Positions 1 to 42,826 of a stretch of DNA of 42,826 nucleotides are shown here, in pieces; the stretch's first letter is position 1, and every line of letters begins with the position of its first letter. The position numbers and the translations under genes were made by a program. The DNA comes from Clostridia bacterium (lineage in GTDB: Bacteria; Bacillota; Clostridia; TANB77; CAG-508): contig JAEESU010000010.1 in assembly GCA_016290095.1 (NCBI GenBank), positions 219,286 to 262,111 on the forward strand, written 5' to 3'. The notes beneath the pieces were generated by a model. It did no database searches, was not told the origin of the DNA, and worked only from the letters and a program-made list of their open reading frames with translations.

Positions 1-7
1 CAAATCT

Positions 8-1120
8 ATGGAATTACAAAGAAGAATTGAATTAAATAGAACTAGACATATAGATAGTTTAATACAAACAGATGCAATTAGCATGAGACAACATGATGAG
101 ACTAATAAAGCTCATGTTACAAGAGTTGTATCTGGAGTAAAAAATGGAATAAGAGTAGCTGCAACTAAATTGATAGGAAAGAAACTATCAGAATGGGTTA
201 CAGAAAATTATACAAGAAGAACTCCATCATTTACTGAAACGATTACAGAAGAAGTTGTTACACCTGCACATACAGAAACAATTACAATTAATATGAATGA
301 AGATTTCTTACAAAGACTAACTTTACAAGATATTGTTAGTGAATCATCAGGAGGAGAAAAATCCATAGCAAGATATGCAAACTCTGCTGGAATTATTAGT
401 AGACCTTCTAGTGCGAGTCATATAAGAGGTGTTGCAATTGAATATAATGGAAGAATTTTTTCTTCTGGCAATACTGAACAAATGGTCAGAGACGGAATAG
501 TTAATTTTCAAATGAGCGATATTAGTGGTGATACTCCATTATTTGAGATATTAGCTAGAACAATATCTGCAAATGGAGTGAATAATGTTACAAGTGAGCA
601 ATTAATTTCAACTATAGTTAATTCTCCTGATCCAACAGCAACATTTAGACAAATGTTAGGTACAATGAGAGTCTCTGTTGGAAAAACAAGAACAGGCGAC
701 CCATATGGTTGGCTTATTTTAGATGAGGCTATAGATAAAAAAGCATCAATTTATCCTAGATTTTATCAAACCAAAATTCCTGAACAAGTTGAACAAGTTG
801 AAAGAGTTATCACACATGGAGGAATAAACTATTTATCTTACGAAGGGCAGGATATATTAGACAAAAGTTTATTTGGTGCACAAACATATTTATATGCAAG
901 TGCAATGGCCGATTTATATGAATTGATTAGAATGTCAAGTCCTGAACTTGCAGAAAAAACAAAAGGATTAGATAAAAGATCTAGAGCAGAGCTGCGCAAA
1001 TTTGTTATGAACTTATACGGATTTACAGGTACCAAAAGAGGAGATTATGCTTCAAGATATGATGAAAATAATATGGGATTGCGTAGAAGAGACGATACTG
1101 ATAAGGGAGAAGAAAGATAA
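8..1120 (+). CDS. Uncharacterised protein, possibly 5'-truncated by the window edge
   Basis: I do not recognise this protein. The reading frame is open to the left edge of the window, and only seven bases precede the first ATG with no ribosome binding site among them, so the true start may lie outside. The visible 370 residues begin with a charged, probably helical stretch (ELQRRIELNRTRHIDSL), then a Thr/Glu-rich segment around residues 70-95, and a mostly soluble remainder with no membrane segment. The C-terminus is Arg/Asp/Lys-rich and probably disordered. It ends in TAA two bases before the DUF1292 gene, so the two are probably co-transcribed. Codon use matches the AT-rich neighbours. That it is a real gene is nearly certain from length and spacing; its function is unknown. 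Confidence 0.8.
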   Translation: MELQRRIELNRTRHIDSLIQTDAISMRQHDETNKAHVTRVVSGVKNGIRVAATKLIGKKLSEWVTENYTRRTPSFTETITEEVVTPAHTETITINMNEDFLQRLTLQDIVSESSGGEKSIARYANSAGIISRPSSASHIRGVAIEYNGRIFSSGNTEQMVRDGIVNFQMSDISGDTPLFEILARTISANGVNNVTSEQLISTIVNSPDPTATFRQMLGTMRVSVGKTRTGDPYGWLILDEAIDKKASIYPRFYQTKIPEQVEQVERVITHGGINYLSYEGQDILDKSLFGAQTYLYASAMADLYELIRMSSPELAEKTKGLDKRSRAELRKFVMNLYGFTGTKRGDYASRYDENNMGLRRRDDTDKGEER

Positions 1121-1122
1121 AA

Positions 1123-1392
1123 ATGGAAGGAAAAGAAACTATATCATTAAGTGATGAAAATGGAAATTCGATTGAATACGAAGTATTAGATATTATTGAA
1201 ATCAAAAATAATTTCTATACAGTTTTATATCAAGCTGACGGAAAAGATACGGAAGTTTCTATTTTTAGAGTTGAAGATACTCCAGACAACAAACATTCAC
1301 AATACATTATGGAAACAGATGAAAACATTATTAATGAAGTATATAATAAATTTAGAGAAAATTATAGAAATGATATTAGATTTTTAGACTAA
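1123..1392 (+). CDS. DUF1292 family protein (YrzB/UPF0473-like)
   Basis: An 89-residue acidic protein of the small DUF1292 family found across Firmicutes. The N-terminal part (EGKETISLSDENGNSIEYEVLD, split here only as a description of residues 2-23) has the family pattern of a nucleotide-free beta-rich domain: 'isl.dEnG.e..yevLd.ie...n.YiVL'. It is followed by an acidic segment and the conserved ending with Glu/Asn before YNKF. Family length is usually 80-110 residues, so this one is complete. The purine-rich GGGAGAAG just upstream, inside the end of the preceding gene, serves as ribosome binding site. In other Firmicutes the family lies near yrrK/yrrL and U32 peptidase genes; a U32 gene lies 2.5 kb downstream here. 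Molecular function is not known. Family assignment is by pattern recall, not a search. Confidence 0.75.
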   Translation: MEGKETISLSDENGNSIEYEVLDIIEIKNNFYTVLYQADGKDTEVSIFRVEDTPDNKHSQYIMETDENIINEVYNKFRENYRNDIRFLD

Positions 1393-1427
1393 CATTATTT
1401 TCAAAAACTATATCTTTTTTAGACAAA

Positions 1428-1439
1428 TTATGATAAAAT
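1428..1439 (+). promoter_or_regulatory. Extended -10 promoter for the zinc-ribbon gene and tyrS
   Basis: TATGATAAAAT contains an extended -10 (TG, one base, TAAAAT at 1434-1439) about 30 bases before the start at 1470. No good -35 hexamer lies 16-18 bases upstream, so it would rely on the extended -10. The same string recurs before the genes at 6469 and 39296. Confidence 0.5.
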
Positions 1440-1469
1440 AATTAATATTTATAAAGGAGGACCAAAACT

Positions 1470-1751
1470 ATGGAACTAAAAAAATGTGCTCGTTGTGGTA
1501 AGTTTTTTGCTTCAGATGTAGATGTTTGCCATGAATGCGAGAAGAAAGATTTAGCAGATTTAAGCAAATTGAAAGGCTTTTTTGCTGATAATTATGTTGT
1601 TGGTGTTTCTAAAAATGAAATATCTTCTAATACAGGAATCAGTACTAGAAATTTAAATCGATATTTGGGCTATGAAGAATTTAGCGGTATATACATAAAA
1701 GATAATAATAATGATAATGAAGAACTAGCTAATTCAAAATTTAGCTTATAA
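1470..1751 (+). CDS. Small zinc-ribbon / helix-turn-helix protein (YvyF-like)
   Basis: A 93-residue protein with an N-terminal zinc ribbon, CxxC at residues 6-9 and CxxC at 20-23. A region reading as a winged or MerR-like helix-turn-helix follows at about 45-70 (SKNEISSNTGISTRNLNRYL). This two-part layout matches the YvyF/TIGR03826 proteins, which in flagellated Firmicutes sit in the flagellar operon near flgM. No flagellar gene is in this window, so a flagellar role is not implied. A strong AAAGGAGG ribosome binding site lies 8-9 bases before the ATG, and an extended -10 promoter precedes it. It lies 16 bases upstream of tyrS and probably shares its transcript. Likely a small DNA-binding regulator; the target is unknown. 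Confidence 0.6.
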   Translation: MELKKCARCGKFFASDVDVCHECEKKDLADLSKLKGFFADNYVVGVSKNEISSNTGISTRNLNRYLGYEEFSGIYIKDNNNDNEELANSKFSL

Positions 1752-1767
1752 TATTGGGGGAATTTAA

Positions 1768-2982
1768 ATGACAGATATTATTACAGAACTTGAAAATAGA
1801 GGATATATAGAGCAACTTACACATGAAGAAGAAATGAAAAAATTATTTCAAAATGAAAGCGTAAGCTTCTATATAGGAATAGATCCTACTGCAAATAGTA
1901 TGCATATAGGACATTTTGTTGCTTTAATGGTTGCAGCGAGACTTCAAAAAGCTGGACATAGACCTATTATTTTAATGGGTGGTGGAACAGCAGCAATAGG
2001 TGATCCTTCAGGAAGAACTGATATGAGACAAATGCTTACAAGAGAACAGTTAGATGAAAATGTAGCTGCTATTAGAAAACAAGCAGAAAGATTTGTTTCT
2101 TTTGAAGGTGAAAATGCAGCAATTATCGTAAATAACAAAGATTGGTTATTAGATTTAAATTATATTGAATTTATGAGAGAAATTGGTAGTAAATTCACTG
2201 TTGCTAAAATGATTAATCAAGAATGTTATAAAAATAGACTTGAAACAGGATTAACATTTTTTGAAATGGGATATTTACTTTTACAAAGTTATGATTTCTT
2301 ATATTTGCATGATAAATATAATTGTAAAATGCAAATAGGTGGAAATGATCAGTGGTCAAACATTATTGGTGGCGTTGAACTAATTAGAAAAATTGGTTCT
2401 GAAGATTCTTATGGATTAACATTTAGACTATTAACAACAGCAGACGGAAGAAAGATGGGAAAAACTGCTAAAGGAGCACTTTGGTTAAATCCAGAAAAAA
2501 CATCTCCATATGAATTCTATCAATATTGGAGAAACATTGGTGATACAGAAGTAAGAAAAGTTTTAAGTTTGCTTACATTTCTACCAGATGAAGAAGTTGA
2601 CAGACTATCATCTTTACAAGATGAAAAAATAAATGAAGCCAAAAAAATAGCAGCATTTGAAATTACAAAATTAATCCATGGTGAAGAAGAAGCTAAAAAA
2701 GCAGAAGAAGCTGCAGAAGCATTATTCGGAAACGGCGGAAATATTGAAAATATGCCATCAACTAAATTATCAGATATAAATATTTCAATATTGGATGCGT
2801 TAGTTTTAGTAGGTATGGCTCCATCAAAAGGACAAGCTAAAACACTTATTTCACAAGGTGGTATTTCTTTAAATGATGTAAGAGTAGAAGATTTAGGATA
2901 TAAACTTTCAGACAATGATTTTAATGAAGGCTATGCTATCTTAAGAAAAGGGAAAAAAGTGTTTCATAAATTAGAAAAATAA
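1768..2982 (+). CDS. tyrS: Tyrosyl-tRNA synthetase
   Basis: Class I aminoacyl-tRNA synthetase that charges tRNA-Tyr with tyrosine in the cytoplasm. The 404-residue length is typical of bacterial TyrRS. The HIGH motif is intact (HIGH, residues 46-49), the Tyr-binding region GGNDQWSN is at about 191-198, and the KMSKS loop reads KMGKT at 229-233. The C-terminal S4 RNA-binding domain occupies about 338-404 (ALVLVGMAPSKGQAKTLI). The ribosome binding site is GGGGG just upstream of the ATG. It probably shares a transcript with the upstream zinc-ribbon gene, only 16 bases away, and is followed at once by a strong hairpin terminator. No T-box leader is visible, which is unusual for tyrS in many Firmicutes, although regulation could lie further upstream. 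Confidence 0.97.
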   Translation: MTDIITELENRGYIEQLTHEEEMKKLFQNESVSFYIGIDPTANSMHIGHFVALMVAARLQKAGHRPIILMGGGTAAIGDPSGRTDMRQMLTREQLDENVAAIRKQAERFVSFEGENAAIIVNNKDWLLDLNYIEFMREIGSKFTVAKMINQECYKNRLETGLTFFEMGYLLLQSYDFLYLHDKYNCKMQIGGNDQWSNIIGGVELIRKIGSEDSYGLTFRLLTTADGRKMGKTAKGALWLNPEKTSPYEFYQYWRNIGDTEVRKVLSLLTFLPDEEVDRLSSLQDEKINEAKKIAAFEITKLIHGEEEAKKAEEAAEALFGNGGNIENMPSTKLSDINISILDALVLVGMAPSKGQAKTLISQGGISLNDVRVEDLGYKLSDNDFNEGYAILRKGKKVFHKLEK

Positions 2983-2991
2983 ATTTTAATG

Positions 2992-3021
2992 GGATTTGGG
3001 AATTATCCCAAATCCTTTTTT
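2992..3021 (+). terminator. Rho-independent terminator after tyrS
   Basis: A perfect 10-bp stem GGATTTGGGA / TCCCAAATCC with the tetraloop ATTA, followed directly by six T. It ends one base before the ribosome binding site of the next gene. Confidence 0.93.
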
Positions 3022-3032
3022 GAGGATTACAT

Positions 3033-3782
3033 ATGAGTAAATTAAAGAAAATATTTATAGTTTTATTAGTAATTATCTTAACATATTTTTTAGTTATAGG
3101 AATTACTTCTATGATTAGAATGAGTGTTCTAAATAAAATATTAAAGAAAGCAAATAATAATATAGAAAAAGATAACTATTCTCTGAAAACAACATGTGTT
3201 AATGGAGAATATAAATCTGAAACGACAGCTTATTATAGAGATGGAATTGGCAGATACGTTGCTGAAAATGGTATTTATACATGGACAGATGGACAAAAAG
3301 CTTACATGGTTGATGAGGAAAACAAAACTTTATATGTGCTAACAATAAGTAAATCATCTGAAATGCTTATTTCAAATGATATGTTCGCATATTTAATTCC
3401 AGGATATAATTTAAGCTTTATAGATAAATTAAAACTTTGTGGGAATATGTTTAATAAATTTTCTACAGAAAAAATAGGTGATGAAGATTATTATAAAATT
3501 ACAGTTAATGAAGAAAAATATGTAAAAACAACATGGATTAGTAAAAAGTCATTAAGTCCATCAAAAGCTATAATGGAATTTCCATCTGGAGATCCACTTG
3601 AGTATACATATGACTTAAGATTTACAGCAACAAAATTATCAAGTATTGATTTGCCAAATCTAGATACATATAAAATAATTGATTATGAAACTGGAGAAGT
3701 AATTGTAGAAAAATTTACTACAGAAGAAACAGTTGAAAGCAATGATACAAAAGAAACTAATACTGTAACAAACAATGATTAA
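3033..3782 (+). CDS. Membrane-anchored extracytoplasmic protein of unknown function
   Basis: A 249-residue protein with a short basic N-terminus (MSKLKK) and one hydrophobic segment at about 6-29 that acts as an uncleaved anchor or signal; no lipobox is seen. The rest is a soluble, beta-rich domain with many Tyr/Thr, including a KTTWISKKSLSPSKAIME stretch. This weakly recalls LolA-like or 'outer membrane lipoprotein-sorting' folds seen in Gram-positive lipoproteins. The C-terminus is a disordered Thr/Glu/Asn tail. The ribosome binding site GAGGA begins immediately after the T-run of the tyrS terminator, and only 11 bases separate that T-run from the ATG, leaving no room for its own promoter. 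Expression therefore probably depends on read-through from tyrS. It ends at a bidirectional terminator. Exact function not recognised. Confidence 0.8.
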   Translation: MSKLKKIFIVLLVIILTYFLVIGITSMIRMSVLNKILKKANNNIEKDNYSLKTTCVNGEYKSETTAYYRDGIGRYVAENGIYTWTDGQKAYMVDEENKTLYVLTISKSSEMLISNDMFAYLIPGYNLSFIDKLKLCGNMFNKFSTEKIGDEDYYKITVNEEKYVKTTWISKKSLSPSKAIMEFPSGDPLEYTYDLRFTATKLSSIDLPNLDTYKIIDYETGEVIVEKFTTEETVESNDTKETNTVTNND

Positions 3783-3815
3783 AATTTGAGTGTGATTAAA
3801 ATTAAATAAAAAAAT

Positions 3816-3850
3816 AAAAGCAGATAGATAATATATTTATCTGCTTTTTT
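3816..3850. terminator. Bidirectional terminator between convergent genes
   Basis: An 11-bp stem AAAAGCAGATA / TATCTGCTTTT with A-run on the left and T-run on the right, so it can terminate both the + gene ending at 3782 and the - gene ending at 3852. Confidence 0.9.
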
Positions 3851-3851
3851 A

Positions 3852-6299
3852 TTAATAGTTCCCGTTTGTAAAATCTTTTCCTTCAAAACGTTTATTACTC
3901 TTTACAGTGTTTATTATATTTTGAATCGTATCTAATGTTTCATCTATAATATCAATTCTAATAGAGTTTGTTTCTATGTCATCATATTCTATTGATAATA
4001 TTTTACTATTGTATATTGTTGTAATTGTTTGAATATTATCAGGAATAAATTCGAATTTAAAATTCATTCTATCTGATAAAAAATATTTATTATTCTCCAA
4101 ACATTTCTTTGAACATTCTTTGTAGCATTTATTTGATTTACCTAAATAACAATATCTATTTGTCATAACAGGGAGTTTTCCATAAACAATTATTTCAGTT
4201 AATAAATCAGTTCTATCTAAGACATCATTTAATTCATTTCTATTCAATTCTGGAGAAACTGTAATTTCATTTAGTTTAAGCTCTTTAAGTTTATTAATAG
4301 AAAAATTATTGTAGATATTCAAATTATAATTACCAATTAAATTTAAATTCAAATCTTTTATTTTTTCTATTTGAGAAATATTTGAAACAACAAATCCTTT
4401 GATAGCAAATACTTCTTTTATTTTTTTAAAATCAATCTTATCAATCAAATTATCAATTAAAATGTGAGGTAAATATATATAAGTATTAAAATAATTACAT
4501 ATGTCTATTAATTTGTTTTGATATTTATTATTAATAAAATATTTAAGTGGAATATATAATCTATCTAGAGACTTAAGTTCAAGATAATCAATATTTTCAT
4601 CAATTTTATTTAATAATAAACTTATTTTTTTAAATTGGAATGATTTATTCTTATTAGGAATATTATCAACAACAGAAGTAGATAGCTTTCTTGAATATTT
4701 TGATAATACAACTTGTTCCAATCCATTTAATGCTTCTCGTCTTAAATCATTTAAAACACTCATTTGAACAAATAAATCACCATTAAGATTTACATTGATA
4801 TTCTCAAATTCAAATTCGGTGTTACCAGTCTTATTTAATTGTTCACAAATTTTTTCACTATTTAGAGGTTGTTTAAGTGCTTTTTGTGGAGAAGTAGGAG
4901 AGACAGCAGTGTAACTTAATCCATTATAAAAGCCTTCATCTGACCATACTTTAAAAGTAATTGGCTTAGCTTCCTCTAAATTTATTTCGCCATATAATTT
5001 TACTCTTCTAAAATTTTTGTCTTCTTTAAAAGTTGGCAAAATATCTTTATTAAGTTTAGAAGACTCTATTCTAAAAATTTTATTACCAACAGATATATTT
5101 CCTTTCATTCTGCCAATTGTAACAAAAGAATCTTTTTTTAGTTCTGCATAATTCTTGTTATCAATCATCAATTCAGAAACTGTATAACTATCGTTATTAA
5201 TTTGAATTCTATCTCCAATAGATAATATGTTTTCTAATTTAAGTTGTAAATGTCCTTTATTTTCATTTACATGTTGAATTGTTCCAACATATATTCCCAT
5301 GTTATTAGGCTTATCTTTAAATATTAAATCTTTATTTGGGGAAGGCTTAAAGTGTCCAGTAGAGAAGCCACCTCTATTAAATACTTGTGTGATTTCTTCT
5401 TTATCAGTTAAACCAGTATTTGCATTTGTAGTATTCATCATATCATGTATGTTTTTCTTTAATGTATCTATACTTAAATTAGTATTTTTATAAATATAGT
5501 CAATATACTTTCTATATATTCTAGTAACACATCCAACATAAGTAGGAGTTTTCATTCGCCCTTCGATTTTAAGTGAATTAATTCCCATTTTTATTAATTC
5601 AGGAAGATACTCAATTCCTAAATTATCTTTTGGACTTAATAAATATCCTTTGTCTAATAAAGTTTGTTTCTTTGTTTCATTTTTTTCTTCTATTAATTCA
5701 TATGGAAGACGACATGGTTGAGCACATAATCCACGGTTCCCAGATCGGCCACCAATCATACTAGAAAGCAAGCATTGACCAGAGTAAGATATACAAAGTG
5801 CTCCGTGAATAAATACTTCAAGTTCTAGAGTAGTATTTTCTCTTATATATTTAATTTCATCAATTGATAATTCACGTGCAAGTACAACACGATTATATCC
5901 GAGTTTTTCTAACTGTAAACATCCATCTAAATTATGAACTGTCATTTGTGTACTAGCATGTAAAGGAATTTCTGGATAATTTTTTAAAATAAAATCTGCA
6001 AGACCTAAATCTTGAATTATAATTGCATCAACACCCATGTTATAAGCTCTAATCGCAAGATTAACAGCATCTTGAAATTCGTCATTTTTAATTAGAGTGT
6101 TTAAAGCAAGATGTACTTTTACATTTCGTAATTTGGCATATTGAATTGCTTTTAGTAATTCATCATTTTCAAAATTTGTTGCTTTTGCTCTTGCACTAAA
6201 AGAAGATGCACCAAGATAAACACTATTTGCACCATTTTGTACAGCAGCTTTTAAACATTCAAAATCTCCACAAGGAGAAAGTAGTTCAATTTTATTCAT
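3852..6299 (-). CDS. U32 family protein with DUF3656, double-length (RNA-hydroxylation type)
   Basis: An 815-residue cytoplasmic protein of the peptidase U32 family. Members once called collagenase-like proteases (E. coli TrhP, RlhA, UbiU/V) are now known mostly as Fe-S proteins acting in prephenate-dependent tRNA or rRNA hydroxylation or O2-independent ubiquinone synthesis. The N-terminal half opens with ELLSPCGDFECLKAAV and carries the family signature around residues 165-197, with Cys at 169, 176, 192 and 196 (GALCISYSGQC and GLCAQPC). A long middle region fits DUF3656, and a third part ends in a Cys-rich cluster (YCYLGKSNKCYKECSKKC). The length recalls RlhA-type proteins extended by another domain. 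The start is set at the ATG of MNKIELL because AAAGGA lies 7-8 bases upstream; the upstream in-frame TTG overlaps that site. Monocistronic with its own promoter. Confidence 0.9.
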   Translation of the reverse strand: MNKIELLSPCGDFECLKAAVQNGANSVYLGASSFSARAKATNFENDELLKAIQYAKLRNVKVHLALNTLIKNDEFQDAVNLAIRAYNMGVDAIIIQDLGLADFILKNYPEIPLHASTQMTVHNLDGCLQLEKLGYNRVVLARELSIDEIKYIRENTTLELEVFIHGALCISYSGQCLLSSMIGGRSGNRGLCAQPCRLPYELIEEKNETKKQTLLDKGYLLSPKDNLGIEYLPELIKMGINSLKIEGRMKTPTYVGCVTRIYRKYIDYIYKNTNLSIDTLKKNIHDMMNTTNANTGLTDKEEITQVFNRGGFSTGHFKPSPNKDLIFKDKPNNMGIYVGTIQHVNENKGHLQLKLENILSIGDRIQINNDSYTVSELMIDNKNYAELKKDSFVTIGRMKGNISVGNKIFRIESSKLNKDILPTFKEDKNFRRVKLYGEINLEEAKPITFKVWSDEGFYNGLSYTAVSPTSPQKALKQPLNSEKICEQLNKTGNTEFEFENINVNLNGDLFVQMSVLNDLRREALNGLEQVVLSKYSRKLSTSVVDNIPNKNKSFQFKKISLLLNKIDENIDYLELKSLDRLYIPLKYFINNKYQNKLIDICNYFNTYIYLPHILIDNLIDKIDFKKIKEVFAIKGFVVSNISQIEKIKDLNLNLIGNYNLNIYNNFSINKLKELKLNEITVSPELNRNELNDVLDRTDLLTEIIVYGKLPVMTNRYCYLGKSNKCYKECSKKCLENNKYFLSDRMNFKFEFIPDNIQTITTIYNSKILSIEYDDIETNSIRIDIIDETLDTIQNIINTVKSNKRFEGKDFTNGNY

Positions 6300-6333
6300 A
6301 TAGATTCCTTTCAAAATATCTCAATACTTTTAA

Positions 6334-6363
6334 ATTATAGCATATATAGAGCCTTGAAATCAA
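6334..6363 (-). promoter_or_regulatory. SigA-type promoter for the U32 gene
   Basis: Read on the minus strand: TTGATT, 18 bases, TATAAT, about 35 bases before the start codon at 6299. The -10 is a perfect match. Confidence 0.65.
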
Positions 6364-6410
6364 ATTATGACTAATTAATATTACAAATTTATTAAAATTT
6401 TAAAAAATAC

Positions 6411-6438
6411 TTAACTTTATTGTTAATTATGATAAAAT
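6411..6438 (+). promoter_or_regulatory. Promoter for the GLUG-repeat protein
   Basis: TTAACT, 16 bases, TAAAAT (6433-6438) preceded by TG in extended -10 position. The start codon lies 30 bases downstream. Confidence 0.6.
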
Positions 6439-6468
6439 ATGAACAATAGATAATGGAGGAATAATAAA

Positions 6469-8094
6469 TTGAGTACTGGTAGAAGATATTCCAAAAAAGA
6501 ATATGGAAAATTAAATATAATAAAAGTAGTAATTACAATAATAATTATTTGTATTGCAATCTTTTGTATATATAAATTAGTTAATAGAAATAAAACTACT
6601 GATAAAAGTGAAGTAAAAGAGCTTGGTAGAGAAATTATCCATGAAGAACAAAAAATTAAAGAAAAAGCTAAAACAATTGATGACTATGTTGAACAATATA
6701 ATGCTGTTTTAATTGATAAAGTAAAAGATGATACTTATTATATTAGTATTGATGGAAAAGAATGTACACTATATTCAAATGGTAATTTAGCAGATGGAAA
6801 GATACCATTATGGAATGGAGAAAGTAAAGAAATAAAAATAGATAAAGATACAAAAGCAATTACTATTAATACAGCAGAAGAATTTAAATGGTTTGCTGAT
6901 CAGATAATAAGTGGTGAAAAGAATTTTAAAGGACTCGATGTAGTATTAAACAATAATTTAGACTTAGGTGGAAGAATAAAAGACGATGGTACACTTGATG
7001 GAAACAAATGGAATTCAATTGTTGCTATATTAGAAAAAGTAGAAGGATCAAATGAAGAAAATTTAAAAGGATTTGCTGGAACTTTTGATGGAAATAATCA
7101 TTGGATTAGAGGAATGATAATTGAATCTAATAATAATTACCAAGGGTTATTTGGATATTCAAATGGAACAATTAGAAACTTATCTTTAGTTAATTGTTAT
7201 ATATCAGGAAATGAAGGTGTTGGAGCTTTTGTTGGGTTAAACGCTGGTAAGCTTGATAATTGCAGAATCGAAAATGTAAGTGTAAATGGTACAACAAAAG
7301 TTGGAGGATTTGTTGGAATTAATATGACGGATTCACATATTGAAAATTGCTCTACCGAAAAAGATAATTCAACTATTAATGCATCTGGTGATTATGCAGG
7401 TGGAATTGTTGGATATTTAAATAATAATTCAGATATTTCTAATTGTGAAAATAGATCAGATATTAATGGCAAAAATTATGTAGGTGGATTAGTAGGAATT
7501 TCTTTCTTTGGAACAGAGATTATAAATTCATCAAGTATTGATAGTAAAATTTTAGGAGAAGATTATGTAGGTGGCTTAGTAGGCTATTCACAATCAGGAA
7601 TTGATAAATGTTTTAATAAGTCAGTTGTAGCAGGCACTAGTCATGTTGGTGGCATAGCTGGAATTAATTATGTTATGGGAAATATTGGACTATCATATAA
7701 TAGTGGAAATGTTGATGCTAAAGATGATTTTGTAGGCGGAATAGCAGGCTTAAATAATGCAACTATTGTTAGTACTTATAATACAGGTGAAGTAATGTCA
7801 AAAGCTACAGAAAAAGAAGTTAGCGTTGGTGGCATATGTGGTCAAAACTTATCAGAAAGCGCTGTTAACAATTCTTATAATATTGGAAAAATTATCGGCA
7901 CTGGATATACTGATGGAGTAGTCGGAGCTAATTTTGGTATGATTAGTAACTGTTATTATTTAGAGTCAAGCATCAAAGCAAAGACAAACATGTCTAAAAC
8001 AGAAGAAGAAATGAAAAATTTAAAGTTAGATGATGATTTTAAACCAGACTCAAATAATACTAATAATGGTTATTTAGTATTGAACTGGCAGTAG
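6469..8094 (+). CDS. Membrane-anchored GLUG-repeat surface protein
   Basis: A 541-residue protein predicted to be tethered to the membrane and to face outside. A basic N-terminus is followed by one transmembrane segment at about residues 21-40 (VVITIIIICIAIFCIYKLV), then a charged helical linker to about 80. From about 200 onward there are repeated GLUG motifs of the form 'vGGlvGyn.g.I.nCyn.g.v.g', at least eight copies (GLFGYSNGTI, VGGFVGIN, AGGIVGYL, VGGLVGIS, VGGLVGYS, VGGIAGIN, VGGIAGLN, VGGICGQN). GLUG repeats are known from M26 IgA peptidases and adhesins and form beta-helical stalks. No peptidase motif, LPXTG or C-terminal anchor is seen. The start is TTG, supported by GGAGG eight bases upstream; no ATG is available nearby. 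Likely a cell-surface or adhesion protein; the partner is unknown. Confidence 0.85.
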   Translation: MSTGRRYSKKEYGKLNIIKVVITIIIICIAIFCIYKLVNRNKTTDKSEVKELGREIIHEEQKIKEKAKTIDDYVEQYNAVLIDKVKDDTYYISIDGKECTLYSNGNLADGKIPLWNGESKEIKIDKDTKAITINTAEEFKWFADQIISGEKNFKGLDVVLNNNLDLGGRIKDDGTLDGNKWNSIVAILEKVEGSNEENLKGFAGTFDGNNHWIRGMIIESNNNYQGLFGYSNGTIRNLSLVNCYISGNEGVGAFVGLNAGKLDNCRIENVSVNGTTKVGGFVGINMTDSHIENCSTEKDNSTINASGDYAGGIVGYLNNNSDISNCENRSDINGKNYVGGLVGISFFGTEIINSSSIDSKILGEDYVGGLVGYSQSGIDKCFNKSVVAGTSHVGGIAGINYVMGNIGLSYNSGNVDAKDDFVGGIAGLNNATIVSTYNTGEVMSKATEKEVSVGGICGQNLSESAVNNSYNIGKIIGTGYTDGVVGANFGMISNCYYLESSIKAKTNMSKTEEEMKNLKLDDDFKPDSNNTNNGYLVLNWQ

Positions 8095-8099
8095 GAAAC

Positions 8100-8128
8100 T
8101 TGAAATTTAAGACTCTACATGATATAAT
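8100..8128 (+). promoter_or_regulatory. Near-consensus SigA promoter of the 57-residue peptide gene
   Basis: TTGAAA at 8100-8105, exactly 17 bases, then TATAAT at 8123-8128 with an extended TG at 8120-8121. This is the best promoter match in the window and begins six bases after the preceding stop codon. Confidence 0.85.
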
Positions 8129-8134
8129 ATATTT

Positions 8135-8149
8135 ATCACGTAAAGTGAT
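8135..8149 (+). other. 5' UTR hairpin of the 57-residue peptide gene
   Basis: ATCAC / GTGAT with loop GTAAA at the expected start of the transcript. It may protect the 5' end; no known regulatory RNA class is recognised. Confidence 0.5.
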
Positions 8150-8180
8150 TATAAACCGGACAAAAGGAGGAAACACAAGC

Positions 8181-8354
8181 ATGAAGTTCGGCGATTACGT
8201 GAAGGTGATATATGGGTTCATTAAGGGCCTGATTATCCTCGTACTCTTCGCGTTATTCGTTCTTTCTCAGGTGGCTATTGCGGCCAATCTGTTTAGGAAC
8301 GCTGTCCCGGAGTTCTATGGAGCGATCGAATCGTTCCTGCGCTGGCTGTTCTAA
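8181..8354 (+). CDS. G+C-rich gene for a 57-residue single-pass membrane peptide
   Basis: A small gene in a self-contained unit: consensus promoter, leader hairpin, AAAGGAGG ribosome binding site ten bases before the ATG, and a G+C-rich terminator. The peptide begins MKFGDYVKVIYGFIKG, has one strong hydrophobic segment at about residues 16-37 (LIILVLFALFVLSQVAIAANL) and ends in an amphipathic stretch with aromatic residues (FLRWLF at the C-terminus). Base use is wholly unlike the neighbours: 39 of 57 codons end in G or C, with codons such as CTG, CGC, GCG, TCG and GTC that are rare elsewhere here. The reading frame, ribosome binding site and hydrophobic profile argue for a translated peptide, although a structured RNA with a chance ORF is not excluded. 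No family is recognised; a toxin, holin-like or regulatory membrane peptide are possibilities. An upstream in-frame TTG at 8100 overlaps the promoter and is rejected. Confidence 0.75.
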   Translation: MKFGDYVKVIYGFIKGLIILVLFALFVLSQVAIAANLFRNAVPEFYGAIESFLRWLF

Positions 8355-8369
8355 CTCAATCGACCGACC

Positions 8370-8406
8370 AGAGGGGCTATACAAGTAAAGCCCCTCTTTT
8401 ATTTTG
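8370..8406 (+). terminator. Terminator of the 57-residue peptide gene
   Basis: A 9-bp stem AGAGGGGCT / AGCCCCTCT with a ten-base loop and the T-rich tail TTTATTTT. Confidence 0.92.
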
Positions 8407-8460
8407 TTTAAATTAATATTGTTAAAAATGCAAAATATATGTATTTTAATCATAAAAATA

Positions 8461-8489
8461 TTTACTTTTTTACTTAAAAATGATAATAT
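8461..8489 (+). promoter_or_regulatory. Probable leuS promoter
   Basis: TTTACT, 17 bases, TAATAT with extended TG at 8481-8482, 43 bases before the leuS start. No T-box specifier structure or antiterminator is visible between here and the gene. Confidence 0.55.
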
Positions 8490-8531
8490 TTCATTATCTT
8501 TTTACTTTATTATATAGAAAGAAGGTATAAA

Positions 8532-10976
8532 ATGAACTATTCAAAAGAGATAGATAAGAAATGGCAAAAAAAATGGAAGGAAGAAGGAATATATAAATAT
8601 TCACATAACAGTTCTAAACCTAAATTTTATACAATGGAGATGTTTCCATATCCTTCAGGTGCAAGTTTGCACTTAGGACATTGGTTTAATTTCTCACCAG
8701 CAGATTCATTTGCAAGATATAAGCATATGAGTGGCTATAATGTATTTCATCCAATGGGATTTGATGCATTTGGATTACCAGCTGAAAACTACGCTATTAA
8801 AACAGGTATTTCACCTAAGGAATCAACAGAAAAGAATATTGAAACAATGAAACGTCAATTAGAAGAAATGGGCGTTAATTATGATTGGGATTATTCATTA
8901 CAAACATGTAAACCTGATTATTATAAATGGACACAATGGATATTTACTAAATTATATGAAGGTGGACTTGCATATAAGAAAAATTCTTTAGTAAACTGGT
9001 GTAGTGGGTGCAAAACAGTTCTAGCTAATGAGCAAGTAATTGATGGTGAATGTGAAAGATGTGGTACTCCTGTTGAAAGAAAAAAGATGGAACAATGGTT
9101 TTTCAAAACTACTGCTTATGCTGAAGAATTATTAACAGGATTAGATAAATTAGAAGATTGGCCAGATTTAACAAAGAAAATACAAACAAATTGGATAGGA
9201 AAATCTGAAGGAGCAGAAATAGTATTTAAGAGTGTTAATAACAATTTTGAAATTACTGCTTTTACTACAAGATTAGATACAGTAAGCGGTGTATCTTATG
9301 TTGTTATTGCACCAGAAAATGATTTAGTTGAAAAGATAACAACTAATGAGCAAATGGATGAAGTAAAAAAATATGTTGAAGCAACTTCAAGATTAACAGA
9401 TATAGAAAGAATGGCTGAAGGAAAAGAAAAAACAGGTGTATTTACAGGAGCTTATGTAATAAATCCAGTAAACAATGAAACTGTACCTGTTTGGATTGCA
9501 GATTATGTTTTAGATAATTATGGAACTGGTTGCGTTATGGCTGTTCCTGCACATGATGAGAGAGATTATGAGTTTGCTTCTAAATATAATTTACCAATTA
9601 GAGAAGTAATTGTATCAGAAGATGGTGAAAGCAAACCACTTCCTTTTGTTGAATATGGAAAATTAGCTAATAGTGGTAAATATAACGGATTAAAATCTAA
9701 AGAAGCAATAAGAATTATAGCATCAGATTTAGAAAAAATAGGCCAAGGTAGATTAACAGTAAATTATAAGCTTAAGGATTGGTCAATTTCAAGACAACGT
9801 TATTGGGGAGCACCGATTCCGATTATTAATTGTCCAAAATGTGGAGCCGTTGCAGTACCAGAAAAAGATTTACCAGTATTATTACCAGATAATGTTGAAT
9901 TTAAACCAGATGGAGTTTCACCATTAAAGAAATCAAAAGAGTTCATAAATTGTAAATGTCCAAAATGTGGTGAACCAGCAGAAAGAGAAGCAGAAACACT
10001 TGATACTTTTGTATGCTCTTCATGGTATCAATTAAGATATCCAAATCCAAAAGATACTGAAAAAGCATTTGATAAAGATTTAATAAATAAAATGTGCCCA
10101 GTTGATGTTTATGTTGGTGGTAAAGAACATGCATCTATGCATTTGATTTATTCAAGATTTATGACAAAAGCTTTAAGAGATTTAGGGTATTTAAAATTTG
10201 ATGAACCATTTAAAAAATTAATTCATCAAGGATTAATATTAGGTCCTGATGGTAATAAGATGAGCAAAAGTAAAGGAAACACTGTTTCACCTGATATTTA
10301 TATCGATAAATATGGCTCTGATGTATTTAGAATGTATTTAATGTTTGGGTTTGACTTCACAAAAGGTGGCCCTTGGAGTGATAAAGGCGTAGACAGTATG
10401 TCTAAGTATTTTGAAAGAATTGAAAAATTAGTTGAAAGAGTTCAAAATGCTAAAAATGATTCTGAAAAATCACTTTCACAAAGAGATAAACAATTATTAA
10501 GAGTAAAAAATCAAACAATAAAAGCAATGGGGAATGATATTGATAAGTTCAAATTTAATACAGCAATTGCTAGAAGTATGGAATTATTAAACGAAATAAA
10601 TGATTACTTAAAAGAAGATGTAAATGAGAAAGTGTTAAAAGATACTGTCGAAGATTATTTAAGATTATTATCACCGATGGCACCTCATTTTACAGAAGAA
10701 CTATGGAGTAGTTTAGGACATAATTCTTCTATATATAATGAAGAATGGCCAAAGATTAAGGAATCTGAATTAAGCGGTGGAACAAAAGAAATACCAGTAC
10801 AAATAAATGGTAAATTAAAATTTGTAGTATCAGTTGATGCAGATTTACCTGCTGACAAAATATTAGAAGAAATAAAAGCAAATGATGATGTAAAGAAATT
10901 ATATGACGAATATGATATCAAAAAGGAAATTTATGTTCCTGGAAAAATATATAATTTAGTTGCAGTAAGAAAATAA
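8532..10976 (+). CDS. leuS: Leucyl-tRNA synthetase
   Basis: Class I synthetase that charges tRNA-Leu in the cytoplasm, 814 residues as usual for bacterial LeuRS. The HIGH motif reads HLGH at residues 47-50 within PYPSGASLHLGHW. The CP1 editing domain lies at about 220-400, with the Thr-rich patch (TTRLDTVSGVSYV) and the GTGCVMAVPAHDERD segment holding the editing Asp. Zinc-ribbon cysteines occur in the CSGCKTVL...CERCG and CPKCG...CKCPKCG regions, and KMSKS is intact at 576-580 (NKMSKSKGN). The C-terminal anticodon-binding and tail domains are complete. The ribosome binding site is AGAAGG, seven bases before the ATG. It is monocistronic, with a promoter between the preceding terminator and the gene; no clear terminator follows before the rimP promoter. 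Confidence 0.98.
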   Translation: MNYSKEIDKKWQKKWKEEGIYKYSHNSSKPKFYTMEMFPYPSGASLHLGHWFNFSPADSFARYKHMSGYNVFHPMGFDAFGLPAENYAIKTGISPKESTEKNIETMKRQLEEMGVNYDWDYSLQTCKPDYYKWTQWIFTKLYEGGLAYKKNSLVNWCSGCKTVLANEQVIDGECERCGTPVERKKMEQWFFKTTAYAEELLTGLDKLEDWPDLTKKIQTNWIGKSEGAEIVFKSVNNNFEITAFTTRLDTVSGVSYVVIAPENDLVEKITTNEQMDEVKKYVEATSRLTDIERMAEGKEKTGVFTGAYVINPVNNETVPVWIADYVLDNYGTGCVMAVPAHDERDYEFASKYNLPIREVIVSEDGESKPLPFVEYGKLANSGKYNGLKSKEAIRIIASDLEKIGQGRLTVNYKLKDWSISRQRYWGAPIPIINCPKCGAVAVPEKDLPVLLPDNVEFKPDGVSPLKKSKEFINCKCPKCGEPAEREAETLDTFVCSSWYQLRYPNPKDTEKAFDKDLINKMCPVDVYVGGKEHASMHLIYSRFMTKALRDLGYLKFDEPFKKLIHQGLILGPDGNKMSKSKGNTVSPDIYIDKYGSDVFRMYLMFGFDFTKGGPWSDKGVDSMSKYFERIEKLVERVQNAKNDSEKSLSQRDKQLLRVKNQTIKAMGNDIDKFKFNTAIARSMELLNEINDYLKEDVNEKVLKDTVEDYLRLLSPMAPHFTEELWSSLGHNSSIYNEEWPKIKESELSGGTKEIPVQINGKLKFVVSVDADLPADKILEEIKANDDVKKLYDEYDIKKEIYVPGKIYNLVAVRK

Positions 10977-11003
10977 AAATATTTAATTTGTTAAGTAAAA
11001 AGC

Positions 11004-11032
11004 TTGCATTTAAATAAATAATGTTGTATAAT
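11004..11032 (+). promoter_or_regulatory. Promoter of the rimP-nusA-infB operon
   Basis: TTGCAT, 17 bases, perfect TATAAT (11027-11032). The expected transcript starts about 65 bases before rimP and includes the leader hairpin. Confidence 0.75.
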
Positions 11033-11058
11033 ACTAATTGTCATAAGTTTAAACTAGG

Positions 11059-11081
11059 AGAGTGGGAACAAATCCCACTCT
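11059..11081 (+). promoter_or_regulatory. rimP leader hairpin (attenuator-like)
   Basis: A 9-bp stem AGAGTGGGA / TCCCACTCT with loop ACAAA, then TTACTAATG rather than a full T-run. A GAGTGGG-type hairpin between promoter and rimP is something I recall from many Firmicutes rimP operons. It may be a weak terminator through which NusA tunes its own operon; that role is inferred. Confidence 0.65.
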
Positions 11082-11105
11082 TTACTAATGTTTGGAGGTG
11101 ATTAA

Positions 11106-11567
11106 TTGGCTGAAAATAATATTGAATCTAGAGTTACAAAACTTTTAGAAAATATTATCATTAATTTAGGTTATGAATTATATGATGTAAGATATGAAAA
11201 AGAAGGTAAAGATTATTATTTAAGAATTATTATAGATAAACCTAATGGTATTGATATTAATGATTGTGAAAAAGTTAATAATGAGATTAATGATATATTA
11301 GATGATGCTGATTATATTAAAGAACAATATTTTCTTGAAGTATCGTCTCCTGGAATAGAAAGAGTTTTAAGAAAAGAAAAACATTTTCAAAACCAAATTG
11401 GAAATGATATATCTGTAAAACTTTTTAAACCAATAAATAAACAAAAAGAATTTGTTGGAACATTAGAGTCATATAAAGACAATGAAATAACATTAAACAT
11501 TAATAATGAAATAATAAGAATTGATTTAAAAGATATAGCTATTGCAAAAACTATATTTAATTGGTAG
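11106..11567 (+). CDS. rimP: Ribosome maturation factor RimP
   Basis: A 153-residue cytoplasmic protein needed for maturation of the 30S subunit. It shows the family N-terminal domain with GYELYDVRYEKEGKDYYLR and the motif IDINDCEKVNNEI, then FLEVSSPGIERVL, the best RimP signature, at about residues 78-90. A C-terminal Sm-like beta-barrel ends the protein (IDLKDIAIAKTIF). The start is TTG, chosen because GGAGGTG lies five bases upstream and no ATG fits. First gene of the classic operon with nusA 15 bases downstream; expressed from the promoter at 11004-11032 through the leader hairpin. Confidence 0.95.
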   Translation: MAENNIESRVTKLLENIIINLGYELYDVRYEKEGKDYYLRIIIDKPNGIDINDCEKVNNEINDILDDADYIKEQYFLEVSSPGIERVLRKEKHFQNQIGNDISVKLFKPINKQKEFVGTLESYKDNEITLNINNEIIRIDLKDIAIAKTIFNW

Positions 11568-11582
11568 GAGGAATTTAGAAAA

Positions 11583-12806
11583 ATGAAAAACGGTAATGTA
11601 GACGTAAAAGAATTAATTGCAGTTATGGATGAATTGGAAAAAGAAAGAGGAATTAGTAAAGACTATCTAGTTGCAGCATTAGAAGAAGCACTTGTAAAAG
11701 CTTATAAGCAAAACTTTGATACAGAAGAGAATATAGATAATATCAAAGTAACAATAGATAAGGTTACAGGTGAAATGCATATTTATTCTGTAAGAGAAGT
11801 TGTTCCAGAACTTGCTGATCCAGAATTAGAAATTTGTTTAGCTGATGCTAATAAAATAGACAAACATTATAAAGTTGGAGACATTGTAAATATAGAAATT
11901 AAACCTAAAGACTTTGGAAGAATCGCAGCTCAAAAAGCAAAACAAGTTGTTATTCAAAAAATTAGAGAAGCTGAAAAAGAAATGGTATTCAACGAATTTA
12001 ATGATAAAAAGGGAGAAATTGTTTCTGGATTAATTCAAAAAGCTGATGGAAAAATAGTTGTTATGGATTTAGGAAAACTTGAAGGTGTAATGCCTCTAAA
12101 AGAACAAATCCCAACAGAAAAATATAGTGTAAATGACAAGATAAAAGGATATGTTCTTGAAGTTGAAAAAGGATTAAAAGGCACACCACAAGTTATAGTA
12201 TCTAGAAGTCATCCTGATTTCGTTAGAAAATTATTTGAATTTGAAATACCAGAAATATATGAGGGATTAATTGAGATAAAGAGTGTTTCAAGAGACCCTG
12301 GTTCTAGAAGTAAAGTAGCTGTATATTCAAGAGATGAAAATATTGACCCTGTTGGTTCGTGTGTTGGACAAAAAGGTGTTAGAATTCAAAACATTATTAA
12401 CGAATTAAATGGTGAGAAAATAGATGTTATTGAATGGAATGAGGATCCATCAATATATATTGCTGCTGCATTACTTCCTGCACAAGTTATGGCTGTTGAC
12501 GTTAAAGAAGACGAAAAGTTTGCACAAGTAATTGTTCCAGATGATCAATTATCATTAGCAATTGGTAAATCAGGACAAAACGCCAGATTAGCAGCTAGAC
12601 TTACAAATTGGAAAATAGATATTAAATCTGAATCACAAATTAGAGAAATACTTCTTTCTCAAATGCAAGCTGAAGAAGAAAATAATGAAGAAGTTAAAAC
12701 AGAAGAAATAGTTGAAACACCAGTTGTTGAAGATGAAGCAAAAGTTGAAGAAGTTGTTGAGAAGAAAAAAAGAGGAAGACCAAAAAAAGTAAAATCAGAA
12801 GAATAA
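11583..12806 (+). CDS. nusA: Transcription termination/antitermination factor NusA
   Basis: Binds RNA polymerase and nascent RNA and modulates pausing, termination and antitermination. The N-terminal RNAP-binding domain covers about residues 1-125, followed by an S1 domain (about 135-200, GEIVSGLIQKADGKIVVMDL). The tandem KH domains run from about 225 to 345 and include GSCVGQKGVRIQNI and the second GxxG (AIGKSGQNARLAARL). The last roughly 55 residues are an acidic, Glu/Val-rich linker ending in KKKRGRPKKVKSEE. That tail resembles an AT-hook (RGRP flanked by Lys) and is not part of the standard Firmicutes NusA. The ribosome binding site is AGGAGG. It lies in the operon between rimP and rnpM, where NusA may regulate its own leader. 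Confidence 0.97.
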   Translation: MKNGNVDVKELIAVMDELEKERGISKDYLVAALEEALVKAYKQNFDTEENIDNIKVTIDKVTGEMHIYSVREVVPELADPELEICLADANKIDKHYKVGDIVNIEIKPKDFGRIAAQKAKQVVIQKIREAEKEMVFNEFNDKKGEIVSGLIQKADGKIVVMDLGKLEGVMPLKEQIPTEKYSVNDKIKGYVLEVEKGLKGTPQVIVSRSHPDFVRKLFEFEIPEIYEGLIEIKSVSRDPGSRSKVAVYSRDENIDPVGSCVGQKGVRIQNIINELNGEKIDVIEWNEDPSIYIAAALLPAQVMAVDVKEDEKFAQVIVPDDQLSLAIGKSGQNARLAARLTNWKIDIKSESQIREILLSQMQAEEENNEEVKTEEIVETPVVEDEAKVEEVVEKKKRGRPKKVKSEE

Positions 12807-12824
12807 AACTTGGGAAGTGATATT

Positions 12825-13088
12825 ATGAATAAAAGAGTACCAGAAAGAACATGTATGGCTTGTAATACTCAAAAACCAAAACAAGAATTGTTACGTATAG
12901 TTAAATCTAAAGATGGAATTATCGCGGTTGATTTAACAGGTAAGAAAAGTGGTCGAGGTGCATATATATGTAAAAACGAAGATTGCTTTAATAAAATTGT
13001 AAAATCAAAAAGGTTAGAAAAGGTTTTTGAAATGCAATTATCAGATGAAGTATATGATAGTATAAGAGGTGTTATTATTGGTAAATAA
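12825..13088 (+). CDS. rnpM: RNase P modulator RnpM (YlxR, DUF448)
   Basis: An 87-residue nucleic-acid-binding protein of the YlxR/DUF448 family, reported in B. subtilis as a modulator of RNase P. The family opening RVPERTCMACNTQKPKQELLR is at residues 4-24 (described by position), with a CxxC at 10-13, then VDLTGKKSGRGAYIC and a final Cys-containing helix. The start is the ATG at 12825, spaced suitably from GGGAAGTG. An upstream in-frame TTG lies on that ribosome binding site and is rejected. It overlaps the start of ylxQ by about eleven bases, which points to coupled translation. Confidence 0.93.
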   Translation: MNKRVPERTCMACNTQKPKQELLRIVKSKDGIIAVDLTGKKSGRGAYICKNEDCFNKIVKSKRLEKVFEMQLSDEVYDSIRGVIIGK

Positions 13089-13383
13089 AGTTTATGGATT
13101 ACTTGGCATTTCAACTAAAGCAGGGAAACTAGCTTGTGGAACTGATTTAGTAATTGAAGAATTGAAAAAAAGAAAAGTGTATTTAGTAATTATCGCCAGT
13201 GATGCATCTGAAAAAACAATTAAAAATATGATTTATTATTGTGATAAATATCATGTTGAAAATCTAATTTATGGAACAATTGAAGAAATAAGTAAATCTA
13301 TTGGAAAACATAATAAAGCTATAATTGCTATTGAAGATGAAAAACTAGCAGAAGCAATTAAAAAAGCGATAAATAATACTTAA
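13078..13383 (+). CDS. ylxQ: Ribosomal L7Ae/L30e-like protein YlxQ
   Basis: A 101-residue protein of the L7Ae/L30e/YlxQ family of kink-turn RNA-binding proteins, in its standard place between rnpM and infB. Family features are [19 protein letters not shown] at residues 6-24 and the segment [15 protein letters not shown], where the residues contacting k-turn RNA normally lie. It reads as complete at the usual length of about 100. The start is taken as TTG at 13078 because AAGAGGTG ends six bases upstream. A GTG at 13069 is possible but sits inside that site. It overlaps the end of rnpM. Confidence 0.9.
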
Positions 13384-13432
13384 GATAAGTTTATTAATAT
13401 TATATTATAAAGGAGTTTCAAAATCGAAATTT

Positions 13433-16060
13433 ATGGAAAATAAGAAAGAAAGAAAAGATGAGCCAGTCATTATTAGAAGAGCGGTTATTATTAATGATGA
13501 GGAAGAAAAGAGAGAGGAAGAGCTTAGAAAAAAAGAACAATCTAGAAAGAAAGATGTTGGTTTTATTGAGAATAAAAGAAAAACTGACTATAATATAGTT
13601 TATAGGGATAAACCAACTAAACCTCTTACAGTTAGTGAGCTTTTAGGACTTTCAAAAAAGAAAGAGCCAGAAGAAGAGAAAAAGGCACCTAAAAAAGAGG
13701 AAAAAGTAGAGGCTGCCCCAAAACAAACTGAAAAGAAAGAAGAAAAAGTTTCTGAAAAAAAACAACCAGAAGCTTCTGTTAATGATACTAAAAAAGTTGA
13801 AACTGTAACTAAAGCTAAGCCAGAGTTTAAGAAAGATAATCAATTTAATAATAAAAATAATAATAATAACTATAATAACAGAAAAAATTATAATAATGAT
13901 CAAAAAGCTCCTTTTAATAAAAAAGAAAATTTCGGTAATAATAAATTTGATAATAGAAATAGTGGACCTAGAAAAAATCAAGGTGGAAACATTGATAGAA
14001 AAATAAAGGACATTATTGATGTTGATGTTCCAATGGAAAAAGAAAATGTTAGAGACTTTAGTAATAAAGCTAAAGACAAAGCTAAACAAAATCGTTCAGA
14101 GGAACAAAAAACAAAGAAAGTTAATCGTAGAGGAAATGATGGAGATTTTGACTCTGATAAATTAAATAGTTTAAAGAAACAAAATAAATTATCTAACATG
14201 TTTGAAGAAGGTGAAATGTTAGATTACTACGATTTAAGTACTGAAAGAGGAAAAAGAGCTAAAAAGAAAACTGTAAAACAAGAAAACAGAGTTAAACAAA
14301 AAATCTTCAAATTAACAGAAATATCTATACCAGATTCTATTACAGTAAAAGATTTAGCTACAGAAATGAAAATAACTAGTGGTGATGTTATCAAAAAATT
14401 ATTATCATTAGGCATTATGGCTACAATCAATAATGAAGTTGATTTTGATACTGCATATTTGATTGCACAAGAATATGGAATAAATGCTGTTAAGAAAAAT
14501 ATTGTTACAGATGAAGATATCTTAATAGATGAAACAGAAGATAAAGCAGAAGAATTACAAGCTAGGCCACCAGTTATCGTTGTTATGGGACACGTTGACC
14601 ATGGTAAAACATCTTTACTTGATGCTATTAGAAGTACAAATGTAATTGAAGGTGAATCAGGTGGTATTACACAACATATTGGTGCATATCAAGTAAAAAT
14701 AAATGATAGAGATATTACTTTCTTAGATACTCCAGGACACGAAGCATTTACATCAATGCGTGCTAGAGGTGCTATGATTACTGATATTGCAATATTAGTT
14801 GTTGCTGCTAATGATGGTGTTATGCCTCAAACTGTTGAAGCTATAAACCATGCAAAAGCTGCTGAAATACCAATTATCGTTGCAATAAATAAAATAGATT
14901 TACCAGATGCTAATATTGAAAAAGTAAAACAAGAATTAATGAAATATGAATTAGTACCAGAGGAATGGGGAGGGCAAACAATATATGTACCTATTTCTGC
15001 TAAAAAGAAAATTGGTATTGATAACCTTCTTGAAATGGTATTATTACAAGCTGATGTATTAGAACTAAAAGCTAACTTTACTAAACAAGCAAAAGGAACA
15101 GTTATTGAAGCAAAACTAGATAAAACAAAAGGACCTATTGCTACAATGCTTGTACAAAGAGGTAAATTAGATGTTGGAGATACAATAATTGTTGGTTCAT
15201 CAATTGGTAGAATTAGAACAATGGTAAATGATAAAGGCAAGAAAGTTAAATCAGCTACACCATCTATGCCGGTATCTATTACAGGATTAACAACTGTACC
15301 AGAGTCTGGAGACACATTCTACGAAGTTAAAGATGAAAGAACAGCTAAGCATTTAATTGAAAAGAGAAAATATGAGAAACATCAAAAAGAAATAAATCAA
15401 AATACAATTGTTACATTAGATAATTTATTTAGCAAAATGGAATCTGATAATTTAAAACAGTTGAACTTAATTGTAAAAGCAGATGTTCAGGGTTCTGTTG
15501 AAGCGCTAAAACAATCATTAGAAAAATTATCTAATAACGAAGTAAGAGTAAAAGTTATTCACTCAAATGTTGGTGGCGTAACTGAATCTGATGTAACTCT
15601 TGCTAAAGTTTCAGGAGCTATTATTATTGGATTTAATGTAAGACCTGAAATTATAGCAAAAACTGTTGCTGATAAAGAAGGAGTAGAAATCAAACAGTAC
15701 TCTGTAATATATGATGCAATAAATGATGTTGAAGCAGCTATGAAAGGTATGCTTGATCCAGTTTATAAAGAAGTTGTTATTGGAACAGCTGAAATCAGAC
15801 AAGTATTTAAAGTTTCAAATGTTGGTTCAATTGCTGGATCATATGTATTAACAGGAAAAGTAACAAGAAATGCTGGAATAAGAGTTATTAGAGATAATAT
15901 TGTTATACATGATGGTAAGCTTGTTTCATTAAAGAGATTTAAAGATGATGTTAAAGAAGTTGATAAAGGATATGAGTGCGGACTTCAAATTGATGGATTT
16001 AATGATATTAAAGAAGGAGATCAACTTGAGGTTTATGTTATGGAACAAGTAAAACAATAA
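13433..16060 (+). CDS. infB: Translation initiation factor IF-2
   Basis: The GTPase that brings initiator tRNA to the 30S subunit and promotes subunit joining. It has 875 residues. The first roughly 290 are a low-complexity Lys/Glu-rich and then Asn-rich linker (about 135-165 is mostly Asn, Lys and Tyr). An IF2-N domain follows at about 297-350 ([18 protein letters not shown]). The G domain has G1 GHVDHGKT at 386-393, G3 DTPGHEAF, G4 NKID and G5 SAKK, and domains II-IV run to the C-terminus. The nearest ribosome binding site, AAGGAG (13410-13415), is 17 bases from the ATG, much further than normal, and no other in-frame start lies between. Fifth gene of the rimP operon. Confidence 0.97.
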
Positions 16061-16108
16061 AATTGTTTAAAAAATAATAATCTAAAATGTTGTGAAAGGA
16101 AATGAAAT

Positions 16109-16474
16109 ATGCCTACAAAAAGTAATAGAATGAATAAAATAGATGAGGAATTAAAAAAGGAAATTGGTAGTATTATATCTACTGAACTAAAAAATCCTCA
16201 TCTAACAGGATTGATTAGTGTGTCTTCTGTAAAAACAACACCTGATTTGAAATATGCTAAAGTTTTTGTAACAATGATTGGTGAAAAAAGTAAAAAAGAG
16301 AATTTAGCAATATTAAAACAATCAAGTGGGCATATAAGAAGTTTAATAGCCAGAAGAATTAATTTGAGAAATACACCTGAATTAATTTTTCAATTTGATG
16401 AATCTTTGGAATATGGAACTAAAATTGATCAAATATTAAAAGATATTTCAAAAGATTGGAAAAAGGAGAACTAA
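16109..16474 (+). CDS. rbfA: Ribosome-binding factor A
   Basis: A 121-residue KH-type protein that binds the 30S subunit late in maturation and in cold adaptation. Family features: RMNKIDEELKKEIGSIIS at the N-terminus, 'LTGLISVSSVKTTPDLKYAKVFV' (residues about 34-56, described by position), the loop with gaps before ARRINLRNTPEL, and the ending FDESLEYGTKIDQIL. The ribosome binding site is AAAGGA eleven bases before the ATG. It follows infB by 48 bases and precedes nrnA by two bases. Confidence 0.96.
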   Translation: MPTKSNRMNKIDEELKKEIGSIISTELKNPHLTGLISVSSVKTTPDLKYAKVFVTMIGEKSKKENLAILKQSSGHIRSLIARRINLRNTPELIFQFDESLEYGTKIDQILKDISKDWKKEN

Positions 16475-16476
16475 AT

Positions 16477-17430
16477 ATGACATTAGATGATTTATATAGT
16501 GAAATTCAAAAAGCAGTAACAGTTGTTATTACAGCACATGAAGCTCCAGATGGAGATGCTATTGGAAGTTGTCTTGCAATGTGTTTAGCGATTAGAAATA
16601 TGGGAAAGCAAGCTGATGTTTTACTTAGAGATTTTCCTGCAAATTTTAATTTCTTACCTGGTCATGAATATGTTAAAGAAGAATCAGATATTGATAAATA
16701 CGATTTAGCTATTTGTTTGGATTGCCCTAATTTAGGAAGAGTACACAAGGATTTAGTTAAATATTTTGAAAACGCCAAAGTTAAAGCAGAAATTGATCAT
16801 CATACAAAAAATGAAATGTTTGGAGATTACAATATAGTTAATCATGTTTCTCCAGCAGCATGTCAAATACTAGCTACATCTTTTGATTATTTAAACGTAG
16901 AAATTACAAAAGATATAGCTACATGTTTACTTACTGGAATAATAACAGATACAGGTGGTTTTAAAAATACTGGTATTACAACCGAAACATTTGATTTTGC
17001 ATCAGAATGCTTAGAAAAAGGAATTAATATTCCATATATTTTTAAACAAGCTATGTATACAATAACTAGAAGTAGATTTGAAATTGAAAAACTTGCTATG
17101 GATAGATTAGAATTTTATTGTGATGGAAAAATAGCGTTTACATATATAAAAAATGAAGATAAAGAAAGAATTGGTGTTAGACCAGGAGAACAAGATGGTA
17201 TAGTAGACATAGGTAGAGGAATAGAAGGTGTTGAAGTATCAGTTTTCTTATATGAAAAAGGAGATTCATTTAAAGCATCACTTCGTTCTAATGATTATGT
17301 AAATGTTTCAGAAATATGTTTTAAATTTGGCGGAGGCGGACACATTAAAGCTGCAGGTGTCACTCTAAATATGACATTTGAAGAAGCAAAAAATGTTATA
17401 TTAAGTGAAGTAACTAAAAATATTAAATAA
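16477..17430 (+). CDS. nrnA: DHH-family oligoribonuclease / pAp phosphatase
   Basis: A 317-residue DHH/DHHA1 phosphoesterase of the NrnA type, which degrades nano-RNAs and removes the 3' phosphate of pAp. Motif I reads AHEAPDGDAIGS at residues 20-31, the DHH motif itself is EIDHHTKNE at about 103-111, and the substrate-binding GGGGHIKAAG near the C-terminus marks the DHHA1 domain. The start is the ATG at 16477, two bases after the rbfA stop, with AAAGGAG eight bases upstream inside rbfA. An in-frame TTG at 16456 is rejected. Last gene of the rimP operon, followed by a terminator. The link to ribosome assembly genes is conserved in Firmicutes. Confidence 0.93.
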   Translation: MTLDDLYSEIQKAVTVVITAHEAPDGDAIGSCLAMCLAIRNMGKQADVLLRDFPANFNFLPGHEYVKEESDIDKYDLAICLDCPNLGRVHKDLVKYFENAKVKAEIDHHTKNEMFGDYNIVNHVSPAACQILATSFDYLNVEITKDIATCLLTGIITDTGGFKNTGITTETFDFASECLEKGINIPYIFKQAMYTITRSRFEIEKLAMDRLEFYCDGKIAFTYIKNEDKERIGVRPGEQDGIVDIGRGIEGVEVSVFLYEKGDSFKASLRSNDYVNVSEICFKFGGGGHIKAAGVTLNMTFEEAKNVILSEVTKNIK

Positions 17431-17457
17431 AGAACTGTTAAACCAGTTCTTTTTTTG
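17429..17457 (+). terminator. Terminator of the rimP-nrnA operon
   Basis: A 7-bp stem AGAACTG / CAGTTCT with a six-base loop and seven T, overlapping the nrnA stop codon by two bases. Confidence 0.9.
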
Positions 17458-17493
17458 TTACATTTTTTTAATATAAATGAGAAAATAATGTTA

Positions 17494-17522
17494 TTGAAGA
17501 AAAATTAAATGTATCTTAGAAT
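17494..17522 (+). promoter_or_regulatory. Promoter of the TM protein / HExxH pair
   Basis: TTGAAG, 17 bases, TAGAAT, 37 bases before the start at 17560. Confidence 0.6.
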
Positions 17523-17559
17523 TAAAGTGTATATTTATATTTGATAGAAGGGTATATTT

Positions 17560-18495
17560 ATGTTAAAAAGAAATTTCTTTTTACACTTTATATTATTTAT
17601 ATTTTTAATAACATATGCAATTTGTTCATTTGCAACAGAATCTGTACCCACAAATGAATTTGTATTCGATAATACTGTTAGAAAGCATCCTATGAATGCA
17701 ATACAAGTTCCAGAAAGAGATATTAACTTAAGAATTAATAATTTGTCGAGAGATGCCAAGGTATATCTTTATATTCCTACTGAAATGTTAAGATATAATA
17801 TGGAGAAGTTTCTAAATAATAATCTTAATAACGATTTTTTAATTGAGTCTTGGGAAGCAGATGATATAAAAGAATTATTAGATAATGAAAAATTTATAGA
17901 GTATGTAAAATATTTAAAAACATTTGGATTTAAAAAAGAAAGTAACGAAATAGAATTACGTCATTACAGTTTTTGCATTGATAGTGTTGAATTATTAGAT
18001 GATTATGTTGAATACAATGGAAATAAATATGTAAGTATGAAAGTATTTCCAAATGAAGATAATGAATTTAAAATTATAACAAAAGATTACTTTGTAAATT
18101 ACAATTCTAATAATATATTATTTATGATAGATGAATATGGTGCTAAAACATATATAGACCTTACAAATTATTCGTTTACTACAAACCCAAATTCTACAAA
18201 TATTACAGAAATGAATATTGATTATGATTTTCAAAGTAGTGTTGATCCTGATGAGATTGAAAGAATAACAACAATAGTGTATTTGATAATATATATTATT
18301 CTTTTAATAGTATTAATTATTATATTATCATTATTAATAAAACATCATATTAGAAAAAAAGAAGAATTAGAAGAACGTAAATTCTGGAAAAAGAAGTTAA
18401 CAAAAGAAGAGAAAAAAGCAGAAAAAAAACGCAAAAAAGAAGAACAAAAAGAATTACTAAAAGAAATAAAGAACAAAAAACATAAGAAGAAATAG
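17560..18495 (+). CDS. Exported single-pass membrane protein with a Lys/Glu-rich cytoplasmic tail
   Basis: A 311-residue protein with a clear layout and no family I recognise. A signal peptide covers about residues 1-26 (LHFILFIFLITYAICSFA), followed by a roughly 210-residue extracytoplasmic domain rich in Asn, Asp and Tyr. One C-terminal transmembrane helix lies at 237-259, and the cytoplasmic tail of about 50 residues is almost all Lys and Glu, probably a charged helix. It is type I in topology. The ribosome binding site is AAGGG. The gene is five bases upstream of the HExxH protein gene, and both share a promoter and terminator, so they probably act together, for example as membrane receptor or anchor and cytosolic peptidase; that link is inferred from position only. 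Confidence 0.8.
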   Translation: MLKRNFFLHFILFIFLITYAICSFATESVPTNEFVFDNTVRKHPMNAIQVPERDINLRINNLSRDAKVYLYIPTEMLRYNMEKFLNNNLNNDFLIESWEADDIKELLDNEKFIEYVKYLKTFGFKKESNEIELRHYSFCIDSVELLDDYVEYNGNKYVSMKVFPNEDNEFKIITKDYFVNYNSNNILFMIDEYGAKTYIDLTNYSFTTNPNSTNITEMNIDYDFQSSVDPDEIERITTIVYLIIYIILLIVLIIILSLLIKHHIRKKEELEERKFWKKKLTKEEKKAEKKRKKEEQKELLKEIKNKKHKKK

Positions 18496-18500
18496 GAAAA

Positions 18501-19484
18501 ATGAAAGATTTATTTTTAAAAAAACATGGTATAAAAGTTTATAGTGAATTAACTGATAATCAAAAAAGAATTATTGTTAATCAAGTAGCAAGCAAAATAG
18601 TAGGTACTTTTGCTTTTATTAAGCCTGACTATTTTGATTTATATTCATGCTTATACAATACAAAAATGTATTGTGCTGATATACCATCTAATATTTCAAC
18701 TGTAATTTATTCTTATAAAGAAAATGCTTTATATTTTTCAAATCATTTAAGTCTATATGATGTAAATGATGATATGATTCACGAATGTATCCATAGAATT
18801 CAATATGATAATATAAATAAAATTGGATTATGTAATATAAAAACTGGCAAAGGATTAATGCTTAATGAAGCTGCTGTTCAATATATTACAAATAGAGTAT
18901 TATCAGCAAAGGAAAGCTATGTACAAAAACAAGGCATTGAAATGAATACATCCGCCAAAAATAAGTTTCCAATCATAACAAATTTGATAGAGGAAATTGT
19001 GATTTTGTCTGGTGAAAATGAACTTATTAATGGTACATTAATATCTGATGGAACATATGAAAGACATTTAAAAGGATGTTTTGGAACAGATAACTATATA
19101 AAAATTAGAGATAGTATTGATGAAATTATGAGAATAAAATATTTAACTAATAAGTTTAATAAAGAACAAAATGATAAGAAAATGAAAGATATATATTTAA
19201 ATACTCAAAAACTTATTTATCAAAACTATTATGATTTCAACAAATTATATGATTTAGAACAAGTAAAACAAAAGCTAGAATTATTAAAAGAAAAGTTTAA
19301 AAACACTGAGATATATGAAGAATTTCTAATGTTTTACACTAACAAAATTAATGAAATAAAAATTGAAGAAAAGAAATTCACAGGACTAATAGTTATAGAT
19401 GAGAACAAGATTTTAAAGATATTTAATAAGTTTAAGATTTTAAAAAAATTACTGCAGACAGGATACGAAAAAAATTCCGATTAA
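18501..19484 (+). CDS. Putative HExxH zinc metallopeptidase, cytosolic, orphan family
   Basis: A 327-residue protein with no signal peptide or membrane segment. The key feature is HECIH at residues 94-98 inside a predicted helix (DDMIHECIHRIQ), followed 25 residues later by LNEAAVQYI with Glu123. HExxH plus a downstream Glu in an Asn-Glu-x-x-Ala helix is the layout of gluzincin metallopeptidases, where the two His and the Glu bind zinc. The C-terminal half is helical and Lys-rich, possibly a coiled coil at about 250-290. I do not recognise a named family. It follows the membrane protein gene by five bases with only a weak AGGA before its ATG. The hairpin of its terminator overlaps the end of the coding region. 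Peptidase activity is inferred from the motif. Confidence 0.75.
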   Translation: MKDLFLKKHGIKVYSELTDNQKRIIVNQVASKIVGTFAFIKPDYFDLYSCLYNTKMYCADIPSNISTVIYSYKENALYFSNHLSLYDVNDDMIHECIHRIQYDNINKIGLCNIKTGKGLMLNEAAVQYITNRVLSAKESYVQKQGIEMNTSAKNKFPIITNLIEEIVILSGENELINGTLISDGTYERHLKGCFGTDNYIKIRDSIDEIMRIKYLTNKFNKEQNDKKMKDIYLNTQKLIYQNYYDFNKLYDLEQVKQKLELLKEKFKNTEIYEEFLMFYTNKINEIKIEEKKFTGLIVIDENKILKIFNKFKILKKLLQTGYEKNSD

Positions 19485-19500
19485 TTATCGGAATTTTTTT
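19472..19500 (+). terminator. Terminator after the HExxH gene
   Basis: A 10-bp stem AAATTCCGAT / ATCGGAATTT with loop TAATT and a T-run. The stop codon of the gene at 19482-19484 lies in the loop. Confidence 0.9.
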
Positions 19501-19501
19501 A

Positions 19502-19530
19502 TTGTAATTAAGTAAAAAAAATGATAAAAT
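19502..19530 (+). promoter_or_regulatory. Promoter of the ABC exporter operon
   Basis: TTGTAA, 17 bases, TAAAAT with extended TG (ATGATAAAAT at 19521-19530), 28 bases before the first start codon. Confidence 0.6.
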
Positions 19531-19558
19531 TCTAAGTTGTATGTGAAAGGAAAAAATA

Positions 19559-21304
19559 ATGAAGAGAATGTTCAAAAAATTATTTGGTTCAGTAAGAGAA
19601 TATAAAAAAGAATCCCTTCTAGCACCAACTTTTATCGTTGGAGAAGTAATTCTTGAAGTATTAATACCATATTTAATGGCTAAGCTACTTGATTATGGCA
19701 TATATGCAGGAGAAATGAGCATGATATATAAAATTGGATTACAACTAGTATTATGTGCTTTATTATCATTATGCTGCGGTATATGTGCTGCTATATTTGC
19801 TTCAAAGGCATCTGCTGGTTTTGGCAAAAATCTAAGGAAAGACTTGTACTATAAAGTTCAAGATTATTCATTTAGTAATATAGATAAATTTAGCACATCT
19901 AGTATTGTAACAAGACTTACAACAGATGTAACTAATCTTCAAATGGCATATCAAATGCTAATTCGTGTTGCGATAAGAGCGCCTTTAATGCTTATATTTG
20001 CACTTATAATGGCACTAAGGATTAATGTAAAACTTTCATTAATCTTCTTATTAGTAGTTCCTTTGATAGGAATTTCAATTGTATTTATAGGAAGAAAAGC
20101 ACATCCTATTTTTGAAAAAGTATTTGATAATTATGATGAATTAAATAATGTAGTTGAAGAAAATGTTTCCGGAATAAGAGTTGTTAAATCTTATGTATTA
20201 GAAGATGCAGAAACAGAAAAATTTAAAAAGAAATCTCAAGAAATATATAATGGATTTGTAAAAGCAGAAAAATTAATGGCATTAAACTCTCCAATTATGC
20301 AATTTGCAACATATTGTACAATGATTTTAATTTGTTGGTTTGGAGCAAGAATGATTGTTTTTTCAAATATGACTGAGCTTACAACAGGAGAACTTGCAAG
20401 TTTAATTACATACTCAATCCAAATATTAATTAGCTTAATGATGTTAAGTATGATGCTTGTGCTTAGTACATTAGCATTATCTGCTGCAGAAAGAGTGTTT
20501 AAAATATTAGATGAAAATCCAGACATAAAAAATCCAGAAAACCCTGTAATGGAAGTAAAAGATGGTTCAATTAAATTTAATAATGTTTCATTTAGCTATA
20601 TAAAAGATAAAGATAAAGAAGTATTAAAAAATATAAATCTTGACATAAAACAAGGCGAAGTGGTTGGAATTATTGGTGGTACAGGTGATGGTAAATCAAG
20701 TTTAGTAAACTTAATTCCAAGACTTTACGATGTAACAGAAGGAGAACTTTTAGTTGGCGGAATAAATGTAAAAAATTATGATCTAAAAGTTCTAAGAGAT
20801 AAAGTATCATGTGTTCTTCAAAAAAATGTTTTATTCTCTGGAACAATAAAAGATAATCTTCGTTTTGGAAACAAGAATGCAACAGATGAGGAAATGATAA
20901 ATGCATGTAAACTTGCTCAAGCAGATGGATTTATTCAAGATTTTCCAGATAAATATGATACATATATAGAACAAGGCGGAACAAATGTATCTGGTGGTCA
21001 AAAACAAAGATTATGTATTGCAAGAGCTTTATTAAAAGATCCAAAAATATTAATATTAGATGATTCAACATCAGCAGTTGATACAAAAACTGATGCACTA
21101 ATTAGAAGAGCATTTAAAGAAGAGATTCCAAACGTTACAAAATTGATTATTGCTCAAAGAATTTCTTCAGTAGAAGATGCAGATAAAATAATTGTTTTAA
21201 ATAATGGAAAAATTGATGGAATTGGAACACATGAAGAGCTCCTAAAGAATAATGAGATTTATAGAGAAGTCTATGAATCTCAAACAAAAGGGGGTGAGGA
21301 CTAA
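19559..21304 (+). CDS. ABC exporter half-transporter, degenerate-site subunit (BmrC/YheI-like)
   Basis: A 581-residue type IV ABC exporter half: six transmembrane helices in about residues 1-320, then an ATPase domain. Walker A is GGTGDGKSS at 373-381, the signature is VSGGQKQRL, and Walker B is ILILDDST with Asp502 where the catalytic Glu normally stands. The switch His is replaced by Gln533 (IIAQRISS). Those two changes are the hallmark of the catalytically weak subunit in heterodimeric exporters such as BmrCD and TM287/288. The partner is the next gene, whose ATG overlaps this stop by one base. The ribosome binding site is AAAGGA. Substrate unknown; drugs, peptides or lipids are typical for the family. 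Confidence 0.93.
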   Translation: MKRMFKKLFGSVREYKKESLLAPTFIVGEVILEVLIPYLMAKLLDYGIYAGEMSMIYKIGLQLVLCALLSLCCGICAAIFASKASAGFGKNLRKDLYYKVQDYSFSNIDKFSTSSIVTRLTTDVTNLQMAYQMLIRVAIRAPLMLIFALIMALRINVKLSLIFLLVVPLIGISIVFIGRKAHPIFEKVFDNYDELNNVVEENVSGIRVVKSYVLEDAETEKFKKKSQEIYNGFVKAEKLMALNSPIMQFATYCTMILICWFGARMIVFSNMTELTTGELASLITYSIQILISLMMLSMMLVLSTLALSAAERVFKILDENPDIKNPENPVMEVKDGSIKFNNVSFSYIKDKDKEVLKNINLDIKQGEVVGIIGGTGDGKSSLVNLIPRLYDVTEGELLVGGINVKNYDLKVLRDKVSCVLQKNVLFSGTIKDNLRFGNKNATDEEMINACKLAQADGFIQDFPDKYDTYIEQGGTNVSGGQKQRLCIARALLKDPKILILDDSTSAVDTKTDALIRRAFKEEIPNVTKLIIAQRISSVEDADKIIVLNNGKIDGIGTHEELLKNNEIYREVYESQTKGGED

Positions 21305-23199
21305 TGCCACCTACAAATATGAAAATTAAAAAATCAAGCATGAAGTTTTCTAAAGGAACAGTGAAAAGACTTTTTCATATGATAACAAAAGATCATAAAA
21401 AACAATTGGTGTTTGTTATAGTTTGTATATTAATAAGTGCAGTGGCATCAGTTGCTAGTCCGTTGTTTTTGAAAACAATTATTGATGATTACATTACACC
21501 ACTATTATCAATAAATAATCCAAGTTTTAATGGAATGCTAAAAATTATATCAGTAATGATTTTAATTTATATTATTGGAATTTTAACAACATATATATAC
21601 AATAGATTAATGTCTATTATAGCACAAAGTGTACTTAAAAATGTTAGAAATGAAATGTTTGAAAAAATGCAAAGATTACCAATTAAATTCTTTGACACAA
21701 ATACGCATGGTGATGTAATGAGCTATTATACAAATGATGCAGATACATTAAGAGAAATGATTTCAAGAAGTCTGCCACAATTTATATCATCTATATTTTC
21801 ACTAGTAACAGTATTATTTTCAATGATATACTTAAGTCCACAGCTTACAATTTTTGCTATGTTATTTGTTTTATTAATTTTATTTACTTCTAAAAAAGTT
21901 ACAGGAAATAGTGCAAAATTCTTTATAGGACAACAAAAGTCTCTTGGAAAAGTAAATGGATATATTGAAGAAATGATTAATGGCCAGAAAGTAGTAAAAG
22001 TATTTACATACGAAGAAAGAGCAGAAGAAGCATTTAATAAAATTAATGAAGAATTATTTACAAATCAAGTAAAAGCAAATACTTTTGCAAACATTTTAAT
22101 GCCTACGCTTGCAAACTTGGGAAATATTGAATATGTTTTAATGGCTATTATTGGTGGATATTTAGCAATAAACAATATTGTACCTGGAATTACAGTTGGA
22201 ATCATGGCATCATTTTTGGCATTAGTTAGAAGCTTTAATCAACCAATAAATCAAATATCAAACCAAATAAATTTGATTATTATGGCATTAGCAGGTGCAG
22301 AAAGAATTTTCTATCTTATAGATCAAGAACCAGAAGTTGATAATGGATATGTTACATTAGTAAATGCAAAAATAAATGGAGATAAAATAGAAGAAACAGA
22401 TGAATATACTGGAAAATGGGCATGGAAACATCCACATCATGATGGAAGATTAGAATATGTAGAATTAAAAGGGCATATTGAATTTACAGATGTAGATTTT
22501 GCTTATGAAGAAGGTCATACTGTGCTTCACAATATTTCATTATATGCAAAACCTGGTCAAAAAATAGCATTTGTTGGTGCAACAGGAGCTGGAAAAACAA
22601 CTATAACAAATTTGATTAATAGATTTTATGATATCGAAGATGGAAAAATTAGATATGATGGAATAAATATTAATAAAATTAAAAAAGCAGATTTAAGAAA
22701 ATCACTTGGAATGGTTTTACAGGACACAAATTTATTTACAGGTACAATAAAAGAAAATATTAAATATGTAAATCCTAATGCAACAGATGAAGATGTAATT
22801 AATGCAGCAAAAATTGCTAATGCACATAATTTTATATCAAATCTACCTAATGGATATGATACAATGCTTACTGAAAATGGAAGTCAATTGTCACAAGGTC
22901 AAAGACAATTGCTTTCAATTGCAAGAGCTGCTTTAGCAAATCCACCAGTAATGATACTTGATGAAGCTACATCAAGTATTGATACAAGAACTGAAAAAAT
23001 AGTTCAAGATGGTATGGATAAACTTATGGAAGGTAGGACAGTTTTTGTAATAGCACATAGGCTTTCTACTGTAAGAAATGCAAAAGCAATTATGGTTATG
23101 GATCATGGAAGAATTATAGAGAGAGGCAACCATGAAGATTTAATTGCATTAAAAGGACAATATTATTCACTATACACAGGAGCATCTGAACTAGAATAG
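21304..23199 (+). CDS. ABC exporter half-transporter, catalytic subunit (BmrD/YheH-like)
   Basis: A 631-residue partner of the preceding protein. Six transmembrane helices occupy about residues 30-340. An insertion of roughly 40 residues rich in Trp, His and acidic residues (GKWAWKHPHHDGR) precedes the ATPase domain. Walker A is GATGAGKTT, the signature is a variant LSQGQRQLL, Walker B ends in ILDEATSSID with the catalytic Glu, and the His switch is intact (VIAHRLSTV). It is therefore the subunit providing the normal residues for the active site. The N-terminal extension MPPTNMKIKKSSMKFSKG is basic and cytosolic. Translation is coupled to the first subunit by a TAATG overlap with GGGGGTGAGG upstream. 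Confidence 0.93.
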   Translation: MPPTNMKIKKSSMKFSKGTVKRLFHMITKDHKKQLVFVIVCILISAVASVASPLFLKTIIDDYITPLLSINNPSFNGMLKIISVMILIYIIGILTTYIYNRLMSIIAQSVLKNVRNEMFEKMQRLPIKFFDTNTHGDVMSYYTNDADTLREMISRSLPQFISSIFSLVTVLFSMIYLSPQLTIFAMLFVLLILFTSKKVTGNSAKFFIGQQKSLGKVNGYIEEMINGQKVVKVFTYEERAEEAFNKINEELFTNQVKANTFANILMPTLANLGNIEYVLMAIIGGYLAINNIVPGITVGIMASFLALVRSFNQPINQISNQINLIIMALAGAERIFYLIDQEPEVDNGYVTLVNAKINGDKIEETDEYTGKWAWKHPHHDGRLEYVELKGHIEFTDVDFAYEEGHTVLHNISLYAKPGQKIAFVGATGAGKTTITNLINRFYDIEDGKIRYDGININKIKKADLRKSLGMVLQDTNLFTGTIKENIKYVNPNATDEDVINAAKIANAHNFISNLPNGYDTMLTENGSQLSQGQRQLLSIARAALANPPVMILDEATSSIDTRTEKIVQDGMDKLMEGRTVFVIAHRLSTVRNAKAIMVMDHGRIIERGNHEDLIALKGQYYSLYTGASELE

Positions 23200-23216
23200 A
23201 GAAAGGAAGAAAATAA

Positions 23217-24167
23217 ATGGAACCAATTTTTTTAGAACCAGCATTTAAAGATTATATATGGGGGGGAACAAGAATTAAATATAGTTTAAATAAACATACA
23301 CCTTATGAAAAAACGGCAGAGAGTTGGGAGGTTTCAACTAATCCTGACGGAAAAAGTATTATTAGAAATGGAACATATAAAGGTGAAACTTTGTATGATT
23401 TATTTGATTATAAAGAAGTTAGAAAAGAGATTTTTGGTACAAAAACTAGTGATATGGATAAATTTCCTTTATTAGTTAAATTTATTGATGCAGAATCTAA
23501 CCTTTCAGTTCAAGTTCATCCTAATGATGAATATGCTAGAAAATATGAAAACAGTGATGGAAAAACTGAAATGTGGTATATTATGGATGCAGGAGAAAAT
23601 GCACAAATTATATGTGGTTTGAAAGAAGATGTAACAACGCGTCAATTAGCAGAAGCGATAAATACTGATACTATTGAACCAATTTTAAATTATGTTAATG
23701 TTAAACCTGGTGATGTTATATACATTCCTTCTGGAACTATACATGCAATTTTAGGAAATACTTTAATTTGTGAAATACAACAAAATAGTAATCTTACATA
23801 TAGAGTTTACGATTGGGGTAGAGTAGGAAAAGATGGCAAGCCAAGAGAACTTCATAAACAAAAAGCAATTGATGTAATAGATTGTTCTCAAAAACCTCAA
23901 ATTAAAAATACAGACAATTTAGAATCAGATTCGAATATTATCTCATCTGAATATTTTAAAACAGATAAAATTAATTTAAACGGTTCAGAAAAATTATCTT
24001 CTAATGTAGAAACATTTTATATTATGAATGTAGTAAAAGGATTTGGTAAATTAATTACAGGAAATAATGAATACGAAATAAAATATGGAGATAGTTTTAT
24101 AATTCCAGCTACTCTTGGAGAATTTGAATTACAAGGAAATATGGAATTATTAAAATCTTATTTATAA
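23217..24167 (+). CDS. manA: Class I mannose-6-phosphate isomerase
   Basis: Interconverts mannose 6-phosphate and fructose 6-phosphate in the cytoplasm, using zinc. The 316-residue length is typical of the short Firmicutes type. Metal ligands can be placed as Gln99 and His101 (SVQVHPNDEYA), Glu118 (TEMWYI) and His176 (IPSGTIHAI). The active-site Arg segment is NLTYRVYDWGR. The N-terminus PIFLEPAFKDYIWGG is characteristic. The ribosome binding site is AAAGGAAG. It is followed after one base by the DUF6873-like gene and probably shares a transcript with it and the Nudix gene. No separate promoter or terminator was found after the ABC exporter, 17 bases upstream, so it may be part of that operon. 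Confidence 0.95.
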   Translation: MEPIFLEPAFKDYIWGGTRIKYSLNKHTPYEKTAESWEVSTNPDGKSIIRNGTYKGETLYDLFDYKEVRKEIFGTKTSDMDKFPLLVKFIDAESNLSVQVHPNDEYARKYENSDGKTEMWYIMDAGENAQIICGLKEDVTTRQLAEAINTDTIEPILNYVNVKPGDVIYIPSGTIHAILGNTLICEIQQNSNLTYRVYDWGRVGKDGKPRELHKQKAIDVIDCSQKPQIKNTDNLESDSNIISSEYFKTDKINLNGSEKLSSNVETFYIMNVVKGFGKLITGNNEYEIKYGDSFIIPATLGEFELQGNMELLKSYL

Positions 24168-24168
24168 A

Positions 24169-24876
24169 ATGAAAAATTTATTTATTGATTATCGAATGAG
24201 AGATTGTGAAAAGAATAAATTAAAAGAAATAGGTTATCAATTAATTGATGTACCTATTAACAAAAATCTTTATCCAGAAATATCTTCTCATGTCGATGTA
24301 CATGTATGTAAAATTAATAATAAAATAGTTTTAGAAAATTCACTTTATAACTATATTAATAAAAATGTATTTATTAGAGGCAATAGTTCAGTATTTGAAA
24401 AATATCCAGAAGATATTAAATATAATGTTTGTATTATTGGAAATAAAGCGATTCACAATTTTAAATATACAGATACTAAAATATTAGATTTATTAAAAGA
24501 ATATGGCTATGAATTAATTGATGTAAAACAAGGATATTCAAAATGCTCTATAGCAATAATTGATGATAATAGTGTTATTCTTTCTGATAAAGGATTATAT
24601 AATATATTAAAAAATTATAATATTGATATTTTGTTTTTAGATTATGAGCCAGATATAAAATTATTATCTGAGATAGGGTATAGCAATAAAAATGGATTTA
24701 TTGGTGGTGCAATTTCGAGAATAGATGATTATATATTTATTACAGGCGATTTGAATAAAATTGATAAGGAAAATAAAATTAGAAGCTTTATAGAATCTAA
24801 AAATCTTAAAATTATAGATTTCAAAAATTTAGATGTTATAGATTATGGTGGAATTGTTGAATTGGAGGATTGTTAA
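24169..24876 (+). CDS. DUF6873-like protein (possible guanidine-modifying-enzyme fold)
   Basis: A 235-residue cytosolic protein. The overall pattern (MKNLFIDYRM opening, ISSHVDVHVCKI at about 38-49, a repeat of similar motifs such as GYELIDVKQGYSKCS, and FIGGAISRIDDYIFITGD) resembles what NCBI names 'DUF6873 family GME fold protein', found widely in Clostridia. Similar Gly-Tyr/Leu-Ile-Asp-Val units recur (residues about 22-29 and 113-120), as expected for a pseudo-symmetric propeller of the amidinotransferase superfamily. No ribosome binding site is visible and the ATG follows the manA stop by one base, so translation probably depends on coupling. The family name is recalled, not searched, and no activity is known. 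Confidence 0.6.
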   Translation: MKNLFIDYRMRDCEKNKLKEIGYQLIDVPINKNLYPEISSHVDVHVCKINNKIVLENSLYNYINKNVFIRGNSSVFEKYPEDIKYNVCIIGNKAIHNFKYTDTKILDLLKEYGYELIDVKQGYSKCSIAIIDDNSVILSDKGLYNILKNYNIDILFLDYEPDIKLLSEIGYSNKNGFIGGAISRIDDYIFITGDLNKIDKENKIRSFIESKNLKIIDFKNLDVIDYGGIVELEDC

Positions 24877-25415
24877 TGGAAATAAGAGATCTTTATGATA
24901 TTAATAAAAAATTAACAGGAAAAACCATTAAAGCAGGAGAGAAGATTCCGAAAGGAAATTACATACTAGTTGTTTTAGTAATGATAAAAAACTCAAACGG
25001 TGAATATTTAATTCAAAAGCGAGCAGAAGGAAAAAAGAGTTTATATGGAGCAACAGGAGGGCACTGTAAAAGTGGTGAAACTGGTTTAATGGGAGCAATA
25101 ACAGAAACAAAAGAAGAGCTTGGAATTAAACTTAATCCTGAAGAACTAACACTTCTATATGGCGGACGTCAAGATGATACACAAGTTTTTTATGAAGTTT
25201 TTTATACTCAAAAAGATATAGATATTAATAATTTAAAAATTCAAAAAGATGAAGTTGATTCAGTCGAATGGATGAATGTTAGCAAAATTAAAGCACTTGT
25301 TGGTAAAAGCCAATTTTTAGAATATCATGTTGATGAAATTTTTAAGGCTATTGAACTTCTAGATGTATTAACTAATAAAAGTCAAAAAAGACTATATTCA
25401 GGGGAAGAAAGATAA
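24876..25415 (+). CDS. Nudix hydrolase, YfcD/Idi-like
   Basis: A 179-residue Nudix protein. The Nudix box is GHCKSGETGLMGAITETKEELG at about residues 67-88 (named by position), which fits G-x5-E-x7-RE-x2-EE-x-G except that Arg is Thr (TE instead of RE). The N-terminus (EIRDLYDINKKLTGKTI, then an IPKGNYILVV strand and LIQKRAEGKK) is that of the YfcD/isopentenyl-diphosphate-isomerase-like branch. Substrate unknown. The ATG overlaps the stop of the preceding gene (TAATG), with TTGGAGGA nine bases upstream; an in-frame TTG six bases earlier is rejected. Last gene before a bidirectional terminator. Confidence 0.88.
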   Translation: MEIRDLYDINKKLTGKTIKAGEKIPKGNYILVVLVMIKNSNGEYLIQKRAEGKKSLYGATGGHCKSGETGLMGAITETKEELGIKLNPEELTLLYGGRQDDTQVFYEVFYTQKDIDINNLKIQKDEVDSVEWMNVSKIKALVGKSQFLEYHVDEIFKAIELLDVLTNKSQKRLYSGEER

Positions 25416-25420
25416 AGTAA

Positions 25421-25457
25421 AGAGATATTAAGTAATACTTAATATCTCTATTTTATT
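25421..25457. terminator. Bidirectional terminator between the Nudix and GH30 genes
   Basis: A perfect 12-bp stem AGAGATATTAAG / CTTAATATCTCT, five-base loop, then ATTTTATTT. The GH30 stop codon (25448-25450) lies inside the right arm. Confidence 0.88.
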
Positions 25458-26773
25458 TGATACGTAACAATAGCATGAGCATCTAAATTATCATGAATTA
25501 AAATATCATTAATGCAAAGGTTATATTCTTTATTAAATCCATTTCTATTTAATAAAACTATTATAATTGAATTATCTGGATTAAGAAAAGATGTAACTCC
25601 AATTCTATCAGTATATTTACTATAAGCAATTCTTTTACTTCCAGTTTTTATAAAATGACTAAAATGTTTTATATAGTAGTATGTAAGATTTTTAATATAA
25701 TCTGTATTATCTTGATTTAACATTATAGGACTGTTACAGAAATTTGCTTTATGGTTTGGACCGCCTCTGTAATCTAATATTAAATTCCAATCAATATATG
25801 CATTTGTACCGGCATTTAAATCGCCTAAAATATCATGAGCATATATTTCACCATTTTTTACCTCGTCATCTTGGGCAAAATTAGAATATCCAGTACAACC
25901 TTCAGTATGAATTAAAATTTTTCCTGGAAAAGTTTCGCTAACTAAATTAATATTTTCAAAATGATCTCCAGTATACCAATGAAATGCAATACCACTAATA
26001 TCATTTAATGCCTCTTTGTTATTTAATTCTTCTAGTGCTCTAGAAAATACTTTTTCCTTGTTATGGTCCCAAATTAGTATTTTAGTATTAATATCATTTT
26101 TTTGAAAAGTAGGATATAAGTATTTAATAATAAAATCAGCTTCTTCCTTAGGTGAATATATACAAGATTCCCAAATTTGAGTTGCATTTGGCTCATTTTG
26201 AGCAGTGATATATTTTATATTAATTCCTAATTCTTGATATGCTAAAATATATTTTGACAAATAATCTGCATAATTTTGTTTATATTTATCAGCAAGTTTA
26301 CCACCAAAAACAAGCATTTTATTTGATTTCATAAATTTTGGTGGACTCCATGGAGAAGCGAGAAAAGTAATATTTTGTTTAATTTCTTTAGCAGAATTAA
26401 CTAATGGTATTATATAGTTTTTATCTTTTTCAATATTAAAGTCTGATAAATCTATTTTATTAGAATACGAATATGATTTTAGTGAAAAATCAGAACTCCC
26501 AATAGGTAGTCTTCCAAAATTATAATTAAGTCCCTCTTCAGAAAAATAATCTTTTATCAAACTTTCTCTTTTGTTTTTATCTAATAAGCTATATGTATAT
26601 CCAGAAGCTTCTGTAAAAGCACCACCAAATCCAAGAAATTCTTGATATTTGATATTAGGGTATATTTGAATAATTTGTTTTTCTAACTTTTCAGAGTATG
26701 TTTTTGGTTTAATAATTGATTTTGAAAATAACATATTTCTTTTATAATTTGTTTCAAATTTAAATATTTCCAT
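25448..26773 (-). CDS. Glycoside hydrolase family 30 protein (glucosylceramidase-like), intracellular
   Basis: A 441-residue (beta/alpha)8 glycosidase of GH30, subfamily-1 type. Family signatures are the opening FLGFGGAFTEASGYTYS at residues 46-62, RLPIGSSDFS, LASPWSPPKFMKSN at 138-151, the acid/base AQNEP with Glu194, and the nucleophile ILIHTEGC with Glu291. A C-terminal beta-sandwich (ITSFLNPDNSIIIVLLNRNG type) completes the family architecture. No signal peptide or anchor is present, so it likely works inside the cell on imported beta-glucosides or beta-xylosides; specificity cannot be read. It is alone on the minus strand with its own promoter, diverging from the LRR gene. GAGAGG is the ribosome binding site. 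Confidence 0.92.
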   Translation of the reverse strand: MEIFKFETNYKRNMLFSKSIIKPKTYSEKLEKQIIQIYPNIKYQEFLGFGGAFTEASGYTYSLLDKNKRESLIKDYFSEEGLNYNFGRLPIGSSDFSLKSYSYSNKIDLSDFNIEKDKNYIIPLVNSAKEIKQNITFLASPWSPPKFMKSNKMLVFGGKLADKYKQNYADYLSKYILAYQELGINIKYITAQNEPNATQIWESCIYSPKEEADFIIKYLYPTFQKNDINTKILIWDHNKEKVFSRALEELNNKEALNDISGIAFHWYTGDHFENINLVSETFPGKILIHTEGCTGYSNFAQDDEVKNGEIYAHDILGDLNAGTNAYIDWNLILDYRGGPNHKANFCNSPIMLNQDNTDYIKNLTYYYIKHFSHFIKTGSKRIAYSKYTDRIGVTSFLNPDNSIIIVLLNRNGFNKEYNLCINDILIHDNLDAHAIVTYQIK

Positions 26774-26800
26774 AAAATAAACCTCTCTAATTTGTAATTC

Positions 26801-26830
26801 ATTATATTATAGATATCAATTAAAATGCAA
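26801..26830 (-). promoter_or_regulatory. Promoter of the GH30 gene
   Basis: On the minus strand: TTGCAT, 18 bases, perfect TATAAT, about 28 bases before the start codon. Confidence 0.6.
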
Positions 26831-26903
26831 CTTGTAATAAAAAAGATATGAAAACTTAATCCATTAGTAGTTGTATAAAAATGCATATATGATAGAATTA
26901 TAA

Positions 26904-26912
26904 TGATATAAT
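26904..26912 (+). promoter_or_regulatory. Extended -10 promoter of the LRR gene
   Basis: TG, one base, perfect TATAAT (26907-26912), 33 bases before the start at 26945. No good -35 is found at 17 bases. Confidence 0.55.
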
Positions 26913-26944
26913 AGTTGTTTCTTGTATAGAAAAGGGAGATACAA

Positions 26945-28570
26945 ATGATAAATAAAAAAGAGTTTGATTTATTGTTAAAAGAGATTTTTCAAATTGAAAA
27001 TAAAATAGAAGAAGTTAAAATCTTAAGTGAGTTTGATGAAGCTTCTGAATTTGAAAGAAAATTAGAAAGCATTAGATTTAAAGCAAAAGATATTGTTTTA
27101 GATAATGATAATAAATCTGACGGATTTGATTTATTATCAATTGAAATTTTTGCTAACTTAATCGAATTAGATTCCGAAATAGATTATTATATCTTAAAAA
27201 AGAAAAATATAATTGAAAGTGCTGTAGAAAATCAAATTGATGCAGAAGCATTACAAAAAATAAAAATTTTATGGGAAAGCATTGAAAAAGATATTACTAT
27301 TTGGCATGAGACAGAACATAATCCAATTGAAGATGTTGAGTTTCAAAAACACATTGGTAAAACAACTCTAGATATTATAGTTTATCAATTACAAATTGAA
27401 GGTATTCTTGATTTTACAAAAGTTTTTAGGTTTTGTAAAAAAGAATATTTAATTAATGCTTTAAAAGAAAATTTATATGATGGTGCAAAAGACGAAAAAG
27501 ATGATTTCCTTGCAAAACAGAGACTAATAGATATTGCGAAAAAAGTATCAGAAGAAGACCTTTATGATTATAAGATATGGAAGCAAATATTAGACATTAG
27601 AGGAGTAAAAGCTTACAATAACCACATTGAAATACTTGGAAATTTGCAAGAAAAAGATAATACTAAATTTTACATTCCTAAAGATAATAAACCAAAAAAT
27701 AAAGATCAAGATTTAGAAATATATGATGATGGTTCTATTGCATTTATTATAAAAAACTGGTTTGCTTCATTAAGACGAAATAGTATGCAAAAAAGAATGT
27801 ATAATAACTGGCTTACAATTAAAGGACCAGCTTTTAAAACAGAAATAGATGAAGATGTTTTTTATTTCTTTGAAAGTTATATTAATAAGAATTATATAGA
27901 AAATGCTAAGAAGTTAGTAGTTGCAAGTAACGGTGTTGCAAAATATAATTTTGAAAAAAATGCAAAATGGAATAATTTAGAAGAGATAAAATTTTTAGGT
28001 GAGAAAGGTTCTTCAAGTATAAATTTAAGTCCTGATAAAACTTATCAATGCATTGGAAACGATTCTTTTTCAAATTGTCCAAAACTTAAAAATATTTTCT
28101 TTGGAAAAATCGAATTAATTGGCGAAAGAGCATTTAAAAATTGTGATAGTATCACAGAACTTGTTTTTCCAGAAAGTATAATGAATATTGGAGAAGATGC
28201 TTTTTGTGATTGTAAAAATCTTAAAAAAGTAACATATCTTGGAAAATTAGAAACATACATTTTGGGAAGGCCTCAAAATATTATAAATTATTTTGAAAAC
28301 ACTGGTTTAGAAGAAATAGTTTATCCTGATATTGAGTCTGCTTTTAATTTTGTAATTACTAATTGCCCTAGCTTAAATAAAATAACTGTTTCTTGCTTAA
28401 ATAATATTTCAATTCCTTTTAAAATCTGTAAATACAGATTAGGAAGGGAAGAAGGAATAGTTACTTTTGTTGGCGAAAAATCATTGAATTTATGGAAAAA
28501 GAGAAATGGCACGATTCGTTTTTTTGAACTTACAGAAGATGATAAAGCAAAATATAAAATAAGAAGTTAA
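26945..28570 (+). CDS. Cytosolic protein with BspA-type leucine-rich repeats
   Basis: A 541-residue protein without signal peptide or membrane helix. The first roughly 260 residues are charged and helical (coiled-coil-like at about 5-50). The middle contains a short basic patch, NWFASLRRNSMQKRMYNNW, at about 275-295. From about 340 to 490 there are repeats of the BspA/LRR_5 type: CIGNDSFSNCPKLKNIFF, LIGERAFKNCDSITELVFPE and NIGEDAFCDCKNLKKVTYLG are consecutive units. LRR_5 proteins are usually surface-exposed; this one appears cytosolic. The ribosome binding site is AAAGGGAG. Monocistronic between the divergent GH30 gene and the convergent 77-residue gene. Function unknown; protein binding is likely. 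Confidence 0.82.
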   Translation: MINKKEFDLLLKEIFQIENKIEEVKILSEFDEASEFERKLESIRFKAKDIVLDNDNKSDGFDLLSIEIFANLIELDSEIDYYILKKKNIIESAVENQIDAEALQKIKILWESIEKDITIWHETEHNPIEDVEFQKHIGKTTLDIIVYQLQIEGILDFTKVFRFCKKEYLINALKENLYDGAKDEKDDFLAKQRLIDIAKKVSEEDLYDYKIWKQILDIRGVKAYNNHIEILGNLQEKDNTKFYIPKDNKPKNKDQDLEIYDDGSIAFIIKNWFASLRRNSMQKRMYNNWLTIKGPAFKTEIDEDVFYFFESYINKNYIENAKKLVVASNGVAKYNFEKNAKWNNLEEIKFLGEKGSSSINLSPDKTYQCIGNDSFSNCPKLKNIFFGKIELIGERAFKNCDSITELVFPESIMNIGEDAFCDCKNLKKVTYLGKLETYILGRPQNIINYFENTGLEEIVYPDIESAFNFVITNCPSLNKITVSCLNNISIPFKICKYRLGREEGIVTFVGEKSLNLWKKRNGTIRFFELTEDDKAKYKIRS

Positions 28571-28584
28571 TATGAAAATAATAT

Positions 28585-28611
28585 AAAAGTTGCCGCGGCG
28601 AGTGCCGCGGC
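28585..28611 (-). terminator. G+C-rich terminator of the 77-residue gene
   Basis: An 8-bp all-G/C stem GCCGCGGC / GCCGCGGC around a 4-base loop, then (minus strand) AACTTTT. It lies 21 bases after the LRR stop and may also end that transcript. Confidence 0.85.
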
Positions 28612-28621
28612 TTTCGAGATT

Positions 28622-28855
28622 TTACCAGGAGACCTGCTTAGAGACCCAGTTCATCGGGTCTTCCCCCCTGGCCCAGACCAGGATGGTGACGTCGCCAAAG
28701 TGGTAGGACCAGATGTTGTAGCTCGTGCTGGAGACGGTCGTGAACTTGTCGGGGTTGATCGAGTGGATGAACCTCGCCGTGTCGGGGTTCCGGCTCACAG
28801 CCAGCATGATGCCATTCTTGATGGCGGGAGAGGGGTTCTTCTGGATGTTGAACAT
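28622..28855 (-). CDS. Extremely G+C-rich gene for a 77-residue soluble protein
   Basis: A compact gene in its own unit: promoter at 28928-28956, leader hairpin, AGAGGAGG ribosome binding site seven bases before the ATG, and a G+C terminator. The protein begins MFNIQKNPSPAIKNGIM, has no membrane helix and contains five Trp (for example NIWSYHFGDVTILVWARG, and it ends in SKQVSW). It looks like a small alpha/beta domain. By direct count 71 of 77 codons end in G or C, whereas neighbouring genes overwhelmingly end in A or T, so codon choice is foreign or under special selection. A 66-codon ORF on the opposite strand is a by-product of the base composition. No family is recognised. Confidence 0.8.
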   Translation of the reverse strand: MFNIQKNPSPAIKNGIMLAVSRNPDTARFIHSINPDKFTTVSSTSYNIWSYHFGDVTILVWARGEDPMNWVSKQVSW

Positions 28856-28883
28856 GGTTTTTCCTCCTCTTTCTCGGGTGTTC

Positions 28884-28907
28884 GGTGTACTTTACTATAA
28901 GTTCACC
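28884..28907 (-). other. 5' UTR hairpin of the 77-residue gene
   Basis: GGTG-A-ACTT, loop ATAGTA, AAGT-A-CACC on the minus strand: an eight-pair stem with one A-A mismatch, between promoter and ribosome binding site. Confidence 0.55.
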
Positions 28908-28927
28908 TGACTACCGGTGTTAAATAA

Positions 28928-28956
28928 ATGTTAACATAAAATCGAGAAAAAGTCAA
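28928..28956 (-). promoter_or_regulatory. Promoter of the 77-residue gene
   Basis: On the minus strand: TTGACT, exactly 17 bases, TAACAT with an extended TG. The promoter lies in AT-rich DNA; the G+C-rich stretch begins just downstream of it. Confidence 0.75.
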
Positions 28957-29027
28957 TTCTAAGTTAGCTTTTAATTCCAGTATTATAAGTGTAATTAAAA
29001 AGAAATATAATATTAATTAAAAAGTAT

Positions 29028-29056
29028 TTGTATGTAAAATGTAAAAATGATAGTAT
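29028..29056 (+). promoter_or_regulatory. Promoter of the seven-gene lipid-like cluster
   Basis: TTGTAT, 17 bases, TAGTAT with extended TG at 29048-29049, 42 bases before the first start. No other promoter or terminator of note is seen before 39182. Confidence 0.5.
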
Positions 29057-29098
29057 TATTTTGGTATATTAGATATTAGTTTGGAAAGGATTATATAA

Positions 29099-30211
29099 AT
29101 GGAAACAAAAGAACTGGTAAAAAGTGAAGTAGAAGATTATGCTAAGTTTGATTTAATAAGGTATGCACAAGTTTGGGAAGATGCTGATATTTTACTAGAG
29201 TCATTAAATATTAATGAAAATGATAATATTCTTTCAATTGCATCTGCTGGAGAAAATGCTTTGAGTCTATTGGTTAAAAATCCAAATAAAGTTTATGCAA
29301 TTGACCTAAACTTAAATCAAATGGCTTGCACTGAACTAAAGAAAATATCTTATAAATTTTTAAATTATGAAGAATGTATGGAATTATTAGGTGTAATTGA
29401 TTCAAATAATCGAATAGACTTGTATAACAAAATAAAAAATGAGCTTAATGAAGAAACTCAAAAATATTTTGAAAAAAATATTGAAATAATTAAAGCTGGA
29501 ATAATTCATACAGGAAAGTTTGAAAAGTATTTTCAAATATTTGGTAAAAAAATTCTACCTCTAATTCATTCAAAAAGAACTAGAGAATTACTTCTAAGTA
29601 AAAAAACAAAAGAAGAAAGAGTAGAATTTTATAATAAACAATGGAATAATTTACGTTGGCGTTTACTGTTTAAAATTTTCTTTTCACGAACTGTTATGGG
29701 AAAGCTTGGTAGAGATAAAGCCTTTTTTAGATATGTAAATGTAAATGTTGCAGAACATATTTTGGAGAGAACTAAATATGCAATCACAGAATTAGACACT
29801 TCAGAAAATTCATATTTACATTATATTATTAATAATAAATATGATAAAGTTTTGCCATTAGCTTATAGAAAAGAAAATTTTGAAATAATAAAAAAGAATA
29901 TAGATAAATTAGTTTTATTAACAGAGTCTGTTGAAACTTTTATTGAAAGAGATGATGTAGATTATATTACAAAATATAATTTAAGTGATATTTTTGAATA
30001 TATGGATGATTCTCAAATGTGTAAAATTTATGAAAGTATTTTAAAAAAATCACCATCTGGTTCTCGAGTAGTATACTGGAATATGCTTGCAGATAAAAGA
30101 GCATCTAAATACTTTGAAAACCTAGATTATAAGGAAAAAGAGTCTGATGAGTTATTGAAAAAAGATAAAGCATTTTTTTATAGTAAATTAATTATTGAGG
30201 AGATTAAGTAA
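29099..30211 (+). CDS. BtaA-like SAM:diacylglycerol 3-amino-3-carboxypropyltransferase (DUF3419)
   Basis: A 370-residue DUF3419 protein. The characterised member BtaA moves the 3-amino-3-carboxypropyl group of S-adenosylmethionine onto diacylglycerol, making diacylglyceryl-homoserine, the first step of betaine-lipid synthesis. Family motifs are RYAQVWEDADILLESL at residues 21-36, NILSIASAGENALSLL at about 43-58 (SAM-binding loop) and VYAIDLNLNQMACTELK at about 64-80. Further signs are the 'GKFEKYFQIFGKKILPLIH' region (described by position, about 141-159) and the C-terminal SRVVYWNML. No BtaB-type N-methyltransferase accompanies it, so the product may not be a betaine lipid. The ribosome binding site is AAAGGA. 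The stop overlaps the next start (TAATG). Whether the acceptor is diacylglycerol is inferred. Confidence 0.88.
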   Translation: METKELVKSEVEDYAKFDLIRYAQVWEDADILLESLNINENDNILSIASAGENALSLLVKNPNKVYAIDLNLNQMACTELKKISYKFLNYEECMELLGVIDSNNRIDLYNKIKNELNEETQKYFEKNIEIIKAGIIHTGKFEKYFQIFGKKILPLIHSKRTRELLLSKKTKEERVEFYNKQWNNLRWRLLFKIFFSRTVMGKLGRDKAFFRYVNVNVAEHILERTKYAITELDTSENSYLHYIINNKYDKVLPLAYRKENFEIIKKNIDKLVLLTESVETFIERDDVDYITKYNLSDIFEYMDDSQMCKIYESILKKSPSGSRVVYWNMLADKRASKYFENLDYKEKESDELLKKDKAFFYSKLIIEEIK

Positions 30212-31563
30212 TGGTAATAGAGTGGGGAAGTATTTTATTAGTACTTATACTTATTTTCATAGCTTTGATAATAATAAAAATAATTGAAAAAAAATCCAAC
30301 ATAAATGCAGAGCTTAAAAGAAAATCGTTCCATGTATCAATGGGAATAGTAATGCTATCATTTCCATATATATTTAAATCAACTTACTCAGTTGGTGTTC
30401 TTGGAATAATTGCACTTATTATAATGGTTATATTAAAAAGAACTAAACTTAAAAACTCAATTGGAACAGTGCTTTATAGCGTAAATAGAGAATCTCTTGG
30501 AGAAGTATTTTTTATAATTGCTGTTTTTAGTATCTTCTTTTTATCAAAGGGAGACAAGGTATTATATAGTATACCTATATTAGTTTTAACATTTGCTGAT
30601 AGTACAGCAGCTCTTATAGGAAAAAACTATGGAAAAAATAATTTAGCCGAATTTAGCGAGGATTCTAAAAGCATTGAAGGAAGCTTTATGTTTTTTATTG
30701 TTGCGTTTATGGCAACACTAGTCCCTCTTCTTCTTTGGACAGAAGTGGGACGAGAAGAAACGTTGATTATTTCGACTATAGTTGGATTTAATGCGGCACT
30801 TATAGAAATGATTTCACATACTGGAAATGATAACTTATTAATACCTCTAACAACCTATGCATTTGTTGCGACACACATAAACCAAAATTTAGAAGTATTA
30901 AAATTTGATTTAATAATAATTGCAATAATATATGTAATTGTATGTATTGCAAATAGAGTAAAGGTTTGGAGTAAACTTGCATTAGTTGAAACATTAGTTG
31001 TAGGATATTTAAGCATTGTACTATATGGATGGTATGCTATAGTGCCTCCAATTATTTTATTTTTAACTGTTTTAAGGTTTCCTAGAAGAACTGAAGAAGA
31101 AAAGAAAAAATTATATGATGCTAGAATAATTGAAACAAACATCATTATAGGCATTTCTTTATGCGGCTTAGTAGCAATTACAGGTTTAAAAGAAGAGTTT
31201 TTTATGATTTATTCAACATGTTATGCTATGCATTTAATAATTAATACATATATAAGATTAAAATACTATTTTAATTTAAGTGAAATCAAAAGTGTTGCAT
31301 TTTCATTTATTAAAGGACTAATATTTATTTATTTGCCATCATTAATTCTTTATAAAATAGTATTTAGTGGAAATATTGATTCTTTATTTACTTTATTGAT
31401 GATTATATCAATGTTTGCAAGTTCAATTTTAATTTATTTGAAAAAGAAAGATATAATTAATGAAGAGGTTTCAAAAGACAATGGTTATATGCATATGTCG
31501 ATAGTATTATTATTCACATTATTATTGTGTATAATTAAGTTTTATCAAATAATTTTTGGTTAA
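30211..31563 (+). CDS. Integral membrane CTP-dependent lipid kinase-like protein (phytol/dolichol kinase family), extended
   Basis: A 450-residue polytopic membrane protein with about a dozen hydrophobic segments. The first roughly 220 residues match the SEC59/VTE5/DGK1 family (phytol, dolichol or diacylglycerol kinases using CTP), which is related to CDP-diacylglycerol synthases. Matches are ELKRKSFHVSMG at 34-45, FADSTAALIGKNYGK at 128-142, KSIEGSFMFF at 153-162 and NDNLLIPL at 206-213. The C-terminal half (about 225-450) adds another six to seven helices that I do not recognise; family members are normally only about 200-300 residues. Translation is coupled to the BtaA-like gene. Likely phosphorylates or activates a lipid alcohol for the pathway; substrate unknown. 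Confidence 0.8.
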   Translation: MVIEWGSILLVLILIFIALIIIKIIEKKSNINAELKRKSFHVSMGIVMLSFPYIFKSTYSVGVLGIIALIIMVILKRTKLKNSIGTVLYSVNRESLGEVFFIIAVFSIFFLSKGDKVLYSIPILVLTFADSTAALIGKNYGKNNLAEFSEDSKSIEGSFMFFIVAFMATLVPLLLWTEVGREETLIISTIVGFNAALIEMISHTGNDNLLIPLTTYAFVATHINQNLEVLKFDLIIIAIIYVIVCIANRVKVWSKLALVETLVVGYLSIVLYGWYAIVPPIILFLTVLRFPRRTEEEKKKLYDARIIETNIIIGISLCGLVAITGLKEEFFMIYSTCYAMHLIINTYIRLKYYFNLSEIKSVAFSFIKGLIFIYLPSLILYKIVFSGNIDSLFTLLMIISMFASSILIYLKKKDIINEEVSKDNGYMHMSIVLLFTLLLCIIKFYQIIFG

Positions 31564-31574
31564 GAGGTAAAATT

Positions 31575-32480
31575 ATGGATTTTAAAATCGAAAATATTGG
31601 CAATAATGTTAAGATTACTTTAAATAGTTCAACTGCGACATGCTTTTTCTTAAATACACCGATTTTAGATGGTAAAAACATTGGATGTATTGGTGAATTA
31701 GAAATTAATAATTACGATGATGGAATTAAGCTAATTAAAAAGTGTGAAGATATTTTAAGAGAAAAAGAAGTAAAATATATTGTTGCACCAATGAATGGAA
31801 ATACATGGAAAAAGTATAGAACACTTAAATATTCAAATGGTGACGAACCATTTATTTTAGAAAATGTTAACCCTATTGAAGATAATGAAGTTTTAAAAAA
31901 TACAGGATTTAATGAAATTAATACTTATACTTCTTGCAGAGGACTTATATCAGATGCTTATAAATCTGAATTAATTGATATAGCTGAAAATCAAATTAAG
32001 ACTGAAAATATTACTATAAGGAAATTCAATAAAGAGAACTATATTGAAGATTTAAATAAAATATTTAATGTTTCAAAAGAAAGTTTTACAAGAAATCCGT
32101 TTTATACTCCAATAGAACGAGGTGATTTTATTAGTCAATATGAACCATATATTTCAATGATTGATGAGGATTTAATTTTAATTGCTGAAAAAAATGGAAT
32201 AGAAGTAGGCTTTGTTTTTTGTATACCTGATTTTAATGAACTTAAGCGAGGCAAGCCTTTACAAACATTAATATTAAAAACAATTGCTGTAAAACCTGAA
32301 TTTGAAGATTTAGCAATAGGCAATGTTTTATTAAACAGAATAGCAAATATCGCAAAAGAAAAAAATTACTTAGAATGGATTTTTGCATTTATGTATTCAA
32401 ATAATACTTCACAAAAAATGGCAAGTAGAAATGGTGCAAAAGTAATTAGAGAATATGCATTATATGGAAAGGAATTATAA
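31575..32480 (+). CDS. GNAT family acyltransferase
   Basis: A 301-residue cytosolic protein. An N-terminal region of about 130 residues has some GNAT-like character (NGNTWKKYRTLKY), possibly a degenerate repeat. The recognisable GNAT domain is at about 140-300, with IRKFNKENYIEDL opening, LILIAEKNGIEVGFVFCIPDF (positions about 196-216), TLILKTIAVKPEFEDLAIGN where the acyl-CoA pyrophosphate loop is expected, and YSNNTSQKMASRNGAKVIREYALY as the C-terminal helix/strand. The loop is the atypical DLAIGN rather than RGxGxG. Such enzymes N- or O-acylate amines; in this operon the amino group of a homoserine-type head group is an attractive but unproven target. AGAGGT is the ribosome binding site; it ends one base before the next gene. 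Confidence 0.8.
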   Translation: MDFKIENIGNNVKITLNSSTATCFFLNTPILDGKNIGCIGELEINNYDDGIKLIKKCEDILREKEVKYIVAPMNGNTWKKYRTLKYSNGDEPFILENVNPIEDNEVLKNTGFNEINTYTSCRGLISDAYKSELIDIAENQIKTENITIRKFNKENYIEDLNKIFNVSKESFTRNPFYTPIERGDFISQYEPYISMIDEDLILIAEKNGIEVGFVFCIPDFNELKRGKPLQTLILKTIAVKPEFEDLAIGNVLLNRIANIAKEKNYLEWIFAFMYSNNTSQKMASRNGAKVIREYALYGKEL

Positions 32481-32481
32481 A

Positions 32482-33969
32482 ATGAATTTAACAAATAATT
32501 TATTACGTAATTTTCAGAGTGTTCCTGACAATATTTGTTTAATACAAGATAATATTAAAATTGATTATAAAACTTTATATAATAAAGTTGCAAATTTTGC
32601 AGTATATCTAAAAAAACATGGAATAAAAAAAGGAGATAATGTTCTTGTATTAATTCCAATGTCAATTAATTTATATGTTTCATTACTAGCAATATGGTCT
32701 ATTGGTGCATCAGCATGCTTTATGGATGCTGGATTTATAAAAAATGGAATGAAAAAAAATGAATTTAAAGAGGTTAACGGCATAATTGGAATAACTAAAT
32801 ATTTGATATATTCAAATGTAAATAGAAATTTAAGAAAACTTAGAATAAAGATTAATTCTAATATTATAAGTAAACTATCAAGTGATGTAGACTTAGATAT
32901 TGAAGAGGTTGATGAAAGCTCAAATGCAATTTTAACATATACAAGTGGAACAACAGGAACTCCTAAAGTGGCTGCAAGATCACATTCATTTTTACAAAAT
33001 CAAGGAATAATTTTAGAAAAATGCTTAAATTACGAAGAAACAGATATTGAACTTTCAAGTGTACCTATATTTACTTTATCAAATATTAATTTTGGTATTA
33101 CTACAGTAATTGCAAATGGCAATTTTAAAAATCTTGGTAATTCAAATGCTTCAAAACTTGTTAAACAAATTGAGATAAATAATATTAACAGAATAATGGC
33201 TGCTCCAGGACTTCTTAATTTAATTGTAGAGTATTGTATGATAAATAATAAGAAATTATACAATGTAAACAAAGTATTTACTGGAGGAGGAGCAGTATTT
33301 CTTGATTTTATAGAAAAAGTGAAGTTTGTATTCCCAAATGCTTTAATTACAACATTATATGGCTCTACCGAGGCAGAACCAATTGCAGAGCTTAATATAA
33401 ATGATATGACTTCTGACGATATTGAAAACACTAAAAATGGATATGGAATTTTGGCTGGAAATATTGTTGGAGTTGATGATTGCAAAACTATTAAATATGA
33501 TATTGATGAAATCGGAAATATTTCTGCTTATGAATTTAAAAAAATACAAACAGACGAAATAGGAGAAATTGTAGTTACTGGAAAAAATGTTCTTGAAGGA
33601 TATGTAAATGGTGTTGGGGATAAAGAAAATAAATTTTCAGTAGAAGGCAAAAAATATCATAGAACCGGTGATTTGGGGATAATAAAAGATGGCAAGTTAT
33701 GGCTTAGAGGGAGAATAAAACAACCATTTTTCCATATAGAAGCATCTTTACATTCAAATTTAAATATTGGAAAAACAGCCGTTTTTAAAAATGAAGGAAA
33801 AACAATATTAGTGTTAGAAAATTCTGATAATATAAAGAATGAGGATATATATAATTGTATAAATTTTGATAAAATTGATGAAATTATACATGTAAAAAAA
33901 ATACCGGTTGATAAAAGACATAGTACAAAAGTAGATTATAATGAACTTAAGAAAATATTAAAAATTTAA
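32482..33969 (+). CDS. Adenylate-forming enzyme, OleC-like (AMP-binding)
   Basis: A 495-residue ANL-superfamily enzyme. The ATP P-loop is TYTSGTTGTPK at 152-162, the adenine motif is YGSTEAEP, and the HRTGDLG motif and C-terminal domain are present, with RHSTKVDY providing the probable catalytic Lys. The features ASACFMDAGF (about 76-85) and TEAEPI recall OleC-type beta-lactone synthetases and related acyl ligases rather than standard acyl-CoA synthetases; this is a recalled resemblance only. The start is the ATG at 32482, one base after the GNAT stop, with GGAAAGGAA upstream; an in-frame ATG 27 bases earlier lies within the GNAT gene and is rejected. Likely activates an acid of the cluster product. 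Confidence 0.85.
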   Translation: MNLTNNLLRNFQSVPDNICLIQDNIKIDYKTLYNKVANFAVYLKKHGIKKGDNVLVLIPMSINLYVSLLAIWSIGASACFMDAGFIKNGMKKNEFKEVNGIIGITKYLIYSNVNRNLRKLRIKINSNIISKLSSDVDLDIEEVDESSNAILTYTSGTTGTPKVAARSHSFLQNQGIILEKCLNYEETDIELSSVPIFTLSNINFGITTVIANGNFKNLGNSNASKLVKQIEINNINRIMAAPGLLNLIVEYCMINNKKLYNVNKVFTGGGAVFLDFIEKVKFVFPNALITTLYGSTEAEPIAELNINDMTSDDIENTKNGYGILAGNIVGVDDCKTIKYDIDEIGNISAYEFKKIQTDEIGEIVVTGKNVLEGYVNGVGDKENKFSVEGKKYHRTGDLGIIKDGKLWLRGRIKQPFFHIEASLHSNLNIGKTAVFKNEGKTILVLENSDNIKNEDIYNCINFDKIDEIIHVKKIPVDKRHSTKVDYNELKKILKI

Positions 33970-33995
33970 GAAATTATATAAAATATGGAGTGAAT

Positions 33996-34859
33996 ATGAG
34001 TTTTTTTAAAAAATGGTATACATACCAAAAAGAAAGATTTCCAGTTTTAAAATATGGAACATATATTTTTTCAATTGTTTTTGCAGTGTTCTTTTATTGT
34101 AGTAATAAGACTAGTAGTTTTAACTATATATTATTAGTTCCTATGTTTATAGTTGCATTTTTACAATTTTTAATGGTAAGAATAATTGATGAGTTTAAAG
34201 ATTATGAAGAAGATAAAAAGTATAGACCTTATAGACCAGTACCAAGAGGTTTAGTATCTTTAAAAGAATTAGGAATTCTTTTTATAATATGTGCAATTAT
34301 TCAAATGATTATAACTTTTTTAATAAATAAAAAAGGAATAGTATATCTTATATTTGTATGGATAATTTTTGCAATAATGACAAAAGGATTTTTTATAAAA
34401 AGTGTTTTAGACAAACATATTTTGTTAGAGGTACTTCTTGATGAATTATTAATGCCAGTATTAGTTTTATATTTGACTAGTTTTATTGGTAATATTCAAA
34501 TAGAATTTATTTATGAAATTTTACTTATGAGCTATTTTGTTTCATGGATTGTTGAAATAGCAAGAAAAATTAGATGTAAAGAAGACGAAGAAAAAGGTGT
34601 TAAAACATATACAGCAGTTTTCGGAATAAAAAAAGCTGTTTTAATTTTATCTACCATTGAAATAATTTTAATTATAATTCAAACAAAAATTTTAACAAGT
34701 AAATATATTATCTTAACTGCTATATTATTAGTATTGGTTATGTGTTGTAATATAATATTTGTAAAAAAGCAAGATAAAAAAACATCAGATTTTGTTCAAC
34801 TTTCAGCAAATATATTAGTTTTAGCATGTTATTTTAGCATGTATTTATTAGTTTTATAA
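33996..34859 (+). CDS. UbiA-family prenyltransferase
   Basis: A 287-residue integral membrane protein with about eight to nine helices. The first Asp-rich motif is RIIDEFKDYEED at 62-73 (Asp65, Asp69, Asp73), followed by RPYRPVPRGLVSLKEL, an Arg/Pro-rich stretch typical of UbiA enzymes after that motif. A second acidic motif lies in ARKIRCKEDEEKGVKTYTAVFG, where UbiA proteins have DxxxD. Members move prenyl groups from prenyl diphosphates to aromatic, quinone, heme, sugar or glyceryl-phosphate acceptors. No quinone or heme genes are nearby, so the acceptor is probably a cluster intermediate. The start is ATG at 33996, five bases after GGAG. Confidence 0.87.
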   Translation: MSFFKKWYTYQKERFPVLKYGTYIFSIVFAVFFYCSNKTSSFNYILLVPMFIVAFLQFLMVRIIDEFKDYEEDKKYRPYRPVPRGLVSLKELGILFIICAIIQMIITFLINKKGIVYLIFVWIIFAIMTKGFFIKSVLDKHILLEVLLDELLMPVLVLYLTSFIGNIQIEFIYEILLMSYFVSWIVEIARKIRCKEDEEKGVKTYTAVFGIKKAVLILSTIEIILIIIQTKILTSKYIILTAILLVLVMCCNIIFVKKQDKKTSDFVQLSANILVLACYFSMYLLVL

Positions 34860-34877
34860 AATGGAGCATGGAAAGAT

Positions 34878-37403
34878 ATGAAATATGTTTTAGAAAGTGA
34901 TTGTAATAATTTTAATATTATGGGAGGAAAGGCAACTGCTCTTTCAAAAATTGGAAGAGTAATTAATAATGTGCCACCTTGGTTTGTAGTATCATATGAA
35001 GGTTTTGACAAAGATAGTAAACAAATAATTTCAGAAGCAGTTAATGAAATATTAAAAAGACTAAAAGACTATTCTGATGATTCATATTTTGCAGTAAGAT
35101 CATCTGCTGGAAATGAGGACTCTTCTGAAAACTCATTTGCAGGTCAATTTGATACATTTTTATATGTAAATAAAAATGATGTTGTTAATAAAGTTAAAGA
35201 AGTATATATGTCTGCTTTTTCAGATAGAATTGAAACATATAGAAAGGAAAATAATATTAAGGATATTTTTATTCCTTCTGTAATAGTTCAAAAAATGGTG
35301 AATTCAAGATGTGCTGGTGTAGCTTTTGGAGCAAACCCAGTAAATTCTAATATTAAAGAAATTGTTATATCAGCTGTTTATGGATTAGGTAGTGGACTTG
35401 TTGATGGAATTGCAACTGCAGATACGTATATAATATCAAATAATAATATTGACAAACGAATTGCAAAAAAAGACTTTTTTCACATAATGGAAAAGGGAGA
35501 AGTAGTGCAGAAAAATGTAGATAGTGAATTAATAGATAAGCAAATTCTAAGCGATGATGAAATAAATGAAGTTAAAGAACTCGTAAAAAAAGCTAGTGAT
35601 TTTTTTGGAAGATTTCAAGATATTGAATGGGCTTATGAAGATAATAAACTATATTTACTACAATCACGACCAATTACAACTTTAGGCAAAAATAAGGATA
35701 GTAAAATAAATGTATTTGATAATAGCAATATTGTTGAAAGCTATGGAGGAATAACAACTCCATTAACTTTTTCGTTTATAAGAATGGTTTATGAAAATGT
35801 ATATATTGAGTTGTGTAAAATTTTTAAAGTTAAGCAAGAGAAAATAGAATTAAACTCTCAAATGTTTAAAAGTATGCTAGCATTAATTGATGGAAGAGTA
35901 TATTATAATTTATATGGCTGGTATGGAATGCTTTCTTTGTTTCCTGGACTTGGAAATAATAAGAAATTTATGGAACAAATGATGGGTGTTAAAGAATCAT
36001 TGCCAGAAGACTTGTTTCCTGTACCAGAAGCAACATTTAAAGATAAAATTGGATTATTAAATACTGGATTAGGCTTAGTAAATGGTTTCTTTAAAATTCG
36101 TAGAATGACTAATAATTTTTATGGAAGATTAAATGATGCTTTAGAAGATAAAGATATAAAAAACATGGATTTATACGAATTACATGATTATTATTATGAA
36201 CTTGAGAGCAAACTTCTTCATAAGTGGGATGCTCCACTTGTAAATGATTTTCTTGCAATGATTTTTTATGGAAAGTTAAAACAAGAATGTAGAGATATTT
36301 TTAAAGAAGAAGGAGATTTAATTCATAATGATTTGCTTTGTAATGAAGGCGGAATCATAAGTAGTGAACCTGCAAAAAAAATTAAAGAAATGGCAAAAAT
36401 AGTAAAAGACAATGATGAATTACTGGAACTACTTGAAAGTGGTGATGTTTACAAAACTCAAAAAGAATTACCTAAATATGAAGAATTTTATAATTTACTA
36501 AATCAATATTTAGATAAGTTTTCTGACAGATGTTTACAAGAACTTAAGCTTGAAACATTAACATTAAAAGATAATCCTATAAGTTTATATAGTTCTATAG
36601 CTACATTTGCAAGACGTATAAAAAATACTAATATAGTAGAAATTGATGAAAGAAAAAATAGGATAGAAGCAGAAAGAAAAGTAAATAAAAAACTTATACT
36701 TAATCCAATAAAAAAAGCAAAATTTAAATTTATTTTAAATCAAGCTAGATTTACTGTAAAAAACAGAGAGAATCTTAGATTCGAAAGGACTCGTTTATTT
36801 GGACGCGTAAGAGAATTATTTTTACAAATAGGATTTATATTAGCTTCAATGAATGTAATAGAAGAAAAAAGAGATATTTTTTACTTAGAAGTTGACGAAA
36901 TATTATTTTATATAGATGGAAAATCAACTACAAATAACTTAAAAGAACTTATTAAAATTAGAAAAGAACAATATTTTAAATATAAGGAAACAAATCCAGA
37001 TAATAGATTTTATTCATATGGTGCTGTAAATATTGGAAATGATTTTAAGAGAGAAATAATTAGAGACAACAAATCCGAAAATCTTAAAGTAGATTTAAAA
37101 GGAATTGGAGCTTCACCAGGAAAAGTTACCGGAAAGGTAAGAATTATTAAGAATCCAGCAAATGCAAAACTTGAACAAGGTGAAATATTAGTTGCAGAAT
37201 ATACGGATCCAGGTTGGATAATGCTATTTCCTGCTGCAAGTGGTATATTAGTTGAAAGAGGAAGCTTGTTATCTCATTCAGCAATTGTATCAAGAGAATT
37301 AGGAATTCCTGCGGTTGTTGGAATTACAGGTTTAATTAATAGTCTTAAAGATGGAGATATTGTTGAACTAGATGGAACAACAGGAAATGTTAGTATAAAA
37401 TAG
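34878..37403 (+). CDS. PEP-synthase/rifampin-phosphotransferase-like dikinase with phosphohistidine domain
   Basis: An 841-residue protein. The N-terminal ATP-grasp domain (about 1-270) has GGKATALSKIG with Lys18, FAVRSSAGNEDSSENSFAGQ with Arg74, DIEW with Glu250 and LQSRPITTL at 261-269. A central region of about 430 residues is not recognisable. The C-terminal swivelling domain (about 760-841) carries the catalytic His800 in SLLSHSAIVSRELGIPAVVG (family pattern GGxxSHxAIVxRE). It lacks the C-terminal PEP/pyruvate TIM barrel of PpsA and PPDK, so in order and size it matches rifampin phosphotransferase (Rph), which passes the beta-phosphate of ATP through His to a small molecule bound by the middle domain. 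Here the acceptor is more likely a lipid-pathway alcohol than an antibiotic; that is inference from context. Confidence 0.85.
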   Translation: MKYVLESDCNNFNIMGGKATALSKIGRVINNVPPWFVVSYEGFDKDSKQIISEAVNEILKRLKDYSDDSYFAVRSSAGNEDSSENSFAGQFDTFLYVNKNDVVNKVKEVYMSAFSDRIETYRKENNIKDIFIPSVIVQKMVNSRCAGVAFGANPVNSNIKEIVISAVYGLGSGLVDGIATADTYIISNNNIDKRIAKKDFFHIMEKGEVVQKNVDSELIDKQILSDDEINEVKELVKKASDFFGRFQDIEWAYEDNKLYLLQSRPITTLGKNKDSKINVFDNSNIVESYGGITTPLTFSFIRMVYENVYIELCKIFKVKQEKIELNSQMFKSMLALIDGRVYYNLYGWYGMLSLFPGLGNNKKFMEQMMGVKESLPEDLFPVPEATFKDKIGLLNTGLGLVNGFFKIRRMTNNFYGRLNDALEDKDIKNMDLYELHDYYYELESKLLHKWDAPLVNDFLAMIFYGKLKQECRDIFKEEGDLIHNDLLCNEGGIISSEPAKKIKEMAKIVKDNDELLELLESGDVYKTQKELPKYEEFYNLLNQYLDKFSDRCLQELKLETLTLKDNPISLYSSIATFARRIKNTNIVEIDERKNRIEAERKVNKKLILNPIKKAKFKFILNQARFTVKNRENLRFERTRLFGRVRELFLQIGFILASMNVIEEKRDIFYLEVDEILFYIDGKSTTNNLKELIKIRKEQYFKYKETNPDNRFYSYGAVNIGNDFKREIIRDNKSENLKVDLKGIGASPGKVTGKVRIIKNPANAKLEQGEILVAEYTDPGWIMLFPAASGILVERGSLLSHSAIVSRELGIPAVVGITGLINSLKDGDIVELDGTTGNVSIK

Positions 37404-37418
37404 GATTTGGAGATTATT

Positions 37419-39155
37419 ATGAATGAAATTAATTCATTAAAAGATTTATTAGAATATAGTGCTAAAAGATTTGGAAATAAAGAACTATATAGAATTAATA
37501 ATAAAACTATTTCGTATGCTGATTTTTATAATTACGTTAAAATTTTGAGTAATGCACTTTTTAAAAAAGGTATACATAGGCAAAAAATAGGAATAATTTC
37601 AGAAAACAGGTTTGAATGGGAAATAGCTTTTTTTGCAATATCCTGTAGTAATAATATTATTGTTCCTATAGATAAGAGCTATACTAAACTTGAAATAAAG
37701 AATGTAATTAATAAAGCAGATATTAATACTGTTTTTACATCATCTAATTATATAGACATTTTAAATGAGATAAAAGATAGAGAAAATACAGGCTTAAAAA
37801 ATGTTTTTTGCTTTGATGGCGCTAAAGATAATTCGCTAGTGAGTTTACTTGGGGAAAAAACTGATACTGAAGATTATTATAGTAATATAAATGTATACGA
37901 AGATGATATGTGCTTAATTTCTTTTACATCAGGTACTACAGATAATCCTAAAGCAGTTATGCTATCTCATAAAAATATCTGCTCTAATTTAATTAATGTT
38001 TCAGAAAGAATACCTTTAAGTGAAAAGGATATTTGCCTTTCAATATTACCTTTAAACCATGTACTAGAAGGATTGTTTTGTTTTTTATTATGTTTTTATA
38101 AAGGGACAACAAGAATTTTTTGTAATAATATTGATAGTATTTGTGATTATATTTCTAAATATAAGATTACTTTCATGGGTGGAGTACCTGCAATTTATAA
38201 TTATTTATATAATAAAAAAAATGAAATTAAAATTGAAGCGAATCATATAAATATGTTTATGTGTGGAGGAGCACCTTTAAATAGTAATATTGTAACTGAC
38301 TTTAGAAAAATTGGTATAACCATTATTCAAGGGTATGGATTAACCGAATGTGCTCCTGTTGTTTCAATTGAAAATAAAGATAATAAAAAAATAGGTTCTG
38401 TAGGAAAGCCTATTCCAAACGTTTTAGTTAATATTATAAATCAAAATGAAGATGGAATAGGTGAGATTATTGTTAAAGGAAATAATGTATTTCTTGGATA
38501 TTTAAATGATGAAGAAAAAAGCAAAGAAGTGATAAAAGATAATTGGTTATATACTGGAGATTTAGGGAAAATTGATGAAGATGGATACATTTTTATATAT
38601 GGTAGAAATAAAAATATGATAGTACTTCCAAATGGTAAAAAAGTTTTTCCTGAAGAAATTGAAGAATTAATAAATAATATAGATGGGGTTAATGAATCAC
38701 TTGTATATGAAAATGAGAATACAAAGAAGATTAATGCAATAATTGTTACTAATGATGATGCAACATACATAAAAGAAAAGATTGATAATATAAATCAAGA
38801 TTTGCCAATTTATAAAAAGATTTGTGATATAAAAATTACAAATGAATATTTAAATAGAACATCATCAGGAAAACTTGTTCGAAATTTTGAAAAAATTGAT
38901 GAAGTTGCATATACTATAAATAATACTAGTGATGCGAATCATTTGTTTGAAAAAATAAAAGAAATTATTTGTTCTCAATTTGGAAATATAGAAATTACTG
39001 AAAATACAAATTTACGAAATGATTTAGGAGCAGATTCACTAGACTGTTTAGGATTGTTTTTAAATATTGAGAAATCATTTAATAAAAAAATTACACATGA
39101 ACAAAGAATAAAAATATCAACAGTTGGCGATATTTTAAAGATAATAATAGAATAA
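37419..39155 (+). CDS. Acyl ligase fused to an acyl carrier protein domain
   Basis: A 578-residue two-part protein. The adenylate-forming domain covers about 1-490: SFTSGTTDNPKAVMLSH from 168 onward, GYGLTECAPV, YTGDLGKIDEDG and a C-terminal Lys in RTSSGKLVRN. The acyl carrier domain occupies about 500-578, with NLRNDLGADSLDCLGLFLNI, where Ser540 in the DSL motif should carry 4'-phosphopantetheine. Such fusions load a fatty or other acid onto their own carrier. The start is ATG at 37419, with TTTGGAG upstream; an in-frame TTG at 37407 is rejected. Last gene of the cluster, followed by a terminator. The GNAT protein of the same operon could take the acyl group from this carrier. Confidence 0.9.
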   Translation: MNEINSLKDLLEYSAKRFGNKELYRINNKTISYADFYNYVKILSNALFKKGIHRQKIGIISENRFEWEIAFFAISCSNNIIVPIDKSYTKLEIKNVINKADINTVFTSSNYIDILNEIKDRENTGLKNVFCFDGAKDNSLVSLLGEKTDTEDYYSNINVYEDDMCLISFTSGTTDNPKAVMLSHKNICSNLINVSERIPLSEKDICLSILPLNHVLEGLFCFLLCFYKGTTRIFCNNIDSICDYISKYKITFMGGVPAIYNYLYNKKNEIKIEANHINMFMCGGAPLNSNIVTDFRKIGITIIQGYGLTECAPVVSIENKDNKKIGSVGKPIPNVLVNIINQNEDGIGEIIVKGNNVFLGYLNDEEKSKEVIKDNWLYTGDLGKIDEDGYIFIYGRNKNMIVLPNGKKVFPEEIEELINNIDGVNESLVYENENTKKINAIIVTNDDATYIKEKIDNINQDLPIYKKICDIKITNEYLNRTSSGKLVRNFEKIDEVAYTINNTSDANHLFEKIKEIICSQFGNIEITENTNLRNDLGADSLDCLGLFLNIEKSFNKKITHEQRIKISTVGDILKIIIE

Positions 39156-39181
39156 GATTATTTAATAATCTAACTATAAAA

Positions 39182-39215
39182 AACAAGATAAGTGCATATC
39201 TTCTCTTGTTTTTTT
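39182..39215 (+). terminator. Terminator of the lipid-like cluster
   Basis: Stem AAGATA / TATCTT with loop AGTGCA, or the outer stem AACAAGA / TCTTGTT, ending in a seven-T run. It overlaps the -35 region of the uvrB promoter. Confidence 0.75.
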
Positions 39216-39234
39216 GTTTTAATTATGATAAAAT
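39206..39234 (+). promoter_or_regulatory. uvrB promoter
   Basis: TTGTTT, 17 bases, TAAAAT with extended TG (TATGATAAAAT at 39224-39234). The first hexamer overlaps the preceding terminator. No SOS (DinR/LexA) box such as GAAC-N4-GTTC was seen in the 140 bases before uvrB. Confidence 0.55.
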
Positions 39235-39295
39235 ATAAAAGCTATTTATTAAAAAGAAAGTATTATATTTAGAAGAATATAATTATAGGTAAGAA

Positions 39296-41290
39296 ATGTT
39301 TAAATTAGTTTCTGAATACAAACCAACTGGCGATCAACCAGAAGCAATTAAATATTTATCTGATGGCATAAAAGAGGGTAAGAAATTTCAGACATTACTT
39401 GGTGTTACTGGATCTGGTAAAACATTTACAATGGCAAATGTAATACAGGAAGTGCAAAAGCCTACACTTGTCTTAGCACATAATAAGACCTTAGCTGGGC
39501 AACTTTATAGTGAGTTTAAAGAGTTCTTTCCTGAGAACAGAGTAGAGTATTTTGTATCATATTACGATTATTACCAACCAGAGGCATATATTGCCTCTTC
39601 AGATACTTATATAGAAAAAGATGCATCTATTAATGATGAAATAGATAAATTACGTCATTCTGCAACAGCATCTTTATTTGAAACAAGGGATGTAATAGTT
39701 GTAGCGTCAGTATCTTGCATATATGGATTAGGTGATCCAATAGATTATGAAAATATGATTGTATCATTAAGACCTGGTATGGAAAAATCACGAAACGATG
39801 TAATGAGAAAACTAATTAACATGCAATATACACGTAATGAAATGGATTTTAAAAGAGGAACATTTCGTGCCAAAGGAGATGTTTTAGAAATATATCCATC
39901 AAATGAAGAAGAAACAGCTATTAGAGTAGAATATTGGGGAGATGAAATCGAAAAAATCTCAGAAATAAATCCTCTTACTGGTAAAACAACTGCAACTCGC
40001 GAACATGTTATGATATTTCCAAATTCGCATTATGTAACAAGTAAAGATAAACTAGAAAACGCTTTAATTACAATTGAACAAGAAATGGAAGAAAGAGTAG
40101 CATATTTTAAAGAGAACAATAAGCTAATAGAAGCTCAAAGAATAGAAGAGAGAACAAATTTTGATATAGAAATGTTAAAAGAAACAGGTTTTTGTCAAGG
40201 AATAGAAAATTATTCAAGACATATTAGTGGTAGACCTGCTGGAAGCGCTCCATATACATTATTCGATTATTTTCCAGATGATTTTTTACTATTAGTTGAC
40301 GAATCACATGCAACAATACCTCAAGTAAGAGCAATGTATAATGGAGATAGAGCAAGAAAAGAATCTCTTGTAAATTATGGATTTAGGCTACCATCAGCTT
40401 TTGATAATAGGCCATTGAAATTTGAAGAGTTTGAAAATAGAATTAATCAATGCATCTTTGTATCTGCAACACCAGCAGACTATGAAAGTCAACATTCTAA
40501 AACAAATGTTGTTGAACAAATTATACGTCCAACAGGATTATTAGATCCGAAAATTGAAGTAAAACCTACAGAAAACCAAATTGATGATTTAATAGATCAA
40601 ATACAAATTCAAGTTGAAAAAGGTGAAAGAGTTTTAGTTACAACACTTACTAAAAAAATGGCTGAGGATTTGACTGTATATTTAAGAAATAGCGGTATAA
40701 AAGTAAGATATATGCATTCAGATATAAAAGCTCTAGAAAGATTAGAAATTATTAGAGATTTACGTCTAGGAGAATTTGATGTTTTGGTCGGAATAAATCT
40801 TTTAAGAGAAGGCTTAGACATTCCAGAAGTTTCTCTTGTAGCAATTTTGGATGCTGACAAAGAAGGATTCTTACGTTCAGAAAGATCATTAATTCAAACA
40901 ATAGGCCGTGCTGCAAGAAATACTGAAGGAAGAGTAATAATGTATGCTGATGAGCTTACTGAATCAATGGAAAAAGCAATCTCAGAAACTAATAGAAGAA
41001 GATGTATACAAGAAAAGTATAATAAAGATCACAATATTACTCCTCAAACAATTAAAAAGTCAGTAAGAGAATTAATTAAAGCAACAATTGTTGAAGATAT
41101 TCAAAATAAGTATAACATAGGAAAAGATGAGTCAATTGAAGATATTATTTCAAAATTGACTGATGAAATGCTTAAGGCAGCAAGTAGCATGGAATTTGAA
41201 AGAGCTGCTGAATTACGTGACAAGATAAAAGAATTAGAAAACATGAATGGTCAAGAATCTGAAATGTTTAATAGTAAAATTAAAAAATAG
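39296..41290 (+). CDS. uvrB: Excinuclease ABC subunit B
   Basis: Damage-loading helicase of nucleotide excision repair, 664 residues as usual. The start [17 protein letters not shown] is the family N-terminus. Walker A is GVTGSGKT at 36-43, the beta-hairpin that probes DNA is [17 protein letters not shown], motif II is [12 protein letters not shown], and the helicase motifs [20 protein letters not shown] and RTIGRAARN-type (QTIGRAARN) are intact. The C-terminal UVR domain at about 625-660 ([20 protein letters not shown]) binds UvrC or UvrA. The ribosome binding site is weak (TAGGTAAG). Followed after 16 bases by a HAD phosphatase gene and then uvrA. Confidence 0.98.
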
Positions 41291-41306
41291 GGGGTATAAA
41301 AGTATT

Positions 41307-41957
41307 ATGGGACGTATGAAAAGCATAATATTATTTACAGATCTAGAAGGAACTATTTTAAGAGAAAGTGATGGACAATACGATGAAGATGAAATGTATC
41401 AATTTTTATTGATGATTGATAAACTACAAAAAGTATCAGGTATGACAGTTGATATTCATATAGTATCACCAATGTTACCAGAAATGATGAAAAGGATACT
41501 AGATAAAATTGATAAATCTGTTCGTAATTTTAATTCATCTGAACATCGTGTTTCAACAATATGTGGGGCAACAGCTAGTCCGGAATCAAAACCAGATGAA
41601 TGCTATTTAGTTGATAAAAGAATAATGCCTCTTCCAAAAGGTTATTCAAGTGTAACTGATGCTTCTTTTGGAAAATTACATTATGTAAAAGAATGGATTA
41701 ATGCTATGCAACTTAAAGAAAGATATGGAATTGCTATTTACTGCGGAAATGGAAGAAATGATATTGCCGCCATGAAATTTATAAGAGGACAAAAAGGATA
41801 TGTAGTTTGCCCTAAAAATAGTCGTACTGAAATTAGAGGATTTGCTGATCATTTAAGCCAAGAAGAGGATTTGCCAGGAATTACAGAAGGAATAGAATAT
41901 GTAATTGGTAGAATATCAAGCAGAGAAAAAACAGCAGAAGATGATTTAGAAAAATAA
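41307..41957 (+). CDS. HAD-superfamily phosphatase between uvrB and uvrA
   Basis: A 216-residue soluble HAD-like protein. Motif I is FTDLEGTIL at residues 10-18, with nucleophile Asp12 but Glu14 where nearly all HAD phosphatases have Asp. Motif III is probably the Lys of [10 protein letters not shown], and motif IV is [13 protein letters not shown] with the acidic Asp of GNGxND. Residues about 20-145 hold the cap region. The layout is of the Cof/MPGP type IIB subclass, and the substrate is unknown. The start is ATG at 41307, eleven bases after GGGGGT; upstream in-frame starts lie inside uvrB. Its place between uvrB and uvrA suggests a repair or nucleotide-sanitising role, but this is only positional evidence. 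Confidence 0.82.
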
Positions 41958-41968
41958 TTGGAGTAAAA

Positions 41969-42826
41969 ATGAACGATAAAATTATTATTAAAGGTGCTAA
42001 AGAGCATAATTTAAAAAATATTAATGTTGAAATTGAAAAAAATAAATTAACAGTAGTAACAGGATTATCAGGTTCAGGAAAATCATCTCTTGCATTTGAT
42101 ACTCTATATGCTGAAGGTCAAAGAAGGTATGTTGAAAGTTTATCAGCATATGCAAGACAATTTTTAGGATTAATGGAAAAACCAGAAGTAGAAAGCATAG
42201 AAGGCTTATCTCCAGCAATATCTATTGATCAAAAAACTACTTCAAGAAATCCAAGATCTACTGTTGGAACAGTAACAGAAATTTATGATTTTTTCCGTTT
42301 ACTATATGCAAGAATTGGTGTGCCATATTGTCCAAATTGTGGGAGAAAAATAGAAAAGCAAACAGTTGATCAAATTGTAGATAGTGTTTTAGCTTTAGGA
42401 GAAGGAACTAGAATTCAAGTATTAAGTCCTATTGTAAGAGGTAAAAAGGGCGAATTCTACAAATTAATAGAAAACATGCAAAAGGAAGGCTTTGTAAGAG
42501 CTAGAATCGATGGAGAGGTTTATGAGCTTTCGGATGATATAGATTTAGATAGAAACAAAAAACACAATATAGATATTATAGTAGATAGATTAGTTGTAAA
42601 AGAAGAAATAAAAAATAGATTATCTGAGTCAATTGAAACTGCAATGAAACATTCTAATAGTTTACTTAAAATTGATGTTCCAGGACAAGGAGAAAAATTA
42701 TTTAGTGGAAATTACGCTTGTCCAGATTGCAATATAAGTTTTGAAGAACTAACACCAAGAATGTTTTCATTTAACAATCCATTTGGAGCATGTCCAGAAT
42801 GTAGTGGAATTGGATATGTTATGAAA
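41969..42826 (+). CDS. uvrA: Excinuclease ABC subunit A, 3' end cut by window
   Basis: First 286 residues of the damage-recognition ATPase of nucleotide excision repair (full length is usually about 940). Walker [21 protein letters not shown] is at about residues 31-50 (named by position), then [36 protein letters not shown] and [13 protein letters not shown], all hallmark UvrA strings. The first zinc module ([12 protein letters not shown]) and a second Cys pair (CPDCN...CPECSGIG) follow in the insertion domain. The ribosome binding site is TTGGAG six bases before the ATG. It is open to the right edge with no frameshift. Third gene of the uvrB operon. Confidence 0.97.

Follow-up and report, generated by a model that had tools for sequence, protein, structure and literature searches.

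What do seven adjacent genes make together when their predicted products include a BtaA-like transferase, a UbiA-type transferase and two acyl ligases? The question is raised by a stretch of 42,826 nucleotides from a Clostridia bacterium (contig JAEESU010000010.1; here called the window), in which a preliminary description had noted what looked like an operon for an undescribed lipid or prenyl lipid. All seven open reading frames (ORFs) lie on the forward strand, and their positions were confirmed from the coordinates. Gene A (29099..30211) encodes a BtaA-like protein of 370 aa with a DUF3419 domain, a presumed S-adenosylmethionine 3-amino-3-carboxypropyltransferase. It overlaps by one base with gene B (30211..31563), which encodes a polytopic membrane protein. 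Gene C (31575..32480) encodes a tandem-GNAT acyltransferase, gene D (32455..33969) an AMP-forming acyl ligase, gene E (33990..34859, GTG start) a UbiA-superfamily transferase and gene F (34878..37403) an Rph/PEP-synthase-like phosphotransferase. The product of gene G (37407..39155, TTG start) joins an AMP-forming acyl ligase and an acyl carrier protein domain in one chain. The 26-base overlap of C and D arises because the first ATG of D was taken as its start; with the alternative ATG at 32482 a 1-base gap separates the two genes.

The ends of the operon were considered next to the genes themselves. A scan of both strands gave 79 promoter-like sites, compared with 82.9 in shuffled sequences, a count that lends the single promoter proposed earlier no support. 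A hairpin followed by a T-run 3' of G (39178..39214, forward strand) is the likely intrinsic terminator, and uvrB starts downstream at 39296. Folding gave -11 kcal/mol for this hairpin with a z of -3.95, but the consensus scan did not list it. The single terminator proposed earlier is plausible.

To see how far the gene set recurs, relatives of A were collected from one genome per species. The cluster was checked in the best 80 of the 504 relatives confirmed there, namely 28 close Clostridial loci and 52 others. A complete set of genes A to F was present in 61 of these 80 loci, and in 14 of the 19 incomplete loci the gaps are attributable to contig or locus ends. Exceptions were the absence of B at its place in loci L049 and L095, of C in L085 and L102, and of D in L091. 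The gene order was permuted among loci; in the 52 beyond the close Clostridia, the pairs most often adjacent were E-F and A-B (46 times each), F-A (44) and C-D (38). At more than 150 bits, G was confined to the close Clostridia, being present in 9 of their 28 loci and in 0 of the 52 others (9 of 80 overall). Not included in this count are L041, which has part of a copy where its contig ends, and L102, whose G-like ligase is weaker. A block recurring so far outside this genome is more than chance would give. The co-occurrence in other genomes that the preliminary description had named as a check was found, and genes A to F form a well-supported, conserved six-gene unit, while the seventh member of the proposed set, G, is an accessory gene in some close Clostridia. 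In L025 and L046, F and G form one ORF, which ties the ligase-carrier protein to the phosphotransferase.

The unit is carried by gut Clostridia and by members of the Gammaproteobacteria, Planctomycetes, Verrucomicrobia and other groups; Desulfobulbus rhabdoformis DSM 8777, Natronospirillum operosum and Alkalilimnicola ehrlichii are among the carriers, and one copy lies on a plasmid (Roseinatronobacter). The search scope suggested earlier, Firmicutes, was apt for the Clostridia but too narrow for the unit as a whole. In the window's order (287 genomes), strong matches to A and strong matches to B fell in the identical 14 genomes. The occurrence was patchy, with 6 carriers among the 145 genomes of the window's family. 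Phages gave no matches and viral contigs no relatives. The pathway has probably spread by transfer. In genome G343, F and A were present within the 16.9 kb inspected and no other cluster gene was found there. Among the papers listed by searches of open-access PMC (subscription papers and preprints lie outside this scope), none describes the gene set, judged by titles and abstract openings; this is in line with the earlier statement that no characterised pathway with this set is known.

Pfam matches for A, C, D, E, F and G agreed with the enzyme families first named, all of them compatible with a lipid pathway. The GNAT family was matched in 29 of 29 members of C. The predicted structure of C (pLDDT 95.6) had its best fold matches in a tandem GNAT protein (7q3a) and a glucosamine N-acetyltransferase (5kga), so that fold and Pfam both point to a GNAT acyltransferase. 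D matched the AMP-binding family, as an adenylating enzyme should. Its likeness to OleC was less specific than first thought, since the fatty acid CoA ligase model PRK09274 scored 241 bits (cut-off 478) and the OleC models only 124 and 123 bits, all of them below cut-off. G matched both AMP-binding and PP-binding.

Many relatives carry a further gene that is absent from the window's operon. An HMG-CoA-reductase-like gene was found in 32 of the 52 loci that do not belong to the close Clostridia; in 28 of them it immediately precedes E. Three copies scored 313-340 bits with TIGR00533 (HMG-CoA reductase), whose cut-off is 441.8. The catalytic residues of class I HMGR, E559, K691, D767 and H866, were retained in all 31 aligned copies, and the HMG pocket was altered in every one: S684 was changed to E, K735 was lost and L862 was changed to F. 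PMC11948995 describes FcrA, an HMGR homologue that serves wax ester formation in halophilic archaea and bacteria, with the same kind of residue changes (the pocket lysine is printed there as Lys795 and is taken here as 735). It also reports that FcrA of Ca. Promineifilum breve was tested and reduced fatty acyl-CoA, not HMG-CoA. By these residues, rather than by direct comparison with FcrA sequences, the gene appears to encode an FcrA-type fatty acyl-CoA reductase. An allylic acyl-CoA and an aminocarboxypropyl thioester had also been considered as substrates and are less probable than this reading, which follows PMC11948995.

The presence of such a reductase in relatives, which the preliminary description could not see, suggests an alkyl chain derived from a fatty alcohol, either in place of a prenyl chain or in addition to one. 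The FcrA-type gene was missing from all 28 close Clostridial loci and from 20 of the 52 others, some of them cut by contig ends, so a fatty alcohol is unproven as the common chain. In the five loci lacking the gene that were inspected (L050, L052, L053, L054 and L074), no substitute was recognised by eye just before E. Genome G411 has an FcrA-type gene without genes A to F within the 12 kb inspected.

E scored 68.1 bits with Pfam UbiA (cut-off 34.2), and the best PDB match of its profile was DGGGP synthase (6m31, E 7e-8). Two acidic motifs that bind diphosphate and Mg are usual in the UbiA superfamily, and both were seen in 6m31. In 58 aligned rows of E the first motif, DExxDxxxD, was almost invariant (D67, D71 and D75 in 58, E68 in 57). 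The second was basic, with R192-K193 in 58 of 58. With these residues in place of the second acidic motif, E is not a canonical UbiA enzyme, though it may work in a UbiA-like manner. The loss of this motif counts against the reading preferred below, as does the point that a saturated alkyl diphosphate would be a poor donor in ordinary UbiA chemistry.

The predicted structure of B had a pLDDT of 90. Its top Foldseek match was CDP-DAG synthetase 4q2e (probability 0.92, E 0.17, TM-scores 0.18 and 0.27), and no solved structure related by sequence was found. At E 0.001 the window's B had no match in Pfam or NCBIfam. Among 36 members of the family, CTP_transf_1 matched the N-terminal half of two (best E 0.0006, 20.1 bits) and DUF92 matched seven (best E 0.008, 16 bits), all below threshold; no member reached the cut-off of these profiles for CTP-dependent polyprenol/phytol kinases. 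With hhalign, the N-terminal half gave 82% against four cyanobacterial DUF92 proteins over 38 columns (residues 128-165) at the catalytic motif. The N-terminal half thus resembles the CTP-dependent lipid kinase/CDP-DAG synthetase superfamily. The label of phytol/dolichol kinase given earlier survives as a membrane protein with weak kinase-type matches, every one below the Pfam cut-off. A two-kinase fusion of the VTE5-VTE6 type was not supported for B: the C-terminal half had a weak Pfam DUF92 match in two members, but gave only 7.5% with hhalign against the same four proteins. In the annotation of the Roseinatronobacter plasmid both B and C are called 'hypothetical protein'.

The features of E and B bear on an isoprenoid version of the pathway, which we regard as unlikely, if the best surviving alternative. 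E would use a prenyl diphosphate and B and F would salvage or activate a prenol, and a homoserine lipid with an ether- or ester-linked prenyl group would result; in that case the FcrA-type enzyme would serve only a second, acyl-derived chain. The acidic first motif of E, the transfer of prenyl groups by its solved relatives and the weak likeness of B to lipid kinases all agree with this. It is opposed by the invariant basic pair in the second motif, by the fatty alcohols that the FcrA-type gene suggests, and by the lack of a prenyl synthase among the seven ORF families that recur broadly over the 80 loci.

PPDK_N and PEP-utilizers were the sole Pfam domains of F, and no pyruvate-binding domain was found with Pfam. 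PEP synthase has such a domain at its C-terminus (PEP-utilisers_C). His800 was conserved in 58 of 59 rows, the remaining row being a gap. The closest solved chain was 5fbs, deposited as phosphoenolpyruvate synthase, and the model PRK06241.2-2 scored 718 bits (cut-off 883). F has the ATP-grasp domain and the swivelling domain with catalytic His that mark an Rph-like dikinase. Over most of its length F also matched PigC with 336 bits and RedH with 314 bits, as would suit a PigC/RedH-like ATP-dependent ligase and a product that is a specialised metabolite (a signal or an antibiotic-like N-acyl amino compound), not a membrane lipid. Both scores fall short of the cut-offs, 1300 bits for PigC and 1350 for RedH, and that of PRK06241.2-2 is far higher. 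Patchy distribution and plasmid carriage would fit an accessory trait; moreover, in L009 an ABC transporter ATPase and permease, recognised by eye, stand just before A, and ORF families 23 and 41, which have copies at this place, recur in 11 and 5 related Clostridial loci. The seven broadly recurrent families, however, include no transporter, regulator or PKS/NRPS, and two membrane enzymes together with FcrA speak for a membrane lipid, so that we consider a specialised metabolite quite improbable.

A scored 225 bits with Pfam PF11899 (DUF3419; cut-off 28.2), and the residues kept across 66 aligned rows include N294, S296-M302 and W26-E27-D28. No solved structure related to A by sequence was found. 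The DUF3419 ORF of L120, behind which a methyltransferase-like ORF was seen by eye, is about 23% identical to A. Among the seven ORF families that recur broadly over the 80 loci, the ones annotated, no BtaB-like methyltransferase was found, as the preliminary description had noted for the operon. The DUF3419 domain of A might suggest a usual betaine (homoserine) lipid operon with BtaA and BtaB, whose neighbours would then be unrelated. This is very improbable: the broadly recurrent families include no methyltransferase, A is distant from the ORF of L120 that precedes a methyltransferase-like one, and the neighbours are conserved, with B co-inherited. Least credible of all is that the HMGR-like gene supplies mevalonate for an isoprenoid, which would make the cluster a section of a mevalonate route, since the three TIGR00533 matches lie under the cut-off, the HMG-pocket residues are replaced in 31 of 31 copies, and HMG-CoA synthase was found in none of the 12 genomes searched (five of them with the FcrA-type gene), while DXR of the MEP route was found in nine.

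The reading we prefer, with a probability somewhat short of even, is that the genes form a pathway to an amino lipid of ether type that has not been described. The computations show that the genes are conserved and co-occur, which fold families they belong to and that the reductase has FcrA-like residues; every substrate, the order of the steps and the product are inferred. D, together with G where present, would activate a fatty acid. Many versions beyond the close Clostridia would go on to reduce the acyl-CoA to a fatty alcohol with the FcrA-type enzyme; versions without this gene would take a lipid alcohol from elsewhere. B would phosphorylate the alcohol, and F, transferring phosphate from ATP to a hydroxyl, could provide a second activation or phosphorylate the backbone. 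Coupling this chain, once activated, to a polar backbone would fall to E. On a hydroxyl of that lipid A would then place 3-amino-3-carboxypropyl from SAM, and C would N-acylate the amine so introduced, drawing on acyl groups that D or G has activated. For A the model is BtaA, which moves this group from SAM onto diacylglycerol (PMC3972451). The fuller version, a hitherto unseen bacterial ether-lipid route in which FcrA-made fatty alcohols are activated as phosphates, attached by the UbiA-type enzyme, whose superfamily also builds the ether lipids of archaea, and given an N-acylated homoserine head, and which travels as one unit, is put forward only tentatively.

If the preferred reading is true, many bacterial species carry an unrecognised lipid, made by enzyme families not known to act together. 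One subgroup of DUF3419 proteins, an Rph/PEP-synthase subgroup so far uncharacterised, and B and C would each gain a role, and the reading would bear on the origin of ether-linked lipids outside Archaea. It would also give a task to some of the FcrA enzymes for which PMC11948995 leaves open what they do apart from wax esters.

Of the systems already described, the synthesis of betaine lipids (DGHS/DGTS) by BtaA and BtaB shares with the cluster the DUF3419 domain of the aminocarboxypropyltransferase. The cluster differs in the low identity of A and in its five conserved partner genes, and no counterpart of BtaB was found among the families that recur broadly. Phytol is converted to phytyl-diphosphate and passed to a UbiA enzyme by VTE5, VTE6 and VTE2. 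That route likewise places a kinase-like membrane protein beside a UbiA transferase, but here there is no second kinase, and the DUF92 likeness of the C-terminal half of B was not confirmed by hhalign. Archaeal ether lipid synthesis contributes the closest solved relative of E, the UbiA-family DGGGP synthase, with a similar first motif. The second acidic motif of E is basic instead, and the broadly recurrent families contain neither GGGP synthase nor a prenyl synthase. The rifampin phosphotransferase/PEP synthase family has the ATP-grasp domain, phospho-His domain and catalytic His of F, whereas F has no pyruvate-binding domain that was found, stays under the cut-off of every NCBIfam model listed and is conserved within this cluster.

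Myxobacteria make alkyl ether lipids by an ElbD-type pathway, which, as outlined in PMC11948995, also combines ligase and carrier protein domains (G is a ligase-ACP) and feeds ether lipids through a fatty acyl reductase. Its reductase belongs to another family; the cluster has no PlsC-like or alkylglycerone phosphate synthase among its broadly recurrent families and instead has UbiA, DUF3419, B and F. FcrA itself shares with the cluster copies the catalytic residues, the change of S684 to E, the loss of K735 and a bulky aromatic residue at 862, which is Phe here and Trp where PMC11948995 names it for N. pharaonis. The cluster copies differ from FcrA in adjoining UbiA, DUF3419, GNAT and kinase-like genes.

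Named genomes were scanned with an alignment of A, which gave at least 583 candidate stretches and at least 504 relatives, and the best 80 of the latter were kept. By tblastn, 61 of these 80 loci contained the complete set A to F. These genes are a conserved unit, and the enzyme families that they encode are inherited together. Fourteen of the 19 incomplete loci could have the missing genes past the contig or locus end. Gaps not so simply explained were present in loci L095 (without B), L085 and L102 (without C) and L091 (without D), and in L049 B was not at its usual place. B and/or D were divided into two open reading frames (ORFs) in several Clostridial metagenome assemblies (L026, L027, L041, L045 and L083), as a result of assembly errors, gene fission or decay.

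The preliminary description had presented seven genes as one set expected to recur in other genomes. Co-occurrence was confirmed for A to F, but G (above 150 bits) was restricted to nine of the 80 loci, every one from close Clostridia. F and G were fused into a single ORF of 1421 aa in L025 and of 1418 aa in L046, and also in L041 as far as the contig end. The broadly recurrent families of long sense ORFs in the 80 loci numbered seven, namely A to F, the family of D including G, and an HMG-CoA-reductase (HMGR)-like family. The remaining families of at least ten loci, judged from examples, were short antisense ORFs, smaller overlapping ORFs or ORFs confined to close Clostridia. Upstream of A, ORF families 23 and 41 recurred in related Clostridial loci including L032, L033 and L036, and in L009 (15302-18736) the ORFs directly preceding A look by eye like the permease and ATPase of an ABC transporter.

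A was present in six of 145 genomes of the window's family and in 15 of 287 of its order, one of these being a short match (33%). Strong matches of B (E 1e-98 or lower) occurred in 14 genomes of the order, the same 14 that had strong A. Weak matches of B (E 3e-7 to 9e-12) were obtained in five more genomes, the best of each on the N-terminal half. These five genomes (G310, G277, G293, G281 and G312), which lack the cluster, possibly encode stand-alone kinases of the B superfamily; in G310 and G277 the matches lie within open frames some 226-229 aa long.

The order A-B-C-D-E-F was found in 26 of 28 close Clostridial loci. Among the 52 other loci the commonest orders were FcrA-E-F-A-B-C-D (16) and C-D-FcrA-E-F-A-B (9), FcrA standing for the HMGR-like gene. 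The 137-kb plasmid of the cultured alphaproteobacterium Roseinatronobacter sp. S2 carried E-F-A-B-C-D, with the FcrA-type gene just before E in two parts flanking the record start. The tree of A (71 rows, 70 of them labelled with 13 phylum-level names) required 22 label changes, compared with 12 possible and 36.8 for shuffled labels. This suggests transfer between lineages, by which the cluster may have spread.

In the window, ORFs A to G lie at 29099 to 39155 in the same direction and are followed by uvrB; the genome comprises 1.5 Mb in 30 contigs, with an estimated completeness of 90%. A single operon with one promoter and one terminator had been proposed. The co-directional ORFs and a terminator-like hairpin downstream of G agree with this, but the promoter was indistinguishable from chance (79 promoter-like sites against 82.9 expected). 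Just upstream of the operon, a GC-rich island (28580-28880; 0.52-0.62 GC per 60-base step versus 0.27 in the window) holds a 77-aa ORF on the minus strand (28622-28855), preceded by an AGGAGG-like site and followed by a GC-rich terminator-like hairpin. This region had no match in Pfam, plasmids or phages.

Pfam assigned A to DUF3419, C to GNAT, D to AMP-binding, E to UbiA, F to PPDK_N plus PEP-utilizers and G to AMP-binding plus ACP; neither Pfam nor NCBIfam gave a match to the window copy of B at E 0.001. Nine plasmid records matched A, that of Roseinatronobacter being 40% identical and the other eight 21-23%; in one of the eight (L120) a methyltransferase-like ORF, judged by eye, stood behind the DUF3419 ORF. 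Rhizobium plasmid pMK-2 (L119) carried a different DUF3419 gene with annotated ketoacyl-ACP synthase III, NAD(P)-dependent oxidoreductase, MBL fold hydrolase and CoF synthetase genes upstream, possibly another DUF3419 pathway. B was confidently predicted to be all-helical (pLDDT 90); the closest solved fold, CDP-DAG synthetase, was not significant (E 0.17), and two family members matched CTP_transf_1 weakly in the N-terminal half. Fold comparison of the predicted model identified C as a tandem GNAT, and two of 29 members weakly matched N-myristoyltransferase. F belongs to the Rph/PEP-synthase family without the pyruvate domain, and His800 was kept in 58 of 59 rows, the remaining row having a gap. 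In E the first motif was intact and the second was replaced by an invariant R192-K193. The E profile matched DGGGP synthase best in the PDB (E 7e-8), followed by chlorophyll synthase.

No close Clostridial locus (0 of 28) gave a tblastn match to the reductase-like gene, compared with 32 of the 52 other loci. Whole-genome searches found the gene in none of nine Clostridial genomes and in five of eight others, once each and inside the cluster. Within the class of the Alkalilimnicola genome (274 genomes), strong A (E 7e-114 or lower) occurred in five genomes, strong FcrA-type matches (E at most 7e-125) in six, and both together in four; weaker matches were found in 21 and 44 more, respectively. 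The exceptions were G550, where the contig stops within E right after the reductase gene, G411, with an FcrA-type gene and no cluster within the 12 kb inspected, and G343, where F and A alone were found within 16.9 kb. HMG-CoA synthase was found in none of 12 genomes searched and DXR in nine, in G042 in two pieces. The whole genomes of the Clostridial carriers G000, G024 and G114 gave no match to HMGR, HMG-CoA synthase or DXR, which may be due to the incompleteness of these small genomes.

An isoprenoid product is considered unlikely. A specialised metabolite appears more improbable still. An ether-type amino lipid is the reading that we tentatively favor, and we infer its substrates, step order and structure as follows. 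D and G would activate a fatty acid, which the FcrA-type product, where present, would reduce to the alcohol. B and F would contribute a phosphorylation step, E would join the chain to the backbone, A would transfer the aminocarboxypropyl group of SAM, and C would catalyze N-acylation. This pathway is weakest in three respects: which donor E uses, what F does, and where the alcohol comes from in loci without the reductase.

The enzyme families are already known; their combination and its product are not. In line with the earlier statement that no such pathway had been characterized, full-text literature searches on the set or its parts listed no paper whose title or opening abstract lines describe the set; among the papers listed, DUF3419 was named in four, on algae, plants and a fungus.

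Other HMGR-like genes adjoin WS/DGAT or acyltransferase genes. In those of L149 and L130 (G359), L153 (G345) and L133 (G581), residue 684 is E and residue 735 is Q or N, and additional pocket changes (K692 to R or N, H752 to N) occur in some; these are perhaps further acyl reductases, and DUF374 or PlsC-like acyltransferase ORFs adjoin those of L149 and L153. In L152 (5580-8187; G509) a WS/DGAT wax ester synthase gene lies about 20 bases upstream of an HMGR-like gene whose residues 684, 735 and 862 are S, I and W, respectively; this fits the accessible description of FcrA (PMC11948995) apart from serine 684.

In an alignment of 31 cluster copies with human and archaeal HMGR, E559, K691, D767 and H866 were kept in every copy, S684 was replaced by E and L862 by F in all 31, and K735 was present in none. 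According to the accessible part of a review, S684 and K735 belong to the HMG pocket (PMC7503714). The HMGR homologue FcrA is described, in the parts available of a 2025 paper that does not contain the term UbiA, as reducing fatty acyl-CoA to the alcohol and not reducing HMG-CoA; ether lipids are proposed there as a further use, and the changes named are Glu for S684, a lysine printed as 795 and a bulky residue for L862 (PMC11948995). Since the residue changes are of the same kind, the cluster copies look like FcrA, by residues set against its published description.
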